Origin: Rhodospirillaceae bacterium SYSU D60007
Lineage (GTDB): Bacteria > Pseudomonadota > Alphaproteobacteria > Reyranellales > Reyranellaceae
Reading direction: 5' to 3'
Length of the DNA: 64,000 bases
Assembly: GCA_003574685.1 (NCBI GenBank)
Contig: QOCQ01000001.1
Span: 310,001 to 374,000, forward strand
Below are positions 1 to 64,000 of this stretch, piece after piece; the first letter of the stretch is position 1; each line of letters starts with the position of its first letter. The notes under the pieces are model-generated. The model was not told the origin of the DNA and did no database searches. It was given only the letters and a program-made list of their open reading frames with translations. The position numbers were made by a program, and so were the translations under genes.

Positions 1-943
1 CATAGGCGAGGCCGAACACGGCCGCCACGGCGTAGAATTCGCCGAGCTGGCGCGTGAAGTAGTAGCTGCCCGCCGCCAGCGCCTGGATCATCAGGCCGAT
101 GACCAGCACCTGCCGCGCGCCGAATTTGTCGCCAGCGACGCCGAACACCACGCGGCCTGCCAGCCCGGCAAGCCCTTCAAGGCTGTAGATGGAGACGGCA
201 GCAAGCGGCGCCAGACCGCAGGCCATGGCATAGCTCACCGTGTGGAAGATCGGGCCGGAGTGCGCGGCGCAGCAGGCGAAGAAGGTAAGCGACAGGACGA
301 TGAACTGCGGTGAGCGGAAGGCCTGGCCCAGGGTCATGCCGGGATCGGCAGTCTCCGTTGCCTCGCCGGCTTCTGCTGCGTCGGGTGGACGGCGCACCAG
401 CAGGGCCGCCGGCAAAATCAGCACCCACGCCAGGATGGCGATCCACAGCATCGCTGAGCGCCAGTCGTAGGCCGAGATCAGCCAGCCGGCGAACGGCGAG
501 ATGGTCATGGGCGCAACGCCCATGCCGGCCGAGACGAGCGACACGGCAAGGCTGCGATGCTTGTCGAACCAGCCTGTCACCGTGGCGATGGTGGGCGCGA
601 AAATCGCACCGGCGGCGACGCCGACAACCACGCCATAGAGCAACTGGAATTCCAGAAGGCTGGTGGCGCGGCTGGCCAGCGCCAGTCCCAGCCCCAGCAG
701 CACGCCGCCCGATGTCACCACGATGCGTGGCCCGAAGCGGTCGGTGAGCGCGCCCCACGCGAAGCCCGCGACGCCCATTGTAAGGAAATCGAGCGTCATG
801 GCGCTGGATATGCCGGTGCGCGACCAGCCCGTCGCATCGGCCATGGGCTGAAGAAAGACCGCCAGCGAGAACAGCGTACCGACGGCGACGCAGCCCATCA
901 GCGCGCCCGCCGCCACGACCACCCAACCGTACTGGAGCCTCAT
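1..943 (-). CDS. MFS transporter (partial, C-terminus off the window)
   Basis: The gene starts with ATG at 943 and stays open to the left edge, so about 314 N-terminal residues are visible. The product begins MRLQYGWVVVAAGALMG and is a run of hydrophobic helices. A motif-A-like loop, GALTDRFGPR, follows the second helix near residues 65-74, and a charged central loop lies near residue 190-205. This is the layout of a 12-helix major facilitator of the inner membrane, closest in feel to the monocarboxylate or oxalate/formate antiporter group, but no substrate can be read from sequence. It is transcribed away from the window. A palindromic repeat separates it from the flavin oxidoreductase gene on its right. 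Confidence 0.85.
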   Translation of the reverse strand, partial: MRLQYGWVVVAAGALMGCVAVGTLFSLAVFLQPMADATGWSRTGISSAMTLDFLTMGVAGFAWGALTDRFGPRIVVTSGGVLLGLGLALASRATSLLEFQLLYGVVVGVAAGAIFAPTIATVTGWFDKHRSLAVSLVSAGMGVAPMTISPFAGWLISAYDWRSAMLWIAILAWVLILPAALLVRRPPDAAEAGEATETADPGMTLGQAFRSPQFIVLSLTFFACCAAHSGPIFHTVSYAMACGLAPLAAVSIYSLEGLAGLAGRVVFGVAGDKFGARQVLVIGLMIQALAAGSYYFTRQLGEFYAVAAVFGLAY

Positions 944-1042
944 GACCGGACCTCACGACATTGGACGTCTGGCCCGAGGACGCACCAGCCCTCCGCGATC
1001 CGACACCGGCCGGCCCAAAATTTCCGTCAGTCTTCCTCATGG

Positions 1043-1195
1043 CCTTCTCCCCGCGCAGGCGGGGAGAAGGTGCCCGAAGGGCGGATGAGGGGCTTCGCGG
1101 CCTCTCCTCATCGAGCTGATGTGCTTGTTGCAACGCCGGAAAGCCCCTCATCCGGCGCTTCGCGCCACCTTCTCCCCGCTTTCGCGGGGAGAAGG
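1043..1195. repeat. Long palindromic intergenic repeat, family A copy 1
   Basis: Two inverted arms, each itself a hairpin of the CCTTCTCCCCGC / GCGGGGAGAAGG type, flank a short variable middle. Related elements sit at 36195-36334 and 40758-40898. All share the arm layout 'ccttcyccc...gggraagg, then gcccgaagggcgga' and its mirror. REP-like elements of this type are common between genes in alphaproteobacterial genomes; no function is implied. Confidence 0.8.
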
Positions 1196-1202
1196 CAGAA
1201 GG

Positions 1203-2504
1203 CTACCCCGCCGCGGCTTTCTTTCCCGGGTCGTCGAGGGGGACGTTGATGTCGCCGCGGCCGAAATCGGCGACCTTGCCGTCCTGCGAGATTTCCGCCT
1301 GCTGTGCGCTCGCCACCACCTGGCGTCCCAGCGCCACGTAGGTTGGTACCTCTTCGTCGCGCATCTCGCGCAGACGCTGCTTGCGGGCCATCGCCTGTTC
1401 CATATATGGCGCCAGCTCTTCGAGCTTCCGTGCCTCGCGCGCGGCGGCCGTCTCGCTGAACTCCGGCATGATCTCGCGGCCGAACAGCTCCAGTGACTCG
1501 CAGATATGGTCATGGCGGTTGTTGCCGCCCTGCTGGACGAAGCAGACCTGGTCAACGCCCGCTTCGGCGAAGCCGCGCAAATGCGTACGTACCTCGTCAG
1601 GCGTGCCGATGCCGCGCGCGGGGTTGGGCGGCATCATTGCGCGCGCCGCCTGGTATTTCTGCCAGATATCGGTGCGGCCCGGGCGGTGCTCGCCGAAGAT
1701 ATAGAAGTGGCCCAGCGCGTAGCCGAAGAACATGAAGCCGTCGAGCCCGCGGCGCAGCGCTTCGTCGCGGTCGGGATGCACCGAGAAGCCGCTGACCATG
1801 CAGATGTTCGGATTGATCGCATGCCCGATCGGCACGCATTCGGTCTTCAGGATGCGGTAGTAATCATCGACCCACTGCTTCGCCTCCTGCGGATCGACGA
1901 AGGCGAAGGTCAGCGCACCAATCCCGCAGCGCGCCGCCAGATGGATGGTTTCGCGCTTGGAGCACGCCACCCAGATTGGCGGGTGCGGGCGCTGCACCGG
2001 CTTGGGCACCACGTTGCGGCAGGGCATCGAGAAGTATTTGCCCTCGAAGCCCGGGTAAGGGTTCATCACCATCATGTTGGCGGTCTGCTCGACCGCCTCG
2101 TGCCACATCGCGCGTTTCTCCTCGACCGGCACGCGAAAGCCGCCCAGCTCCATCAGCGAGGAGGACTCGCCCGTGCCCCAGTCGACACGGCCGTTTGACA
2201 CGATATCGAGCGTCGCAATCCGCTCGGCGACGCGCGCCGGATGGTTGTAATTCGGCGGCGACAGGCAGATGCCATGGCCCAGCCGGATGTTCTTCGTGCG
2301 CTGCGAGCAGGCGGCGAGGAACACCTCGGGCGCAGAGGAGTGGGAATACTCCTCAAGGAAATGGTGCTCCACCTCCCACGCGTAATCGATGCCCAGCCGG
2401 TCGGCCAGCTCGACCTGCTCCAGCGCCTCGTGGAACAACCGCTGCTCGGCACCCTCGCTCCACGGTTTCGGAAGCTGATGCTCATAGAAGATGCCGAACT
2501 TCAT
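1203..2504 (-). CDS. LLM class flavin-dependent oxidoreductase
   Basis: The 433-residue product begins MKFGIFYEHQLPKPW and has the TIM-barrel pattern of bacterial-luciferase-like FMN or F420 monooxygenases. Visible features are the alternating strand/helix run, a DYAWEVEHHF segment near residue 40, an RLGHGI strand near residue 75 and a GTGESSS flavin-phosphate loop near residue 111. The length is longer than the usual 340-380 because of a helical C-terminal tail. Members oxidise aldehydes, alkanes or sulfonates with reduced flavin in the cytoplasm; the substrate here is unknown. It stands alone, with a palindromic repeat just beyond its stop and a divergent toxin-antitoxin pair upstream. Confidence 0.85.
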   Translation of the reverse strand: MKFGIFYEHQLPKPWSEGAEQRLFHEALEQVELADRLGIDYAWEVEHHFLEEYSHSSAPEVFLAACSQRTKNIRLGHGICLSPPNYNHPARVAERIATLDIVSNGRVDWGTGESSSLMELGGFRVPVEEKRAMWHEAVEQTANMMVMNPYPGFEGKYFSMPCRNVVPKPVQRPHPPIWVACSKRETIHLAARCGIGALTFAFVDPQEAKQWVDDYYRILKTECVPIGHAINPNICMVSGFSVHPDRDEALRRGLDGFMFFGYALGHFYIFGEHRPGRTDIWQKYQAARAMMPPNPARGIGTPDEVRTHLRGFAEAGVDQVCFVQQGGNNRHDHICESLELFGREIMPEFSETAAAREARKLEELAPYMEQAMARKQRLREMRDEEVPTYVALGRQVVASAQQAEISQDGKVADFGRGDINVPLDDPGKKAAAG

Positions 2505-2651
2505 AAGTCCACGTCCTCACATGGGTACCTCGACTCGACCCTAGCAATTCATGACGCGTGGATCACCTTGCTGGAATAGATTCTGGGGTCATCGGTCGGC
2601 GCCGGCGAAGCGCGGAGCAAAGTTGTTGAATAGTAACTTATAGGGGACTAT

Positions 2652-2999
2652 ATGGGCATCAGTATCGTAGAGTATGTCCGCGAGGATGGCTCGAATCCCT
2701 TTCGCGGCTGGTTTGACCACTTGCATGCGCAGGCGGCGGCAAAGGTGGCGACGGCGGTGACACGGCTGGAACTCGGCAACACCTCGCGCGTGAAGTGGAT
2801 TGGCACAATCGGCGAGTATCGGATCGACTGGGGGCCGGGTTATCGAATCTATCTCGGCAAGGATGGCGAGACGCTGATCGTGCTGCTGGGAGGTGGTACG
2901 AAGCAGCGCCAGCAGGCGGACATCAACAAGGCGAAGGCCCTGTGGGCCGAATACAGGATGCGGAAGACAGCGATGGCCAGACGGCCGGAGGGGAGTTGA
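2652..2999 (+). CDS. RelE/HigB-type toxin of a type II toxin-antitoxin pair
   Basis: The 115-residue product carries the compact RelE-fold pattern seen in putative addiction-module killer proteins: an early hydrophobic strand (ISIVEYVRE), an FRGWFDHL helix, a GNTSRVKWIGTIGEYRIDWG core and a GYRIYLGKDGETLIVLLGGG hairpin followed by a KQRQQADINKAKALW helix. Such toxins are usually ribosome-dependent mRNA interferases. The gene is followed after 5 bp by a small HTH protein, giving toxin-first order as in higBA. The tail after residue 105 is basic and probably disordered. Confidence 0.85.
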   Translation: MGISIVEYVREDGSNPFRGWFDHLHAQAAAKVATAVTRLELGNTSRVKWIGTIGEYRIDWGPGYRIYLGKDGETLIVLLGGGTKQRQQADINKAKALWAEYRMRKTAMARRPEGS

Positions 3000-3004
3000 G
3001 TGAT

Positions 3005-3328
3005 ATGGCTCTGACGAGGGAGTTCAAGCGGACGGTCGTCGAACGAGTGCGGCGGGATCCTGCCTTTGCCAACGCATTGCTGGACGAAGCGGTTACGCTG
3101 TTTCTGAATGGCGAGGTTGATTCTGCCCGTCTCGTCCTCCGCGACCTCGTCAACGCGACCGTCGGTTTTGAAGGGTTGGCCGTGGAAACGGACAAGCCAG
3201 TCAAGAGCCTTCATCGGATGCTCTCGAGGGACGGTAACCCGACGATGGACAATCTCGCCGCCATTCTGGGTGTCGTCCGAAAAAAGCTCGGCGTGGAGCT
3301 ACAGGTACATGCGGTGAAGGCGGGATGA
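3005..3328 (+). CDS. HTH antitoxin paired with the upstream toxin
   Basis: The start chosen is ATG at 3005, five bases after the toxin stop, giving 107 residues. An open frame extends further upstream but only overlaps the toxin gene. The C-terminal half (VETDKPVKSLHRMLSRDGNPTMDNLAAIL, residues about 60-90) is an XRE-like helix-turn-helix typical of HigA-type antitoxins that bind the toxin and repress their own promoter. The N-terminal half is helical. Close spacing makes a bicistronic toxin-antitoxin operon, transcribed divergently from the flavin oxidoreductase gene. Confidence 0.85.
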   Translation: MALTREFKRTVVERVRRDPAFANALLDEAVTLFLNGEVDSARLVLRDLVNATVGFEGLAVETDKPVKSLHRMLSRDGNPTMDNLAAILGVVRKKLGVELQVHAVKAG

Positions 3329-3389
3329 AGAAGGCCGTCGTGCACCTCACCCGTCACGTCGGCATTGTTCGAAAAGCGCCGGGCTGGCA

Positions 3390-4382
3390 TCAGCTTGGCG
3401 ACGCGAACCCGGCGCGGTAGGTGCGCGGGGCGACGCCCAGGTGGCGGCGGAAGGCGCGGCGCAGGCTGCCGGGGTCGCCGAAGCCGACATTGCGCGCCAC
3501 GGCCTCGATTCGGTCCTTCTCTTCCAGCCGCTGCCGTGCTGCTTCGAGCCTGAGGCGCGCTACGGCTCGGGCCGGGGTCATGCCGGTGCGCGCCCGGTAG
3601 ACCCGCGCGAAGTGGCGCGGGCTCATGCCGGCCCGTTCCGCCAGCACCTGCACCGAAAGATCGGCATCGAGATTGGCGGCGATCCAGCGGTGCAGTTCGT
3701 CGAACGTGCCGTCATCGGTGCTCTGCAGGCGCAGGGTTTCGCTGTACTGCGATTGCCCGCCCGTGCGCCGTGCATAGACGACGAGGTGGCGTGCCGTGCG
3801 CATCGCCAGACCGCGGCCGAGATCCTCCTCGACCAGGGCCAGCGCCAGATCGATGCCCGCCGTGACGCCGGCCGAGGTGAAGAGGCTGCCATCGCGGATG
3901 AAGATCGCATCGGGTTCGACCTGCACGGCGGGGAAAGCTTGCGCCAGCCTTGCACACTCCTTCCAGTGCGTGGTCGCACGCTTGCCGTCGAGCAGACCGG
4001 CGGCGGCCACCAGAAACGCGCCGGTGCATACCGAGCCGGCGCGCCGAACGCGCCCTGCCTGCCGGCGCAGCCATCGCACGTGAACGCTGTCGCGTGCCGC
4101 GGCATGCACGCCTGGCCCGCCGGGCATGATCAGCGTATCGGCCCGCAGCCGCGCGGCCTGCCGCAACGGGGTCGTGTCCAGCCGCAGGCCCGAGGAGCTG
4201 GCGACCAGTCCGCCGCAACGCGACAGCACGATAGTGCGATAGGCGGGCGTGCCGGCCAGCTCCGATGCTGTTGCGAAGGTCTGCAGCGGCCCGGTGATGT
4301 CGAGGAGCTGGAAGCCGTCGAAGGCAAGAAAGGCGATGGTGCGGGGAGCATCGGGAGCAGGCGGCACGGCGGTTCCTCGCAC
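3390..4382 (-). CDS. GlxA-family transcriptional regulator (DJ-1/PfpI + AraC HTH)
   Basis: This 330-residue protein starts with GTG at 4382. Residues 14-180 form a DJ-1/PfpI domain with the nucleophile-elbow segment SVCTGAF near residue 117-123. Residues 225-325 form an AraC-type double helix-turn-helix (LAERAGMSPRHFARVYRARTG and VARNVGFGDPGSLRRAFRRHLG are the two recognition regions). Family members sense small ligands through the PfpI domain and regulate nearby genes. It is transcribed divergently from a stand-alone PfpI enzyme 91 bp away, which is the likely target. Confidence 0.9.
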   Translation of the reverse strand: MRGTAVPPAPDAPRTIAFLAFDGFQLLDITGPLQTFATASELAGTPAYRTIVLSRCGGLVASSSGLRLDTTPLRQAARLRADTLIMPGGPGVHAAARDSVHVRWLRRQAGRVRRAGSVCTGAFLVAAAGLLDGKRATTHWKECARLAQAFPAVQVEPDAIFIRDGSLFTSAGVTAGIDLALALVEEDLGRGLAMRTARHLVVYARRTGGQSQYSETLRLQSTDDGTFDELHRWIAANLDADLSVQVLAERAGMSPRHFARVYRARTGMTPARAVARLRLEAARQRLEEKDRIEAVARNVGFGDPGSLRRAFRRHLGVAPRTYRAGFASPS

Positions 4383-4473
4383 TGGCGATGATGGCAGAAA
4401 ACGCCCGAACTATGTCATTCCTGCCATGGCCCGTCATCCGTAATCTGGCGTCCTTCATTCGAGGGAGATCGCG

Positions 4474-5154
4474 ATGCCGTTCCACGCCGGATTCCTCCTG
4501 TTCCCCGACATCACCCAGCTCGACATGACCGGCCCCTGGGAAGTGCTGACCAAGCTGCCCGGCGCCGAGGTGCATCTGGTATCAAAGACGATGGAGCCGG
4601 TTTCAGCGGGCGGCGGCATGCGCATCGTGCCGACCACGACGTACGCGGCTTGTCCCCAACTCGACCTGGTGTGCGTGCCCGGCGGCAGCGGCGTGAATGC
4701 CCTGCTGGAGGACGAGGAGACGCTGGCCTTCCTGCGCCGGCAGGCGGCCGGTGCCCGCTATGTCACCTCTGTCTGCACCGGCTCGCTGGTGCTGGGCGCC
4801 GCCGGGCTGCTCAGGGGCAAGCGCGCCGCCACGCACTGGATGTCGATGGACATGTTGAAGGAGTTCGGCGCCGTGCCGGTGCACCAGCGGGTGGTGATCG
4901 ACGGCAACGTCATCACCGGCGGCGGCGTCACGGCCGGCATCGATTTCGGGCTCACGGTCGCGGCCGAGATCGCGGGACCGGAGGTCGCCAAGGCGATCCA
5001 GCTTGGCATCGAATACAACCCGCAGCCGCCATTCGATGCCGGCTCGCCCGAGAAGGCCGGTGCGGCCCTTACGGCCATGGCACAGCAGGCTGCGGCTGCC
5101 CGTCAGAGCGAGCGCGCCGCCGCCGTGAAGCGCGCTGCCAGGCGGCTGACCTGA
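4474..5154 (+). CDS. DJ-1/PfpI family protein, isonitrile hydratase-like
   Basis: The 226-residue product is a single DJ-1/PfpI domain with the signature SVCTGSLVLGAAGLLRGKRAATHW, whose cysteine near residue 105 is the expected nucleophile, and an early acidic residue (QLDMTGPWE) at the site used in isonitrile hydratase. Isonitrile hydratase (InhA of Pseudomonas) converts isonitriles to N-substituted formamides. This assignment is by resemblance; related proteins have other or unknown activities. A basic, alanine-rich tail follows residue 200. The gene faces away from the GlxA-type regulator, so the pair may be a ligand-controlled unit. Confidence 0.85.
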   Translation: MPFHAGFLLFPDITQLDMTGPWEVLTKLPGAEVHLVSKTMEPVSAGGGMRIVPTTTYAACPQLDLVCVPGGSGVNALLEDEETLAFLRRQAAGARYVTSVCTGSLVLGAAGLLRGKRAATHWMSMDMLKEFGAVPVHQRVVIDGNVITGGGVTAGIDFGLTVAAEIAGPEVAKAIQLGIEYNPQPPFDAGSPEKAGAALTAMAQQAAAARQSERAAAVKRAARRLT

Positions 5155-5197
5155 AGGGACACTCTCAAAAAGGCCGCTTTATCTGTCTCCGACTGTC

Positions 5198-5800
5198 TCA
5201 ATTCGCACGGCGAGTGAAGCGCCATACGACAGCCGGCGGCAGATTGGACCAGATGCGAGGGCCGCGGATAGCGTCCAGCCGCAAGCGGCGTAACAACTCC
5301 GGCGGTATTGGCGAAGCCGGGCCATAGGTGAACTGCACCAGCGCGCCGCCCGGCGGCAGGACGGCGACGGCGGCGGTCACAATCGCCTCGACCACGGGTG
5401 CCGGCATGGCCAGCAGCGGCAGACCCGAAACCACGGCACCCACGGGCCCCACCCCGTGCACTGCCAGCAGGTCGGGCAGGGCTGCGGCATCGCCCCTCAG
5501 CAGGCGCAATCCGGGAAAGCTGCGGGCCAGATGCGCGTGTAGCTCCGGGTCCAACTCAACCGGTATCAGCCGCTCCGGCGGCAGGCCGGCCGCCAGCAGG
5601 GCCCGCGTGATGCTGCCCGTGCCGGCGCCCAGCTCGACAATCGTGCCGCCATCGGGCAGCAACTGCAGGGCCGCGCGCGCCATCGCCCGGCCCAGTGCCC
5701 GGCTGCTGGGGGTGACGCTGCCCATGCCCAGGGGCCGGCGCAGCCAGCGCTTCAGGAAAACGGCGCGGTCGCGCGTCGTGGTCGCGGGGGTGAGAGGCAC
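5198..5800 (-). CDS. SAM-dependent methyltransferase, PmtA-like
   Basis: I place the start at GTG 5800, seven bases after the stop of the glycosyltransferase gene and preceded by AGGCGG, giving 200 residues; the longer open frame upstream is a shadow of that gene. Motif I is VELGAGTGSITRAL near residue 55, followed by an acidic ribose-binding residue in PVELDPELH and then a VSGLPLLAMP segment. That last pattern is typical of the phospholipid N-methyltransferase (PmtA) and rRNA-adenine-methylase-like group. Substrate is inferred only: phosphatidylethanolamine methylation would fit a membrane or periplasmic glucan neighbour. It is probably co-transcribed with the gene upstream. Confidence 0.8.
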   Translation of the reverse strand: MPLTPATTTRDRAVFLKRWLRRPLGMGSVTPSSRALGRAMARAALQLLPDGGTIVELGAGTGSITRALLAAGLPPERLIPVELDPELHAHLARSFPGLRLLRGDAAALPDLLAVHGVGPVGAVVSGLPLLAMPAPVVEAIVTAAVAVLPPGGALVQFTYGPASPIPPELLRRLRLDAIRGPRIWSNLPPAVVWRFTRRAN

Positions 5801-5807
5801 TTGCCGC

Positions 5808-8735
5808 CTAGTCGCCGGCGGCCAGCGGCAGCGTCGCCTCGGCGCCCGATGGGCCGGCAGGGGCTGCGGCGGGAATGACGAGCGCGCGCGACTGGCGCAT
5901 CTGCTCCAGCGCGTTGACCAGCGACACGTAGACCGCGGCAACATAGGGCAACGACTGGACCACCAGCAGCACCGCCCACAACCGCGCCTCGGGATCGATG
6001 ACGCCCTTGCCCAGCCACACGCCGGCGGCCGCCAGCCATAGCGCCACCGCAATCGCCGCTTCATCGCGCGCCATGGCGAGCGCCCGGCCCAGCGTCGCCC
6101 GGGTGTCCATCTTGGGCGTGCGGATGAAGGGCAGCTTGCTGGTGAGCAGGCCATAGATCACCGCCTTGCCGACCGTGTAGGTCAGCGACAGGCCAGCGAA
6201 GGCCGCGCCGATGCTCTGGCGCAAGGTGCAATGCACCCGCGTGGCGTAGAGGGCAAAGGAGTAGGCCAGCTTGAAGATGAACAGCGCCAGCGTCGGCACC
6301 ACGAAGGCCTCGGGCGGCAAGGGCAGCGTGCTCCACTGGCGCGAGGCCATCATCGGGGAGAGCGCGTTGCCCAGCGCGCCGTCCAACCCCACCAGCGACA
6401 CGAGCCAGGTCAGCGCCGCGCCCACCGGCGCCAGCGGCGGCACGATCGGCACCAGCGCGCCGAATGCCCACACAAGCCCGGCAAGCGTGAAGGCGACATT
6501 GAGGGCATCGGCGAACCACGGCAGCCAGCCGGTCGCGAAGTGGTATTTCTGCCAGAACGTGAGCTGCGTGTTGTTGCCCAGCAGGCTGCGCCAGTGGCCC
6601 TTGAGGATCTGCATGGCGCCATAGGCCCAGCGGAAACGCTGCTTCTTGTAGCCGGAGAAATTATCCGGGGTGAGCCCCTGGCCGAAGCGCTCCCGGCTAT
6701 AGGTGGCGGAATAGCCGCGTTCCATCGCGCGCAGGCCGAACTCGGTATCCTCGGTGATGCACCAGGTGGCCCAGCCGCCAAGCTCCTCCATCACGCTGCG
6801 CCGGACCAGCGTCATCGTGCCGTGCTGGATCAGCGCGTCGTATTCGTTGCGCAGGCACATGCCGATGTCGAAGAAGCCGGCATACTCCCACTGCAGCATT
6901 TCCTTGAAGCGGTCGTCGCGCCAGTCGCGGTGATCCTGCGGCGCCTGCACGTAGCCTATCTTCGGGTCGTCGAACTGCGGCACCAGGGCCTTCAGCCAGT
7001 CGCTGCGCACCACGTAGTCGCTGTCGATCACGCCGATGATCCCGGCGTCCGGCGCGGTTTCCTTCAGCACATGATTCAGTGCACCGGCCTTGAAGCCTTT
7101 CATCACGTCGAAATGGAAGAAGCGGAAATGCGGACCAAGCTGCTGACAGTGCTCCTCCACCGGACGCCACACCGCCGGATCGCGGGTATTATTGTCGATG
7201 ACGATGACTTCAAAGTTCGGGTAGTCCAGCGCCGCCAGCGAATCGAGGGTTTCCTTCACCATCGCCGGCGGTTCGTTGCAGATCGCCAGATGCAGCGACA
7301 CCTTGGGCCAGTGCCGTACCGCTGGCAGCGCCGCCACCACTTCGGCGGCGGGCGGTACGGCGCGCTTCCAGCGCCGCCGCCAGATGGTCTCGGCCATCTC
7401 CAGCGCCTGCGCCAGCACCATCGCCAGGCTGGCCAGCAGGAAGGCAGTGAGCAGCGACCATCCGAGAATCTGGTACCAGACCATGTAGGTGCCTGCGGCA
7501 GCGTAACCGGCGTAGACCATCCCGGCACCGGCCAACGCGGTCACCGCGCCGAACACGACCTGTCCCGCGAAGCGCACGTCGCGCATGGTCCACAGGAAGC
7601 CTGCGAAGAGAGGCAAAGCCATTGCCAGCGTCCACAGGGCGAGCTTCCACCACGCCGGGAATACCGTGACCGGCCCGGTCCAGTCGAACTTGATCTGGCG
7701 GTCGGCGTCCCACAGGCCCCAGTAGCCGCCCGCCAGACCTTCGAGGTCGCGCGATTTCCAGGGCTGATCGAACGCCTCGATCACGAAATGATCGATCTTC
7801 TGGTCGCGCAGCCAGGCGACGGCCTCGCGGACCTGCCGCGCCTGCTCGGCCGGCGAGGCGATCTTCAGCGCAGCACCGCCCTTGTCATGACCGATGCGGC
7901 CGGCGCCGTTGGACGGCCAGCCCACCTCGGTCACCACGATGTTCTTGCCGGGGAAGCTGCGGCGCAGCTCTGCGATCTTGTCCTGCAGGTAGGCGAGCGG
8001 ACCATTCGCGCCCGAACCCTCATCCCAGTAAGGCAGGATGTGAACGGCGATGTAATCGACCTCGCGCACCAGCTCGGGGTGATCGAGCCATACGTGCCAC
8101 GGCTCCGCCGTCGAAACCGGCACGTTCACGTTCTTCTTTACCTGGCGGATGTACTGGATGAGTCGCCGGGCGGAAATCTCGCCGCGCAGGATGGTTTCGT
8201 TGCCGACCAGCACCCGTTCGACGTTGGGGCTGGAATTGGCCATGCGGATCAGCGCTGCGATCTCGCGCTCGGTTTCCTGCCGGTACAGCTCGATGCGGCC
8301 GCGCTGGTCGTTGGTGACGCCGACGTGATCATAAATCCAGGCGCCCGCCACGACCTTCAGGCCGTACTGGTCGGCGATCCTGGGCACGTTCTCGACACCG
8401 TCGAGGGCGGAATAGGTACGCACGTAGCGGACCCGGCCGGCCAGCGTACGCATGTCCCGCTCGATTTGCTCCAGCCGGGGGCTGTGCTGAGCTACCGCCG
8501 CCCTGGCGCCGGGATCATCGGTGAGGGCGGCGCGCTCCTTGGCGATGCCGAGCGCCATGGAGTCCTGGTTCTTGGCATAGGGTGCGTAGGTGACCCCGTA
8601 GAGCTGCCCGTCCATCGGCGGCGGCTCGATGGTGCGGGTGAAGACGTTCCAGCCCAGGAAAGTACCGGCGATGATGAAGAGCAGCGCGCCAAGCGCGCTC
8701 AGTCCAAGCCCAGACGGTCGATCATCGGCACGCAT
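5808..8735 (-). CDS. Membrane GH17 - family 2 glycosyltransferase fusion (NdvB/NdvC-like beta-glucan synthesis)
   Basis: The 975-residue protein has one N-terminal membrane helix (residues about 13-32), a GH17 glycosidase-like domain to about 340, several central helices, a GT2 domain at about 480-740 and further C-terminal helices. GH17 catalytic glutamates are visible in LVGNETIL and VVTEVGWPSNG. GT2 motifs are IDNNTRDP, VIDSDYVV, ITEDTEFGLR and QRFRWAYGAMQ. This two-domain layout is known from rhizobial Ndv-type proteins that make periplasmic cyclic beta-1,3/1,6-glucans, where the GH17 part acts as transglycosylase. The product is inferred. Both active sites look intact. A small methyltransferase gene follows within 10 bp. 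Confidence 0.85.
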   Translation of the reverse strand: MRADDRPSGLGLSALGALLFIIAGTFLGWNVFTRTIEPPPMDGQLYGVTYAPYAKNQDSMALGIAKERAALTDDPGARAAVAQHSPRLEQIERDMRTLAGRVRYVRTYSALDGVENVPRIADQYGLKVVAGAWIYDHVGVTNDQRGRIELYRQETEREIAALIRMANSSPNVERVLVGNETILRGEISARRLIQYIRQVKKNVNVPVSTAEPWHVWLDHPELVREVDYIAVHILPYWDEGSGANGPLAYLQDKIAELRRSFPGKNIVVTEVGWPSNGAGRIGHDKGGAALKIASPAEQARQVREAVAWLRDQKIDHFVIEAFDQPWKSRDLEGLAGGYWGLWDADRQIKFDWTGPVTVFPAWWKLALWTLAMALPLFAGFLWTMRDVRFAGQVVFGAVTALAGAGMVYAGYAAAGTYMVWYQILGWSLLTAFLLASLAMVLAQALEMAETIWRRRWKRAVPPAAEVVAALPAVRHWPKVSLHLAICNEPPAMVKETLDSLAALDYPNFEVIVIDNNTRDPAVWRPVEEHCQQLGPHFRFFHFDVMKGFKAGALNHVLKETAPDAGIIGVIDSDYVVRSDWLKALVPQFDDPKIGYVQAPQDHRDWRDDRFKEMLQWEYAGFFDIGMCLRNEYDALIQHGTMTLVRRSVMEELGGWATWCITEDTEFGLRAMERGYSATYSRERFGQGLTPDNFSGYKKQRFRWAYGAMQILKGHWRSLLGNNTQLTFWQKYHFATGWLPWFADALNVAFTLAGLVWAFGALVPIVPPLAPVGAALTWLVSLVGLDGALGNALSPMMASRQWSTLPLPPEAFVVPTLALFIFKLAYSFALYATRVHCTLRQSIGAAFAGLSLTYTVGKAVIYGLLTSKLPFIRTPKMDTRATLGRALAMARDEAAIAVALWLAAAGVWLGKGVIDPEARLWAVLLVVQSLPYVAAVYVSLVNALEQMRQSRALVIPAAAPAGPSGAEATLPLAAGD

Positions 8736-9120
8736 ATTCGGGTAGCGTTCCCCTTCCCCCGCAGGGGCCCTCGCAATCGGCGTGCCGTTCGGTGGCGTTC
8801 CGGACGCCCGTCACCTTCGCGCCGCCTGGGGGAAGCGAGACCGGCAACAGGGATGACAGACGCCCAACCGACGAAAAGCCGACTGCGACGTGCGGCGAAC
8901 CTCGTGAGGCTCAGTTCCCTGCGCCTGTTTCCTCGTCGCCGACCCGTCGGCGCCGATATGGCGATGGGCGAGTCTATAGCGTTGCCGCGCGCGCCCAAGC
9001 AAGGGTTCGCAGCGCAAAGCGACCAAAATTCCTTGAGTTGGGCGGGGTTGCGGCAATCGCGTGTCGCGAGCGGGAACGATCAGCGGCGTGCAGCGTTTTA
9101 AAACGATTCTGCTTGCCCGG
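8736..9120. other. Intergenic region without a recognised gene
   Basis: These 385 bases lie between the start of the GH17-GT2 gene and the stop of a response regulator gene, both on the minus strand. All six frames give only arginine/alanine-rich shadow peptides. A degenerate inverted pair (ccccttcccccgcagg / cctgggggaag) may be a decayed palindromic repeat. The promoter of the GH17-GT2 gene should lie here but I see no convincing -35/-10 pair. Confidence 0.5.
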
Positions 9121-9495
9121 TCAGGTAACGGCAGGCGCGGGTAGCATGGCCGCCTGCAGGGCATCCATCACCTTGCGCAATGACAGCGGCTTCCACAGGA
9201 CCGATCGGGCGCCGGCGCGCAGCGCATTGTCCAGATCGGCTTCGGCCGCCTGTCCTGTCATCAGCAGCACGACAGGCGGCGTTGGCAGTTGCCGGCAGGC
9301 ACAGACCACCTCCACGCCATTGCCCGGCGGCATGCGCATGTCTGTGACGACCACATCAAACGGCAGGCTCGTGTCGAGGGCTGCGCGAGCCTGCTCCACC
9401 CCATCGGCGCCGGTGACGTCATGTCCCCGCCGCTCCAGGAACCCGCACAGCTCCTCGACGATCTCCGCTTCGTCATCAACGACCAGGATCTTCAT
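9121..9495 (-). CDS. Single-domain response regulator
   Basis: The start chosen is ATG 9495 (MKILVVDDEAE), because the receiver fold begins there; the frame extends nine codons further without a domain reason. The 124 residues form a CheY-like receiver: acidic pair DDE near residue 7, phospho-acceptor aspartate in VVVTDMRMP near residue 53, threonine in LLMTGQ and lysine in LWKPLS near residue 105. There is no output domain, so it must act through a partner. It lies downstream of an HTH regulator on the same strand; no histidine kinase is nearby. Confidence 0.88.
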   Translation of the reverse strand: MKILVVDDEAEIVEELCGFLERRGHDVTGADGVEQARAALDTSLPFDVVVTDMRMPPGNGVEVVCACRQLPTPPVVLLMTGQAAEADLDNALRAGARSVLWKPLSLRKVMDALQAAMLPAPAVT

Positions 9496-9622
9496 ACGCT
9501 CAGTCTTTCGTTCTCCCGCCAAATCCCCAAGCCACGTTCAGCTTCTTGCTTTTGTTGGATTATACTGTGGAAGTGCGACAAGCCGGCGTATTCACTACCC
9601 ATTTTGGGCGCTGCCGGTGGGA

Positions 9623-10207
9623 TCAGGATGACGGCGGCTCCAGGACGAAGATTTCCTGCTCCAGACATTCATTGAGAAGGCGCAGGGTTTCGGTCGAGAT
9701 ATCGTCGAGCATTCGCTGGTATGGCGCCGACTGCAGGACGCCGGGTTTCCAGATGTAATCGCCGGCGCCGCGGCGCACGAGGATGCCCATCTCGACGAGC
9801 CGGTTCATCTTGCGCCTCACGGTTTCGCGCGGCAGGCCCGTCGCCTCCGCGATCGAAAGCGCATTGCACCCGCGCTGCCGGTCGCCAAGCACCGTCGAAA
9901 GGCTGGCGAACTCGCGACGCGTGGCCGGATCGCGCATCACGCTTTCGGCGGTGGCGAGGGCTGCCGCGCCGGCTATGACGGCGAGGTCAATGTCGCCATG
10001 GACCAGGTCAAGTTGAAGGCGGCAGACGCGCTGGAAATAGCGCCCGAAGGCCATGCCAAACAGGCGCGAGTTCTCTTCGCGCTTGTGATGGGTGAGGCGC
10101 GGATGTTTCGCCCGTTGCGGGCTGCCCGCACGGCGCGGCTGATCCGGCTTCGTCTCCATGACAGCGCTCCCCGCGCTTGTTGATTTGAGCCGAATATGCA
10201 TGCCCAT
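9623..10207 (-). CDS. Winged-helix transcriptional regulator
   Basis: The frame gives up to 194 residues; METKPDQ (ATG at 10159) is an alternative start. The N-terminus is basic. A helix-turn-helix, ALSIAEATGLPRETVRRKMN, followed by LVEMGILVRR and a short hairpin, forms a winged helix at residues about 118-155. It resembles stand-alone MarR/GntR-like DNA-binding proteins but I cannot place it in a named family. It is followed on the same strand by the single-domain response regulator and preceded by the iron ABC permease gene; a joint regulatory role is possible but not shown. Confidence 0.7.
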   Translation of the reverse strand: MGMHIRLKSTSAGSAVMETKPDQPRRAGSPQRAKHPRLTHHKREENSRLFGMAFGRYFQRVCRLQLDLVHGDIDLAVIAGAAALATAESVMRDPATRREFASLSTVLGDRQRGCNALSIAEATGLPRETVRRKMNRLVEMGILVRRGAGDYIWKPGVLQSAPYQRMLDDISTETLRLLNECLEQEIFVLEPPSS

Positions 10208-10242
10208 GCTACATTGTGCAATGCTGCTGAATTTTCTCTGTC

Positions 10243-11946
10243 CTAACCGGCGTGGCCGGGCCGCGCGCGCAGTGCGGCGCGGGTCAGCAGCATGATGGGC
10301 AGAACGCCGACGGCGACGATGGTAAGCGCCGCCGTCGAAGCCTCGGCCAGACGTTCGTCGCGCGCCAGATTGTAGGTCTGTACCGCCAGCGTGTCGAAGT
10401 TGAACGGCCGCAACATCAGCGTGGCGGGCAGTTCCTTCATCGTGTCTACGAACACGATCAGGGCAGCACTTGCCAGCCCGCCGCGCAGCATCGGGCGGTG
10501 GATCCGGCGAAGCGTCTCGAACGGGCCGGCGCCCAGCGTCCGCGACGCACCGTCAATGCCGGGCGTGATGCGGGCAAGACTTGCCTCAAGACTCTGCATG
10601 CCGGGCGTCATGAAGCGCACGACACAGGCGTAGACGATACCGGCGACGGAGCCGGTCAGCAGCAGCCCCGTGGACACGCCGAAGAGGCTGCGCATCCAGG
10701 AATCGAGCGCATTGTCGAAGAGCGCCATCGGCACGAGGATGCCGACGGCAATCACTGTGCCCGGGACGGCGTACCCCATGCCCGCCAGCCGCGCGATCCA
10801 GCGCACCAGCGGGCTGCGTTCATTGCGGGCGGCGTAGGCAATGATTGTCGCCAGCGCGACGGTGAAGAAGGCCACCAGCATGGCCACCACGACGCTGTTG
10901 CGGGTCAGCACGAAATAGCGTTCACCCCATTGGGCGTCGCCCGACAGCACGGCGAAGCGCAGCAGGATCGCCGCCGGCAACGCAAAGCCGATCAGCAGCG
11001 GCAGGGCACAGATGGCCGTGGCAGCCCATGCCCGCGCCCCGACGAGATGGAACGAGGGCAGGGCGCGATAACGGTGCGTGGCCTGATGGAAGCGCCGCGA
11101 GGCGCGCGATGTGCGCTCGATCAGCAGCAGCCCCAGCGCGAACAACAGCAGAGCAGCGGCGAGCTGGGCCGCGGCCGCCTGATCGCCGAACGAAAACCAG
11201 GCCCGGTAAATGCCCGTGGCGAAGGTCGGCACGTCGAGATAGGCCACCGCACCGAAATCGGCCAGCGTTTCCATCAGCGCCAGCGCCACGCCAGCGGCGA
11301 TCGCCGGTCGTGCCAGCGGCAATGCGACCCTGAAGAAGCTCTCGGTGGCGCCGGCACCCAGCGTGCGGCTGGCGTCGATGGCGCAGACCGATTGCTCGAT
11401 GAAGGCGGTGCGCGCCAGCAGGTAGACGTAGGGATAGAAGGCAACGCTGAAGAGCACGATCGCACCGCCCACCGAGCGGATCTCGGGAAACCAGTAGTCA
11501 CCGGCACTCCAGCCGAAGAGATCGCGCAGGGCCGTCTGTACAGGGCCGGCGAACTGCAGAAAATCAGCGTAGACGTACGCCAGCACATAGGCAGGCACCG
11601 CCAGCGGCAACGTCAGCGCCCATTCGAAGAACCGCCGGCCGGGAAAGCGGCACATGACGATCAGCCACGCCGTGGCGATGCCGCCAAAGGCGGTGCCGGC
11701 GCCCACGCCCAGCAGCAGCCACAACGTATTCAGTAGGTAGCCCGGCAGCACCGTTCCTGCCATGCCGCGCCATGCCTCGCCGCTGGGTCGGAACAGGTGC
11801 CCCAGCACGCCCAGCGTGGGGATCGCCACCAGCACGCCGATGATGGCGGCCGTGACCGCCAGGCCGCCCGGTCGATGGCGCATGCGGCGTGGCAAAACAA
11901 CATCGGCCGCCCGATGGGCGGCCGACGCAGGAAGAGGACTGGTCAT
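10243..11946 (-). CDS. Iron(III) ABC transporter permease (fused two-domain type)
   Basis: The start ATG 11946 (MTSPLPASAAH) lies 13 bp after the stop of the binding-protein gene; the longer frame would overlap that gene. About 567 residues form two six-helix binding-protein-dependent permease domains, the FbpB/SfuB layout. Two EAA-like cytoplasmic loops are visible: DASRTLGAGATESFFRVALPL near residue 195 and DGASRTLGAGPFETLRRIHRP near residue 470. These dock on the ATPase, whose gene is not in the window. The protein moves ferric iron across the inner membrane for the upstream binding protein. Confidence 0.9.
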   Translation of the reverse strand: MTSPLPASAAHRAADVVLPRRMRHRPGGLAVTAAIIGVLVAIPTLGVLGHLFRPSGEAWRGMAGTVLPGYLLNTLWLLLGVGAGTAFGGIATAWLIVMCRFPGRRFFEWALTLPLAVPAYVLAYVYADFLQFAGPVQTALRDLFGWSAGDYWFPEIRSVGGAIVLFSVAFYPYVYLLARTAFIEQSVCAIDASRTLGAGATESFFRVALPLARPAIAAGVALALMETLADFGAVAYLDVPTFATGIYRAWFSFGDQAAAAQLAAALLLFALGLLLIERTSRASRRFHQATHRYRALPSFHLVGARAWAATAICALPLLIGFALPAAILLRFAVLSGDAQWGERYFVLTRNSVVVAMLVAFFTVALATIIAYAARNERSPLVRWIARLAGMGYAVPGTVIAVGILVPMALFDNALDSWMRSLFGVSTGLLLTGSVAGIVYACVVRFMTPGMQSLEASLARITPGIDGASRTLGAGPFETLRRIHRPMLRGGLASAALIVFVDTMKELPATLMLRPFNFDTLAVQTYNLARDERLAEASTAALTIVAVGVLPIMLLTRAALRARPGHAG

Positions 11947-11959
11947 CTCCGAACGGGTG

Positions 11960-12994
11960 TTACTTCCAGCCAACCTTGTTGAAGATCGCCTGGGCCTTGG
12001 CCTGGTTGCGGCCAAGCTCACCGACATTCACCTTGTCTGTCTTGAAGCTGCCCCAACCCTCCAGCACCTTGTTGTCGGTTTTCACCTCGGCCACGGGATA
12101 TTCGTTGTTGCCGTTGGCGAAGTAGCGCTGCGCCTCGTCCGACACGAGGTACTCGAGGAACTTGATGCCGTTCTGCTTGTTCGGCGCGGTCTTCACCAGG
12201 CCGCCGCCGGAAATGTTGACGTGTGTGCCGCGGTCGGCCTGGTTGGGGAACGAGATGGCGAGCTTGGCTGCGATCGCCTTGTCGTCTTCCTTGGTGGAAT
12301 TGAGGATGCGCGCGAAATAGTAGGTGTTGGAGACGGCCACGTCGCACTGGCCGGCGGCAACGGCTTTGATCTGGTCGGTGTCGCCACCCTGCGGCGGGCG
12401 CGCCATGTTCGCGACCACGCCCTTGGCCCATTCTTCGGCCTTCTGCTCGCCCTGGGTGGCAATGATCGAGGCCAGCAGCGAGAGGTTGTAGATGTTGCCG
12501 CTGGAGCGTACGCAGACCTTGCCCTTCAACGCCGCGCTGGCGAGGTCCTCGTACCGGTCCACCTGCTCGGGCTTGATCCGGTCCTTGGCATAGATCAGCA
12601 CGCGGGCGCGCGTCGAAAATGCAAACCACTTGCCTTCCGGGTCGCGAAGGTTGGAGGGGATGCGCTGCTCCAGCGTTGCTGATTTCACGGGCGCCAGCAG
12701 GCCGGCCTGCTCGGCTTTCCAGATGCGGCCCATATCGACGGTGATCAGGACGTCCGCCGGGCTGTTGGCGCCCTCGTTGCGGATTCGCTCGATGATCTCG
12801 TCTTCCTTACCCTCGATGCGGTTGATCTTGATGCCGGTCTGTCGGGTGAACTCCGCGTAGAGTTTTTCGTCGGTCTGGTAGTGACGGCCGGTATAGAGAT
12901 TGACGACCTTGTCTTCGGCCGCGGCAGTGCCGGCGAGCCCCGAACTCGCCATGACCAGCGCCAGCGCCACCGCCCGGCCGGAGAATGCTTTCAT
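11960..12994 (-). CDS. Fe(3+) ABC transporter substrate-binding protein
   Basis: The start ATG 12994 is supported by AGGAG six bases upstream and by a signal peptide (MKAFSGRAVALALVMASS...GTAAAED) that then begins at residue 1. The mature protein is a type II periplasmic ferric-binding protein of 344 residues total. VVNLYTGRHYQTDEKLY near residue 30 and the SNTYYFARIL segment near residue 235 match the FbpA/FutA family, in which paired tyrosines coordinate ferric iron. It is the first gene of an operon with the permease. A TGCGA inverted/direct repeat upstream at 13020-13046 suggests iron control. Confidence 0.92.
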   Translation of the reverse strand: MKAFSGRAVALALVMASSGLAGTAAAEDKVVNLYTGRHYQTDEKLYAEFTRQTGIKINRIEGKEDEIIERIRNEGANSPADVLITVDMGRIWKAEQAGLLAPVKSATLEQRIPSNLRDPEGKWFAFSTRARVLIYAKDRIKPEQVDRYEDLASAALKGKVCVRSSGNIYNLSLLASIIATQGEQKAEEWAKGVVANMARPPQGGDTDQIKAVAAGQCDVAVSNTYYFARILNSTKEDDKAIAAKLAISFPNQADRGTHVNISGGGLVKTAPNKQNGIKFLEYLVSDEAQRYFANGNNEYPVAEVKTDNKVLEGWGSFKTDKVNVGELGRNQAKAQAIFNKVGWK

Positions 12995-13019
12995 CGTCAG
13001 CTCCTGAATCATGGTAGTC

Positions 13020-13046
13020 TGCGAACCACTCGCATTTTCAGTCGCA
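13020..13046 (-). promoter_or_regulatory. Candidate Fur-type operator upstream of the iron ABC operon
   Basis: On the coding strand the sequence holds TGCGACTGAAAATGCGA followed by GTGGTTCGCA. It contains an inverted repeat TGCGA-N5-TCGCA (13020-13034) and a direct repeat of TGCGA 7 bp further out. Alphaproteobacterial Fur/Mur sites have TGC...GCA half-sites of similar size. It lies 26-52 bp upstream of the binding-protein start, a suitable operator position. Support is by pattern and gene context only. Confidence 0.45.
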
Positions 13047-13203
13047 TACCACCCTTATCGGGTCAAGGCCGCAGTCGGCCTGAATGGAGTTCGCGGCGGG
13101 GTGTCACAGCGGCGAAACCGTCCCTTCATATCGAGCGACGGCTCGCTTATCTTCGAAGTGAGGCACGGCGGCCGCGCGAGCGGCGGGCCGCGGAAAGGCG
13201 GGT

Positions 13204-14211
13204 GTGACTGGCCTGACGGACATCGAGGAGCAGCCGCTGGCCTTTACCGCCACGGCGGCGCGCCCGGCCGCCGTTCCGGATGCGGTCCGGGACACCTATG
13301 TGGGCGCCGACCGCTACGGCTTCGTCGCCGCGCCGGACGGCGCACCTCTACGCTTCGGCATATGGCAGGCAAGGTCATCCCCGCGCGGCAGCATTCTGCT
13401 GCTGACCGGACGCGGCGAGTTCATCGACAAATATGCCGGAGAAGTGATCGGCGAGCTGCTGGCCCGCGGCTTTGCCGTCTACGCTTGTGACTGGCGCGGG
13501 CAGGGCCTCTCGGCCCGCCCGCTCGAGGATCGGCAGAAGGGCCATATCGACCGCTACGAAACCTATCTCGGCGACCTGCAGGCGTTCCTCACTGGTGTCG
13601 TTGCCCCGGAGGCGCCGCGACCAATCGTGGCGCTCACCCATTCGATGGGTGGCCATATCCTGCTGCGCCACCTTTCCGAGAATGCCGACTCCACGCCCGT
13701 CGCCGCCGGCATTCTCGGCGCGCCCATGACCGGCCTGCGCCGCGAGGCGATCATCACCACCATCCTGACGCTGCTGCCGCCGGTCGTCGCCGTCGAGGAG
13801 CGCTACTTCTACGGCTCCGCTCCGTTCCGCATGATCGGCCGCGAATTCACCGGCAACAAGGTGACCCACGACGAGCGGCGCTACCGTTTCACCGAGGCAT
13901 GGTTCGCCGCCGATTCGCGCCTGGCGCTGGGCGGGCCCACGGTAGGCTGGCTGCGCCAGACGCTGCGCTCCATCTGGGCGCTGGGCGCACCCGGCTATCT
14001 CGAGCGCGTGCGGGTGCCGCTGCTGCTGTTGAGCGCCGGCCAGGATTTGCTGGTCGACAGCACGACGCATATCGCCGTCGAGGGGCGGCTGCCCGATTGC
14101 CGCCATCTCGTCTATGCCAATGCGCGACACGAGCTCATGATGGAGCTCGATGCGATCCGTGCCCGCTTCTTCGCCGATTGCGACGCCTTCCTCGCCCGCG
14201 AGGCTCCGTAG
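13204..14211 (+). CDS. Alpha/beta hydrolase (lysophospholipase-like)
   Basis: This 335-residue protein starts with GTG 13204 behind an AAGGCGG site. It has a hydrolase-4 style alpha/beta fold: RGSILLLTGRGEFIDKY near residue 60, a nucleophile elbow THSMGGH near residue 145, an acid candidate in LLLSAGQDLLVD near residue 280 and the catalytic histidine in NARHELMME near residue 305. Monoacylglycerol lipases and lysophospholipases have this layout, so a lipid ester is the likely substrate. No signal peptide is seen. It stands alone, divergent from the iron operon. Confidence 0.85.
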   Translation: MTGLTDIEEQPLAFTATAARPAAVPDAVRDTYVGADRYGFVAAPDGAPLRFGIWQARSSPRGSILLLTGRGEFIDKYAGEVIGELLARGFAVYACDWRGQGLSARPLEDRQKGHIDRYETYLGDLQAFLTGVVAPEAPRPIVALTHSMGGHILLRHLSENADSTPVAAGILGAPMTGLRREAIITTILTLLPPVVAVEERYFYGSAPFRMIGREFTGNKVTHDERRYRFTEAWFAADSRLALGGPTVGWLRQTLRSIWALGAPGYLERVRVPLLLLSAGQDLLVDSTTHIAVEGRLPDCRHLVYANARHELMMELDAIRARFFADCDAFLAREAP

Positions 14212-14217
14212 TTCCGT

Positions 14218-14709
14218 TTACGCCGACGCCTGCACCTTCTCGCTCTGCCACGTGCGCAGGATTTCCGCTGCGTCATTCCTTGCCGGATCCATGGCGTCCT
14301 CGTGGCCGGGCTTCTTTGCTGTGAGCTCGATCACATAGCCGTTGGGATCACGGAAGTAGATCGAGCGGATGAAGCGATGATCGGAAATGCCGCGTACCTC
14401 GCGGCCTTCGGCCTTCCCCTTCTCGAACATGCGCTCCAGCGTCGCCGGGTCCACTTCGAGCGCAATGTGCAGGTCGTAGTCGTGCTGATCCTTGAAGTCG
14501 AAGGGCCGGTCCGGCGCTTCGAAGAAGGCGAGGCAGGAGCCATCGTCCATCTGGAAGAAGGTGTGCAGCACGTCGGTGCGCCGGCCCGTCATCGATTCCC
14601 GGATGCGCAACGCATGGACAAGCTTCAGGCCGAGAAAATCTTCGTAGAAGCGCCGCGTCTCCTCGGAATCGCGGCAGCGGTAGGCATTGTGATGGAGTCC
14701 CTTGATCAT
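14218..14709 (-). CDS. VOC family protein (glyoxalase/dioxygenase fold)
   Basis: The 163-residue product has paired beta-alpha-beta-beta-beta modules. Metal-ligand candidates are the histidine in GLHHNAYRC near residue 6, the histidine in YDLHIALEV near residue 80 and the glutamate in NGYVIELTA near residue 127, the usual pattern of a metal-dependent vicinal-oxygen-chelate enzyme. Function beyond the fold is not clear; ring-cleaving dioxygenases and glyoxalase-like lyases are both possible. A GST gene lies directly upstream on the same strand, 25 bp away, so the two may be co-transcribed and deal with the same electrophile. Confidence 0.85.
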   Translation of the reverse strand: MIKGLHHNAYRCRDSEETRRFYEDFLGLKLVHALRIRESMTGRRTDVLHTFFQMDDGSCLAFFEAPDRPFDFKDQHDYDLHIALEVDPATLERMFEKGKAEGREVRGISDHRFIRSIYFRDPNGYVIELTAKKPGHEDAMDPARNDAAEILRTWQSEKVQASA

Positions 14710-14734
14710 CGGCGATCTCCTTCTGAGGAAGCTG

Positions 14735-15409
14735 TCATACGGCGACGAAGGGCTGTGTCTTCACCTGCTCGGCGAAGCCGCGGATGGCCTCATAGACCTT
14801 GCCGGTGCTGGGCCGGCCGCCCATCGTCGCCATCCACCGCATAACGTTGGGATATGGCGCGAAGTCGCAGCGGATCAGCTCGCCGACCTGCACAATCGCG
14901 TAGCCGAAATAGTCGGCGATCGTGATCTCTTCGCCACAGAGGTATTTTCCATCGGGTCCGATGATGTGATCGTTGAGGATCCGCAGCCATCCCTGGCACC
15001 TCTCCTTGCCCCAGGCCACCGTCGCTGTCTGCGCCTCATCGGAGCGCCGCTTGTGGTGCGGAAACACCTGCGGATAGATCAGGCCATAGCCATAGTCGCG
15101 ATAGAAGTTCGAGTTCAGCCAGTCCATGACCTCGTTCACGCGAGCGCGCTGCCTGAGGTCTTTCGGATAGGCCGGCGAGCCGGTCTTTTCGGCGAGGTAC
15201 TTCAGGATCGCCGAGCTCTCGGTCAGGCGGAACCCGTCGTCGTCGAGCATCGGGACCATGCGGTTGGGATTGAGCGTGGCGTAAGGCTCGCGCATGTGCT
15301 CGCCGCTGAAGAGGTCGACGACCTGCATGTCGCAGGCGATGTTGTTATCGGTAATGAACTGGATGACCGGACGGCTCGTTGTCGAGGCCGGATGCATGTA
15401 GAGCTTCAT
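14735..15409 (-). CDS. Glutathione S-transferase family protein
   Basis: The start ATG 15409 (MKLYMHPASTTSRPV) is preceded by GGAGG and begins the thioredoxin fold directly; the longer frame adds only a basic shadow. The 224 residues show an N-terminal GSH-binding domain (NPNRMVPMLDDDGFRLTESSAIL near residues 52-74, with the conserved VPML cis-proline and ES pair) and an all-helical C-terminal domain (ITIADYFGYA near residue 160, the N-capping box). This is a theta/beta-like bacterial GST. It precedes a VOC gene by 25 bp. Confidence 0.9.
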   Translation of the reverse strand: MKLYMHPASTTSRPVIQFITDNNIACDMQVVDLFSGEHMREPYATLNPNRMVPMLDDDGFRLTESSAILKYLAEKTGSPAYPKDLRQRARVNEVMDWLNSNFYRDYGYGLIYPQVFPHHKRRSDEAQTATVAWGKERCQGWLRILNDHIIGPDGKYLCGEEITIADYFGYAIVQVGELIRCDFAPYPNVMRWMATMGGRPSTGKVYEAIRGFAEQVKTQPFVAV

Positions 15410-15505
15410 TGGCTGCCTCCCTGCCTGTCGGCGTGGCAGGCCGCGCACGACAGGGCGGGGAGTTTAGCAGCGGCGGCCGGTGTTGGGCACAGCTGATGGC
15501 TGTTG

Positions 15506-16909
15506 TTACGAAACGGAAACCGGCGCAGCCCGCAGGCGCACGGCGTAGCTGAAGGCGACCGCCGCCGTCGCGAGCGCGGCGCCTGTACCGAATATCCAGA
15601 AACTGGCTCGCGCGAGGACAGGCGGATCGAGCGCATTCGACAGGCCGGCCGACTGCGCCACAAGGCCCGAAACCGCGGCGCCGATGGCATAGCCGGCGGC
15701 CTGCGCGGTTGGCACGAGTCCGGAGGCGGCATCGCTTTCGCCGGGCCGCGCATGTGTCATCACCGCCTGGCTGAGAAACGCCCAGCTCACGCCGAAGCCC
15801 GCGCCGATGATGATCTGGCACAGCGCGAGAAGCGCATGCAGGCCCTGCGGCACGGCGATGGCAGCGCCCGCCAGCCCGGCCGCAACCATGACGGGCCCGA
15901 GCCTGATCATCGATTGCGGCAGCGCTGCACCCCTGAGCATGGCCACCACCAGCGCAGCACCACTCCATGCCAGCGCGGTGATGGCCGCGAACGCGCCAGC
16001 CACGGTTGGGCCATAGCCCCAGAGATGCTGCAGCAGCAGCGGCAGATAGACCGGGGAACAGGCCTGGGCCAGCGGCATGAGCAGCGCTACCCACAGCGCG
16101 GCGCCGACCGTGGAGCGCGGCGAGAAGGCATCGCTGGGAAACAGCCGGTGAGGGCTGGCGCGATCGGCAACGAACACGCGTATGAGGATCGCCGCCGCGC
16201 CCGCCAGCACGATCATCATGTGCACAGGGCTGGTCATGAGGCCGGCGACGGCCACCAGCATGATGCCGGTCGCGATTCCCGACAGCCTCGCCAGCGGCAG
16301 GCTGGCCTGTCCGCCAGCCGCCTTGCGCGGCACCACCGCGGCAACCAGCGCAGCGAAGGCCAGAATCAGGGGAATGTTGACCAGAAACGCGGCGCGCCAG
16401 GACACGCTTTCGGTAAGGACGCCGGCCACGACCGGGCCGCCGAATGCCGCCACCGCCCAGATGATTGCCAGCAGACCGAACACCTTGGGCACCAGTTGGG
16501 CCGGAAAGAGCTCGGCCACCAGCGCGTAACAGGCCGCCGCGATGACGCCGTCGCCGGCACCCTGCAGGGTACGGCCGATCAGCACGATGGTCATGGAATC
16601 CGCGACGCTGGCGCACAGCGTGCCAGCGGCGAACGTCGCGGCCGCGCCGGCGAGCGCCGGGCGCGCGCCGATGCGATGCTTCAGATAGCCCGCCGCGGCG
16701 CCGCCCACGATGGCGGCGACCAGATAGACGGTCGATGCCCAGCTTATCAGCCCGACCCCGCCGAGCTCGACGACCACCGACGGCATCGCCGTGTTGACGA
16801 TGAACGTGTTGAGCGCATGGATCGCCTCGCCGAGGCAGACGGTGGCGGTGGCCGCGGCGAGCTTGCGGGTCAACAGGTGCCGCCACTGATTTCCGGCCGC
16901 GTGAGCCAT
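15506..16909 (-). CDS. MFS transporter, drug-efflux type
   Basis: The 467-residue product is strongly hydrophobic with about 14 predicted membrane helices. A GYLKHRIGARPAL loop after helix 2 corresponds to motif A, GRTLQGAGDGVIAAACYALVAELFP near residues 110-135 to motif B and the following region, and FGGPVVAGVLTESVSWRAAFLVNIP near residue 155-180 to motif C of drug:proton antiporters. This matches the DHA-type efflux branch. It is divergent from an HTH regulator with a cysteine cluster, 92 bp apart, which probably controls it. Substrate unknown. Confidence 0.88.
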   Translation of the reverse strand: MAHAAGNQWRHLLTRKLAAATATVCLGEAIHALNTFIVNTAMPSVVVELGGVGLISWASTVYLVAAIVGGAAAGYLKHRIGARPALAGAAATFAAGTLCASVADSMTIVLIGRTLQGAGDGVIAAACYALVAELFPAQLVPKVFGLLAIIWAVAAFGGPVVAGVLTESVSWRAAFLVNIPLILAFAALVAAVVPRKAAGGQASLPLARLSGIATGIMLVAVAGLMTSPVHMMIVLAGAAAILIRVFVADRASPHRLFPSDAFSPRSTVGAALWVALLMPLAQACSPVYLPLLLQHLWGYGPTVAGAFAAITALAWSGAALVVAMLRGAALPQSMIRLGPVMVAAGLAGAAIAVPQGLHALLALCQIIIGAGFGVSWAFLSQAVMTHARPGESDAASGLVPTAQAAGYAIGAAVSGLVAQSAGLSNALDPPVLARASFWIFGTGAALATAAVAFSYAVRLRAAPVSVS

Positions 16910-17001
16910 TCCGGTACTCGCCGTCTTTTGGAAAGTAGAGACTTGTTAAATTGCTCGCATTTGGCAAGGAACATCTTGCTGAATTTTCCGGGCCGCGATA
17001 C

Positions 17002-17655
17002 ATGCAGGACATGACCGATCGCACGGCCGACCGGCTGCTGCATGCGCTGAAGGCCGCCGGACCGCAGACGGCGGCCGCGCTGGCACGGCGGCTCGGCATC
17101 ACGGCCGTGGGCGTGCGCCAGCACCTGGAAAGACTCGCCGGCGCCGGACTTACAGGCTTCGATGACCGGCGCGAGGGCGTCGGCCGTCCGAAACGGTACT
17201 GGCGTTTAACCGATGCGGGCCATGCGCGCTTTCCCGACAATCACGCGGGGCTGACAGTCGAGCTCCTGCGGGCGGTGTCGGATGTATTCGGCGAGGCAGG
17301 GCTGGAGCGACTGATCGCGCAGCGCGAGGCCGAGACGCTGGCAGGATATCGACGGCGTCTGGACGTGCTGCGCTCGCTGGCGGGCAAGGTGCGGATGCTG
17401 GCGCGATTGCGCACGGAAGAAGGCTATATGGCCGAGAGCCGCCCCCAGCCCGATGGCAGTTTCCTGCTGGTCGAAAACCATTGCCCGATCTGCGTCGCTG
17501 CCCGCACCTGCCAGGGCCTGTGCCGCTCCGAGCTCGCCATCTTCGCCGCAGTTCTTGGCAAGGACGTGATCGTCGAGCGGACCGATCACATCCTCGCCGG
17601 TGCCCGCCGCTGCGCCTACCGCATCGCGCCGAAGACGCAGCGCAGTCGCAAGTGA
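17002..17655 (+). CDS. Metal/Fe-S-sensing-type HTH regulator (SufR/DeoR-like)
   Basis: I choose ATG 17002 (MQDMTDRTADRLL); ATG 17011 is also possible. The 217 residues carry an N-terminal winged helix-turn-helix (LARRLGITAVGVRQHLERLAG, about residues 28-48) and a C-terminal domain with the cysteines CPICVAARTCQGLC near residue 160-175 and RCAYRI near residue 205. In SufR-type repressors such cysteines bind an iron-sulfur cluster, so the signal may be redox or Fe-S status. It is divergent from the MFS efflux gene, its most likely target. Confidence 0.8.
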   Translation: MQDMTDRTADRLLHALKAAGPQTAAALARRLGITAVGVRQHLERLAGAGLTGFDDRREGVGRPKRYWRLTDAGHARFPDNHAGLTVELLRAVSDVFGEAGLERLIAQREAETLAGYRRRLDVLRSLAGKVRMLARLRTEEGYMAESRPQPDGSFLLVENHCPICVAARTCQGLCRSELAIFAAVLGKDVIVERTDHILAGARRCAYRIAPKTQRSRK

Positions 17656-17682
17656 CTTGCGACGTTCGACGTTGGAAATTCG

Positions 17683-17767
17683 CTTCATGGTGAGCCTGTC
17701 GAACCATGAAGCTGCCCGCACTGCCGTTGTGCGACGCCTTCATGGTTCGACAGGCTCACCATGAAGG
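17683..17767. repeat. Palindromic repeat, family B copy 1
   Basis: An arm reading CTTCATGGTGAGCCTGTCGA and on to ACCATGAAG is mirrored about 50 bp later. Each arm is also an imperfect hairpin around 'TTCATGGT...ACCATGAA'. A second copy is at 33363-33447. It lies between converging genes and could fold in both transcripts. This is a REP-like mobile or structural repeat family found in several proteobacteria. Confidence 0.8.
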
Positions 17768-17800
17768 CTATTTCGCTTTGGCTCGCCCGATGAAGGTCCG

Positions 17801-18700
17801 CTACTCCAGGCGGGTGGCGCGTACCTCGCGCTTCAGGGCGGTTTCGTAGACGCGCATCATCGAGCTGGTGTCGGATGGTCCCAGGCCCATGCCGCGCGCC
17901 AGACGCATAAGGTTGTGCATCTGTGCGGCAAGCGGTGTGGGCACGCCCAGCTCGTCGGCCAGCTCCAGCGCCAGGTGCGTGTCCTTGTAGGCGAGATCGA
18001 GCGCGAAGGCGGGCCGGAACTCGCCCTTCAACACACGCTCGGCCATCAGCCGGTAGGCGGTGCTGTTGCCGCTGCTGTTGCGGATCACCGCGTCGAGCTT
18101 GGCGATGTCGATGCCCGCCATGGCGCCCAGCATCAGGCCCTCGGCACCGGCCGCCATGTTGCTGAACGCAATCATGTTGTTCACCAGCTTGGCGATCGTG
18201 CCGGTGCCGAGATCGCCCATGTGCACCACGTTGGAGCCGAACGATTTCAGCAGCGGCAGGTGCGCGTCGAAAGCCGCCCGGTCGCCGCCGACCATGATGG
18301 CGATGGTGGCTTTCTCGGCACCCACGACTCCGCCGCTGACGGGCGCATCGAGCATGACGATGCCGCGCGTGCGGAGCTGGGCCGCAATCCGCCGGACGGT
18401 CGCGGGTGAATTGGTGCTGAGATCGAAATACGCCGTGCCCTGGCGGGCGTTCTCGGCAATGCCGCCGGGTCCCAGCGCCACGGCCTCGACGTCCCGCGGC
18501 ATGGGCAGCGAGGTCATGATTACATCGGCTGCCGACGCCAGCTCGGCGACGCTCCGGGCGGATTTGGCGCCTGCATCCGTGCAGGCCTGCACAGATGCCG
18601 ACTTGAGATCGAAAACGATGACATCCTCGCCGCTCTTGCGGATGATGTTGCGGCACATGGGCCCGCCCATGTTGCCGACTCCGATGAACCCCACCTTCAT
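17801..18700 (-). CDS. NAD(P)-dependent beta-hydroxyacid dehydrogenase
   Basis: The start ATG 18700 (MKVGFIGVGNMG) has AGGGAGAA upstream and begins the Rossmann fold directly. The 299-residue enzyme shows the GxGxxG dinucleotide loop GVGNMG, the substrate motif DAPVSGGVVGAE near residue 115 and the catalytic lysine in IAKLVNNM near residue 170. This is the 3-hydroxyisobutyrate/tartronate semialdehyde reductase/glyoxylate reductase family, which reduces or oxidises small beta-hydroxyacids. The exact substrate cannot be told. The gene stands alone beside palindromic repeats. Confidence 0.9.
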   Translation of the reverse strand: MKVGFIGVGNMGGPMCRNIIRKSGEDVIVFDLKSASVQACTDAGAKSARSVAELASAADVIMTSLPMPRDVEAVALGPGGIAENARQGTAYFDLSTNSPATVRRIAAQLRTRGIVMLDAPVSGGVVGAEKATIAIMVGGDRAAFDAHLPLLKSFGSNVVHMGDLGTGTIAKLVNNMIAFSNMAAGAEGLMLGAMAGIDIAKLDAVIRNSSGNSTAYRLMAERVLKGEFRPAFALDLAYKDTHLALELADELGVPTPLAAQMHNLMRLARGMGLGPSDTSSMMRVYETALKREVRATRLE

Positions 18701-18813
18701 GTGCGTTTCTCCCTGATGACGATTTCGATACGCCCGCGGCACGATAGCTTTGTTCCGGCCGCGCATGGGCGGCGTTCCGGCATGCCGGCCATGCCCATCG
18801 CTGCGATCATGCC

Positions 18814-19557
18814 ATGAGCGTCGATGCCACTTACATCGCGGTCATTGCCGTCGCCTTTATTATCGCCGGGGTGGTGAAGGGTGCGGCCGGCATGGGGCTG
18901 CCGCCCACTGCGATCGCCTTGATGACGCTGGTGCTGCCGCTGCCGGAAGCGCTGGCGCTGATGACAGTGCCGACCATCATCACCAATCTCTGGCAGGCGC
19001 TGTACGGCGGGCATTTCCGCGCCATGCTGCGCCGCTTCTGGCTGATGGGCGTGCTGATGGCGGCCGGCGTGCTGATCGCGGCCCGCAGCCTCAAGGCCCT
19101 GGGCTCGCCGACGTCGGCGGGATGGCTGGGCGTTCTGCTGGTGCTGTTCTCGCTGAGCGCGCTCACCGCGTGGCGGCCGCGCGTGAACCCCGCGAGCGAA
19201 GTGTGGGCCAATCCGCTGTGCGGTCTGGTGAGCGGACTGGTCGGCGGCGTCACCGGCATCGCCGCCGTACCGTTCCTGCCCTACATGCAATCACTGCAAA
19301 TCCTGCGCGATGAGCTCGTGCAGGGATTGGGGATCATGTTCGTCATCTTTACCGCGGCGCTGACTCTGGCGCTGTGGGATGTCGGCGCGCTCTCGGGCGG
19401 CAACCTTGCCGGCGCGGCGCTGGCCACGATCCCGACGATGGCCGGCGTCTGGCTGGGGCAGAAGCTGCGCTCGGCGATCTCGCCGGAAGCGTTTCGCAGG
19501 ATGTTTCTGGTAGTGCTGCTGGGCCTGGGCCTCAATCTCGCGCGTGCGCTGCTCTGA
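18814..19557 (+). CDS. TauE/SafE family sulfite exporter-like membrane protein
   Basis: The 247-residue product has about eight hydrophobic helices in two repeats of the TauE/SafE fold. The conserved glycine-rich segments FIIAGVVKGAAGMGLPPTAI near residue 15-35 and SGLVGGVTGIAAVPFLPY near residue 140-155 are visible. Members export sulfite, sulfoacetate or other small organic anions, or take up anions; the substrate is not defined. It is followed by a structured-RNA-like region with a terminator. Confidence 0.88.
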   Translation: MSVDATYIAVIAVAFIIAGVVKGAAGMGLPPTAIALMTLVLPLPEALALMTVPTIITNLWQALYGGHFRAMLRRFWLMGVLMAAGVLIAARSLKALGSPTSAGWLGVLLVLFSLSALTAWRPRVNPASEVWANPLCGLVSGLVGGVTGIAAVPFLPYMQSLQILRDELVQGLGIMFVIFTAALTLALWDVGALSGGNLAGAALATIPTMAGVWLGQKLRSAISPEAFRRMFLVVLLGLGLNLARALL

Positions 19558-19620
19558 GAATTTGCCTGTTGGTGTCCAATTCTGGGCATTTCTGCGGCGC
19601 TGTGCGTCAGGGGCATGTCA

Positions 19621-19705
19621 GGTGGTGATGTCACATCTAGCGGGCGCGATGATCGGCCTACCCCAACGGGCCCTCGTCGACGTCACCCCCAACTATCGCG
19701 CCCGC
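19621..19705 (+). ncRNA. Candidate pseudoknot RNA element with competing antiterminator stem
   Basis: Stem 1 pairs 19621-19632 with 19679-19690 (11 of 12 positions pair, one G-U). Stem 2 pairs 19640-19650 with 19695-19705 (11 of 11). Their arms interleave, so together they make an H-type pseudoknot with loops of 7, 28 and 4 bases. The 3' arm of stem 2 overlaps the 5' arm of an intrinsic terminator hairpin, so stem 2 and the terminator cannot coexist. This is a riboswitch- or attenuator-like layout between a TauE gene and a phosphatase gene. No known RNA family was recognised. Confidence 0.4.
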
Positions 19706-19730
19706 GCGGCAACGCAGCGGGCGTTTTTCT
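19699..19730 (+). terminator. Intrinsic terminator
   Basis: CGCCCGC (19699-19705) pairs perfectly with GCGGGCG (19717-19723) around an 11-base loop and is followed at once by TTTTTCTT. It could end the TauE transcript or act as the conditional terminator of a leader for the phosphatase gene at 19815. Confidence 0.65.
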
Positions 19731-19814
19731 TGTCCCGCGGCCGCCGGACGGGGCGGATGGACAGGGCGGCCATGCAGGGTTATGGCTCAGACGCCAACCT
19801 CCTGAATCAGCCCG

Positions 19815-20399
19815 ATGCCCGACAGCCACTCGCCAGCCAGCGCTCCCCTTGTCCCTTACAAGATTACCATCTGCGGCTTGAACGAGCTGCCGGGCCTGTG
19901 TGGCGACGGCGTCACGCACCTGCTGTCGGTGCTGGATATCCACCATCCGTTGCCGGAATCGCTGGCCAGCCTCCAGGGCATCGAGCGCGAATTGCTGCGC
20001 TTCGATGACGTGGTGGCCGAGTTTCCCGGTTTCACCGCCTGTCGTCCCGCAGACATCGAGCGGCTGCTGGCCTTCGGCGAGCGCGTGCACGCGGCCGGAG
20101 AGGCGGCCCGGCACGTGCTGATCCATTGCCATGCCGGGATCTCGCGCTCGACGGCGGCGGCGGGCGTGCTGATGGCGCAGTTCAACGCGGGCCGCGAGAC
20201 CGAAGCCTTCCTCGCCCTGCTCGACATCCGCGCCCACGCCTGGCCCAACACGCGCGTGGTCGAAATGGCCGACCAGCTTTTGTCACGCCGGGGCGCGCTG
20301 CTCGACGGGCTTGCCGCCTATCGCCGCGCGCTGCTGGAGCGCAAGCCGCACCTGCGCCAGATCATCGCTAACATCGGCCGCGGCCACGAGCTGCCGTAG
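19815..20399 (+). CDS. Tyrosine/dual-specificity protein phosphatase family protein
   Basis: The 194-residue product contains the phosphatase P-loop HCHAGISRS (CX5R, cysteine near residue 104, arginine near 110) and a general-acid candidate in the preceding DVVAEFPGF stretch. The rest is a compact alpha/beta domain without a signal peptide. Bacterial relatives act on phosphotyrosine or, in some cases, phosphoinositides; the substrate is unknown. The first ATG at 19815 has no clear ribosome binding site, so a slightly later start is possible. A terminator and possible pseudoknot lie upstream. Confidence 0.82.
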   Translation: MPDSHSPASAPLVPYKITICGLNELPGLCGDGVTHLLSVLDIHHPLPESLASLQGIERELLRFDDVVAEFPGFTACRPADIERLLAFGERVHAAGEAARHVLIHCHAGISRSTAAAGVLMAQFNAGRETEAFLALLDIRAHAWPNTRVVEMADQLLSRRGALLDGLAAYRRALLERKPHLRQIIANIGRGHELP

Positions 20400-20423
20400 C
20401 CGCGCACGAAAAAATGCCGGCAC

Positions 20424-21227
20424 TCACCGGAAGCGCAGGGGTGTGGCGCCCAGGTGCATGCCGGCGTCGACGATCAGGAACTCGCCGGTGATGTTGCTGG
20501 CGCTGGCGAGGAAGAACACGGCGGCTTCGGCCATCTGGTCGGTGGTGCCGGCCTGACGCAGCGGCGTGCCGGTTTCCTGTTGCGCCCTCGCCTTCGCATA
20601 GGCTTCCTCCCCCATGCCGCCCAGCAGCCAGCGCGACTGGATGAAGCCCGGGCAGACGGTGTTCACCCGCACCGCCGGCGCCAGCCACTTCGCCAGCGCC
20701 AGCGTGAGCGTGTTGAGCGCGCCCTTGGAGCACATGTAGGGGATCGAGGAGCCGACGCCCATCACACCTGCAATCGAGGAGATGTTGACGATCGATCCGC
20801 GCGCGCCCTTCTCCTCCCACTGCTTCTTCATCACGGGGAAGACGGCGCGGCTCATCTGGTAAGGGCCAACGACGTTGACGCGGTTGATGCGCGCGAAATC
20901 CTCCGCCTGCACCGCGTCAAGATCGCCCTGCTGCTGGAAGGTGGTGGTGCCGGCGTTGTTGATGACGCCATCGACACGGCCCCATTTGCCCATCGCCTGT
21001 TCGACCAGCCGGCGGCAATCCGCATCCTCGCCGACATCGGCCTGCATCAGCACGGCCTCGACTCCCTTGCCGGTCACGGCCGCCATCGTCTGCTCGGCTT
21101 CCGTCTTGCTGCGCGTATAGTTGACGACGATGTTCCAGCCCAGATCGGCCAATTGCACCGCAGCGGCGGCTCCCAGTCCCGTGGCCGATCCGGTGACGAT
21201 CGCGACCTTTCCCTTCTGTCCCGCCAT
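20424..21227 (-). CDS. SDR family oxidoreductase
   Basis: The start ATG 21227 (MAGQKGKVAIVTGS) is preceded by AGGAGGAA. The 267-residue enzyme has the classical short-chain dehydrogenase pattern: TGSATGLG cofactor loop, NNAG near residue 90, catalytic serine in VNISSIAG near residue 145 and YMCSK in place of the usual YxxxK (Y and K kept), then VNTVCPGFI. It uses NAD(P)H on a keto or hydroxy substrate that cannot be predicted. It stands between the phosphatase gene and a DUF1127 gene. Confidence 0.9.
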   Translation of the reverse strand: MAGQKGKVAIVTGSATGLGAAAAVQLADLGWNIVVNYTRSKTEAEQTMAAVTGKGVEAVLMQADVGEDADCRRLVEQAMGKWGRVDGVINNAGTTTFQQQGDLDAVQAEDFARINRVNVVGPYQMSRAVFPVMKKQWEEKGARGSIVNISSIAGVMGVGSSIPYMCSKGALNTLTLALAKWLAPAVRVNTVCPGFIQSRWLLGGMGEEAYAKARAQQETGTPLRQAGTTDQMAEAAVFFLASASNITGEFLIVDAGMHLGATPLRFR

Positions 21228-21302
21228 GTCTTCCTCCTGCATTCGGCGGGCAGCACCCTAGCGCAGGCAGCGCGGCGATTCCTATGGCCGCGGCGCAAGG
21301 CA

Positions 21303-21566
21303 TCATTTGCGCAAATCGCGCAGCGGGCGCCAGAAGGGCTGGACCAGTTCGTACTTCACCAGCTCGGGCGAGATGCCCAGATCACGCAAGGTGTGCGCAT
21401 CGACCATCGCCAGCTCGCGCCGCGCCCGGCGGTTCACCTGCCAGTTGCGCAGCCGCATGGCGATGCCCGGCCAAACCCCGCGTCGCGGCAACTTCATCGT
21501 CGGAGTCGTCGACAACGACTGGAACAGCGGCTCGTTCGTGCCGAGTTGGGTACGGATGTGGGACAT
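21303..21566 (-). CDS. DUF1127 domain protein
   Basis: The start ATG 21566 (MSHIRTQLG) has GGAGG upstream; the longer frame adds a cysteine-rich shadow. The 87-residue protein ends with the DUF1127 signature, RRARRELAMVDAHTLRDLGIS near residues 50-70, a basic arginine-rich helix pair. Some small DUF1127 proteins bind RNA and affect sRNA turnover and stress or phosphate responses in alphaproteobacteria; no role is known for this one. It is divergent from an ECF sigma factor gene. Confidence 0.85.
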   Translation of the reverse strand: MSHIRTQLGTNEPLFQSLSTTPTMKLPRRGVWPGIAMRLRNWQVNRRARRELAMVDAHTLRDLGISPELVKYELVQPFWRPLRDLRK

Positions 21567-21787
21567 GCGGACCTCCTTCACACGCGAAGGAAGTAAGCCT
21601 TGTGCGAAAGCGCAGCAATTACGCGCGAGGTCAACCTCGCACATTCTTCACGCGCCGCCATTCCGCCGCAACAGCGCCGGAAAACGCCATGATTGCCGCC
21701 CATCGCCAGCGGAACCCGGGCCTTGCATGGAGGTTGTCCGAATGATCGCCAGACGATCGCCACGACCACTCCACCTGCGCGGGGACC

Positions 21788-22372
21788 ATGACACAGGACC
21801 TCTCCAGCAGTTCCGGCTTCGACAGCGAGCTGCTTGCGCTGCTACCCCGGCTTCGGGGCTACGCATTTGCCCTCGCGGGCGACAGGGACCGTGCCGACGA
21901 CCTGGTACAGGGCACCGTCCTTAATGCGCTTTCGTGGCGCTCCACGTTCAAGCCGGGGACCAATCTCGGCGCCTGGCTGTTTCGGATTCTCCGCAATCTT
22001 CACATCGACGGCTTCAGACGGCAGCGGCCGACGGTACCGCTGGAAGGTGATGTGCTGGCGCGGCTGAGCGGTCCGCCGGCACAGGACGATGCGGTCCTTG
22101 CCTTCGAGTTTCAGAAGGCGTTCCGGCAACTGACCTCGCAGCAGCGCGAGGCGCTGGTGCTCTCTGTCATCGACGGCCTTAACTACGATGAGATTGCCGC
22201 CCGCACGGGCGTGGCGGTGGGCACCGTGAAGAGCCGCGTTTCACGCGCCCGCGACCGGCTTTACCTGCTCATGACCGGCGAGATGCCAGAGAGTCATACG
22301 CAATCGGCCACCGAACGCCGCGCCAGGCGTCGCGCCGCAGATCGCGACGCGATCGAGACGCCGGCGCCGTAG
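21788..22372 (+). CDS. ECF-type RNA polymerase sigma factor
   Basis: This 194-residue protein has region 2 at residues 15-80 (LRGYAFALAGDRDRADDLVQGTVLNALSW, then FKPGTNLGAWLFRILRNLHID) and region 4 at 110-160 with the helix-turn-helix LNYDEIAARTGVAVGTVKSRVSRARDRL. No region 3 and no anti-sigma gene directly linked. The composition is close to the alphaproteobacterial general-stress sigma group, but membership cannot be settled by eye. A basic tail follows residue 170. It converges on a receiver-domain gene and is divergent from DUF1127. A nepR gene lies elsewhere, at 43698. Confidence 0.85.
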   Translation: MTQDLSSSSGFDSELLALLPRLRGYAFALAGDRDRADDLVQGTVLNALSWRSTFKPGTNLGAWLFRILRNLHIDGFRRQRPTVPLEGDVLARLSGPPAQDDAVLAFEFQKAFRQLTSQQREALVLSVIDGLNYDEIAARTGVAVGTVKSRVSRARDRLYLLMTGEMPESHTQSATERRARRRAADRDAIETPAP

Positions 22373-22378
22373 GGCCAG

Positions 22379-22804
22379 TCATCGAACCTGGCATTCAGGG
22401 ATGTCCCGGGCCAAGGCTGCCGCGGGGACGATTTGCGCCAGTTCGCGGATCACCATTTCGGGGCTGCACGGCTTGCTCAGAAAGAGTCGCATGCGGTGCC
22501 GTTCCGGCAGCAATTGCCGCGAATGGGCGGTCAGGAACAGGTAAGGGACGTTGCGCACATCAAGCGCATCGGCGATCGGCAGCGCCAGCTGTCCATCGCG
22601 CAGCCGCAAGTCGAGGATGGCTGCGTCGGGCCGCCAGTAGTGAAGCTCCTTCAGGGCCTCCTCCAGAACGGTCACCAGCCGCACCGCCTCGCAGCCAGCC
22701 GCGTACAGCGCCTCTTCCAGCGGCCAGCCGAGCACCAGCTCGTCTTCCACCAGCAGGATGCGCGTTCCCTTCAGGGACGGCGTTGCAGGATCGGGACCAG
22801 TCAC
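22379..22804 (-). CDS. Single-domain response regulator
   Basis: The 141-residue product is a CheY-like receiver: RILLVEDELVLG near residue 15-26, phospho-acceptor aspartate in AAILDLRLRDG near residue 65, threonine in LFLTAHS near residue 93 and lysine in LFLSKPCS near residue 110. It has no output domain. It ends six bases after the convergent ECF sigma gene. Receiver-only proteins of this kind often serve hybrid kinases or phosphorelays; no kinase is present here. Confidence 0.87.
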   Translation of the reverse strand: MTGPDPATPSLKGTRILLVEDELVLGWPLEEALYAAGCEAVRLVTVLEEALKELHYWRPDAAILDLRLRDGQLALPIADALDVRNVPYLFLTAHSRQLLPERHRMRLFLSKPCSPEMVIRELAQIVPAAALARDIPECQVR

Positions 22805-22956
22805 GTCGGGCGTTTCCCCCGGAGCTTTCTGCGAAGGTTACGCCCGCGAGCCGCGCCGGTTGCCCCCGTTATCCACCAGCTTGTCCACACACTTGCCCGC
22901 GAGCCGGGGAACCCGCACCCTATGCCGGTAACACAAGTGCAGCGGAATAACAGGGC

Positions 22957-23721
22957 ATGGCTGATCTCTTTTCCCTGAAGGACGAGGTTGCGGTCGTAAC
23001 GGGCGCTTCGCGCGGCCTGGGGCGCGATTTCGCGCAGACCCTGGCGGATGCGGGCGCCCACGTGGTGTGCATCGCGCGCACCGCCCAGGCGCTGAACGCG
23101 GCGGTCGACGCCATCCAGGCCGGCGGCGGTGCGGCCGAGGCCATGGCGCTCGACATCACCGATGAAGCCGCGGTGGTGCGCGCGATTGCCGACATCACCA
23201 TGCGTCATGGCCGGATCGACGTGCTGGTGAACAATGCCGGCATCCTATACCGCAAGCCGGCCGTCGAGACGGCGACCGCCGACTGGCGGTCGGTGATCGA
23301 AACCGACCTGACCGCGCCCTTCTTGCTGGCCCGGGAAACGGGTCGCCACATGCTGACGCGCCGCTACGGACGCATCGTCAATATCGCTTCCGTGATGGGC
23401 ATACTGGGCCGCTCCACGGTCGGCGGCTACGTCGCGGCCAAGCATGGCCTCATTGGGCTCACCAGGACGCTCGCCGCCGAGCTGGGGCCTCACGTGACGG
23501 TGAACTGCCTGTCGCCCGGCTACATCCGCACCGAGATCAACGTTGCCCTGCAGCAGGACCGCGCATTTTCAACCATGATCGAAACGCGCACCGCAGCGCA
23601 GCGCTGGGGCGAGCCGGCCGATCTGCGCGGTGCGCTGCTTCTGCTGTCATCCAGCGCCGGCGCCTACATCACCGGCCACTCGCTGGTCGTCGACGGCGGC
23701 CTGACCAGCATTCTGGCCTGA
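22957..23721 (+). CDS. SDR family oxidoreductase (gluconate 5-dehydrogenase-like)
   Basis: The 254-residue protein shows VVTGASRGLG near residue 14, LVNNAGIL near residue 90, a catalytic serine in VNIASVMG near residue 143 and the YVAAKHG pair near residue 157, followed by VNCLSPGYIRTE. The C-terminus has ITGHSLVVDGGLTSI, the usual dimer edge. This is a classical SDR, closest in pattern to gluconate/5-keto-gluconate reductases and 3-oxoacyl-ACP-reductase-like enzymes. No operon partner is evident. Confidence 0.9.
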   Translation: MADLFSLKDEVAVVTGASRGLGRDFAQTLADAGAHVVCIARTAQALNAAVDAIQAGGGAAEAMALDITDEAAVVRAIADITMRHGRIDVLVNNAGILYRKPAVETATADWRSVIETDLTAPFLLARETGRHMLTRRYGRIVNIASVMGILGRSTVGGYVAAKHGLIGLTRTLAAELGPHVTVNCLSPGYIRTEINVALQQDRAFSTMIETRTAAQRWGEPADLRGALLLLSSSAGAYITGHSLVVDGGLTSILA

Positions 23722-23738
23722 GATTCGACGTCCAGCCG

Positions 23739-24128
23739 CTAGGCGGCCTTGCGCTCGATCAGTTCGATCTTGTAGCCGTCGGGGTCCTCGACGAAGGCGA
23801 TGACCGTGGTGCCGCCCTTCACCGGGCCGGCCTCCCGCGTGACCTTGCCGCCGGAGGACCGGATCTTCTCGCAAGCCGCCGCGGCGTCCGGCACTTCGAC
23901 GGCAATGTGGCCGTAACCGCCGCCAAGGTCATATTTGTCGATCCCGTAGTTGTAGGTCAGCTCGAGTACGGCCTGTTCGGTCTCCGGTCCGTAGCCCACG
24001 AAGGCCAGCGAATATTTCTGCTCCGGCCGATCGGTGGTGCGCAGAAGCCGCATGCCCATGAGCTTGGTGTAGAAGTCGACCGAGCGCTGCATGTCGCCGA
24101 CGCGCAGCATGGTGTGGAGCAGGCGCAT
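23739..24128 (-). CDS. gloA: Lactoylglutathione lyase (glyoxalase I)
   Basis: The start ATG 24128 ([13 protein letters not shown]) is preceded by GGAGGACC. The 129-residue enzyme carries the glyoxalase I metal ligands: H5 in LLHTMLRV, E56 in the [10 protein letters not shown] strand, H in [10 protein letters not shown] near residue 74 and E in GYKIELIER near residue 122. This matches the bacterial, usually nickel-dependent, GloA that isomerises the methylglyoxal-glutathione hemithioacetal to S-lactoylglutathione. Length and motifs are standard. A small membrane protein gene lies upstream on the same strand. Confidence 0.93.
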
Positions 24129-24180
24129 TTGGTCCTCCGTCAGCCGGTGCGTGCGCACCGTAGAGCGTGGACCGCCGTCG

Positions 24181-24477
24181 TCAAGCCGCGCGATGGCCGC
24201 GGCGGCGCCCTTCGGGACCAAGACGGTGCCAGCGCCGGCGGCGCGTAGCGATCGCCAGCACCGCACGGCCGGCCGCGAGAGCGAAGAAGCCGGTCAGCAG
24301 CAGCGCGGCGATGCCGGACTGGTCCCTCGCGTTGAAATCGCCCGCTATCAGCAGCCACACGGCGCCCGCCACGCAGAGCGCGGCAATGGCCTGGCCCAGC
24401 CACCACACCGCCAGCGCGATCCGCTCGTACCAGCGAAGCTGGTCGCGCCAGGAGATACTGGTCCGGAAGAAAGCCAT
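24181..24477 (-). CDS. Small two-helix membrane protein of unknown function
   Basis: I place the start at ATG 24477 ([14 protein letters not shown]). The 98-residue product has a short amphipathic N-terminus, two hydrophobic helices (about residues 20-43 and 55-75) and a very basic tail. No domain was recognised. It precedes gloA by 52 bp on the same strand. The ribosome binding site is weak, and the longer upstream frame is shadow-like. Confidence 0.5.
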
Positions 24478-24698
24478 ACCGGCGCCCCTCGTTTGCGCCC
24501 ATCGACAGGTTGCGCAAGCGCGGCTGTGATCATGTCCGCGCGTACGGGCAGGAAAATGACACGCAAGTGCGCCGTCGGAAAGCAGTCCAATCCCGATCGG
24601 ACCAGACAGTGCGCGCCCGGCGATGCAACGACGGCGCATCGGCGACGTTGTGTAGACGACCGCCCCGGCAAGCATCGTTCCAGCAGGTCTGTCCACCC

Positions 24699-25028
24699 GT
24701 GCCCGATACCTCGCAGCGCGCCGTCCGTCCTACTGCCATCCGGCTCGCCGAGGTCGAGAACGCGGTACTGGACGTGCTTGAGACGCGCGGCAGGGGGCCC
24801 GGCCGCGGCGCCTACATGGGCGACATCGAAACCGCGATGGATTCGCGTGGCTATCCCGGTAAATGGGTGAAGCGGGCCGTGGAATCGCTGGTGCGCAAGG
24901 GACGCCTGCGCCTTGCTGGCCCGCGCTATGTCGAGCTCACTACTGCCGATGCAGGCACCGCGGTGCAGGCCGCGCGTTCTCCCAAGCGCAAGCCCGCGTC
25001 CCGACGCCGCCGCGCCGCCCTGTTCTAG
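24699..25028 (+). CDS. Small winged-helix-like hypothetical protein
   Basis: The likely start is GTG 24699, giving 109 residues. Residues 20-80 (VENAVLDVLETRG, then MGDIETAMDSRGYPGKWVKRAVESLVRKGRLRLAGPRYVEL) have the helix-helix-recognition helix-wing pattern of a winged helix. The tail after residue 85 is basic and low complexity. It may bind DNA, but no family is recognised. It precedes the second LLM oxidoreductase by 60 bp on the same strand. Confidence 0.55.
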   Translation: MPDTSQRAVRPTAIRLAEVENAVLDVLETRGRGPGRGAYMGDIETAMDSRGYPGKWVKRAVESLVRKGRLRLAGPRYVELTTADAGTAVQAARSPKRKPASRRRRAALF

Positions 25029-25088
25029 GGCGACTCCCTTCCGCCGGGCTCTCTCGCTACCTTGCGGGAAAGGCGAGGAGGACCGCGC

Positions 25089-26183
25089 ATGCTGCTGGAG
25101 ACGTTGCTGCCGCTGGGCAAGGTGGACCCTGGCCTGCGGGCGCCGGAGACGCCACTCGACCTGCACGCGGTCGGTGCCGATGCGCAGCTGCTGGAGGACA
25201 TCGGCTACCACGGGCTGGTCGTCGAGGAGACCAAGGACGATCCGTTCGTGATCATGGCGCTGGCGGCGCAGGCGACACAGCGCCTGAAGCTCGGCACCTC
25301 GGTCGCCATCGCCTTTCCCCGCAGTCCCACGGTGACCGCGCTCAGCGCCTGGACAATCCAGAAGCTCTCGCGCGGGCGCTTCACGCTGGGCCTGGGCACT
25401 CAGGTCAAGGCACATATCGAGCGGCGCTACGGCATGGCGTGGTCGCCGGCCGGACCCTGGATGCGGGAATACGTGCGTGCGGTGCGGGCGGTGTGGGATT
25501 GCTGGCAGAACGGTACGCCGCTCGACGTCAGAGGCCAGCACTACACCATCAACCTGATGGTGCCGCTGTTCAATCCCGGCCCGATCGAACATCCGGCGAT
25601 CCCGATCCATATCGCGGCGGTGAATGCGCTGATGTGCCAGGTGGCGGGCGAAGTGGGCGACGGCATTCGGCCGCACCCGGTATGCACCCCTTCCTACATC
25701 GACGAGGTGATGCTGCCGGCGGTGCGCGCGGGTGCCGCGAAAGCCGGCCGGTCGCTGGATGGGTTCAGCGTCTGCATGAAGCCGCTGGTGGCGACGGCGG
25801 AAACCGAAGCCGAGCTCGTACCCAAGATCCGCGACACCCGGGCGCGTATCGCGTTCTATGCCTCCACGCCGCAGTACCGCGCCGCCTTCGAACATGCCGG
25901 CCTGGCGGACCTTGCAGACCGGCTGAAGCTGCTGTCGCGTGCCCAGCGCTGGGAGGAAATGCCCCAGCATATCGGCGATGACGTGCTGCACCGCTTCGTC
26001 ACGATCGGGACGTGGGACCAGATCGCGCGCAAGCTGTGCGAGCGCTTCGGGCACGTCGTCACGCATTGCGAATTCTCGATTGCCGTGAAGAGCGCAGCGG
26101 ACCGCGAGCGCCTGCGGGCGCTGGCCAGCGAAATCCAGGCGGAAAGCCCCGACCGCGCACGCCGCACGATTCTGGGCACCTGA
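25089..26183 (+). CDS. LLM class (F420/FMN) oxidoreductase
   Basis: The start ATG 25089 (MLLETLLPLGK) has GAGGA upstream. The 364-residue product is a luciferase-like TIM barrel: LLEDIGYHGLVVEETKDDPF near residue 38-57, RLKLGTSVAIAFPRSP near residue 67, RFTLGLGTQVKAHIERRYG near residue 97 and IPIHIAAVNALM near residue 175. This resembles the F420-dependent luciferase-like branch. The substrate is not predictable. It is unlike the first LLM protein in the window (about position 2000), so the two are not a recent duplication. Confidence 0.87.
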   Translation: MLLETLLPLGKVDPGLRAPETPLDLHAVGADAQLLEDIGYHGLVVEETKDDPFVIMALAAQATQRLKLGTSVAIAFPRSPTVTALSAWTIQKLSRGRFTLGLGTQVKAHIERRYGMAWSPAGPWMREYVRAVRAVWDCWQNGTPLDVRGQHYTINLMVPLFNPGPIEHPAIPIHIAAVNALMCQVAGEVGDGIRPHPVCTPSYIDEVMLPAVRAGAAKAGRSLDGFSVCMKPLVATAETEAELVPKIRDTRARIAFYASTPQYRAAFEHAGLADLADRLKLLSRAQRWEEMPQHIGDDVLHRFVTIGTWDQIARKLCERFGHVVTHCEFSIAVKSAADRERLRALASEIQAESPDRARRTILGT

Positions 26184-26238
26184 CTTCGCACGGTCGATAG
26201 ATGGGCTATAACCTCGCGGTCGAAGCGAAAGGTTCCGC

Positions 26239-27069
26239 GTGTCCGCAATGCCCCTCGGCCAGTATTCCCGTCTCTATCCCGCGCCGGCCGGCATGCTGCC
26301 GCCGCTCACCGGGCTGGCGCGCGCCGCCGGGGCCGTGATCATGGACATCTATGCGCGTGCGGACCTCGGTGAACGCGCCAAGGCCGATGCTTCGCCCGTG
26401 ACGGATGCCGATCACGCCGCCGAGGCCATCATCCTGGAGGGTCTGCGCCGCCTCACACCCGAGCTACCGGTGGTGGCGGAGGAGGAGGTGGCGGCGGGCC
26501 GTGTGCCGGTCATCGACGGGCGGCCGTTCTGGCTGGTGGACCCGCTGGACGGCACCAAGGAGTTCCTGCGGCGCAACGGCGAGTTCACCGTCAACGTCGC
26601 GCTGGTCGAGGCCGGGCGGCTGGTGCTGGGCGTGGTGTTCGCACCGGCGCTGGGCCGGCTGTGGCGCGGCGTGGTCGCAGGCCCGGACCGCGGCTTCGCT
26701 GAGGAAGTGGCTGGCGACGACGCCCGGCGCATCCATGTACGGCCTCTGCCGCCGGAAGGAGCCACGGTCTACACCAGCCGCACGCATGGCCGTTACAGCG
26801 ACCTCGACATCTGGCTGCGCGGGCAGGGAATCAAGGTGGCGGCCCGCAAGATCGCGGGCTCTTCGCTGAAATTCTGCCTGATCGCCGCCGGCGAGGCCGA
26901 CCTCTATCCGCGCTTCGGGCCCACCAGCGAGTGGGACACGGCCGCGGGCCAGGCTGTGCTTGAGGCGGCAGGGGGCAGCGTGCGGCGCGAGGACGGCACC
27001 CCGCTGGACTATGGCAAGCCTCGATTCGTGAACCCCTGGTTCATCGCCCGCGGCGGGACGGGACTGTGA
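26239..27069 (+). CDS. cysQ: 3'(2'),5'-bisphosphate nucleotidase CysQ
   Basis: The frame opens with GTG 26239; ATG 26248 is an equally good start. The inositol-monophosphatase fold shows its metal motifs: VAEEE near residue 76, WLVDPLDGTKEF near residue 98 and EWDTAAGQAVLEAAGG near residue 235. The DGTKEF ending is typical of CysQ, which hydrolyses 3'-phosphoadenosine 5'-phosphate to AMP and so relieves PAP build-up in sulfate assimilation. Length is normal. The stop overlaps the start of the threonylcarbamoyl-AMP synthase gene by four bases, indicating an operon. Confidence 0.92.
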   Translation: MSAMPLGQYSRLYPAPAGMLPPLTGLARAAGAVIMDIYARADLGERAKADASPVTDADHAAEAIILEGLRRLTPELPVVAEEEVAAGRVPVIDGRPFWLVDPLDGTKEFLRRNGEFTVNVALVEAGRLVLGVVFAPALGRLWRGVVAGPDRGFAEEVAGDDARRIHVRPLPPEGATVYTSRTHGRYSDLDIWLRGQGIKVAARKIAGSSLKFCLIAAGEADLYPRFGPTSEWDTAAGQAVLEAAGGSVRREDGTPLDYGKPRFVNPWFIARGGTGL

Positions 27070-28049
27070 CGACCGGTGCGCCAGAGCTGGCACCGGCAAC
27101 GCCGGCGAACATCGCGCGCGCTGCCGCCCTCATCCGCGAAGGCGCGCTGGTGGCGTTCCCTACAGAGACGGTGTACGGGCTGGGCGGTGATGCCACCAGC
27201 GACCGGGCCGTGGCGCGCATTTTCGAAGCCAAGGGGCGCCCGCAGTTCAATCCCCTGATCGCGCATGTGCCGGACGCGGCCACGGCGCGCGCGCAGGTGC
27301 AATGGAACGGCACCGCCGAGCGCCTGGCGCAGCATTTCTGGCCGGGACCGCTGACGCTGGTGCTGCCGCGCCGCACCGACAGCGCCGTGTCGCTGCTGTG
27401 CAGCGCCGGGCTTGAGACGGTGGCGGTGCGGGCGCCGGCCCATCCCGTGGCCCAGGCGCTGCTGCGCGCCGTCGGCCGCCCCGTTGCCGCGCCCAGCGCC
27501 AACCGCTCGGGCGCGGTCAGCCCGACGCAGGCGCAGCACGTCGCGCACTCGCTGGGCGCCGGTGTGGCGCTGGTCCTCGATGGTGGCGCCTGCACCGTGG
27601 GCCTGGAATCGACGGTGGTCGATCTCACCGCAAGCCAGGCGGTCCTGTTGCGTCCCGGCGGCGCCATCCGCGAGGCGATCGAGGCGGTCATCGGACCGCT
27701 GGCAACCGCTCCGGCAATCGGCAGACCGGGCGCGCTGCATGCCCCAGGTCAGCTCGAAAGCCACTACGCGCCGTCGTTGCCGGTGCGGCTCGATGCCGTC
27801 GCGGCCGGCCCCGACGAGGCCCTGCTGGCCTTCGGCCCCGACGTGCCCCAAGGCGCGGCGCTGACGCTCAATCTCAGCGCCGCCGGCGATCTGGCCGAAG
27901 CTGCGGCGAACCTGTTCGCCATGCTGCGCGCCCTTGACCGGCCCGGCCTGCGCGGGATCGCGGTGATGCCGGTCCCGCATCACGGTCTGGGGCTTGCGAT
28001 CAACGATCGCCTGCGCCGTGCCGCGGCACCACGGCCGCCCCCACATTGA
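27066..28049 (+). CDS. L-threonylcarbamoyladenylate synthase (Sua5/YwlC type)
   Basis: The GTG start at 27066 overlaps the cysQ stop (GTGA). The 327-residue product has the YrdC/TsaC domain at residues 15-205: PTETVYGLGGDATS near residue 32, KGRPQFNPLIAHV near residue 55, SANRSGAVSPT near residue 145 and LRPGGAI near residue 196. A Sua5-type C-terminal domain follows (residues about 225-325) with ESHYAPSLPVRL at the linker. The enzyme makes threonylcarbamoyl-AMP for the t6A modification of ANN-decoding tRNAs. Coupling to cysQ is through translation only. Confidence 0.92.
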   Translation: MTTGAPELAPATPANIARAAALIREGALVAFPTETVYGLGGDATSDRAVARIFEAKGRPQFNPLIAHVPDAATARAQVQWNGTAERLAQHFWPGPLTLVLPRRTDSAVSLLCSAGLETVAVRAPAHPVAQALLRAVGRPVAAPSANRSGAVSPTQAQHVAHSLGAGVALVLDGGACTVGLESTVVDLTASQAVLLRPGGAIREAIEAVIGPLATAPAIGRPGALHAPGQLESHYAPSLPVRLDAVAAGPDEALLAFGPDVPQGAALTLNLSAAGDLAEAAANLFAMLRALDRPGLRGIAVMPVPHHGLGLAINDRLRRAAAPRPPPH

Positions 28050-28111
28050 CCAGCGCCTTGCGGCGCGAACAGTGCGATACTTGGCGGCTCATAACAGGGG
28101 GGAGAACCGCC

Positions 28112-28717
28112 ATGCCATCCAAGCTCGTCGGCCTGTTCAAGACGCTGACCTGGGCAGATTTCAGCGGTCCGCCAGATACCAAAAGTCCGCATCTTGCGTT
28201 CACCAGCGCCAGCTTCTCGCTGCCGCCGGTCATGGGCGTAAAGGATCCCGGTTCCGGCCAGCTTGTCGTGAATGACAACATCACCATCACGATCACGTTC
28301 AACGCGTCCAAAAGCTGGAAGAAGATGGCGGAGATCACCGCCAAGAAGCTGCGGACGCCCGACGACATCCTGAAGCACGAGCAGGGCCACTACGACATCG
28401 TGGCCCTAACGGCGCGTGACCTGTTCATTGACCTGATGCAGCTCAAGGCCAGGACATACGCCGACCAGACGGCGTTAAACGCCGATGTTGCGCCGATCCT
28501 GAAGAAGTACGGCGGCCTCGAGCAGAAGATCATCAACAAGTACGACAGCAAGAGCGAGTCCGATCACGGGGAGAGCGGCCCCGGCCAGACGCGGTGGAAC
28601 GGGTTCATCAAATCGGCCTTCACCACGGCGCGCACGCCGGCGCAATCCGCGCCCGATGGCACCAGCTACAAAATCCCGCTGCTGGACGTGCTGAAGACCA
28701 ACGGCATCACCGTGTAG
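28112..28717 (+). CDS. DUF922-like putative zinc protease
   Basis: The start ATG 28112 (MPSKLVGLFKTLTW) follows GGGGGGAGAA. The 201-residue product opens with LTWADFSGPPD, a phrase typical of DUF922 proteins, and contains HEQGHYDI near residue 90, an HExxH-variant (H-E-x-G-H) zinc site. No signal peptide is seen in this frame, unlike many relatives, so it may be cytoplasmic or leave by another route. Substrate unknown. It is 60 bp downstream of the tsaC-type gene but has its own good ribosome binding site. Confidence 0.7.
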   Translation: MPSKLVGLFKTLTWADFSGPPDTKSPHLAFTSASFSLPPVMGVKDPGSGQLVVNDNITITITFNASKSWKKMAEITAKKLRTPDDILKHEQGHYDIVALTARDLFIDLMQLKARTYADQTALNADVAPILKKYGGLEQKIINKYDSKSESDHGESGPGQTRWNGFIKSAFTTARTPAQSAPDGTSYKIPLLDVLKTNGITV

Positions 28718-28750
28718 GATTCCAGCTCACGCTGCACTTTCTCCTCTGGA

Positions 28751-29500
28751 TCAGCCGTCCCAGACGTTCTGCGGCATGGGCAGGCCGGTGAAGTCGGCGT
28801 CGCCCAGCGGCCGGCTATAGGGGATGCCCTCCAGCTCCAGCAGCATCATCCATTGCCGCACATGCTGGCCGGCATGCCACGTGGTGCGCTCCAGTAGCTC
28901 GTGCAGGCTCTGCGGACCGTAGTAGGTGTCGAGGCTGCGCCTGGCAGCCGTATTGCCGCCGACATACCACTGGCGGAAGCGCTGGCGCACGGCCTCGCCC
29001 CAGGTGAGCAGCGCGGCAGTATCGGCATCGGCCGGTGGCTCGTCGCGGAAGGCGGCCTCCTCAAGGGCAATGCCATCGCAGGCATCGAGGAAGGCGCCGA
29101 CGACGCGGAACAGGTGGAAGGCGAGGCTGCGGTAGCTGCGCGGCCGCCCCGGGACATGCGTGCCCAGACGGTCGGCCGGCATCAGGGGCAGCAACTCCAG
29201 CGCCGATGTCATGAACTTGTCGAGGCGATCGTAAAGCTCCGGAACCGACAGCGAGGGCCCCGATTTTTCTTTGAGGCCCAGGAAGGCGATCACGGGTGCC
29301 AGACTCTGCGCGAACACAAAGTCGTTGCCGCGCGACAGCACCGGCAACGAGCGCGCCCCAAGGCGTTCCAGCTCGGCCGTGCCGTGCGGATCCTCCAGAA
29401 CGTTCACCGAGACGAATTCGATCTCACGGACCGATAGAAACTCCTTGAGCCTCAGACAGCTCGTTCAACCGGGCTGCCAGAACACCTTCAGCGGCACCAT
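28751..29500 (-). CDS. Glutaredoxin-DinB-like fusion with in-frame TGA at the CxxC motif (candidate selenoprotein)
   Basis: Translation from ATG 29500, behind ACGGAGGAGCGC, gives MVPLKVFWQPG, then TGA (29465-29467), then TSCLRLKEFLSVREIEFVSV in the same frame. With TGA read as selenocysteine the protein is 249 residues: a glutaredoxin-like domain (1-80) with a UxxC motif and a cis-Pro loop RSLPVLSRG, and a DinB-like helical bundle (90-215) with histidines in LAFHLF and TTWHAGQHV. Without read-through only a GTG 29407 start remains, cutting off the redox motif. Cysteine homologues would read WQPGCTSCLR. The alternatives are a nonsense mutation or a sequencing error. The thioredoxin-fold neighbour upstream may work on related thiol chemistry. 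Confidence 0.7.
29423..29449 (-). promoter_or_regulatory. Candidate bacterial SECIS hairpin downstream of the TGA
   Basis: On the mRNA, CUCA-A-GGA (from 29449) pairs with UCC-G-UGAG (to 29423), a 4+3 bp stem with one A-G mismatch. The 11-base apical loop begins with GU, as SelB-binding loops do, and the GU lies about 24 bases after the UGA, similar to fdhF. A shorter competing hairpin (GAGC/GCUC) overlaps. Such hairpins also occur by chance. Confidence 0.35.
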
Positions 29501-29558
29501 GCGCTCCTCCGTCACTCGCCGGAAGGTAACCCGGATTTGCCGGGCTTGCCATGCCCCG

Positions 29559-30158
29559 TCACATCCATGGGCGTTGGGCCCATTCGACGGCGAGTTCCAG
29601 TCGGTCGTTGCCCCAGAAGAGCTCGTTGCCGATGAGGAAGCTGGGCGCACCGAAAATGCCGCGCGCCATCGCTTCATCGACATCGGCCATCAGCCCTCGC
29701 TTGTTTTGCTCCGTCAGTGCGGCAGCCAGCAGCGCCTCGGCATCGAAACCATGAGCGGCAACCACCTCGCCGACGACGGTGGCATCGGAAATCTCCCGAT
29801 CGTCGACGAAATTGGCGCGATAGAGCGCGCGCGACAGCGCCGGACGGAGATCGGCCGTTGCGGCGCGGGCCAGTCGCGCGGCCAGCAGCCCGTTGCGCGG
29901 ATAGCTGCCAGGCCAGCGCAGCGGCAGGCCGTACTTCGCACATAGGCGCTCGACTTCGCGCCGGCGATACGCGCGCTGCGCCGGCGTCGCATTCTGAAAC
30001 GGCGAAGGATTGTCGGGCCGCTGGCGCAGGATCGGGCCGATGACGAAGGGCCGCCAAAGCACCTCGATGCCGGCAGCCTGCGTGCACGCGTCGATCCGTT
30101 CCGCCGCCATCCAGGCGTAAGGGCTGGCAAAGTCGTACCAGAACTCCAGCGAGGGCAT
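29559..30158 (-). CDS. 2-hydroxychromene-2-carboxylate isomerase / DsbA-family protein
   Basis: The 199-residue product starts MPSLEFWYDFASPYAWMAAE, the typical opening of the kappa-GST/HCCA-isomerase branch of the DsbA fold, with serine in the FASPY position where oxidases have CxxC. FGAPSFLIGNELFWGNDRLEL near residue 170-190 is the cis-proline loop and C-terminal signature. In naphthalene degradation such enzymes isomerise 2-hydroxychromene-2-carboxylate with glutathione; most genomic homologues have unknown substrates. It lies upstream of the candidate selenoprotein on the same strand. Confidence 0.9.
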   Translation of the reverse strand: MPSLEFWYDFASPYAWMAAERIDACTQAAGIEVLWRPFVIGPILRQRPDNPSPFQNATPAQRAYRRREVERLCAKYGLPLRWPGSYPRNGLLAARLARAATADLRPALSRALYRANFVDDREISDATVVGEVVAAHGFDAEALLAAALTEQNKRGLMADVDEAMARGIFGAPSFLIGNELFWGNDRLELAVEWAQRPWM

Positions 30159-30264
30159 GATGGACTCCCAATGCGATGGTGCAACATGCCTGCATTCCCG
30201 GCACTGGTCAGCACTTCGCGTCTGCGGCGAGTCCGGCTAAAGTCCTGCCGACCGGAGGAACACC

Positions 30265-31761
30265 ATGCCCGATACACTGATTGCACCACCGTCGACTGCC
30301 TTTCTGGAGAAGCTGCGGGCAATCGTGGGTGAGCGCGGCATGGTCGAGGACCCGCAGGCGCGCGCCTTCCACGAAACCGACTGGCGCGGCTATGTGCTGG
30401 GGCGCGCTGCAGCCGTGGTCAAGCCCGGCACCACAGAAGAGGTCGCGGCCGTGGTGGCGCTGTGCAACGAGCATGGGGTGAAGATCGTGCCGCAGGGCGG
30501 CGTCACCGGGCTGGTGGCCGCCGGCATCCCGGTGCGCGACGGCGATGAGATCGTGCTGTCGCTGGCACGCATGAACCGCATCCTCGACGTCAATCCCACG
30601 GCCTACACCATGACGGTCGAGGCGGGCGTGGTGCTGCAGACCATCCAGGAGACGGCGGCGGCGCATGACCGCTACTTCCCGATCAGCCTGGGCGCGCAGG
30701 GCTCGTGCATGATCGGCGGTAATCTCTCGACCAATGCCGGTGGCGCCACGGTGCTGCATTACGGCAACACGCGCAGCATGGTGCTGGGGCTGGAGGTGGT
30801 GTTGCCCGACGGCCGGATCTGGGATGGGCTGCGCGCGCTGAAGAAGGACAACACCGGTTATGATCTGAAGGATCTCTTCGTCGGCGCCGAAGGCACGCTG
30901 GGGGTCATCACGAAAGCCGTGCTGAAGATCTTTCCGCGGCCGAAAGACGTGGCCACGGCGTGGCTGGCGGTACCCGAACCGCAGGCAGCGCTGGAGGTGC
31001 TGGCCGGCGCGCGCATTGCGTCCGACGACAGCGTCACCTCGTGCGAGCTGATCCACGAGCTGGGGCTGGACGGCATCCTCAGGCATATCCCGGGAACACA
31101 GCGGCCGTTGCAGGAACGCCATACCTGGCAGGTGCTGATGGAATGGTCCTCAACTCGGCCGATCCCGCCCGACGGTGAAAGCGGCATGCGGCCGCGCCTG
31201 GAAGCGTATCTCGCCGAATGCATGGAGAAGGGCCTGGTGCTGGATGCGGTGATCGCGCAGAACGAGGCGCAGGCGCGTGCCTTCTGGCATTTGCGCGAAA
31301 GCCATGCTGAAGCCGGCCGCCATGACGATCCGGCCTGTTCTTTCGATATCTCGGTCGCGGTCGAGAAGATTCCGGGCTTCATCGAAGCCTGCAATGCGGC
31401 CACTGTTGCGGCCGTGCCGGGCTTGCGGCCCCGGCCCATGGGCCACATGGGCGACGGCAATCTTCACTACACCTTCTCGGCGCCGCAGGGCGTGAAGGCC
31501 CGTGCCGAATTTGCGCCGTCCGTGAAGGTGCTGGATCGTATCGTGCACGACATGGTGGCTGAGTTCGACGGCTCGATTTCCGCCGAACACGGCATCGGCT
31601 CGGCCAAGCTGCTGGAGCTGGAACGCTACCGCTCGGCCACCGAACTCGACGTGATGCGCGCCATCAAGAAGGCGCTTGATCCCAAAGGCATCATGAACCC
31701 CGGCAAGGTGATCCGCGTTGATCCCGATGAAACAGTCCGGGACGCCACGGGAATGCGGTAG
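30265..31761 (+). CDS. FAD-binding oxidoreductase (GlcD/D-lactate dehydrogenase family), copy 1
   Basis: This 498-residue flavoprotein has a PCMH-type FAD domain at residues 40-225 (VKPGTTEEVAAVVALCNEHG, then PQGGVTGLVAAG and the pyrophosphate loop GGNLSTNAGG near residue 152) and a C-terminal FAD-oxidase domain with GHMGDGNLHY near residue 393, SAEHGIGSAK near 438 and a DPKGIMNPGKV ending. Members oxidise D-2-hydroxyacids such as D-lactate, glycolate or D-2-hydroxyglutarate and pass electrons to cytochromes or quinones. A close paralogue follows 94 bp downstream on the same strand. Confidence 0.9.
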   Translation: MPDTLIAPPSTAFLEKLRAIVGERGMVEDPQARAFHETDWRGYVLGRAAAVVKPGTTEEVAAVVALCNEHGVKIVPQGGVTGLVAAGIPVRDGDEIVLSLARMNRILDVNPTAYTMTVEAGVVLQTIQETAAAHDRYFPISLGAQGSCMIGGNLSTNAGGATVLHYGNTRSMVLGLEVVLPDGRIWDGLRALKKDNTGYDLKDLFVGAEGTLGVITKAVLKIFPRPKDVATAWLAVPEPQAALEVLAGARIASDDSVTSCELIHELGLDGILRHIPGTQRPLQERHTWQVLMEWSSTRPIPPDGESGMRPRLEAYLAECMEKGLVLDAVIAQNEAQARAFWHLRESHAEAGRHDDPACSFDISVAVEKIPGFIEACNAATVAAVPGLRPRPMGHMGDGNLHYTFSAPQGVKARAEFAPSVKVLDRIVHDMVAEFDGSISAEHGIGSAKLLELERYRSATELDVMRAIKKALDPKGIMNPGKVIRVDPDETVRDATGMR

Positions 31762-31855
31762 AGCTGCGCTCCCGGCGGAGAGCAGAAACAATCGGGACAA
31801 GACCGCGCTCCCGCATTGGCTAGGCGGTGGCTAGTGTACGGGCGAGATTGAGACC

Positions 31856-33316
31856 ATGCCCGATACGTACACGCCGATTCCCCTTGCCGTTCCGCCTGCC
31901 GTCCTTGAGGCCATCCATCGCGTCGTGGGCGACAAGGGTTTCGTGACCGATCCGCACGAGATGGAAGCGCATGTCGTGGAGTGGCGCGACAACTACCGGG
32001 GTCGTGCGGCGGCGGTGGTGCGTCCTGCCTCGACGGAGGAGGTGGCCGCGGTCGTGCGGATCTGCAGCGAGGCGGGCGTGCCGATCGTGCCCCAGGGTGG
32101 CATGACCGGGCTGGTGGGCGCCGGCATCCCGCACGAGCACGGCGGCGAGATCGTGCTGTCGCTGCGGCGCATGAACCGCATCCTTGAGATCAACCCTGCC
32201 GCTTACACCATGACGGTGGAGGCTGGCGTGGTGCTGAAGGCCATCCAGGATGCCGCCGCCGCGCATGACCGGCTGTTCCCGCTTAGCCTGGCGGCGGAAG
32301 GCTCCTGCACCATCGGCGGCAATCTCTCGACCAATGCCGGCGGCGTGCAGGTGCTGCACTACGGAAACGCCCGCAGTTTGGTGCTGGGGCTGGAGGCGGT
32401 GCTGCCCGACGGCCGGGTGTGGAATGGCCTGCGGGCGCTAAAGAAGGACAACACCGGCTACGACCTCAAGCACCTGTTCATGGGTGCCGAAGGCACGCTG
32501 GGTGTTATTACCAAGGCCGTTCTCAAGCTGTTCCCGCGGGCGAAGGATGTCGCGACGGCGTGGCTTGCCGTGCGCGATCCCGCGGCGGCCGTGGAACTGC
32601 TGTCGCGCGCTCATGCCGCCAGCGAGGACAACGTCACCTCCTGCGAGCTGATGGGCCGGCTGGGCATCGAACTGGTGCTGCGCCACATCCCGGGCTGCAG
32701 CGATCCGCTGGTGGAACAGCACGAGTGGTACGTACTGCTGGAGTGGTCCTCCACCCGGCCGGCACCGGCGCATGGCGGCGGCATGATGGCGAAGATGGAG
32801 GCCTTCCTCGGCGAGGCCATGGAGGCGGGGCTGGTGATCGATGCCGTGTTGGCTCAGTCGACCGCCCAGACCCAGGCTTTCTGGAAGATCCGCGAGAGCC
32901 ATTCGGAGGCGCAGAAGGTGGAAGGGCCTTCCATCAAGCACGACATTTCCGTGCCGGTGCACCGCATCCCCGAGTTTGTCGACCAGGGCATCGCGGCGAT
33001 GCAGCGCATCGTGCCGGGGCTGCGGCCCGTCCCGTTCGGCCATGTCGGTGACGGCAACCTGCATTTCAATGCCCAGGCGCCGGAAGGCATGGACAAGGCG
33101 GCGTTCTTCGCCCGCCGCGAGGAGATCAACCACGCTGTCCACGACCTGGTGCGCAGCTTCGGCGGCTCCATCTCCGCCGAGCACGGCATCGGCCGCTTCA
33201 AGCTGGAGGAGCTCGAGCGCTATCGCGGCGCGGTCGAGCTCGACGCCATGCGCGCCATCAAACGCGCGCTCGATCCGCGCAACATCATGAACCCCGGCAA
33301 GGTCGTGCGGGTGTGA
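31856..33316 (+). CDS. FAD-binding oxidoreductase (GlcD/D-lactate dehydrogenase family), copy 2
   Basis: The 486-residue protein has the same architecture as the gene before it: PQGGMTGLVGAG, GGNLSTNAGG, LKKDNTGYDLKHLF, GHVGDGNLHF and SAEHGIGRFK, ending DPRNIMNPGKVV. The two are alike along their whole length, so they arose by tandem duplication and then diverged. Differences cluster in the substrate domain (residues about 230-330). Both active-site frameworks are intact, so they may act on different hydroxyacids or form a heteromer. No iron-sulfur subunit gene is adjacent. Confidence 0.9.
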   Translation: MPDTYTPIPLAVPPAVLEAIHRVVGDKGFVTDPHEMEAHVVEWRDNYRGRAAAVVRPASTEEVAAVVRICSEAGVPIVPQGGMTGLVGAGIPHEHGGEIVLSLRRMNRILEINPAAYTMTVEAGVVLKAIQDAAAAHDRLFPLSLAAEGSCTIGGNLSTNAGGVQVLHYGNARSLVLGLEAVLPDGRVWNGLRALKKDNTGYDLKHLFMGAEGTLGVITKAVLKLFPRAKDVATAWLAVRDPAAAVELLSRAHAASEDNVTSCELMGRLGIELVLRHIPGCSDPLVEQHEWYVLLEWSSTRPAPAHGGGMMAKMEAFLGEAMEAGLVIDAVLAQSTAQTQAFWKIRESHSEAQKVEGPSIKHDISVPVHRIPEFVDQGIAAMQRIVPGLRPVPFGHVGDGNLHFNAQAPEGMDKAAFFARREEINHAVHDLVRSFGGSISAEHGIGRFKLEELERYRGAVELDAMRAIKRALDPRNIMNPGKVVRV

Positions 33317-33362
33317 TGCCAGCGGAAGGACGCTGACGCCAGAACCGGCGGGCCTGAAATCG

Positions 33363-33447
33363 CTTCATGGTGAGCTTGTCGAACCATGAAGCACTTGCGC
33401 TGCGGCCGTGCGATGCCTTCATGGTTCGACAAGGCTCACCATGAAGG
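33363..33447. repeat. Palindromic repeat, family B copy 2
   Basis: The same CTTCATGGTGAG...ACCATGAAG inverted pair as at 17683-17767, here with a one-base insertion in the right arm (TTCGACAAGGCTCACC). It lies between the stop of the second FAD oxidoreductase and the stop of a convergent secreted-protein gene. Confidence 0.8.
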
Positions 33448-33472
33448 CTATTCCTGTTATGCGACGCCTGCC

Positions 33473-34060
33473 TCAACCGCGCGGTGCGGACGGACGGGCC
33501 CGGCGTTCGACAGACTGGAACTTGTTGGGGCAGGAAAGCTCGGTCGGGTCGATGTCCTCGTCCTGCTCGGGCACCTCGATGGCGCAGAACACGAACTCGC
33601 CGCGCGGCTCGCCGTCGATGGTGATGTAGTAGGTGTAGGTACCGGGCGGATCGCCTTCGATGATGCACCACGACCGCATCATGTAGCCGTCGATGACACG
33701 CTCGCGCATGCGGGTCGTGGCCCGGGTCTTGTCCGGCGACACCTCGGTTTCTGGACCGGCGATCACGTCCTTGGCCGGCTGCGAGGTTTGCAGGACTTCC
33801 ACCAGGCTGACCGTGCGGTCAGGGCCGCCCAGCCAGGTGCGCCAGCCGAAGCAAGCCTTGTTGATCAACAACGGGATGGCGTTGGTTTCGTAGTACCGGG
33901 TGGTGCCGTCGCTCTTGGTGATCGACACGAACGGAATGCTGCGCATCTTGGGCGCGCGGCGCTGGTCGTCCTGTGCGGCGGCAACCGAAAGGGTGGCAGC
34001 GGCCAGCGCAGCGGCAGCCAGGCCGGACAGGAAAAAGCGGAAGGAACGTGTCATCAACAT
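33473..34060 (-). CDS. Exported protein of unknown function, paralogue of the gene at 35691
   Basis: I choose ATG 34060 or 34054 (M(LM)TRSFRFFLSGLAAAALAAA), which puts a clean signal peptide ending SVAAAQDD at the N-terminus. The mature 165 or so residues have five cysteines and a beta-rich pattern: ACFGWRTW near residue 70, MMRSWCIIEGDPPG near residue 128 and YITIDGEPRGEFVFCAIEV near residue 145. The same signature occurs in the protein encoded at 35691-36356, on the other side of nadD-rsfS-rlmH. No family is recognised; disulfides in the periplasm are likely. Confidence 0.72.
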   Translation of the reverse strand: MLMTRSFRFFLSGLAAAALAAATLSVAAAQDDQRRAPKMRSIPFVSITKSDGTTRYYETNAIPLLINKACFGWRTWLGGPDRTVSLVEVLQTSQPAKDVIAGPETEVSPDKTRATTRMRERVIDGYMMRSWCIIEGDPPGTYTYYITIDGEPRGEFVFCAIEVPEQDEDIDPTELSCPNKFQSVERRARPSAPRG

Positions 34061-34114
34061 AGGCCCCAATGTAACCGGCTTTTCACGGCGAAAAAGCGGC
34101 AAGTCCGCACCTTT

Positions 34115-34573
34115 TCAGATGCGATGATAGGGATGTCCCGCGAGGATCTGCTGCGCCCGGTAGAGTTGCTCGATCAGCAAGACGCGCGCCAGCAGATGCG
34201 GGAACGTCATGGGACCGAAAGAAAGCACGAGCGCAGCGCGTTTCAAGAGTCCCTCGCTATGCCCCTCAGCTCCACCAATAAGGAACGCCAGATCGGCGGC
34301 ACCGGAATCGATGCGGGTGCCAATCCAGCGGGCCAGCCCGGGGCTGTCCAGCGCCTTGCCGCGACGGTCCAGCGCCACCAGCATCGCCCCGGCCGGGCAT
34401 GCGCCCAACAGCAGCGCCGATTCGCGATCCATGCGCTCGGCCGCCGTGAGCTTGCGCCGCTCCTCGACCTCGCGCAGCGCGAGCGGCCAGGTGATGCGCC
34501 TGGCGTAGAGGTCGTACAGCGCCTTTTCCGGCCCCGCCTTCAGCCGGCCCACGGCGGCAATGGTCAGACGCAT
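34115..34573 (-). CDS. rlmH: 23S rRNA (pseudouridine1915-N3)-methyltransferase RlmH
   Basis: The 152-residue protein is a small SPOUT methyltransferase. It has the glycine-rich SAM loop FLIGGAEGHSEGLL near residue 103 and the conserved C-terminus LLIEQLYRAQQILAGHPYH, which carries the trefoil-knot residues of RlmH. The enzyme methylates pseudouridine 1915 in helix 69 of 23S rRNA on assembled ribosomes. It follows rsfS by 15 bp, the usual arrangement in bacteria, within the nadD-rsfS-rlmH unit. Confidence 0.95.
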   Translation of the reverse strand: MRLTIAAVGRLKAGPEKALYDLYARRITWPLALREVEERRKLTAAERMDRESALLLGACPAGAMLVALDRRGKALDSPGLARWIGTRIDSGAADLAFLIGGAEGHSEGLLKRAALVLSFGPMTFPHLLARVLLIEQLYRAQQILAGHPYHRI

Positions 34574-34588
34574 TGCGCCGGTCCCGGC

Positions 34589-35056
34589 TCAGCCTTCGCT
34601 GTCTTCTCCCGCGCCATTGTCGGGCCCTGCGGCGGCCTTGCGGCGCCGGCCGGTCCGCGCTGACGGATTCCCTTCGGCGGGGCCTTCGGGGAAGGTCCAA
34701 AGCCGCTCGAGCTGATAGAGCTCGCGCACCTCCGGGCGGAACACGTGCACGATCACGTCACCGGCATCCACCAGCACCCAGTCGCCCAGCACCTTGCCCT
34801 CGACGCGCACGCCCTTGTAGCCGCCATCCTTCAGCCGCTCCGCCAGGTGGTCGGCGATCGCCGATACCTGCCGCGACGAGCGGCCGCTGCACACGACCAT
34901 GACGTCGGCGACGGTGCTCTTGCCGGAGATGTCGAGGATGGCAACGTCCTCCGCCTTGTCCTCGGTCAGCGAGGACAGAATCAGATCGCGAAGGGCGTCG
35001 GAGGGCAGGGAACGACGTTTCGTGCGGGCGGGAATGGCGGATCTCCTCGGGTTCAC
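34589..35056 (-). CDS. rsfS: Ribosome silencing factor RsfS
   Basis: The 155-residue product contains the RsfS/Iojap domain at residues 20-120: LILSSLTEDKAEDVAILDISGKST, VVCSGRSSRQVSAIADHL and GDWVLVDAGDVIVHVFRPEVRELYQLERLW. RsfS binds L14 and blocks subunit joining when nutrients run short. A basic, alanine-rich tail of about 35 residues follows the domain. Its ATG overlaps the nadD stop by four bases (ATGA), so the two are translationally coupled. Confidence 0.95.
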   Translation of the reverse strand: MNPRRSAIPARTKRRSLPSDALRDLILSSLTEDKAEDVAILDISGKSTVADVMVVCSGRSSRQVSAIADHLAERLKDGGYKGVRVEGKVLGDWVLVDAGDVIVHVFRPEVRELYQLERLWTFPEGPAEGNPSARTGRRRKAAAGPDNGAGEDSEG

Positions 35057-35694
35057 TTTTTCGGACGGCGGGCACGCAACGCCGTCGCCGACAGCGGGCT
35101 CAGGCGGGCGTGAATGAAGCTCCAGGCCGGCGGCGCCATGGCGATCAGCCGTCGAACGGCGCGTTCGTCCAGCCGTTGCCTACGATAGCGATGCGCCACC
35201 GCGCCGGCCAGCGCGCGCGTGCCGTTACCTGGACGGTCAAGCACCGCGAAGGGCACCAGCCGGCAAAGGTCCGGCCAGCGCTTCCAGCGCGCCATCTGCG
35301 CCAGATTGTCGGCGCCCATCAGCCACACGAAGCGGGTAGCGGGGAACAACCGGCGCAACGCGGCAACCGTATCGACGGTATAGCGCGTCCCCAGCAGGCG
35401 TTCGATATCGGTGACCCGGATGCGGCGGTCGTTGGCAACAGCGCGGGCCTTCGCCATGCGCTGTTTCAGGGGTCCCATGTCGCGCGTGCCCTTCAGCGGG
35501 TTCTGCGGCGAAACCAGCCACCACACCTCGTCCAGGTCGAGCCGCCGCAGGGCGGCGAGGCTGATGTGGCGGTGGCCGGCATGGGCCGGGTTGAAGGAGC
35601 CGCCCAGCAGGCCGATCCGCCGCGGTGCTGCACCCAGGCTGGCGCGCGCGGATGCCGGCAGATAAGGCCGGATACGGTCGCAGCGCGCACTCAC
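35053..35694 (-). CDS. nadD: Nicotinate-nucleotide adenylyltransferase NadD
   Basis: The start is GTG 35694, overlapping the previous stop as GTGA; the longer frame is a shadow. The 213-residue enzyme has the nucleotidyltransferase motif GLLGGSFNPAHAGHRHIS near residue 27-44 (the (H/T)xGH motif is AGHRH), WWLVSPQNPLK near residue 63 and SATALRARR at the end, the ISxTxxR-type loop in altered form. NadD adenylates nicotinate mononucleotide in NAD synthesis. It is coupled to rsfS downstream. Confidence 0.93.
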   Translation of the reverse strand: MSARCDRIRPYLPASARASLGAAPRRIGLLGGSFNPAHAGHRHISLAALRRLDLDEVWWLVSPQNPLKGTRDMGPLKQRMAKARAVANDRRIRVTDIERLLGTRYTVDTVAALRRLFPATRFVWLMGADNLAQMARWKRWPDLCRLVPFAVLDRPGNGTRALAGAVAHRYRRQRLDERAVRRLIAMAPPAWSFIHARLSPLSATALRARRPKK

Positions 35695-36356
35695 GACCCG
35701 AGAAACCGCCCCTTGCAGGAGAGCGCCTCGAGCCGCACTTCCTCGCCCCGTTCCAGCTTGATGCCGCAGAAGCGGAAATCCGCAACCGGCCGCCCGTCCA
35801 CCAGCACGCGGTACAGGTATTCGCCCGGCGGGTCGGCATCGTTGACACACCAGGTGCCGCTGATGCCGCCATCGGTGCGCACCCGGCGCCGCCACATGGT
35901 GCCGTCGGAGGTGGCGTTGACCTTCACATCGGCGGTGACGTCGAAACGGGTCGGCCCCGGCGTTCGCTGCAGCTCGGTGACCTCCACGCTGCGGCCCGGC
36001 CCGTCCAGCACGACCACCCAAGTGTAGCAGGACCGCACCGGCCACAGCGGAAAGGCATCGCCGCGCACCGGCCCCTGAACAACGCCCCCCTTATGGTCGC
36101 GCACCGTCACATACGTATAGGTATCGGCAACCCCCTGCGCCCGCACCACAACCGGGATGAGGGCGAGCGTCACCGCAAGCAGCGCCGCTATCGACCTTCC
36201 CCCGAAGGGGGAAGGTGCCCCGAAGGGGCGGAAGGGGGATGGCGCAACACGCTCGGTGTCTCGCCTTGGGCACCGTGCTTGTTGAGGCATCCCCCTTCCG
36301 GCGCTGCGCGCCACCTTCCCCCTCCGGGGGAAGGAAATTGTTGGGTAGAGGGTCAT
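35691..36356 (-). CDS. Exported protein of unknown function with a repeat-derived N-terminus
   Basis: The core begins at the signal-peptide-like [20 protein letters not shown] and continues with a beta-rich region containing [33 protein letters not shown] and [11 protein letters not shown], matching the paralogue at 33473. No ATG precedes the signal peptide closely. The only in-frame ATG is at 36356, overlapping the proA stop as ATGA. Starting there gives 221 residues, of which about the first 53 are encoded by a palindromic repeat (36195-36334). Either the repeat has inserted into the 5' end or a weak internal start (a GTG inside the signal peptide) is used. The stop overlaps nadD. Confidence 0.65.
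36195..36334. repeat. Long palindromic repeat, family A copy 2, overlapping a coding region
   Basis: Arms of the type CCTTCCCCC...GGGGGAAGG at both ends flank a middle reading through 'ttgttgaggca'. It has the same plan as 1043-1195 and 40758-40898; the middles of copies 2 and 3 are also related. It sits between proA and the nadD-side exported-protein gene and is open in the frame of the latter. Confidence 0.8.
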
Positions 36357-37642
36357 GGCCGCAGGGTTCCCTGGCCGCGGACGATGTTCTTGTAGGTGGT
36401 CAGCTCGACCAGGCCGACCGGGCCGCGCGCGTGCAGGCGGTCGGTGGAGATGCCGATTTCGGCGCCCAGCCCGAATTCGCCGCCATCGGCGAACTGCGTC
36501 GAGGCGTTGTGCATGACGATGGCGCTGTCGACCTCGTTGAGGAACCGCGCGGCCGCGGCCTCGTCGTCGGTCACGATCGCATCGGTGTGACCCGAGCCCC
36601 AGGTCGCGATGTGGCGAATGGCACCGTCCACGCCATCCACCGCCGCCACGCTGATCACCGGCGCCAGATACTCGGTGCGCCAGTCCTCGTCCGTCGCCGG
36701 CAGCACGCGCGCATCCAGCGCCCGGATGGCGGCATCGCCGCGCACCTCGCAGCCCAGTTCGATCAGCCGGTCGATCACCGGCAGGGCATGCGTTGGCAGT
36801 GCGCGGCGGTCGATCAGCAGCGTTTCGGCCGCCCCACACACGCCCACCCGGCGCATCTTGGCGTTGGCCACGACGTCGCGCGCCATGTCGAGGCGCGCCG
36901 CGCCATCGACATAGACATGGCACAGCCCCTCGAAGTGCTTCAGCACGGGCACGCGGCTTTCGGCCATCACCCGTTCGATCAGCGTGCGCCCGCCGCGCGG
37001 CACGATCAGGTTCAGGAAATCCGTCGCCCGCAGCAATTCGCCGACCGCGGCGCGATCGGTGGTGGGCACGAGCTGGATGCAGTCCTCGGGCAGGCCGGCC
37101 GCCGCCAGGCCGCGGCGCAGGCAGAGGGCGATGGCGCGCGAGGAGTGGAAGCTCTCGGAGCCACCGCGCAGGATCACCACATTGCCAGACTTCAGGCACA
37201 GCGCACCCGCATCGGCGGTGACGTTGGGCCGCGATTCGTAGATCACGCCGATCACGCCGATGGGCACGCGTACCCGCGAGATGCGAAGCCCACTGGGCCG
37301 CTCCCACGCCTCGATCACCTGGCCCACCGGGTCGGGCAGGGTGACGATGTCGTCCAGCCCCGCCGCCATGCCCTCGACGCGGGCCTCGTTCAGCAGCAGA
37401 CGGTCCAGCAAGGCCGCGTTCAGCCCGCCGGCACGCGCGCCCTCCATGTCGCGCGCATTGGCGGCGATGATGCTGGCGCGCTCGGCACGGATCAGCCGGG
37501 CCGCCTCGCGCAGCGCGGTATTCTTGGCCTCGGTCGTGGCGGTGCGCAGGGCCACCGCCGCCGTCCGGGCGCGCTCGCCCAGCGCACGCACGATCGCCGC
37601 GGCGTCGGCCCCGGTCTCCTCGGGCCTGGTCTGCACGTTCAT
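36353..37642 (-). CDS. proA: Glutamate-5-semialdehyde dehydrogenase ProA
   Basis: The 429-residue product ([17 protein letters not shown]) has the gamma-glutamyl phosphate reductase layout: [20 protein letters not shown] near residue 120, [11 protein letters not shown] near residue 150 and the catalytic cysteine in [13 protein letters not shown] near residue 267. The C-terminus keeps [22 protein letters not shown]. It reduces glutamyl-5-phosphate to the semialdehyde with NADPH, the second step of proline synthesis. It follows proB by 36 bp, and its TGA overlaps the start of the next frame. Confidence 0.96.
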
Positions 37643-37678
37643 GGCCTGCCCTCTTCAGTCCCAGACTATACGCCTGCC

Positions 37679-38809
37679 TCACGCCATCGCCAGATCGTCG
37701 CGGTGGATCAGCTCCTCGCGGCCGCGCCAGCCCAGCACGGCCTCGATGTCGGTGCTCTTGCGGCCGGCGATGCGCCGCGCATCCTCGGCGCCGTAGGACA
37801 CCAGCCCGCGCGCCAGCGTGCGGCCCTTGCGGTCGCGCACCAGCACGGCAGCACCCGCCTCGAAGGTGCCCTCGACCGCCACCACCCCGGCCGGCAGCAG
37901 GCTCTTGCCGGCGATCAATGCCCGGGCCGCGCCATCATCCACCACCAACGCGCCGCCCGGCTTGAGCGTGCCGCCGATCCAGCGCTTGCGCGCCGCATCC
38001 GGCTTCGCGGCCGGCAGGAACCAGGTGCAGCGCGCCTGGCCGTCAAGCAGCGCGGCCAGCGGATTGAGCCGCGCGCCATCGACGATCGCCATGCGGCAGC
38101 CGGCGGCCATGGCGATGCGGGCCGCGATCAGCTTGGTCACCATGCCGCCGTTGCTCAGCTCGCTAAGCGCGCTGCCGGCCATGGCCTCGATCTCCGGCGT
38201 GATGCGGCGCACCTCGGGGATGAACATCGCGCCGGGATCGCGCCGCGGATCGGCGCTGTAGAGCCCGTCGATGTCGGAGAACAGCACCAGCGTATCGGCG
38301 CTCACCATCTCGGCCACGCGCGCCGCCAGCCGGTCGTTGTCGCCGAAGCGGATCTCGGCGGTGGCCACGGTGTCGTTCTCGTTGATCACGGGCACCGCGC
38401 CCTCGGCCAGCAGCGTGGTCATGGTCTGCCGCGCATTGAGGTAGCGCTCGCGCTGGTCGCTGTCCTCGAGGGTCAGCAGGAGCTGGGCCACCACAATGCC
38501 GTGGCGCGCCAGCGTCTCCTGCCATGCATGCGCCAGCCCGATCTGACCGATGGCGGCAGCGGCCTGCTGCTGCTCCAGCCGCAGCGGTCCGCGTGCCAGC
38601 CCCAGCCGCGCCCGCCCCAGGCGGATGGCGCCCGAGGACACCACCACCACCTGCGCGCCGCCCTTGCGCAGACGCGCGATATCGTCGGCCAGCGCATCGA
38701 GCCATTGCTGGCGCGGCGCACCGCTCTGCTCATCGACGATCAGGGCCGAGCCGATCTTCAGCACCACGCGCTTCGCCCCCGCCAGCCGCCTGTCGCCGCG
38801 GGCGGTCAT
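37679..38809 (-). CDS. proB: Glutamate 5-kinase ProB
   Basis: The 376-residue protein has an amino-acid kinase domain (residues 10-260: [39 protein letters not shown] and [14 protein letters not shown]) and a C-terminal PUA domain (about 280-370). It phosphorylates glutamate for proline synthesis and is normally feedback-inhibited by proline. It precedes proA by 36 bp. A palindromic repeat separates it from obgE upstream. Confidence 0.96.
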
Positions 38810-38826
38810 GACACGCTCCCATTTTT

Positions 38827-38952
38827 CGTCGTCCTGAGCGAAGCGAAGGACCCTGCGGTGATTCCGCCCAGGAATAACGGCACCGGTGATTCACTGGCCC
38901 TGTCTCGACCGATCGCGGCACCGCAAGGTCCTTCGCTGCGCTCAGGACGACG
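38827..38952. repeat. Palindromic repeat, family C
   Basis: The left arm CGTCGTCCTGAGCGAAGCGA and on to AGGACC is mirrored on the right as GGTCCTTCG...CTCAGGACGACG, about 60 bp apart. It fills the obgE-proB gap. This 'GTCCTGAGCGAAGCGAAGGA' type is a widespread proteobacterial intergenic repeat. Only one copy was seen in the window. Confidence 0.75.
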
Positions 38953-38960
38953 GCAAATCG

Positions 38961-40326
<1,366 letters not shown>

Positions 40327-40348
40327 TGCCCTTACTCCGAAATCCGCT

Positions 40349-40660
40349 TCAGGCGACGATGCTCTCGATCTTCACCTTCGTCATCAGCTGACGATGGCCG
40401 TTCTTGCGCCGCGAGTTCTGGCGGCGGCGCTTCTTGAACACCAGGATGGTGTCGCCCTTGACCTGCTCGACGATCGAGGCCGTGACCTTGGCGCCGGCCA
40501 CCACGGGCGCACCCAGCTTCAGGCCGCCCTCGCCGCCCACGGCCAGCACCTCGCCGAACTCGACGGCGGCGCCCTTGTCGCCGGCCAGCCGGTCCACCGT
40601 CACCACCTCGTCGGCAGCCACCCGGTACTGCTTGCCGCCCGTGCGAATCACCGCATACAT
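40349..40660 (-). CDS. rplU: 50S ribosomal protein L21
   Basis: The family start is [14 protein letters not shown], at ATG 40660; ATGs at 40663 and 40669 immediately precede it. The 103-residue product holds the L21 barrel with VASIVE-like strand ([23 protein letters not shown]) and the C-terminal [15 protein letters not shown]. It is the first gene of the rplU-rpmA unit. The promoter must lie in or beyond a palindromic repeat upstream. Confidence 0.96.
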
Positions 40661-40757
40661 CATCGCCATCCCGAAACCGAAACAGCGGGCCTGTGGCCCG
40701 CCGTGCTCAAGGCGGCGCAATATACGCACCGATCCGCCGGAGTCAACGAAACCAAAT

Positions 40758-40898
40758 CCCCTTCCCCCCGGAGGGGGAAGGTACCCGAAGGGCGGAAGGG
40801 GGATGCCTCAACAAGCGCGGCGTATCCCTTTTTAGCGCCGTGCCTGCCCGCAGCCTCCCTTTCCGGCGCTGCGCCACCTTCCCCCCTCCGGGGGAAGG
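40758..40898. repeat. Long palindromic repeat, family A copy 3
   Basis: CCTTCCCCCCGGAGGGGGAAGG on the left and CCTTCCCCCCTCCGGGGGAAGG on the right flank a middle containing 'gcctcaacaagcgcggcgta'. It lies between rplU and the tRNA-Ser promoter. Confidence 0.8.
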
Positions 40899-40974
40899 TG
40901 ATTTCGCATGGCCACACAATGGCTTGGCCGGCACTATCAGCCGGCGGCCACGCGCACGGCCTCTGCCTCAAAGC

Positions 40975-41003
40975 TTGCCGCCCCGCAACGCCGCCTATAT
41001 AAC
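40975..41003 (+). promoter_or_regulatory. Promoter of the tRNA-Ser gene
   Basis: TTGCCG (40975-40980), a 17-base spacer and TATAAC (40998-41003) make a near-consensus sigma-70 promoter. The start point would be near 41010, about 23 bases before the mature tRNA. Confidence 0.65.
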
Positions 41004-41032
41004 CCGCGCGCCCGGTGCCCCGCCGGGACCGC

Positions 41033-41122
<90 letters not shown>

Positions 41123-41435
41123 CTAGGCTCTTCTCGCTACTCTCTCGCTTTTGAGACAGCCGGGAAAACAGCCACACTCGCGGGCCGTTTCTCATGAGTT
41201 GTTGACCGCCTAGCCGCCGACGACCGGGTTTCCCGGCGGAACGGCCTTCTCAGGGGCCACCGTTCTCCGCGGCTGTTGACCGCGTGGCCTCGGTATCCGC
41301 TTGGCGAATGCTTATTGAATTCAGAAGGTTATCAGTCGCGTGTTGCTGGTTTGCTAGCGGTCACCTGCCCTCTCCCATAGCTCCGGTTCCGGCGCTTGGT
41401 GGGGCCTGTAAGCAAACAGACACTTTTCGTCGCGC
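41123..41435. other. Region downstream of tRNA-Ser without a recognised gene
   Basis: No gene was recognised. I looked for a second copy of the tRNA 3' end, as left by tyrosine-recombinase integration, and did not find one here or in the rest of the window. Base composition begins to drop compared with the region to the left. Confidence 0.5.
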
Positions 41436-41609
41436 ATGGGTAAGACGCACCCGAATTGGCCCGTGTGGCGGGCGGCCCTCAAATCCGATCAGTCGCCAGC
41501 GGATCTGTATGATCTTGTTAAGGGGATCGGCGTGGCCGTAGGCGACGAGTTCGTCACATGTCGCGACTACAAGATGGCGCGAAGCTCCAGGGAGTGCCAT
41601 ATGGAATGA
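41436..41609 (+). CDS. Possible small hypothetical protein
   Basis: An open frame from ATG 41436 encodes 57 residues beginning MGKTHPNWPVWRAALKSDQS, with a soluble mixed composition (VKGIGVAVGDEFVTCRDYKM) unlike the arginine-rich shadow frames around it. There is no clear ribosome binding site, and it could be a fragment of a larger gene. No family is recognised. Confidence 0.28.
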   Translation: MGKTHPNWPVWRAALKSDQSPADLYDLVKGIGVAVGDEFVTCRDYKMARSSRECHME

Positions 41610-41667
41610 TTTTTCCGGATCGGTTCGGCCAGAACGAAAGAAAGTCTCCGAGCGGCACCGCTCTTGC

Positions 41668-42081
41668 CTAGAAGGGGCAGCGGCCGTTTATGTGCCAGTT
41701 CTCGCAACGCCGGCAAAAAATCCCGCGGCCGGGCGTGCCGTAACGGGTCGTCCACTTATTCCAATAGAGGCGCACTTGCGCATCGCTCGTTACCGGCTTG
41801 CCTGCTGCATCGAATGATGCAGGGGCGACCAGGTGCACGACTTTCTGCTGAGAGGGTGGTGCGTCGAAATTCTCCTCGTTGACGTGCACGCCTTTCTTGG
41901 GATCGAAATCAAGACGCCAGCGCTTTCGGGAGGTCACCTGATACCCAACGACCCGCCCCGGGTTAATATGCGCCATCCCTCCCCAAAATGGTTCTACGTC
42001 TCGCCCACCAAGATTGGTTCGAGCATGGTGGATAGCATCCTCAATTGACAGGTGTTCCTGTCCGCACCCTGTCTCTGCCAT
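41668..42081 (-). CDS. Hypothetical protein with a WRLDFDPxKGxHxN motif
   Basis: I choose ATG 42081 (MAETGCGQEH), giving 137 residues. The central segment GYQVTSRKRWRLDFDPKKGVHVNEENF (near residues 47-73) resembles a motif seen at the C-termini of secreted bacterial toxin-like proteins of the 'RxDxDPxKGxHxN' type, and the end CRRCENWHINGRCPF is cysteine-rich. It has no signal peptide and no immunity-like partner directly next to it. The function is open. Confidence 0.5.
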   Translation of the reverse strand: MAETGCGQEHLSIEDAIHHARTNLGGRDVEPFWGGMAHINPGRVVGYQVTSRKRWRLDFDPKKGVHVNEENFDAPPSQQKVVHLVAPASFDAAGKPVTSDAQVRLYWNKWTTRYGTPGRGIFCRRCENWHINGRCPF

Positions 42082-42427
42082 CGGCCGCACTCCGAGCCGC
42101 GAGACCTAAACGATACTACAGAACCGTACCAGGCGAAATCGCTCCATAGTTGCAGGTGGCCGTCCAGACCTTAGACGCAGTGCCGCGAGGACGACCACTG
42201 GTTGTAAACCCAATACTGCTAAGAGTGTTTCTGATACAAAGTCTCACAAGCTACCTTGCTTGAATGCCGAACCTGCGCACGGCGAGTGCAGTCGATTACC
42301 CGAAGCTGTCCATTGACATATGCGCTCCTCAAGGATGACCATTATGCCGGCAAGCGGCGACATCCCTGGGGTCGTGGACGATCCGATTTCGCAAGAGCGC
42401 TCATGCGACAAGTAAGGGAGTCCAGCC
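42082..42427. other. Intergenic region without a recognised gene
   Basis: About 350 AT-richer bases hold no convincing coding frame; the longest peptides are under 65 residues and shadow-like. A TTGACA at about 42315 could belong to the promoter of the following plus-strand gene, but no matching -10 was found at the right distance. Confidence 0.4.
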
Positions 42428-43351
42428 ATGGCAAGTGACGCTGATATCGCTGATCGCTTCCGAACTATCGATAATTGGTGTACTCACAACTCGTACCCCT
42501 GTGGCTGGCCAAATTTTCATCAAGCCACGTACACCAATCCTACACGCACGGCATACGGTCATTTCCTGTTCAAGCCAAGCGTGGTTCATTGGCAAGACGT
42601 CCCAGCGGCAGAGTATGCGGCCAATAGCCTCCGAACAAGGTTCACCGGTGCGCACGACTATGCTTTGCGGCAGGGATATCAGCATGGTTTCCCGAACTTT
42701 CAGGAGCAGGATTACGGGCAGGGAGTTGTTTTTGGAACGTACCTAGTGCCCCCAAACACCGCTCACTTCGCTGATGTTCCCGTCAATGAGCTGGGAATGG
42801 GCGCTGGCGATCCAAGCGGGCACCCAATGGACGATTGGTTTAGGGGGGCGTCCGACTTTGCTGCTCGCAACGGCTATGTAGGTGGAATGCCTAACGGCCA
42901 TTACGCCAAATATGACCAAAGATGGGTTTGCGGTGTCTTCTTGTTTTCAGCCAACAGTGTAGACAAGATTGAAATACGGGGTCAGGAGTTAGGCCTTTGG
43001 GAACAGCCAACGCAGGGTATGGTAATGGTAGGCTTCCACCGACCTGACCCGGCGGCCGGTACCTACACCTCAATGACGGCTCTTCCCGTCGGGCTGGCTC
43101 CCACATTCGCGGTTATCGATCGGATCAGAAATGTGGCTCGTGACAACCAAGAAAACATCGCTATTCCGGTCGACCTCTCGTATGTCGATACAAATCAGCG
43201 CCCTGCGGGTCCGATCCATATAGCACCGGGAGCTACCGCGACTGGGGATTTTGTCGGGCTTTCGCTTGCTGGTCATTGGACCGCTAAAGCAACCGGCAGC
43301 AACGTCTTTTTGCCAAATCATTTTGTTCTGGAAGTTTACTGGACCGCCTAG
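42428..43351 (+). CDS. Three-repeat protein of unknown function with a C-terminal beta domain
   Basis: The 307-residue protein follows AAGGGAG. Residues 1-190 are three tandem copies of a 55-60 residue unit: an (R/D)xF helix start, then a YxxG(W/F/M)PN turn, an aromatic loop and a GxFL or GTYL strand ending V-x-x-x-D(V)P (compare YPCGWPNFHQATY, YQHGFPNFQEQDY and YVGGMPNGHYAKY). Residues 200-307 are a glycine/threonine-rich beta region. There is no signal peptide. The repeats suggest a ligand-binding array. The gene is less GC-rich than its surroundings, consistent with transfer. Confidence 0.7.
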   Translation: MASDADIADRFRTIDNWCTHNSYPCGWPNFHQATYTNPTRTAYGHFLFKPSVVHWQDVPAAEYAANSLRTRFTGAHDYALRQGYQHGFPNFQEQDYGQGVVFGTYLVPPNTAHFADVPVNELGMGAGDPSGHPMDDWFRGASDFAARNGYVGGMPNGHYAKYDQRWVCGVFLFSANSVDKIEIRGQELGLWEQPTQGMVMVGFHRPDPAAGTYTSMTALPVGLAPTFAVIDRIRNVARDNQENIAIPVDLSYVDTNQRPAGPIHIAPGATATGDFVGLSLAGHWTAKATGSNVFLPNHFVLEVYWTA

Positions 43352-43697
43352 GCATTACTCGTCCTACTGCCACCGTTGGAGGAGCTGGGCGCGAGTGGCT
43401 AGGCGCGAACGTCAAGCGCCACTTCAATTTCCGTCAGTGAGATACGATCGTCCTCTTTGACCCCGCGGGTGTCGAGGACATCCCGCACAGCATTCGTGAC
43501 CCCCATGAGCCTGACGGTGGTAGCCGCCACGGCGCGGTGAGGTCTGGCACGACTGCCTCCTGTGACCAAGGACTAGGCGCGAACGGCCATTGGGTCCTTG
43601 AATGCTATCGCTGCCCACGGCGCTGCGTCGGATAGCAATGCCCCAGGAGGACGAGCACAGGAGCGGCGTCCCAGCACAGAGAGGAACCTGATCGTCT
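43352..43697. other. Intergenic region without a recognised gene
   Basis: These 346 bases separate the convergent repeat-protein and nepR genes. Both strands give only short frames of at most 70 residues without recognisable features. I see no hairpin followed by a T run for either gene. Confidence 0.45.
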
Positions 43698-43934
43698 CTA
43701 GTCGGCTTCTGTCGGAGGACCGCGCGGCTTGTCGGGCTCGCGAGATGAACTAGTTACGCTACTGTCAGCCGAATTATCCGGAGTGCTTAAGAGATTGCGT
43801 AGGTCGTCCGGCAACGGCTCGCCAGCAACGCTCGCGTACATGCGCCGGAGTTGACTGCCGAGCCAATCGCCGAAAGCTGTTTCTTCTCTTTCCGGCCCCG
43901 TCAACAAGGGGCGTCGGGTCTCACGCGTACTCAT
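43698..43934 (-). CDS. nepR: NepR family anti-sigma factor
   Basis: I choose ATG 43934 (MSTRETRRPLL), with AGGAAA nine bases upstream, giving 78 residues. The core QLRRMYASVAGEPLPDDLRNLL (residues about 25-46) is the NepR helix pair with the conserved EPxPD turn that binds the ECF sigma factor EcfG and, in stress, PhyR. The serine-rich acidic tail is variable in the family. The usual partners phyR and ecfG are not adjacent; a single-domain receiver gene is directly upstream, and an ECF sigma gene lies 22 kb away. Confidence 0.8.
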   Translation of the reverse strand: MSTRETRRPLLTGPEREETAFGDWLGSQLRRMYASVAGEPLPDDLRNLLSTPDNSADSSVTSSSREPDKPRGPPTEAD

Positions 43935-43994
43935 GTTTTTGTTTCCTGCGCGCGCAACGATCACATCTCGGTGCAGTTGCAGCAGAGACCAGCC

Positions 43995-44411
43995 TTATGC
44001 CTTGTCGTTCATTGCTCCGCCCAGCAAGCCACGGATCCTTCGCTCCACGGCGTCCAGTTTATATGGCTTCTGCATTAAGGTGTGGCATTCATCGCTGAGC
44101 GCCTGGGCGTGAAGCAACATCTGGGGCAATCCCGATGTGAGGAGGACGGGCACCTCGGGGCGATGGGAATGAACCCATTCGGCCAAGCCGAAGCCGTTCA
44201 TGGTGCCGGGCATGTCCACGTCGGAAAAGAGGAGGTCAACGGGCGCATCGGCTTCCAGAAGCGACAGGGCTTCCGCTGCATTAGCCGATTGAACTACGGC
44301 GAAGCCGGAAAGCTCCAGGAACTCTGCCAGCGTGACCCGAATCAGCGGTTCGTTCTCGACGACCAGCAGAATCGGAGCCTTTGTCGCGGGCCCGGGCTCT
44401 GACGCTTGCAT
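43995..44411 (-). CDS. Single-domain response regulator
   Basis: The 138-residue receiver has ILLVVENEPLIR near residue 14-25 (acidic pair E-N-E), phospho-acceptor aspartate in LLFSDVDMPG near residue 63, serine in VLLTSGLP near residue 92 and lysine in LMQKPYKLD near residue 113. This FixJ-N or hybrid-kinase-type receiver is common in alphaproteobacteria. It lies 60 bp upstream of nepR on the same strand, suggesting a link to general stress signalling. Confidence 0.85.
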   Translation of the reverse strand: MQASEPGPATKAPILLVVENEPLIRVTLAEFLELSGFAVVQSANAAEALSLLEADAPVDLLFSDVDMPGTMNGFGLAEWVHSHRPEVPVLLTSGLPQMLLHAQALSDECHTLMQKPYKLDAVERRIRGLLGGAMNDKA

Positions 44412-45282
44412 TGGAACCTCCTACCCCCCGCTCATCCGATAAAGTCCCAGTGGTCGCGCAGTTGCCAAAGGTCAGATTATCCCAACGGCGCGGCTTGGCC
44501 GTGTCCGCCTGAAGTCTCGATGTTGCGCCTCCGGCCGTTTGGAACTTGGGCAGTGAGGCGCCGTTCTCCGATAGCTTGAGCGATACCTAAAGCTTCCGTG
44601 AGGCGCAGGTGATCGAGCACATCCGGGAGCAGATCGATCATTTCCTGACAGGCTCGATGGCGGAGGCGCTGCGAGCCGTCGAGTGTCGCACGCCTGCCCC
44701 CGGCAGCGCGCCCAGTGCCGAGAAAGAAGCTGTCCGCTGCGAGGTGCTGGTCGGACACGTGCTTGGCAGCCCCGATGCCAGATACCTGCTTCGCGCTTGG
44801 CGAAACGCTCCAGATGCAGATCCAGCTCAACGTATACCGCCTGGTCGTGGTCTACGTGGTGCCTGTGCACGGCGCGCTCGATTGCAGCGCCTTGCAGCCA
44901 CGGTTTGTCCGCTGGGAAACCGGGGCCAACCATGCCGGATGGCGTATAGGCTGGCGTGACACCGTGGATGCGGACAATACCAGCGAGCGACGCGTCGAGG
45001 TTTATGGATATGCCATGCTGCCGGAAGCATTCCTCGAGTCCGATCAGCACAGGCTCTACTGGATGAACGACATCGTTCAGATGACCCGTGCGTTCTTTCT
45101 GGAGGCCAGGTGCATCGATGTGCGGTTGTCAATTCCGTAGCGGGAACCTGGTGGGCCTTATAACCGTCTTACACTGCCGCCTGCGACCGGCGGCCGTGTA
45201 TCCTCCGGGTGCCGGCGCTCCTTGGTGGTGCGCCGGCACCTTCGGCGGTGCAGCCCTTCGCCGCGCTGGGCGTTCACGCCGC
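44412..45282. other. Region with no convincing gene; possible decayed coding DNA
   Basis: Several overlapping open frames exist on both strands (for example 44472-45050 minus and 44715-45140 plus) but none has a recognisable domain, and all have unusual histidine or arginine content. Broken but recognisable gene fragments occur 1.5 kb to the right, so this stretch may likewise be eroded. I could not name its origin. Confidence 0.4.
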
Positions 45283-45537
45283 ATGGAAAAAATGACCCGC
45301 CATCCTGACGCCACCCGGACTGTCCACCGATACCGTCCGCTGCCGCCCGATCGTCGGCCGCATCCGAGCGTCGGCGACCGCACCTTGACCTACGAGCCGC
45401 TGGAACACGGCGAGTACCCCTACGGCATGCCCCTGGCGATTCGCGTCACCGACAGTAACGGTCGAAGCTGGGTCTACCTCCCGATCGGTGGCCCGGCCGT
45501 GGACAGCCTCGGCTTCATCCTTGAGCGCGAGCCGTAA
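45283..45537 (+). CDS. Small hypothetical protein
   Basis: From ATG 45283 the frame encodes 84 residues beginning MEKMTRHPDATRTVHRYRPL. It has a plausible soluble composition with a beta-strand-rich C-terminus (GMPLAIRVTDSNGRSWVYLPIGG). No family is recognised. The frame remains open far upstream, but that part is cysteine- and glycine-rich and looks non-coding. A clear ribosome binding site is lacking. Confidence 0.42.
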   Translation: MEKMTRHPDATRTVHRYRPLPPDRRPHPSVGDRTLTYEPLEHGEYPYGMPLAIRVTDSNGRSWVYLPIGGPAVDSLGFILEREP

Positions 45538-45643
45538 AGCCAACACCAAGCCCCTTTGAGTGACGTGTTCAAAAACCCTGTTGCTGGCAACGTTTAGCGA
45601 TGGCTTCCGCTTTGGGCTCCGTGCCGGTTGTTGTTGCTTGCCA

Positions 45644-46417
45644 TCAGGCGGCAGCAACCAGAACGTGGGCCGGCACCGGCTGTTCGATTCCTTTGAGCGA
45701 AAGCAGGCGGGTCGATGTGCCCGTCGTGAGGTCCGGCGCCTGCGCTGCGCATTCCGCCGACATCAGGATCTCGCCGGGCGCTGCCTGCGCCTCAAGCCGG
45801 GCCGCCAGATTGACAACGCTGCCGATTGCGGTGAAGTCGGTACGAACCGTCGAGAACTCGCCGATCTCCACCGGGCCGGAATGGATGCCGACGCCGACCC
45901 CCAATGTCTTCGCCGTTTCCTCATCAAGGCGTCCGGCCAGGGTCGCAAGAGCGGCCTTGCAATGTCGCTGAATATCCAGGGCCGCCGTGACAGCCGCCTC
46001 GACGTGACGCTCGATTTTGATTGGGAAATTGAAGATGGCCATCAAGCCATCACCCATCTGCTTGTTGATGATGCCATCGTGTGCCCATATGCCCTGGGCG
46101 CACCGGTCCTGAAAGGTGCTGACGATGTCGCTCAGCTCAATAGCGTCAATGCGGTCGGACAGGCGCGTATAGCCGCGTATGTCGGCGAACAGGATGGTTG
46201 CGGTAGCGGATATGTGCCGCCGCTTCTTGACCCGCCGGAAAGCGCGCTCGCAGATCGTGCAGATGTTCGGGTTCATCTTGCTTCGCGTGATGCCAAATAC
46301 CCGGAATGGCACGGCAAGAGGACCGCGGATCGGGATCGGCACGCTCATCTGGTCCCAGCAGCCACGACAGATGCGGGCATGGCCAGGAGCAGTCCCGCTC
46401 ATCGAATGCGTCGGCAT
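45644..46417 (-). CDS. Adenylate/guanylate cyclase domain protein
   Basis: I start at ATG 46417 (MPTHSMSGTAPGHAR), with GGAG upstream; the frame extends further but overlaps a gene remnant on the other strand. The 257 residues have an N-terminal cysteine cluster (CRGC and CTIC, residues about 17-60) and a class III cyclase domain from about 75: TILFADIRGYTRLSD (first metal aspartate), QMGDGLMAIFNFP (second metal aspartate) and DFTAIGSVVNLAARLE (transition-state Asn/Arg region). It should make cAMP or cGMP. The cysteines could bind metal or an Fe-S cluster. Confidence 0.85.
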   Translation of the reverse strand: MPTHSMSGTAPGHARICRGCWDQMSVPIPIRGPLAVPFRVFGITRSKMNPNICTICERAFRRVKKRRHISATATILFADIRGYTRLSDRIDAIELSDIVSTFQDRCAQGIWAHDGIINKQMGDGLMAIFNFPIKIERHVEAAVTAALDIQRHCKAALATLAGRLDEETAKTLGVGVGIHSGPVEIGEFSTVRTDFTAIGSVVNLAARLEAQAAPGEILMSAECAAQAPDLTTGTSTRLLSLKGIEQPVPAHVLVAAA

Positions 46418-46533
46418 ACCGTATCTCCGGGCGGACCGGTCCGATGGGAGGCACTCTAGCTCACGGAAATTCCGCGTGCGATGGTCTTTCACAAGGGGAG
46501 CACCGCCATGGCCACGCGTATGTTGCGCTAATG

Positions 46534-46772
46534 GCCGCAGCTGCTGTGGTGAAACCTGCCAGCCAAGACTCCCTATATGGCGCTGGATGGCGGTGCTAGC
46601 GGAACGGGCCGGCTGGCCAAGGGCCTGCCCTCGGTCATCACGGGCGAGTCGGGCGAGATCGGGGGCAAGATGAAGTCGGACGATCGTGCGCAAGCTCACC
46701 TTCACAGGCTTGACCGAAACCGGCGGAAAGCTGATGGCCGCCTGCGACGGCACCAGCGAGGCGGGATGCTAA
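46534..46772 (+). pseudogene. Aldehyde dehydrogenase (succinate-semialdehyde type) fragment
   Basis: Three frames joined give a recognisable stretch of the aldehyde dehydrogenase cofactor domain: AAAAVVKPAS, then AVLAERAG, GLPSVITGESGEIGGKM and TIVRKLTFTGLTETGGKLMAACDG, ending at TAA 46770. At least two or three frameshifts separate these pieces, and both the N-terminal 150 and C-terminal 270 residues of a normal enzyme are missing. It is therefore a dead remnant, close to GabD in the VRKLTFTGxTExG motif. It lies partly opposite the upstream region of the cyclase gene. Confidence 0.65.
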
Positions 46773-46793
46773 CGCTTACGCCCCTTGCCGCGC

Positions 46794-47130
46794 TCAGTTC
46801 CGCGCCTTGCATTCGCCCGCTTTGGGCGGTGCTGCGGAAATGTGGACAGGCACTTCCCGGCGGACTTCCGCTGGCGGCTTGTCTTCGCGGATGCCCCGGT
46901 AGCTGAGTGCCGCGTCATGCCGCCCGGCGTGAACTCCGTGAAGGCCACCTGAACCAGTAGCTGCGGCTCCAGCCATGTCGCGCGGCGCCGCACGTCAGCC
47001 GGCACCACGCCGGCCAGCGGCGTTGTCGGGCGCTCCAGCGGTTCAAACAGCCGCCGCGGACGCCGGCGCTCGGCAGTATTGAATCCTGTGCCCACATGCC
47101 CGGCGTAGCGCGCAGGCCGCCGTTCTCGTT
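46794..47130 (-). pseudogene. ATP-dependent DNA ligase (LigD ligase domain) C-terminal fragment
   Basis: The minus-strand frames together read YAGHVGTGFN, then PLERPTTPLAGVVPAD, WLEPQLLVQVAFTEFTPGG and LSYRGIREDKPPAEV. These are the OB-fold signatures of bacterial LigD-type ligases (GxVGTGF, W-x-x-P-x-L-V-x-x-V-x-F-x-E and the R-x-D-K-P end). Frame changes are needed near 47110 and near 46910, and the adenylation domain is absent, so the fragment is not functional. It is fused at its 5' side to a fragment of another gene. Confidence 0.65.
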
Positions 47131-47220
47131 TACTGCCAGGTCGCCCATCCGGTCATCTACCACCGCGAACAGGCGCCGCATAGCGTCCGGGCTTTTTGTC
47201 TGGCGGTAGAGGATGCACAT
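47130..47220 (-). pseudogene. SOS-response-associated peptidase (YedK/HMCES-like) N-terminal fragment
   Basis: From ATG 47220 the frame reads MCILYRQTKSPDAMRRLFAV, then DDRMGDLAVNENGG, matching the start of YedK-type proteins, where Cys2 is the catalytic residue that crosslinks to abasic sites. After about 30 residues the sequence runs into the LigD fragment. The catalytic domain is otherwise missing, so this is a truncated remnant, joined to ligD by a deletion. Confidence 0.5.
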
Positions 47221-47620
47221 AGCAGCATTCCAGCCGGGAACAGGGACTGGCGGCAATGCCATTGCTGCGCCGGATTGGGGCGCTCTAGGCTGAGAGAATG
47301 GCAACCGGCCGGACAATCGGCGATGTGGCCACGCATGGTGCCCTATTGCAGGCAAGCTGTCGGGTGCCGAAATCTGCGACCGCGCTCGTAACCGTCTGCG
47401 CGGCCAACTCAGTAGCCAGCACTTATACCTTGCTACCTTTAGTGTCGTAGCGTGGCCGCCAGAATGCAGGTGCGCTCCGCGAAAAATGGGTAGCGATGCC
47501 CATGCGGGAAGACCCGCGGCTGGGCGATAATGTTCCTGTCCCGCCGCCGTGCCGGTACCAACCCTCATAGAGAGCACGGTGCATGGTTCATGATGCTTTG
47601 GCGCCAACAGGGGGGATTAC
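47221..47620. other. Intergenic region without a recognised gene
   Basis: A long minus-strand frame covers this region but its product is proline/arginine-rich and not recognisable. The last bases carry GGGGGGATTAC, the ribosome binding site of the next plus-strand gene. Confidence 0.4.
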
Positions 47621-48436
47621 ATGTTTTTTGTTACCGAAGACGTGAAGCAGGGCGAGTCGCTTGGCGCGGTGATGAGTCGCTTCGGTCTGGACGAGGCGAA
47701 GCAGCGGGATACGCTGCTCCACAAGCACAACGCGCACCTGCGCGCGGGCGTCGACGTGCCGCGAGACACTATTCCGGACTTTATGCTGCGCATGATGCTG
47801 ACGATGCCGGTCACCCAGAACGTGACGATCGTCATACCAATTGATATCAAACTATCAGTGGTCGAATTCCAGCCGGTCATTGACCTAAAGAATGGCCTTC
47901 GGCCGCGGCAAGTGGGCACCCTTGGGCCGCCGACGCTCACCCATGGGGTGAATGTAAAAATCAAGCACAATCTGCCCGCCAGCAAGGGACTGAATTGGAT
48001 TCAGACAGTAAAAAAGCTGAACAATCCAGACCGTTCGGCACCTATCGAGTTCGTCGACGTCGGCCACAACAATCTACCGTTCTTCATCCAGCCGTCGAAC
48101 GACGCAGCGCCGCCTGCACTCGTTGACGACACTCCCGTCGGGCCCGTCGCTCCCCGACCGGGTGCCGGCGTAGACTTCACGGCGATGACCACGATCGCTG
48201 TCCTCGCACGAGGTCACATTATCCTGGCGGCGGGAATGGTGTGGAGCTTCGTCATCGGTACGGCGAGAAAGCTCCCCGAAGGCATCATCGTTCGCCAGCG
48301 TCCGCGAGAAGCCACCGATATGGATTTCCGGAATCAGTTACGCATCCTGAAGCTTGGTCTAAACCAGTACCGCGGTTCGACCGGCCCCAATCTGGACTAT
48401 GTTCTGCCGTCCTCGCCTGATAGCGTCGTCCCGTAG
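47621..48436 (+). CDS. Hypothetical protein with a LysM-like N-terminus
   Basis: The 271-residue product starts at ATG 47621 behind AGGGGGGATTAC. Residues 7-50 (VKQGESLGAVMSRFGLDEAKQRDTLL, then HNAHLRAGVDVPRDTIP) resemble a LysM-type module: a GESL start, a helix pair, an asparagine and a closing P-x-D-x-I-P. The rest is not recognised and has a mid-protein proline-rich linker (near 155-180) and a hydrophobic stretch near residue 195-215. There is no signal peptide. Its place beside the large NTPase gene does not by itself indicate a link. Confidence 0.6.
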   Translation: MFFVTEDVKQGESLGAVMSRFGLDEAKQRDTLLHKHNAHLRAGVDVPRDTIPDFMLRMMLTMPVTQNVTIVIPIDIKLSVVEFQPVIDLKNGLRPRQVGTLGPPTLTHGVNVKIKHNLPASKGLNWIQTVKKLNNPDRSAPIEFVDVGHNNLPFFIQPSNDAAPPALVDDTPVGPVAPRPGAGVDFTAMTTIAVLARGHIILAAGMVWSFVIGTARKLPEGIIVRQRPREATDMDFRNQLRILKLGLNQYRGSTGPNLDYVLPSSPDSVVP

Positions 48437-48515
48437 TCTCATCAGCCTATGTGCCGCGGGAACGCTCGGCCATGGGAGGTCAGGCCCCCGCAGTCTGCCG
48501 GCTCGCTATCGCGCG

Positions 48516-48874
48516 ATGCCTATTGATGCCGTTGCCTTTCGCTGCACACGCTGCGGAGCGCGGGGCTGTATGGCAGTCCGCAGCGCGTCGCAAACCTCTC
48601 TGCCAATGCCGCGCACTTGGGCGCCCTGTGCAGCACCTGCCAGCCGGTGCGGCTCGTCTACTTCACGCTGGCAGAAATCGCGAGCCAGCTTGGCGAGCCT
48701 GACCCGTTGGTGCGGGAAGCCGGGCGCCCGCTGGTCTGTCCCCACTGTCGGGCGCCGGTGCTGCCCACCGTCAGCTCGGTGTCGGCCGACCGCGTCCGGT
48801 GCGAACCGGGAGCGCGGTTGACCTTCACGACAATGCCCATCGCCGGCGTCTTCCTTGCAGACACTTGGACTTAG
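48516..48874 (+). pseudogene. Zinc-ribbon-like protein broken by a frameshift
   Basis: The first frame from ATG 48516 reads MPIDAVAFRCTRCGARG; about 50 bases later the coding signal moves by one frame to ANLSANAAHLGALCSTCQPV, RLVYFTLAEIASQLGEP and VCPHCRAPVL, ending at 48874. Joined, they would make a protein of about 115 residues with three CxxC pairs. Either a frameshift has broken the gene or there is a sequence error. No family is recognised. Confidence 0.4.
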
Positions 48875-49083
48875 TAGAGCGGCAATGACCGCTTCTAGAG
48901 AATTGTTGAGACTTCCCCAGCAGCGTCATCCAGTCCAAAACGGAGTGGTTCAGCTGCGAGACGTTAGGCGTTGTCTCGTATGCCTGCATTATGGGCGCCA
49001 GTACCGCCAACCATCACCTTCACTGCGTCACGCATGTGCCAAGCTTGGGCATCGACGGACCATCCTCAATAGGGGAATAGGAA

Positions 49084-52000
49084 ATGCTGTTTGAAGCAGA
49101 GCCGGAACACGTCGAGGCGCTCGACAGCAGGTCCTTGGTGCAGCTGATGAAGCGCCTAATGCTGGCAGAGTGCCGCTTGTCGGATATACCACTTCGGGCT
49201 GCCGCTGCACCGCTTCAAATCACTGTCGCGGATGGCGGTGAAGATGGGCGCGTCGAGTGGACCGGTGGCCGACTATCCACCGACTACTTTCCTGCCCGCT
49301 TCACACTTTTTCAATCAAAGGCTCAAAACCTAAATACTAGTGGAATCAAGGCTGAAACTTGGAGAAAGACTAAGGTCAAGCCGCCGGCATTGAGCGATGC
49401 GCTTCTGGAGGTGCTCGCGCGCGGTGGCGCGTACGTGGTCTTCTGCGGTCGCGCTTTCGCGAACAAGAAGCGTGATAGTCTGGTCAAGGCGATCGCCAAT
49501 GGCATCAAAGAGGGCGGAGGCGACCCCAGTAAAGCCTTGGCTCTTGAGGTCTATGACGCAAATCTTATCGCGGATTGGGTTAACACACATCCGCCGGTCG
49601 CGCTCTGGCTTGCATCGCTGCGTCTCGGCAGGCCTGTTCAAGGGTTCCAGAGCCATGAGAGCTGGGGGCGCTCGCCCGAAATTGCAAACGTGCCATGGAA
49701 AGCAAGTGGCGCTGCGCGATTCATACCAATGGACGGTGCAGTGCCCGCCACTGTGCGCACAGAGCCTCCAGGTACATCATGGACATACGACCAGGCGGTC
49801 GGGGCCATTCAGGCCTTCTTGAGCAACGCCGGTGCTATCGTCCGTGTCACGGGCCCATCCGGTTTCGGGAAGACGCGGTTCGTGTATGAACTACTCGGCA
49901 GGCCAGGAACAGTAGCGGATCAGATTGATACGGCATCGGTCATATTCGCTGACGGTACTATTTCGGGTGTCGATGCGGTGAAACTGGCCATGGAGATGGC
50001 CGATACGGGTTTTGCGGCCATCCTCGTCATCGATGAGTGTAGCGACGAGCTACACAACAAGCTTGCGCAAATGGTCCAGCGTGCCGGCTCTCGTCTTCGC
50101 TTGATCACGATCGACATCGAGACCCGCATAGTTCGGGCAACGGGGACGTTGTCATTGCGCCTGGAAAGAGCTGCAGACGACCACATCAAGGAGATTGCCA
50201 AGGGGGTTGCATCGTCGATAGGAGACGCCGAGAGCCGATTTATTGCGGACCTTGCCGAAGGCTTTCCTCGGATTGCGGTCTTGGCTGCACAGCACAATGC
50301 CGACAGCCGCCATACCCTGGAGTCGGTTGAACAAATTCTCGAGCGAGTCATCTGGGGCTTCAGGCCGAAGCTATCTGAAGCAGAGAAGGCGCTCGAAATT
50401 GCCAGCCTCTTCGAATGGATCAAGATCCAGGACGACGTCGATAACCAAGCTGCCTGCATAGCTACGCAGCTTGCGAACATGAACTCGTCTGCGTTCGTTG
50501 AACATCTGTTGTCGTTTGAATCACGAGGGATCATCTCGCGGCGCGGTGACTTCGTACAGGTGGGGCCGGTGCCGCTGGCTGCGCGCCTTGGCCTGAAGCG
50601 GCTGTCGGTCGTCACCGTTGACCAACTCATCCAGTTCTTTCGTGAGGCCCCAGAAGCACTGAAAGCAAGTCTGTTGAAACGAATGAGATGGCTGGACTCA
50701 TCGCCCGTGGCAGCTCGATTCGTACAGCACCTACTCCAACCGACAGTTTTGGGTAACTTTATGGTACTCAACACCGAATTCGGTTCGAAGTGCCTTGATC
50801 GGTTAGTGCAGGTCAATCCCGACACAGTGGCGGCAGCTATCGAGAGAGTGTTTGGCGCCCTCACCATTGATGAGCTCAAGGCCGCCCGCGATGGCCGTCG
50901 CTACCTTGTATGGACCTTAGAGAAGTTGGTATTCCGCAAGGAGACGTTCAACCGAGCCGCGACGCTGTTGCGAAAGCTGGCTGTTGCCGAAAACGAGGAA
51001 GGCATCGGCAACAACGCGACTGGACAATTCAAGCGGCTCTACCAGCTTCAACTCAGCGGGACTGAGGCTGAACCCGCTGCCCGTTTGCTGGTAGTTGATG
51101 ATGGATTGAAATCCAACAATCAACGCGAACGGGAGGTCTGTTTAGAAGCGCTCGAAACAATGCTCGATACCGGGCCCTTCTCGCGCAGCAGCGGGGCCGA
51201 GCACATTGGAAGCGCCGGGCGGCTCGAGGACTGGCGCCCAAAGACCTATGGCGAAATTTGGGATTTCTATCGTGCCGCAGTCACGAGATTGGCTACCATA
51301 GCTACCTCCAACGATCCGCTCGCCCAGCAGGCGAGAGCAGCCCTTGGCCAACACATTCGTGGGTTGCTCAACAGTATGCCGTTGGAAGATGTCAAGACGA
51401 TCATTAGTGGAATCATTGCGCATACTGGTTTCTGGCCAGAAGCAATTTGCGGTATTTCTGAATGGCTATATTATGATCGCAAGGAGGCACCCGCGGACAT
51501 TGCCCTGAAGATCCGAAGCTACTTCGAAGAACTTGTGCCATTGGATCCGCTTGATGCGGTGGCTCTATATACAGGGGGGTGGAAATCCGACTTGCATGAT
51601 CCTGATACGGTTTATGATGACGCCCCGGAAGCCAAGCACGATTTCGAGTACTCTGCACGCAAAGCCGCTGCCGTTGCTGAAGATATCGCTAACGACGCGG
51701 AGCTCTTGGAAAAAGCTGTCAATCGGTTCGCCTGCTGCGACGCGAAGAGCATATTTGCGTTTGCGCGGCAGCTTGCTATCTCCGCACCCGATCCCGAAAC
51801 ATTGTTTTCCCATGCGCTCCAGGTGGTAGACGCGACTGAAAGGGAACCCAATCGTGGCTTCTTCAGTGGTCTAATTGCCGGAGCACACCACCGGGACCAA
51901 GATTTGGCCCGTTCCTTGGTTCGTGGGGCGCTGAAATCACCAAAGTTAAGGACGCAGGCGATCACGCTGATTGGATCTGGACAGCTTCAATCCGAAGACA

Positions 52001-52959
52001 TTGAGCTTGTTGTGGTGCTTCTGCGTAATCGCGACGTGGAGCCGTGGCAATGCGCAAGCCTCTCCTATGGACGTGGCCTCGATCACCTGCCAGCCTTGGA
52101 TTTCATGCCGCTCCTTGAAGAGCTTGAGGAGCACGGCGCCGACGGGCTGTGGACGATCCTCGAAATCGCTGCAATATACCTGCACGGGGGCAAGCAGCCC
52201 GACAAGATGCTGATCAAGCTCCTGAAGCGGGTGCTGATCAACACACTCTTATTGACCAAGGTGCGCAGCAATATGGATGGCTATCATCTGGAGAAGATGA
52301 TAGGGCTTCTATCCGCGCTTGGCGAGATCAAGGTGACCTATGCCCGGCAGCTGGCCAAGCAGCTGATGTCCATTTGTGAGCGCAAGAAGGATCGCGCGTT
52401 TTACGAACTCGACGATCCGGTCCGGAAGTGTCTCGACAGGCTCATGCGACTGCATCCGGATGAGGTATGGACAATAGTGTCCATGAAGGCCGTCGACCGA
52501 TCTTGGTACATCCGTTCCAACGCAAAACACCTGCTTGGAGCGCGCTACGGCAACGAATATCTGGGCCGGCGATCGGCGTTTTTCGTACCCATCGACTTGA
52601 TCCTGAAGTGGGTCCGCAACGATCCTGGAGGACGCGCCGCTTTGGCCGTTGATTGGTTGTCCATCGCTTTCAAAGGAGAAGACGGCTCTCTGAAATGGGC
52701 TCCCGAGATCGAGGCGTTTGTCACTGAATTCGGTGACATTCCTAATGTATTGGACTCGCTTTCTGATCGCCTGTACCCAACTAGCTGGTCGGGATCCCTC
52801 GCAACTCATCTGGAACCACTGATTCCACTGCTGGAGAGTTGGCGAACCCATTCAAGCTCTGCAGTGCGCGCCTGGGTCGGAAACGAGATTGATAGTCTTC
52901 GTGCCAAGATAAGAACCGAGATCAAGCGAAGCGAGGAGGATGAGGTGCGATATACCTAA
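49084..52959 (+). CDS. Large putative nuclease-STAND-like NTPase (Avs-like candidate defence protein)
   Basis: The 1291-residue protein follows GGGGAATAGGAA. Residues 40-195 look like a PD-(D/E)xK/Mrr-type nuclease: VADGGEDGRVEW (D50, D54) and FTLFQSKAQ (Q77-S-K79), then a conserved GGAYVVFCG strand and a VYDANLIADWVN helix. A P-loop NTPase follows, with Walker A VTGPSGFGKTRF (residues 255-266) and Walker B AAILVIDECSDE (311-322). The remaining 850 residues are helical and repeat-like. Effector-NTPase-helical-repeat order is the plan of Avs/STAND antiphage sensors. Family identity and activity are inferred. It is an AT-richer single gene next to a recombinase module. Confidence 0.72.
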   Translation: MLFEAEPEHVEALDSRSLVQLMKRLMLAECRLSDIPLRAAAAPLQITVADGGEDGRVEWTGGRLSTDYFPARFTLFQSKAQNLNTSGIKAETWRKTKVKPPALSDALLEVLARGGAYVVFCGRAFANKKRDSLVKAIANGIKEGGGDPSKALALEVYDANLIADWVNTHPPVALWLASLRLGRPVQGFQSHESWGRSPEIANVPWKASGAARFIPMDGAVPATVRTEPPGTSWTYDQAVGAIQAFLSNAGAIVRVTGPSGFGKTRFVYELLGRPGTVADQIDTASVIFADGTISGVDAVKLAMEMADTGFAAILVIDECSDELHNKLAQMVQRAGSRLRLITIDIETRIVRATGTLSLRLERAADDHIKEIAKGVASSIGDAESRFIADLAEGFPRIAVLAAQHNADSRHTLESVEQILERVIWGFRPKLSEAEKALEIASLFEWIKIQDDVDNQAACIATQLANMNSSAFVEHLLSFESRGIISRRGDFVQVGPVPLAARLGLKRLSVVTVDQLIQFFREAPEALKASLLKRMRWLDSSPVAARFVQHLLQPTVLGNFMVLNTEFGSKCLDRLVQVNPDTVAAAIERVFGALTIDELKAARDGRRYLVWTLEKLVFRKETFNRAATLLRKLAVAENEEGIGNNATGQFKRLYQLQLSGTEAEPAARLLVVDDGLKSNNQREREVCLEALETMLDTGPFSRSSGAEHIGSAGRLEDWRPKTYGEIWDFYRAAVTRLATIATSNDPLAQQARAALGQHIRGLLNSMPLEDVKTIISGIIAHTGFWPEAICGISEWLYYDRKEAPADIALKIRSYFEELVPLDPLDAVALYTGGWKSDLHDPDTVYDDAPEAKHDFEYSARKAAAVAEDIANDAELLEKAVNRFACCDAKSIFAFARQLAISAPDPETLFSHALQVVDATEREPNRGFFSGLIAGAHHRDQDLARSLVRGALKSPKLRTQAITLIGSGQLQSEDIELVVVLLRNRDVEPWQCASLSYGRGLDHLPALDFMPLLEELEEHGADGLWTILEIAAIYLHGGKQPDKMLIKLLKRVLINTLLLTKVRSNMDGYHLEKMIGLLSALGEIKVTYARQLAKQLMSICERKKDRAFYELDDPVRKCLDRLMRLHPDEVWTIVSMKAVDRSWYIRSNAKHLLGARYGNEYLGRRSAFFVPIDLILKWVRNDPGGRAALAVDWLSIAFKGEDGSLKWAPEIEAFVTEFGDIPNVLDSLSDRLYPTSWSGSLATHLEPLIPLLESWRTHSSSAVRAWVGNEIDSLRAKIRTEIKRSEEDEVRYT

Positions 52960-53029
52960 ATGCACTTCCATCCGGCAGACTAGGCCTGCTTTACATTCCG
53001 AGTCGCTTGACAGCGGTCAGCTTAGTAGC

Positions 53030-53440
53030 TCAACGAAACATCCGACGCTGTAGCTCCCACTCCACGGGATGTCCCCCCTCGAGATCATTCAGCTGTAGGG
53101 TCGGCGGTTGCCGGCCGTCGAGGATCGCCTCGATGATGTCAGGTGCCAGCAGCATGAGCCGCAGCGTGCGGCTGACGTAGGACTTGTTGATCTTCTCCTT
53201 CTTCGAGAGCTCCAGGATGTTGACGTAGGTGCCGTCCTCAAGCAGCCGCTGCCAGCGCCGGGCACGGGCGAGCGCGCGGATGATCGGCATGTTGAGCTGA
53301 CGGGCGGAGGAGGCGGGCTGCTCGGGAACGGCAGGCGCAATCACCCGCTTGCGGCCACCAATGCGGCGGAACGCGAGCGGCACGAACACCTCGACAGCAC
53401 CGTCGGCCGAGATCGACACCTCCGTCCCGGTACGGCTCAT
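53030..53440 (-). CDS. ParB/KorB-like HTH protein of the recombinase module
   Basis: The start ATG 53440 overlaps the recombinase stop by four bases. The 136 residues have a short N-terminal strand region (VSISADGAVEVFVPLAFRRIGGRKRV) and a helix-turn-helix, ELSKKEKINKSYVSRTLRLML (about 77-97), followed by LAPDIIEAILDGRQP, the post-HTH phrase of ParB-type DNA-binding domains. No ParB CTPase domain is present. Small proteins like this regularly follow serine recombinase genes in alphaproteobacterial prophages; it may help the recombinase or control the operon. Confidence 0.75.
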   Translation of the reverse strand: MSRTGTEVSISADGAVEVFVPLAFRRIGGRKRVIAPAVPEQPASSARQLNMPIIRALARARRWQRLLEDGTYVNILELSKKEKINKSYVSRTLRLMLLAPDIIEAILDGRQPPTLQLNDLEGGHPVEWELQRRMFR

Positions 53441-54741
53441 GCCGCCTTCTCCTGAGCGGCGACCGGCAAGAGCTCGCGAGCCAGCGCGCCGAGACCGTGG
53501 GGCTTCAGCCGGATGCGAATGCCGCTCGCCTGCACGTCGATCCGATCCACAAGCAGGCCCACGATCCGGCTTTGCTCGGCCGGGAACAGCTCGGCCCAAA
53601 GATCGTCGAACTGACCCAGCAACTGGCGCAGCCGCGCGGTGCCGATGGCGTGTCCTTGGCCTTTCAGCGCCCGCTGGGTGCTGGCAATCACCTCGGGTGC
53701 CTGCATCATCTGCCGGATCTGGTCGAGCACCACCTGCTCGACCGCTCCGGCCGGCACGCGGCGCAGCTCGCCGCTGTTGTCGCCCCGCTTGATGGCGTCC
53801 ATCGAGACGTAATAGCGGTAGAGCCGGCCGTTGCGCCGGCTGTGGGCTGGCGTCATGGCAATGCCCGTAGGGCCGAAGATCAGGCCCTTCAGCAGGGCCG
53901 GCGTGCGCGCCTGCGAGGCGCGGGCCCGGGCCTTGGGATTGACCTTCAGGATGGCGTGGACCTGGTCCCAGAGCTCCCGGGCGATGATCCCCTGGTGCTC
54001 GCCGGGATAGGCCACGCCCTTGTGGACCGCCTCGCCGAGGTAGACCCGGTTGCGCAGGATCTTGTGCAGCATCACCTTGCAGATGCGCCGGCCGCGCCGG
54101 CTGCGCCAACCCTTGTCCCAGACCTCCTGCAGCACCGCCGTCCCGCTGCGCAGCTGCACGAAACGGCGGAAGATGAAGCGCACGATCTCGGCGCCGGCAG
54201 GGTCGATCATCAGCTTGCGGTTCTCGACCCGGTAGCCCAGCGGCACTACGCCGCCCATCCACAGGCCCTTCCTGCGGGAGGCGGCGATCTTGTCCCGGAT
54301 GCGCTCGCCCGCGATCTCCCGCTCGAACTGGGCGAAGGACAGCAGCACGTTCAGCACCAGCCGGCCCATGGAGGTGGTGGTGTTGAAGGACTGGGTGACC
54401 GACACGAAGGTGACGCTGCGCCGCTCGAACAGCTCGACCAGGCGGGCGAAGTCCATGAGGGACCGGCTCAGGCGGTCGATCTTGTAGACCACCACCACAT
54501 CGACCCGTCCGGCCTCGATGTCGGCGATCAGGCGTTTGAGCGCGGGGCGGTCCATGTTGCCGCCGGAGAAGCCGCCATCGTCATAGCGGTCGGGCACTAG
54601 GACCCAGCCCTCGGCCTTCTGGCTCAGCACATAGGCCTCGCAAGCCTCCCGCTGGGCGTCGAGGGAGTTGAAGGCCTGATCCAGGCCCTCTTCGGAGCTT
54701 TTTCGCGCGTAGACGGCGCAGCGGCGCTTCAGCAGGGTCAT
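53437..54741 (-). CDS. Large serine recombinase
   Basis: The start ATG 54741 (MTLLKRRCAVYARKSSEEGL) overlaps the DUF2924 stop by four bases. The 434-residue protein has a resolvase/invertase catalytic domain (residues 8-155): nucleophile serine in YARKSS near residue 15, YDDGGFSGGNMDRPALKRL near residue 52 and KIDRLSRS near residue 85. A recombinase domain follows (about 170-280: PLGYRVENRKL, LHKILRNRVYLGEAVHKG). The usual four-cysteine zinc ribbon is not visible. It probably integrates or excises the element to its right. No att core could be defined from this window. Confidence 0.9.
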   Translation of the reverse strand: MTLLKRRCAVYARKSSEEGLDQAFNSLDAQREACEAYVLSQKAEGWVLVPDRYDDGGFSGGNMDRPALKRLIADIEAGRVDVVVVYKIDRLSRSLMDFARLVELFERRSVTFVSVTQSFNTTTSMGRLVLNVLLSFAQFEREIAGERIRDKIAASRRKGLWMGGVVPLGYRVENRKLMIDPAGAEIVRFIFRRFVQLRSGTAVLQEVWDKGWRSRRGRRICKVMLHKILRNRVYLGEAVHKGVAYPGEHQGIIARELWDQVHAILKVNPKARARASQARTPALLKGLIFGPTGIAMTPAHSRRNGRLYRYYVSMDAIKRGDNSGELRRVPAGAVEQVVLDQIRQMMQAPEVIASTQRALKGQGHAIGTARLRQLLGQFDDLWAELFPAEQSRIVGLLVDRIDVQASGIRIRLKPHGLGALARELLPVAAQEKAA

Positions 54742-55178
54742 GCCCTGGCCACCCGCTTGAGGCCGAAGAACAGCGGGCCGTTCCACTGCGTGCCGGTGAT
54801 GGCCCGTGCTATGGCCGACAGGCTCTTGTACGGCCGGCCCTGGTATTCGTAGCCATCGGCCAGCACCGTGACGGTGTGCTCCACCCCCTGCCATTCGCGC
54901 ACCAGCCTGGTGCCGGTGAGCGGCCGGTCGGTCCTGAGCTTCACCGAGAGCTGCTTGCCCTGGCCGACCTGGTCGGCAAGAGCATCGAGCTTCTCCCGGG
55001 CGGCAGCCGACAGGCCGCCATAGGCCAGCTCCTGGATGCGGTAGGCCAGCCGGCTTTCCAGCAGGCGGCGGTTATAGGGTGGAGGCGGGGTGCCGAAGAG
55101 GCCCTGCCACAGGGTCTTGAGATCGGGCGTCGGCGCCGTTTTCAGGGCCAGCAGGCGGGCCAGAACGGTATCGGTCAA
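54738..55178 (-). CDS. DUF2924 domain protein
   Basis: The 146-residue product has the DUF2924 pattern: LKTLWQGLFGTPPPPYNRRLLESRLAYRIQEL near residues 20-51 and the C-terminal G-T-x-L-x-R-x-W...HxVxV-x-x-x-G(Y/F)xYxGRxYxSLSxIAxxITGTxWNGPxFFGL run. Proteins of this family almost always sit directly before serine recombinases in alphaproteobacterial phages and are probably DNA-binding accessory factors. Four-base overlaps join it to the genes on both sides. Confidence 0.88.
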   Translation of the reverse strand: MTDTVLARLLALKTAPTPDLKTLWQGLFGTPPPPYNRRLLESRLAYRIQELAYGGLSAAAREKLDALADQVGQGKQLSVKLRTDRPLTGTRLVREWQGVEHTVTVLADGYEYQGRPYKSLSAIARAITGTQWNGPLFFGLKRVARA

Positions 55179-55408
55179 CCTTGATCTCCAGACCCCTTGA
55201 GAACGTCCGCATCGACGCTCTGGTCGGGGGTGAAGTCGACCAAACTTTCTCCGGGGCCGGCCGACAATTGACTGGACTGTCGGGCAAGCAGACGGATCAC
55301 CCCAGCCGCCAGCAGGCCGGCGATTTCGGCGACCGGCCTTGGTCCGGGTCCTGTCTCTGGTGCGAACGTGCGAGCGGTTCGCGGCGCAGGATGCTGTTGG
55401 ACCGACAT
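55175..55408 (-). CDS. Small hypothetical protein of the recombinase module
   Basis: The 77-residue product (MSVQQHPAPRTARTF) has a proline-rich start and one hydrophobic-to-amphipathic helix, AEIAGLLAAGVIRLLARQ, near residues 27-44, then an acidic tail. It overlaps the DUF2924 start by four bases, which supports it as a real gene of the operon. No function is known. Confidence 0.6.
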   Translation of the reverse strand: MSVQQHPAPRTARTFAPETGPGPRPVAEIAGLLAAGVIRLLARQSSQLSAGPGESLVDFTPDQSVDADVLKGSGDQG

Positions 55409-55417
55409 GCAGCGCGG

Positions 55418-55630
55418 CTACCGACGGGGCAGCGGGGCAGCCGACGCCACATGCATACGCTGCGCTTCATAGTGCAGCACATCTTCCAGCCGGTAGACGA
55501 CGCGGCCGCCGATCTTGAGGTAGGGGAGGCCGGACTTTTGGTGGCGCCAGCGCTCCAGGGTGCGCGGGCTCAACCCCCAGCGGCGCGCCAGCTGTTTCTG
55601 GTTAAAGTGAGTCGGGGTAGTCCTGTCCAT
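55418..55630 (-). CDS. AlpA/MerR-type helix-turn-helix protein
   Basis: The start ATG 55630 (MDRTTPTHFNQKQLA) gives 70 residues; the frame extends upstream without a domain. NQKQLARRWGLSPRTLERWRHQKSGLPYLKIGGRVVYRLEDVLHYE is a typical excisionase-like MerR-family helix-turn-helix-wing. It is the first gene of the recombinase operon and may act as a recombination directionality factor or repressor. Confidence 0.82.
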   Translation of the reverse strand: MDRTTPTHFNQKQLARRWGLSPRTLERWRHQKSGLPYLKIGGRVVYRLEDVLHYEAQRMHVASAAPLPRR

Positions 55631-55742
55631 GGCGGCTCCGCGGTGCTCTGCGCCAAGTGGCGCAGCAACGCGAAACCAGTCGCACAGACGAGTGGCGCGG
55701 TCGCGGAGGTGTTTGCCGGGAATCTCCGGCAAATCTCTCCGG

Positions 55743-56978
55743 TCACGGCCAATCAGTCAGAATGAGGTCCGGATAGCGGTTGGCCAGGGCAGTGACCGCC
55801 TTGCGCACACTGTCGGCTGTTTGCGTTCCGCCCAAGGCGCAGCGGACAAACTCGGCGGCGATTTCGTAGTTGGGATGGCCCGTTCGCTTTCTGAAGTTGT
55901 GGACGTGGTCTACGGGCCGCCACGCCGGTTCTCCGTTGGTCATTTCATTCAGGAGGGTAACGAGCTCGACCTGCAGTCCCAGGTGAGGCATGCGAAAGCG
56001 CTTTGTTGGCCTTTGCGGAAAGGCCAGATTGCCGATCTGCACACGATCCCGGCCGGGCTCAGAGTAGTTCTGGACCGCATCACCGAGCTCGGCAAGGCAG
56101 CGGGCGATCTGACGGGAAGCGGCGCTACTCTGGCGAAAGCCGGCCGCATACGTCTTCCCGTGAACCCGATCGTAGTCGCGATCGGCCTGGAAGAGGTCGA
56201 TGCCTTTGGTGCTGAGTGCGCCGGTGACAGCAGCCATGAGTTCCCGAAGGCGCCGGACACGCGCGGCGCGGGCGCTGACGGAACTATCCCCTGATCCAAG
56301 CAGAGGGATGAGAGCCTCCATGATTTCGAAGGAGGGACGGGCTGGCTTGCTCGAACGCAACTCCGCCTTGGCGAACGCCGCAGCGGCTTCCGCCGCCAGT
56401 CCGTATGCATGGCATTCAATTCTTCTCGCGACTGTGCGGATCGCCTTGCTGAGCTCCAGCCGCGCTTTTCGGTCACGAAGGAGCCCCGACTGCTCGCGAT
56501 ACTTCAGACCGCTGTCCTCGTGCGCCTTCCACGCGCGTGCCGATTCACAGGCCGAAAGCAGGTACAGGTAGTTGACCCTTTTCGCGTCGGGCTGTTGCCC
56601 TCTCATGGAGCCGTATAGCTTCAGCGCTGTTTCGTACCTGTTGTAAAGCGCAAGGGATACGCTGGCCTCCTCAGTCCAGTCACGCGCGAGCAGTTCGACT
56701 TCGCCATGGAGCCGAGAGGGTGGCCAGTTTTCCTGTGAGGCGATTGCGCGGATCCGAAGGGTGGCGGCGCGACGCGCAAGCGCGTGGGCTTGCGGACTTG
56801 GACAAGCCGTGAGCGATGCCCACACCTCATTGGTTAGCCTGATGCTGGAGTGAGGTGACACGCCGACATTCACGAGCAACTCGTACGGCACTGCCTGGAG
56901 TGCGAATCGGAGAAGCTTGCTTGTGTTGGTCACGGGACTGGTAGCGCCTGCGGACAAATCATACGCGATCCTACGCAT
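55743..56978 (-). CDS. Hypothetical protein of the mobile element
   Basis: The 411-residue product is mostly helical, with a TPR-like run in the middle (RYETALKLYGSMRGQQPDAKRVNYLYLLSACESARAW near residues 115-150) and a possible linker near 230. It has no signal peptide, no clear membrane segment and no recognised domain. It lies directly upstream of the recombinase module on the same strand but with 112 bp between, so it may have its own promoter. Confidence 0.6.
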   Translation of the reverse strand: MRRIAYDLSAGATSPVTNTSKLLRFALQAVPYELLVNVGVSPHSSIRLTNEVWASLTACPSPQAHALARRAATLRIRAIASQENWPPSRLHGEVELLARDWTEEASVSLALYNRYETALKLYGSMRGQQPDAKRVNYLYLLSACESARAWKAHEDSGLKYREQSGLLRDRKARLELSKAIRTVARRIECHAYGLAAEAAAAFAKAELRSSKPARPSFEIMEALIPLLGSGDSSVSARAARVRRLRELMAAVTGALSTKGIDLFQADRDYDRVHGKTYAAGFRQSSAASRQIARCLAELGDAVQNYSEPGRDRVQIGNLAFPQRPTKRFRMPHLGLQVELVTLLNEMTNGEPAWRPVDHVHNFRKRTGHPNYEIAAEFVRCALGGTQTADSVRKAVTALANRYPDLILTDWP

Positions 56979-57769
56979 GTATTCGCGCCTTTGCGACGGC
57001 CGATGATTTGCGCTTTTCGAGCGCGACGCGTGCGCATAGGGAGGTTAGCGCGTGCTGGCCTCAGCAGCCTTGTGCGGCTGTGGCGGACGTGGACGGCGTC
57101 GTCGGGAGAAAGACGGCAGGGCGTCGTCGGCACGGGTTACTGTGGGACGCGACCAAAGCCCAAGCGCGGTCCGGAAGGTGAGAGCGCGGTCGCCGGCGGG
57201 ACAGGCCCCCGTCGCAAGTAGTCACCGAAGTCATCACCTGGCCTTTCAGGGTGATGGCCCCTCAAGCGACGGCCGGCTCGGACGGGTGGCGAGATCGCAG
57301 GGAGGGACGGACCGGCCTGACGCTTGCGTCGGGACTGGTCGTCCTGTCCCTGCGCTCCGACCTCTCAAACAGATGGCGATCATTGAATCATAAAACCAAG
57401 ACATTCCCTCATCTGTAACTGAAGCATCCTGCAGCCGCGCGCGAGGCCAATAGCTCCCATCGTATCATGCATCCCCGAACAGACCCGACGTGTACGTCGA
57501 TCGAATTGGAGCCGGGTCTCACCTTGAATCACCAGAGCAGCTCGTCGCGCCGCTTACGAAACGGCGCTCTTGATTGCGCATGCTTACCATGGGGCGGTGT
57601 TGATCTTTGCAATCACATCAACGCGGGCGTATCGGATGGAAGCAAGGCGGGGGGCCTCTAGTTCTTGGAAGCTTTCCCGCTGCGACCGCAACCGGGCCCA
57701 CGGACAGAGAATATTTCCTGGCCAAAACCCGCGGGGTTTTTCCCGTCCTAAAAAAGAAGGGGAAGCGTA
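56979..57769. other. Long intergenic region without a recognised gene
   Basis: These 790 bases separate the divergent hypothetical gene and the prophage methyltransferase gene. All frames give arginine/glycine-rich or short products without recognisable domains. The segment from about 57390 is AT-richer. A short hairpin with a T run is present near the right end (57724-57741), followed by the ribosome binding site AGAAGGGGAAG. Confidence 0.5.
57724..57741 (+). terminator. Short hairpin with T run upstream of the methyltransferase gene
   Basis: AAAACCC (57724-57730) pairs perfectly with GGGTTTT (57734-57740) around GCG plus one G, followed by T. The hairpin sits 30 bases before the GTG start of the next gene, so it may be a leader terminator or the end of an unseen upstream transcript. 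It is only seven base pairs long. Confidence 0.35.
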
Positions 57770-59104
57770 GTGGCAGATCGAGCATCCGGTGTCTCCTCGG
57801 GTTCTCGTCGGCGCCGAACGCCTTCAGAGCCACAGAGTGTGAAGGGCTCGCCTTGGCCCGCTGACGCAGTGGAGAGGCGGCAGATTTCTGATCTGGCTCC
57901 CTACGAACGCAATGCCCGGACGCATAGCGACGCGCAGGTTGCCCAGATCGCACGCTCAATCGAGGAGTTCGGCTTTACGGTCCCCGTGCTGACCGACGAA
58001 ACGGGGATGGTTATCGCCGGGCACGGCCGCCTCCTTGCAGCCAGACGACTCGGCCTTGACGACGTACCGGTGGTGGTGGCGCGCGGTTGGTCGGACGCAC
58101 GCAAGCGCGCCTACACAATTCTGGACAACAAGCTGGCCCAGAATGCGGGCTGGGACGAGGAGCTTCTGGGCATCGAACTGGCTGATCTGCAGGATCTTGG
58201 CTTCGATCTCGGCCTGGTCGGCTTCAGCGACGACGAACTGGAAAGCCTGCTCTCACCGTCGAGCGGCGCCGGACATACCGACCCCGATGAGGTACCCGAC
58301 GTCCCTGCCGTTCCGATCACGCTGCCTGGCGACGTGTGGATGCTCGGCCGCCACCGGCTCGTATGCGGCGACTGCACGGACGTAGATGTCGTCACCCATG
58401 CCCTTGCGGGTGTGAAGCCGCATCTGATGATCACGGACCCACCTTACGGCGTCGAATACGACCCCGCCTGGCGCAACGAGGCGGGCGTTTCCACCACCCC
58501 CCGCACCGGCGTGGTCTCGAACGATGATCGTGCTGACTGGCGCGCCGCCTGGGCCCTGTTCCCCGGAGACGTCGCCTATGTCTGGCACGCCGGCGTCTAC
58601 GCGAACACGGTCGCCGACAGCCTCACCGCCTGTGGCTTCCGGATCCGCTCCCAGATCGTCTGGGTCAAACCGAGGCTGGTGCTCAGCCGCGGCCACTACC
58701 ACTGGCAGCATGAGCCCGCGTGGTACGCCGTACGGGACGGTGCCACCGGTCACTGGCAGGGCGCCCGTGACCAGACCACCGTGTGGCCGATTGGGACGTC
58801 GGTGGGCGAGGCAGATGCTGCAACGGTCCACGGCACGCAGAAGCCGGTGGAGTGCATGCGCCGCCCCATCGAGAACAACAGCAAGCCAGGCGATGCAATC
58901 TACGAGCCGTTTAGTGGCAGCGGCACAACGATCATTGCCGCCGAGATGAGCGGCCGGGGCTGCCACGCCATCGAGCTTGATCCGGCCTATGTCGACGTCG
59001 CCGTCCTGCGATGGCAGACCTTCACGGGCGGCAAGGCGACACTGCTGACCGATGGCCGTCCGTTCGACCAGATCAGGGAGGCGGGCCGCAAGCCCGGAAA
59101 GTGA
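57770..59104 (+). CDS. ParB nuclease-domain DNA methyltransferase (prophage type)
   Basis: The GTG start at 57770 is preceded by AGAAGGGGAAG. The 444-residue protein has an N-terminal ParB/sulfiredoxin-like domain (residues 38-130: LAPYERNARTHSDAQVAQIARSIEEFGF and VIAGHGRLLAARRLG) and a C-terminal N6-adenine/N4-cytosine methylase with TDPPYGV near residue 223 and PFSGSGTT near residue 382. This fusion is common in alphaproteobacterial prophages ahead of the terminase genes and methylates phage DNA; the recognition sequence is unknown. The next gene starts one base after its stop. Confidence 0.9.
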   Translation: MADRASGVSSGSRRRRTPSEPQSVKGSPWPADAVERRQISDLAPYERNARTHSDAQVAQIARSIEEFGFTVPVLTDETGMVIAGHGRLLAARRLGLDDVPVVVARGWSDARKRAYTILDNKLAQNAGWDEELLGIELADLQDLGFDLGLVGFSDDELESLLSPSSGAGHTDPDEVPDVPAVPITLPGDVWMLGRHRLVCGDCTDVDVVTHALAGVKPHLMITDPPYGVEYDPAWRNEAGVSTTPRTGVVSNDDRADWRAAWALFPGDVAYVWHAGVYANTVADSLTACGFRIRSQIVWVKPRLVLSRGHYHWQHEPAWYAVRDGATGHWQGARDQTTVWPIGTSVGEADAATVHGTQKPVECMRRPIENNSKPGDAIYEPFSGSGTTIIAAEMSGRGCHAIELDPAYVDVAVLRWQTFTGGKATLLTDGRPFDQIREAGRKPGK

Positions 59105-59105
59105 C

Positions 59106-59510
59106 GTGGCACGCCCCCGCTTTGAGCCCACCGATACCCAGCGCCGTCAGGTCGAGGCCATGGCCGGTTACGGAATCCAGCAGGACGAGATCGCGATCGT
59201 GCTGGCGATCGACCCGAAGACCCTGCGCCGGCACTTTCGTGAGGAACTGGACACCGGGACGATCAAAGCAAACGCGCGTGTGGCCGAGAGCCTGTTCAAG
59301 ACAGCCCTCAAGGGCGGCCGGGAGGGCACCACGGCCGCGATCTTCTGGCTGAAGGCCCGGGCTGGCTGGGCCGAGTACCGGCCGCCGCCGCGGGAGCGGC
59401 CGCTGGGCAAGAAGGAGGCCGCCTTGCTTGCGGCGGAGACGGCAGGGGCCGGCACGGGCTGGGAAGGCCTGCTGGACCCCCTCGACACCTATCCGCCGCT
59501 TCGATCATGA
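59106..59510 (+). CDS. Phage HTH protein, small-terminase-like
   Basis: The start is GTG 59106, one base after the methyltransferase stop. The 134-residue product begins VARPRFEPTDTQRRQVEAMAG and carries a helix-turn-helix, IQQDEIAIVLAIDPKTLRRHFREEL (about 24-48). A repeat-like helical region (NARVAESLFKTALKGGREGTTAAIFWLKARAGW) follows. The same layout occurs in prophage proteins next to terminases and may bind packaging sites. The C-terminus is low complexity. Confidence 0.75.
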   Translation: MARPRFEPTDTQRRQVEAMAGYGIQQDEIAIVLAIDPKTLRRHFREELDTGTIKANARVAESLFKTALKGGREGTTAAIFWLKARAGWAEYRPPPRERPLGKKEAALLAAETAGAGTGWEGLLDPLDTYPPLRS

Positions 59511-59620
59511 GGGCGCTGCCGGGCGGGAGGGGGGAGCAATCTCTGGAGGGTTCGCCTGCACCGCGCAGGCAGCTTTCGGCGTTCGCCCGCGAAACGCCCG
59601 TTTTATGTGGGAGAGGTGGA

Positions 59621-60121
59621 ATGGGCCGCAAGCCAAAGCCCACGGCGCTACACGCACTGCATGGCAATCCGGGCAAGCGGGCGCGCAATCCGAATGAGCC
59701 CAAGCCCCGCTATCTCGACTTGCTGCCGCCACCGCCGATGCACCTGCGTGCGGATGCTTGCGTGCTATGGTCGGAACTTGTCGCTGAGCTTCATCGCCTC
59801 GGCATGCTGACTGCCGTCGATCTGCAGCTGCTCGCAGCGTACACATCGGCTTGGGCGGACTATGTGGAGGCAGAACGGACGATCTTCCGCTATGGCGTGC
59901 TCACGAAAGGCCGCGACGGTACTCCGGTGCGGAATCCGGCCCTGCTCGTTCGCAATCGCGCGATGGACTACTTGCTGCGCATCGGTTCCGAATTCGGGTT
60001 CTCGCCAGCATCTCGTCCGCGTCTTGGCCGTCAACTGGAGCCGTTCGACAGTGACGGGCCACAATCACCTGGTGTTGATGAGTTCGAAGCCTTCCTGCGC
60101 AGCAACCCGGATCGACACTGA
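59621..60121 (+). CDS. Phage terminase small subunit, P27 family, copy 1
   Basis: The start ATG 59621 (MGRKPKPTALHALHGNPGKR) follows GAGAGGTGG. The 166 residues match the P27 small-terminase pattern: the basic N-terminal LxxLxGNPGKR, a central helical region (LWSELVAELHRLGMLTAVDLQLLAAYTSAWADYVEAE) and NPALLVRNRAMDYLLRIGSEFGFSPASRPRL near the end. Small terminases recognise phage DNA for packaging. The large subunit is not found downstream, so packaging genes are incomplete. Confidence 0.87.
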   Translation: MGRKPKPTALHALHGNPGKRARNPNEPKPRYLDLLPPPPMHLRADACVLWSELVAELHRLGMLTAVDLQLLAAYTSAWADYVEAERTIFRYGVLTKGRDGTPVRNPALLVRNRAMDYLLRIGSEFGFSPASRPRLGRQLEPFDSDGPQSPGVDEFEAFLRSNPDRH

Positions 60122-60352
60122 TGAACCTCTCAATCCTGGGCGCCGCAAGAGTGGCTTCTACCGGTACCGCTGCTACGGGGTGGGGGGCTATCATTTCTTG
60201 GGCAGTTCGCCCTGCACCGGTCGCCGGGCTTCACGCTCAGCGCCGCAGGTAACGCTAGGGGGGCCTGGTGCGGGCGCAGCGACATCCGGACCGGGCGCCG
60301 CCGATAGAGGGCAGACCAAAAAGGAGCCGGGCAGCGCGCCCGCGATGGCACG

Positions 60353-60814
60353 ATGGCCAGAGGACCGAGACCAATCCCGACGCACCTGAAGCTGGTGCGC
60401 GGCAACCCGGGAAAACGGCCGATCAACCGCGAGGAGCCGCGTCCGGTCGGCGATCTGGTTGAGGCTCCCGAGTGGTTTGATGACGACCAGCGCCAATGGT
60501 GGACCTACGCCATCGCGAATGCGCCGGCCGGGCTGCTGAAGCGGCTGGACCGGGACGTTCTTGTGGTTTGGGTAGTGGCCGCCGTGGAGCACCGGGCGGC
60601 GGCGCAGAAGGTCCGTCAGCTCGGCCAGGTCACGAAAACCAGGGACGGCAACCTCATCCAGAACCCGTTCCTGCCGGTGATGAACCGGCAGGCGCAGATG
60701 ATGCTGCGGGCCGCCGAGCAGCTGGGGTTCTCCCCGGCTGCCCGGTCTCGCATACATGTCGGCGACGGGCTACGGTCGGATGAGGAGCAGTCCGCCGCCG
60801 CGAAGTACTTCTGA
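60353..60814 (+). CDS. Phage terminase small subunit, P27 family, copy 2
   Basis: The 153-residue product begins MARGPRPIPTHLKLVRGNPGKRP and ends with NPFLPVMNRQAQMMLRAAEQLGFSPAARSRI, the same signature as the gene at 59621 but with low overall identity. Two different P27 proteins in a row suggest recombination between phages, or a replacement in which the old gene was kept. A 231-bp gap without a gene separates them. Downstream, the genes are no longer phage structural genes. Confidence 0.85.
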   Translation: MARGPRPIPTHLKLVRGNPGKRPINREEPRPVGDLVEAPEWFDDDQRQWWTYAIANAPAGLLKRLDRDVLVVWVVAAVEHRAAAQKVRQLGQVTKTRDGNLIQNPFLPVMNRQAQMMLRAAEQLGFSPAARSRIHVGDGLRSDEEQSAAAKYF

Positions 60815-60827
60815 CGGGGAAAGGCAA

Positions 60828-61124
60828 TCACGCCGGCAGGCGGTAAACCCGGCCGCGGTCGTCGGTCTTCTCCGAGGCGACCTCCAGCCCCAGCCGCTTC
60901 TTGAGCGCACCGGCCATTGCTCCCCTTACCGTGTGGGGCTGCCAGCCCGTCAGCTTTACCATCTCTTCGATCGTGGCACCCTGACTCCGCTTCAGGAGCG
61001 CAATCATCTGCGCCTGCTTGGTGTTGGTGCGGCGCGTTGACGTCGCTTCAGCTCCCCTTGCCTTCTTCGGTTTCTTGCTGGCAGCAGGTTTCCTGGATGG
61101 GGCTTTGGCAGTCTTGCGGGCCAT
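60828..61124 (-). CDS. DUF3489 domain protein
   Basis: The start ATG 61124 (MARKTAKAPSRKP) gives 98 residues. A lysine/arginine/alanine-rich N-terminus (1-40) is followed by TKQAQMIALLKRSQGATIEEMVKLTGWQPHTVRGAMAGALKKRLGL, the DUF3489 winged-helix-like domain, and a DRGRVYRL end. These small DNA-binding-like proteins are frequent in alphaproteobacterial prophages and plasmids. It converges on the second P27 gene. Confidence 0.85.
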   Translation of the reverse strand: MARKTAKAPSRKPAASKKPKKARGAEATSTRRTNTKQAQMIALLKRSQGATIEEMVKLTGWQPHTVRGAMAGALKKRLGLEVASEKTDDRGRVYRLPA

Positions 61125-61302
61125 GGCGGCCTCCTGGTCCATGGACCTCGACCATCGAGGCCCTGCTACCAGGCCAAGCTCCGCACCGGCGAAACCCGGC
61201 GGAGCTTCCTTGTAATCCAAACCGGCGGGCATAAGCGCTCTGTTTGAGCCCACAGCCAAGCAGAAAGTAGATGATGGGCAGGGGCAGGCTGAATGTGACT
61301 AC

Positions 61303-61992
61303 ATGGTCAGTCTGACCCGATCCACGGTTCTGACGTGCGTTGGATGGCGGCCGCACGCATGGTCGATTTGCGGCATCTGCCAGACGACGGACGGTATGGA
61401 GCTCGCTGCGGAACTGGTGAGGGCCGGTCTCGGCCACGGTTATGCTGGTTATCCAGCATTTGATACTCGGAAGTATTCCATACGTGTCTTCGATACTGGA
61501 GTTATGGAGGCTTTCCTTCGACGCCTGCCACCGCGTTCTCGATCTGACTTCAAGGACTATCTTGCTCACTTTCGAATCCGGGACACCTCACGTCTCACGG
61601 CCATGAGCCTGCTAGCGGTTACAGAAGCGAGGCTCCCCAGCGACGGCTTTTCTCTTGTCGATCCGCTGGACCCAGACGCGTCAGCCTGTGACATTTTGTT
61701 CGAGATAGCAGGGCACCGGCACTACGCGGCAACGCGCCCTTATTTGACAGAAGGCGCAGTGCTCGACCTCATACCAGAGCCAACCAACATCTATGATTCG
61801 ACGGCTGTACGCATTGAAGCTTCCGGACGGCTCATTGGTTACGTCAATAGACTGCAGTCCAAAACGGTTATTACCTGGCTTTCAAAAAGAGCGGTGGCAT
61901 GTTGGCTGGAGCGGTTGAACGGAGCTACTGGCTCGCCCGAGGCCTTTGCTTTTCTGCGTATGCGGCTGAGCCGCGAAGCCCTCGCTGGCTAA
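61303..61992 (+). CDS. HIRAN domain protein
   Basis: The 229-residue product has an unrecognised N-terminal half and a HIRAN domain at about residues 130-200: FEIAGHRHYAATRPYLTEGAVLDLIPEPTNIYDSTAVRIEASGRLIGYV fits the family pattern (G-x-x-x-Y...L-x-x-EP-x-N-x-x-D-x-x-A-V...G-x-x-GYV). In HLTF/Rad5 the HIRAN domain binds 3' DNA ends; bacterial stand-alone or fused HIRAN proteins are found near DNA-processing and mobile genes. The role here is unknown. It converges on hxsC. Confidence 0.75.
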   Translation: MVSLTRSTVLTCVGWRPHAWSICGICQTTDGMELAAELVRAGLGHGYAGYPAFDTRKYSIRVFDTGVMEAFLRRLPPRSRSDFKDYLAHFRIRDTSRLTAMSLLAVTEARLPSDGFSLVDPLDPDASACDILFEIAGHRHYAATRPYLTEGAVLDLIPEPTNIYDSTAVRIEASGRLIGYVNRLQSKTVITWLSKRAVACWLERLNGATGSPEAFAFLRMRLSREALAG

Positions 61993-62053
61993 GACATTGA
62001 TTGGGGTGTGCGAGGCTTGTGGCTATCCACATCTGGTCAACCATGTCGTAACC

Positions 62054-63232
62054 TCAGGCATGTGAAGTGCCTGCGTCATGCACAGCACTGATTCGTCGGC
62101 TATGCCGCGTTGTCCCTGTTGCGAAGAAGCCGCCGCAGCGGTCTCTCACCGCGCACCTGCTGCATTCCGGGATATACGCATTCTTCCAATCACTGATTGA
62201 CTTCCGTGCGACGTGCCAAACCCTCTGGTCGATCGTACAAAGCTGATGATTGTAGATCGACACTCGCATGCCGGAAGCCTCCAGCCAAAGTGCCGCCTCG
62301 GTCAGCTCTCTCCAATAGTCGATTGGATCAATCCAGATGGAGTCGAGATTGGCACGCGCAAATCCCGTGACCTCGAGGCCCATCAGGGCGATGTGGTCCA
62401 CGAAGGTGAGATTGCGCGCCAGAAAGTATGCGAGCTGAACGAGGCGTTCCACGTTCTGTTTGATAATCACAATGCGAACTTCAACCCGAGCGCCTCCCGC
62501 CTTCAGGTTCAGTATCCCACGTACCGTTTCGTCGAATGCACCGTCCGCCTGCACGATGTAGTCGTGAAGTGATGCGACGTCCGCATAGATTGGAATGCCC
62601 ACCACAAGGTCGGGATGCGCGATGTCCGTGTACGCAGCAGCAAAGTGTGGATCAACGAATCGTCTTCCGTTTGAGAGGACATGCACTGCGGTCTGGGGCA
62701 AATGTTTCTTGAGGGTACGAAGCAACCCAAGGAAGCGGTCGCCGCCGATTGTCGGCTCTCCGCCGGTCACGCCGATTTCCGCGGTCTCCTTGGAGATCAA
62801 TGGAATCGCCAGCTCCAGCTCATCGAAGATGTATCCATCATCAATGTCCTTGGGCGGCTGCGAGCACATAAGACAGTAGTGATTGCAACGCTCGGTCACG
62901 AGGAGGCTGTTGCTCGGCGAGTTGCGGCGGTAAAGGACCCGCAAGGCACCCTTTGACGGCTCAAGCGCGATAATGTCGCCGTCACTAAGGTAGGACATGG
63001 CTTCAGGGAGCAACACGGCACACTTGCCTACCGGCAAGGCGTCGAAGACATCCCGCTTGAACGTCCACGCTGGGGCGATGCCGATGTCTTCGCCATCAGA
63101 CACATAGATGCAGTCTGCCGCGGTGCATGCAGTGCTTGGCGGTACATTGTCCCGAAGGCGCAAGATCAGCCGTTGGGTCTGCGCAGGAAACCCCCGCGTT
63201 GGGACACCGCGTGAGGAGAGGGAGAGCATCAT
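62054..63232 (-). CDS. hxsC: His-Xaa-Ser system radical SAM maturase HxsC
   Basis: The 392-residue protein carries the radical-SAM cluster motif ERCNHYCLMC (C116, C120, C123) followed by SQPPKDIDD, which is characteristic of HxsC, then the SAM motif VTGGEPT near residue 155. A C-terminal CSRCAVRDRCGGFF cluster near residue 360 provides auxiliary cysteines. The N-terminal 105 residues are a separate, family-specific domain. HxsC works with HxsB (and HxsD) on a His-Xaa-Ser repeat peptide, HxsA. Its ATG overlaps the hxsB stop (ATGA). No hxsA-like gene follows. Confidence 0.85.
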   Translation of the reverse strand: MMLSLSSRGVPTRGFPAQTQRLILRLRDNVPPSTACTAADCIYVSDGEDIGIAPAWTFKRDVFDALPVGKCAVLLPEAMSYLSDGDIIALEPSKGALRVLYRRNSPSNSLLVTERCNHYCLMCSQPPKDIDDGYIFDELELAIPLISKETAEIGVTGGEPTIGGDRFLGLLRTLKKHLPQTAVHVLSNGRRFVDPHFAAAYTDIAHPDLVVGIPIYADVASLHDYIVQADGAFDETVRGILNLKAGGARVEVRIVIIKQNVERLVQLAYFLARNLTFVDHIALMGLEVTGFARANLDSIWIDPIDYWRELTEAALWLEASGMRVSIYNHQLCTIDQRVWHVARKSISDWKNAYIPECSRCAVRDRCGGFFATGTTRHSRRISAVHDAGTSHA

Positions 63233-64000
63233 CCCCTAGAAGCCCAGCTTCGAAATATGAGGCGCACTTCCGGATCGTCTTCCATGAGGCGGATCAAATG
63301 GCGGAAGATGGCCATATTTCGTTGACAGAACGCTGAGGTTGGCTTCCGCCCGACGTAGTCGCCCTGCGTTGCATGATGGAAGACCGGATCTGCACCGCAG
63401 TATGGTTCAAAGGCGCAGTCGCTACACATCGGGACCGACAAAGCTACGGATTCCTCCAAGGGGTCCAGGAGCCGATCCGAGAGAAAGATGTCTTCATATG
63501 AGGCGGTATGCACGTCGCCAAGCTTGAAGGTTTCGTCGTGCATCTCGGCGAGCATACGCGCCTCGTCGGATGCGTAGACAGCTCCGTTGTAATTGTAAAC
63601 GACAGCACCGATGCCGATCCCAGCTGGGCTGCCGAGGTCAACGTATCCCGAGCTGAATGGAGTCAGAATCTTCGACAAGATGATCGCAGCGTAGCTCTCC
63701 ACAAAGCGCTGCCCTTGCCGGTTCAGCTCGATGATGTACGAGAGCCCTTTGAAATAGAAGGCAAGCCAAGAGGAAACGTCGTAAGCGGCGTACGACTTGG
63801 TCTTCACGGCGAAGCCATAGGGTGAAAGGGGACGGAGGAAGATCGAGTCGAAGCCCTGGCGAATGTACTCGTCGATAATCGCCCTGGGTTGGCGAAGGCT
63901 CTCTTTGGTTGTCGTCATGAGCGCACCAACACGGTCGTGCCCCAGTACCCGGCGCGCTTTCTCGATGCCTGCGATCGTACGCTCGTAGCTATCGCGCCCT
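63229..64000 (-). CDS. hxsB: His-Xaa-Ser system radical SAM maturase HxsB (partial)
   Basis: The frame is open to the right edge, so about 256 C-terminal residues are visible; the radical-SAM CxxxCxxC lies outside. The visible part has GRDSYERTIAGIEKARRVLG, GFDSIFLRPLSPYGFA and the C-terminal cysteine cluster CSDCAFEPYCGADPVFHH near the end, then CQRNMAIFRHLI, all of the HxsB type (SPASM-like auxiliary cluster region). It overlaps hxsC by four bases. hxsD and hxsA would be expected upstream, off the window. Confidence 0.82.
   Translation of the reverse strand, partial: GRDSYERTIAGIEKARRVLGHDRVGALMTTTKESLRQPRAIIDEYIRQGFDSIFLRPLSPYGFAVKTKSYAAYDVSSWLAFYFKGLSYIIELNRQGQRFVESYAAIILSKILTPFSSGYVDLGSPAGIGIGAVVYNYNGAVYASDEARMLAEMHDETFKLGDVHTASYEDIFLSDRLLDPLEESVALSVPMCSDCAFEPYCGADPVFHHATQGDYVGRKPTSAFCQRNMAIFRHLIRLMEDDPEVRLIFRSWASRG

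Follow-up and report, generated by a model that had tools for sequence, protein, structure and literature searches.

A glutaredoxin-DinB fusion gene of Alphaproteobacteria with an in-frame UGA predicted to encode an active-site selenocysteine

Results

An apparently interrupted gene on the minus strand of the window (by which we mean the whole 64,000-nucleotide stretch of DNA analyzed) is almost certainly intact, its in-frame UGA being read as an active-site selenocysteine (Sec), as judged by sequence comparison. The gene (positions 28751..29500) would encode a 249-residue glutaredoxin-DinB fusion selenoprotein (Grx-DinB) whose twelfth residue is Sec. We regard Sec as the residue encoded at this UGA with hardly any reservation, and the joint reading of Sec decoding and a Grx/DinB domain make-up is held with very high, though slightly lower, confidence. 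A standard gene finder would cut this gene off at the UGA.

Gene structure and domain organization

The minus-strand frame starts at an ATG (29500-29498), runs through 11 codons (MVPLKVFWQPG) to a TGA (29467-29465), and continues for 237 codons to the stop TGA at 28753-28751. A putative ribosome binding site, GGAGGAG, lies directly 5′ of the ATG (29504..29510, minus strand). The first-pass annotation had described this start, GGAGGAG site, 11 codons, TGA and 237 codons, and re-reading of the sequence returned the same coordinates. The predicted Sec-UGA codon (29465..29467, minus strand) occupies the first position of a UxxC motif (WQPG-U-TSC). Glutaredoxin sequence had also been said to continue across the TGA, and we agree: Pfam Glutaredoxin (PF00462) matched the read-through protein at residues 5-61, a span that includes the TGA, with E = 3e-8 and 34.1 bits against a cut-off of 22.9. 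Sequence and fold searches also linked this glutaredoxin domain (29318..29488, minus strand; Sec12 and Cys15) to 7c10 and 3zij, and the U/C-x-x-C motif was present in all homologues aligned.

The remainder of the protein contains a DinB / S-transferase-like four-helix domain (28832..29245, minus strand), which was assigned by profile, alignment and fold search. DinB_2 (PF12867) matched the window protein at E = 5e-4 and 21 bits, just under its cut-off of 24.8, and it matched 29 of 30 relatives at E ≤ 0.01, the best at 1e-8. An AlphaFold2 model made with 30 homologues had a mean pLDDT of 93.2 and a pTM of 0.88. In Foldseek searches of the PDB, the N-terminal half matched the Grx-like protein 3zij and the dithiol Clostridium oremlandii Grx1 (cGrx1, 7c10), and the C-terminal half matched DR0053 (6iz2), YfiT (1rxq), the mycothiol-dependent maleylpyruvate isomerase (MDMPI; 2nsf) and the M. 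tuberculosis mycothiol S-transferase (8f5v). The match of the predicted model to 6iz2, a four-helix DinB fold, had a TM (target) of 0.80, a probability of 1.00 and E = 8e-4; since only one match lay under E = 0.001, we read these matches as fold-level likenesses.

His129, His209 and His213 of the DinB domain were invariant in 30 of 30 homologues, and they correspond to the triad H67, H160 and H164 of BstA, which is thought to hold a metal (PMC5815605). All eight B. subtilis enzymes require metal in order to transfer bacillithiol (PMC5815605). It is most likely that the three invariant histidines of Grx-DinB coordinate a metal and that this metal activates a low-molecular-weight thiol.

Distribution of TGA and Cys among homologues

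A homologue search of 385 genomes of the class yielded 33 full-length homologues, among which 19 had exactly one in-frame TGA and 14 had none. In all 19, the TGA opens the U-x-x-C motif, and TGC or TGT was found at that codon in each of the 11 stop-free genes inspected (of 14). As 19 of 33 homologues carry one TGA and every TGA inspected is at the same codon, the in-frame TGA is not a chance event. Furthermore, of 518 confirmed stretches in a GTDB scan with one genome per species, the best 80 were evaluated, a set weighted toward close relatives. Seventy-nine of these 80 loci include the Sec position, and TGA was present there in all 79; the loci belong to Vineibacter, Reyranella, Enhydrobacter, Desertibaculum, Acidisphaera, many Acetobacteraceae and MAGs. 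Altogether, 98 relatives (95 distinct) have TGA at exactly the Sec codon, and the remaining 15 inspected (11 genomic and 4 plasmid) have Cys, the plasmid homologues being those of Roseomonas, Variovorax, Caballeronia and Rhizobium. Independent assemblies concur on the TGA. The first-pass annotation had placed the TGA where homologues carry the first Cys of the motif; indeed, the column alternates solely between TGA and Cys. Its concern that the TGA might be private to one strain can be set aside, because the codon is fixed in 98 relatives, with purifying selection on the gene. Between the window gene and its Vineibacter orthologue, dN was 0.17 and dS 0.54, and dN was about one third of dS in comparisons with the Vineibacter, TGS_PRO8, Enhydrobacter and Reyranella soli genes. 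The dN/dS figure was higher in the comparison with locus L062, for which an unaligned length difference may be the explanation.

The Sec and Cys forms grouped into a few blocks on a 52-protein tree, so that 2 changes were needed as compared with ~13 when labels were shuffled. Either an old gain of Sec followed by reversion to Cys or two gains would fit this distribution. When 399 genomes sampled across the phylum were searched at E ≤ 1e-15, two Reyranellaceae-type genomes and no others were returned, and thus the family seems to be largely restricted to the class. Note that one genome (G306) carries two Grx-DinB copies, G306:C24:4426-5175 and G306:C25:5253-6005, one with TGA and one stop-free.

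Hairpins downstream of the UGA

RNAalifold analysis of 19 Sec genes returned a single consensus hairpin, in which columns 33-39 after the UGA are paired with columns 45-51. In the window gene this predicted SECIS hairpin is UCGGUC-CGUGA-GAUCGA (29418..29434, minus strand), with the apical loop 36 nt past the UGA, and consensus folding, covariation and codon constraint all point to it. Standard pairs were found in 95.5% of cells among the 19 genes, with both-side changes at three pairs. Compensatory changes in the stem included U-A to C-G and U-A to G-C. In the set of 19, the covariation score was 0.338 versus 0.210 for shuffles, none of 500 reaching 0.338, and slid versions of the hairpin scored ≤0.09. 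When the set was extended to 61 sequences, the inner six pairs were 99.5% paired, and RNAalifold again returned the SECIS hairpin and no other. The loop reads CGUG followed by G, C or A (CGUGN) in 95 of 95 distinct Sec genes, all of which form the hairpin. The Arg codon in the loop was CGT in all 95, whereas in the rest of these genes CGT made up 144 of 1571 Arg codons. Among Cys genes, on the other hand, neither the hairpin nor the CGUGN loop occurred in any of 11, and none had more than five of the seven pairs.

The bSECIS consensus quoted in PMC13188914 has an apical loop of 3-9 nt, an upper stem of 4-16 bp, a G at loop position 1 or 2, commonly with G or U after it, and a UGA-loop distance of 16-37 nt. 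The Grx-DinB hairpin falls within these limits, with a 5-nt loop, a 6-bp stem and the CGUGN sequence, its distance of 36 nt being near the upper limit. An Rfam search of positions 29350-29560 gave no match, which places the hairpin outside existing Rfam models. When the first 48 nt were folded as a single sequence, another structure resulted (z = -1.3), and the comparative hairpin was adopted instead. A genome-wide search with the hairpin pattern, allowing ≤1 mismatch, found 24 sites, the gene's own included, versus 10 in the reversed control, and we give this comparison no weight.

Another hairpin, GAGGCUC-AAG-GAGUUUC (29437..29453, minus strand), lies between the UGA and the SECIS hairpin and is a possible spacer helix, for which pairing and a codon bias provide weaker evidence than that for the SECIS hairpin. 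Columns 15-21 pair with 25-31 in 86.9% of cells, and the structure is present in most lineages. Codon 5 has a strong AGA/AGG/AAA bias, AGA accounting for 57 of 71 Arg cases there versus 4 of 1571 elsewhere. We considered this hairpin as the SECIS and rejected it, because it is not universal and its AAG/AAA loop is unfitting. As a spacer helix, it may bring the SECIS nearer the ribosome.

Selenocysteine machinery and other UGA genes

The first-pass annotation had proposed a search of the genome for selA, selB, selC and selD; all four are present in the source assembly (G000; 99.8% complete, 58 contigs). Specifically, contig C7 carries a tRNA-Sec gene (75.6 bits; TCA anticodon by ARAGORN), with tRNA-Ser genes as the two next-ranked matches of the genome, and the same contig encodes SelB (450 bits), SelA (567 bits) and SelD (287 bits). 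The selD-containing ORF (L048:14804-17029) is 741 aa long with an N-terminal pyridine-nucleotide oxidoreductase-like part, i.e., a fused SelD. Across genomes, selA was above the cut-off in 18 of 19 TGA genomes versus 3 of 13 Cys-only genomes (Fisher p = 4e-5, relatedness ignored), and the sole TGA genome in which selA was not detected (G011) is 77% complete.

Three PrdB-like genes of the source genome (contigs C2, C12 and C18; L170, L171 and L172) also have an in-frame TGA, in contexts such as VPxUPVCHQTVS, followed by a hairpin with the loop CGUGA located 17 nt past each UGA. The idea that Grx-DinB is the genome's only selenoprotein was rejected on account of these genes. PrdB/GrdB-like TGA genes were observed elsewhere too, at L164:9349-10566, L166:7472-8698 and L167:8806-10005, where they lie near selA/selB, and there were up to seven matches per genome.

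The formate dehydrogenase (fdh) cluster beside the intact selA-selB on contig C7 (L048:13360-14730; gene names by resemblance) is broken: the C-terminal part of fdoH remains, fdoG is missing, and two crcB-like frames replace the fdoH N-terminus and fdoG. No alpha subunit of a Sec formate dehydrogenase (Sec-FDH) was found in the source genome, which appears to have lost Sec-FDH while retaining selABCD. A full-length FDH alpha gene with TGA was present in just 4 of the 19 TGA genomes. A 2006 survey (PMC1794560) had named FdhA as the sole selenoprotein of Alphaproteobacteria that decode Sec. Among the genomes searched that have a Sec form of Grx-DinB, most possess sel genes and no Sec-FDH, indicating that alphaproteobacterial Sec use is not tied to formate dehydrogenase.

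Genomic neighborhood

Codon-based gene calling at Grx-DinB loci revealed no neighbor gene conserved across lineages; since the neighborhood is not conserved, function is read here from the domains alone. Gene names at the window, Reyranella and L164 loci are by resemblance. A 2-hydroxychromene-2-carboxylate-isomerase-like gene ends 58 nt upstream of Grx-DinB in the window, and a gene for a TTT-type substrate-binding protein lies just upstream in many Reyranella loci. The plasmid Cys homologue of Roseomonas is surrounded by isochorismatase-family, AtzG-like and amidase genes, and that of Variovorax by genes for a TTT transporter component, dehydratases and a CoA transferase. At L164:2506-4302, the Sec Grx-DinB gene has an MsrA-like gene upstream and an OsmC-like gene downstream, and an OsmC-like gene is also near Sec Grx-DinB in 9 Acetobacteraceae loci.

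Discussion

In the mechanism we propose, the UGA at 29467-29465 would be decoded as Sec by tRNA-Sec and SelB, directed by the coding-region hairpin with its CGUGN loop 36 nt downstream. Sec12 would then serve as the nucleophile of the U-x-x-C glutaredoxin domain, with Cys15 as the resolving residue. In the DinB/YfiT domain, a metal held by the three His would activate a low-molecular-weight thiol, and this metal domain would carry out thiol transfer to, or thiol-dependent isomerization of, a small substrate, after which the Sec/Cys pair could reduce the resulting mixed disulfide or oxidized thiol. The parts themselves suggest a thiol enzyme, with a Sec/Cys exchange centre covalently tied to a thiol-handling domain that is predicted to depend on metal, and the overall role is most likely thiol exchange. 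We infer the metal binding, the choice of thiol, the substrate and the catalytic cycle alike.

Three other readings of the UGA were weighed. A pseudogene, in which a random nonsense mutation or sequencing error struck the glutaredoxin Cys codon of an ordinary Cys protein, would account for a single in-frame TGA in a family that has Cys homologues; however, 95 distinct genes, drawn from many independent genomes and assemblies, share this TGA, dN is low and the frame is kept throughout, the downstream hairpin is conserved, and the TGA co-occurs with selA, so that we give this reading practically no credence. Only marginally more credible is that a different tRNA suppresses the UGA, such as that for Trp, Cys or Arg, or that readthrough is programmed. 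Comparison alone does not identify the inserted residue, which leaves some room for this explanation, but the genome encodes a dedicated tRNA-Sec plus SelA, SelB and SelD, Cys is the only alternative observed at this position, the loop of the SECIS-like hairpin recurs in three more UGA genes of the same genome, and the TGA tracks selA across genomes. Similarly improbable is that the UGA is a true stop and that the locus makes two products, an 11-residue peptide and a DinB protein. With the TGA as a stop, the first listed downstream start is the GTG at 29407, giving an ORF of 218 aa that lacks the redox centre, and standard gene finders would report the gene in this form. Nevertheless, the stretch from the UGA to this GTG (TSCLR-KEFLS) is among the most conserved protein sequence of the family, and a start at 29407 drops the glutaredoxin active site kept by every Cys homologue. 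Sec insertion thus remains the preferred reading.

The specific role is a more tentative matter. We lean, without much assurance, toward a role in which small electrophiles or acids are handled with the help of a thiol and Sec drives the reduction of the oxidized thiol. A somewhat less favored proposal, compatible with Sec, is that Grx-DinB is mainly an isomerase or transferase of small-molecule catabolism, like MDMPI, and that the Grx part supplies or binds the thiol with no disulfide reduction. The MDMPI-like fold of the DinB domain, the catabolic genes adjoining the Roseomonas and Variovorax plasmid Cys homologues, the TTT-like component gene upstream in many Reyranella loci, and the isomerase-like gene upstream in the window speak for that proposal, whereas neighborhoods vary by lineage, and the MsrA- and OsmC-like neighbors at one locus point to oxidative repair.

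The first-pass annotation had called this a candidate new selenoprotein. This claim stands for the fused DinB domain and the lineage, but not for the glutaredoxin part, as selenoprotein glutaredoxins were already known (PMC13188914, PMC1088965). The 119 families of prokaryotic selenoproteins inventoried in 2026 (PMC13188914) include Grx (UxxC) and several Grx-like families and no DinB fusion. No paper on a selenoprotein Grx-DinB fusion was found in a literature search that excluded most subscription papers and all preprints, and no model of NCBIfam 20.0 (June 2026) reached its cut-off on the Grx-DinB protein. Grx-DinB adds a two-domain family to the bacterial selenoproteins, and its Cys versions in related genomes offer a direct test of what Sec adds. 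We see roughly equal chances for and against a broader proposal, namely that a widespread, undescribed Grx-DinB family helps sustain Sec decoding in Alphaproteobacteria without Sec-FDH, and that it represents a new architecture in which a Sec redox centre is covalently joined to a metal-dependent small-thiol transferase and a second conserved hairpin keeps a CGUG-loop SECIS at a distance of 36 nt from the UGA.

Among known systems, the Sec Grx of Clostridium/Alkaliphilus oremlandii shares the same Grx domain with Sec first in UxxC, and its dithiol form (7c10) was the best PDB sequence match to Grx-DinB (E = 1.5e-13). The C. oremlandii protein, however, is a single domain of 84 residues, whereas Grx-DinB has the extra fused DinB/S-transferase-like domain. 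The Sargasso Sea and GOS surveys listed Grx and Grx-like Sec families and named no DinB fusion, and short metagenomic reads counted as Grx/Grx-like in these ocean surveys could include members of the Grx-DinB family. The NCBIfam Uxx-star models NF041212, NF041211 and NF047338 describe Grx-like Sec proteins with weak profile similarity to Grx-DinB (E 1e-5 to 7e-4); Grx-DinB scored 20-25 bits against their curated cut-offs of 66-100, and the models cover ~70 residues with no DinB part. Sec-FDH uses the same selABC machinery, but it is a molybdo/tungsto-enzyme with no sequence kinship to Grx-DinB. On the DinB side, BstA-H, mycothiol S-transferase and MDMPI share with Grx-DinB the predicted DinB/YfiT fold and a His triad with HxxxH. 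Unlike Grx-DinB, these thiol transferases and isomerases, whose thiols are bacillithiol or mycothiol, have neither an N-terminal Grx nor Sec. Grx-DinB would connect Sec chemistry with the S-transferase-like (DinB) superfamily.
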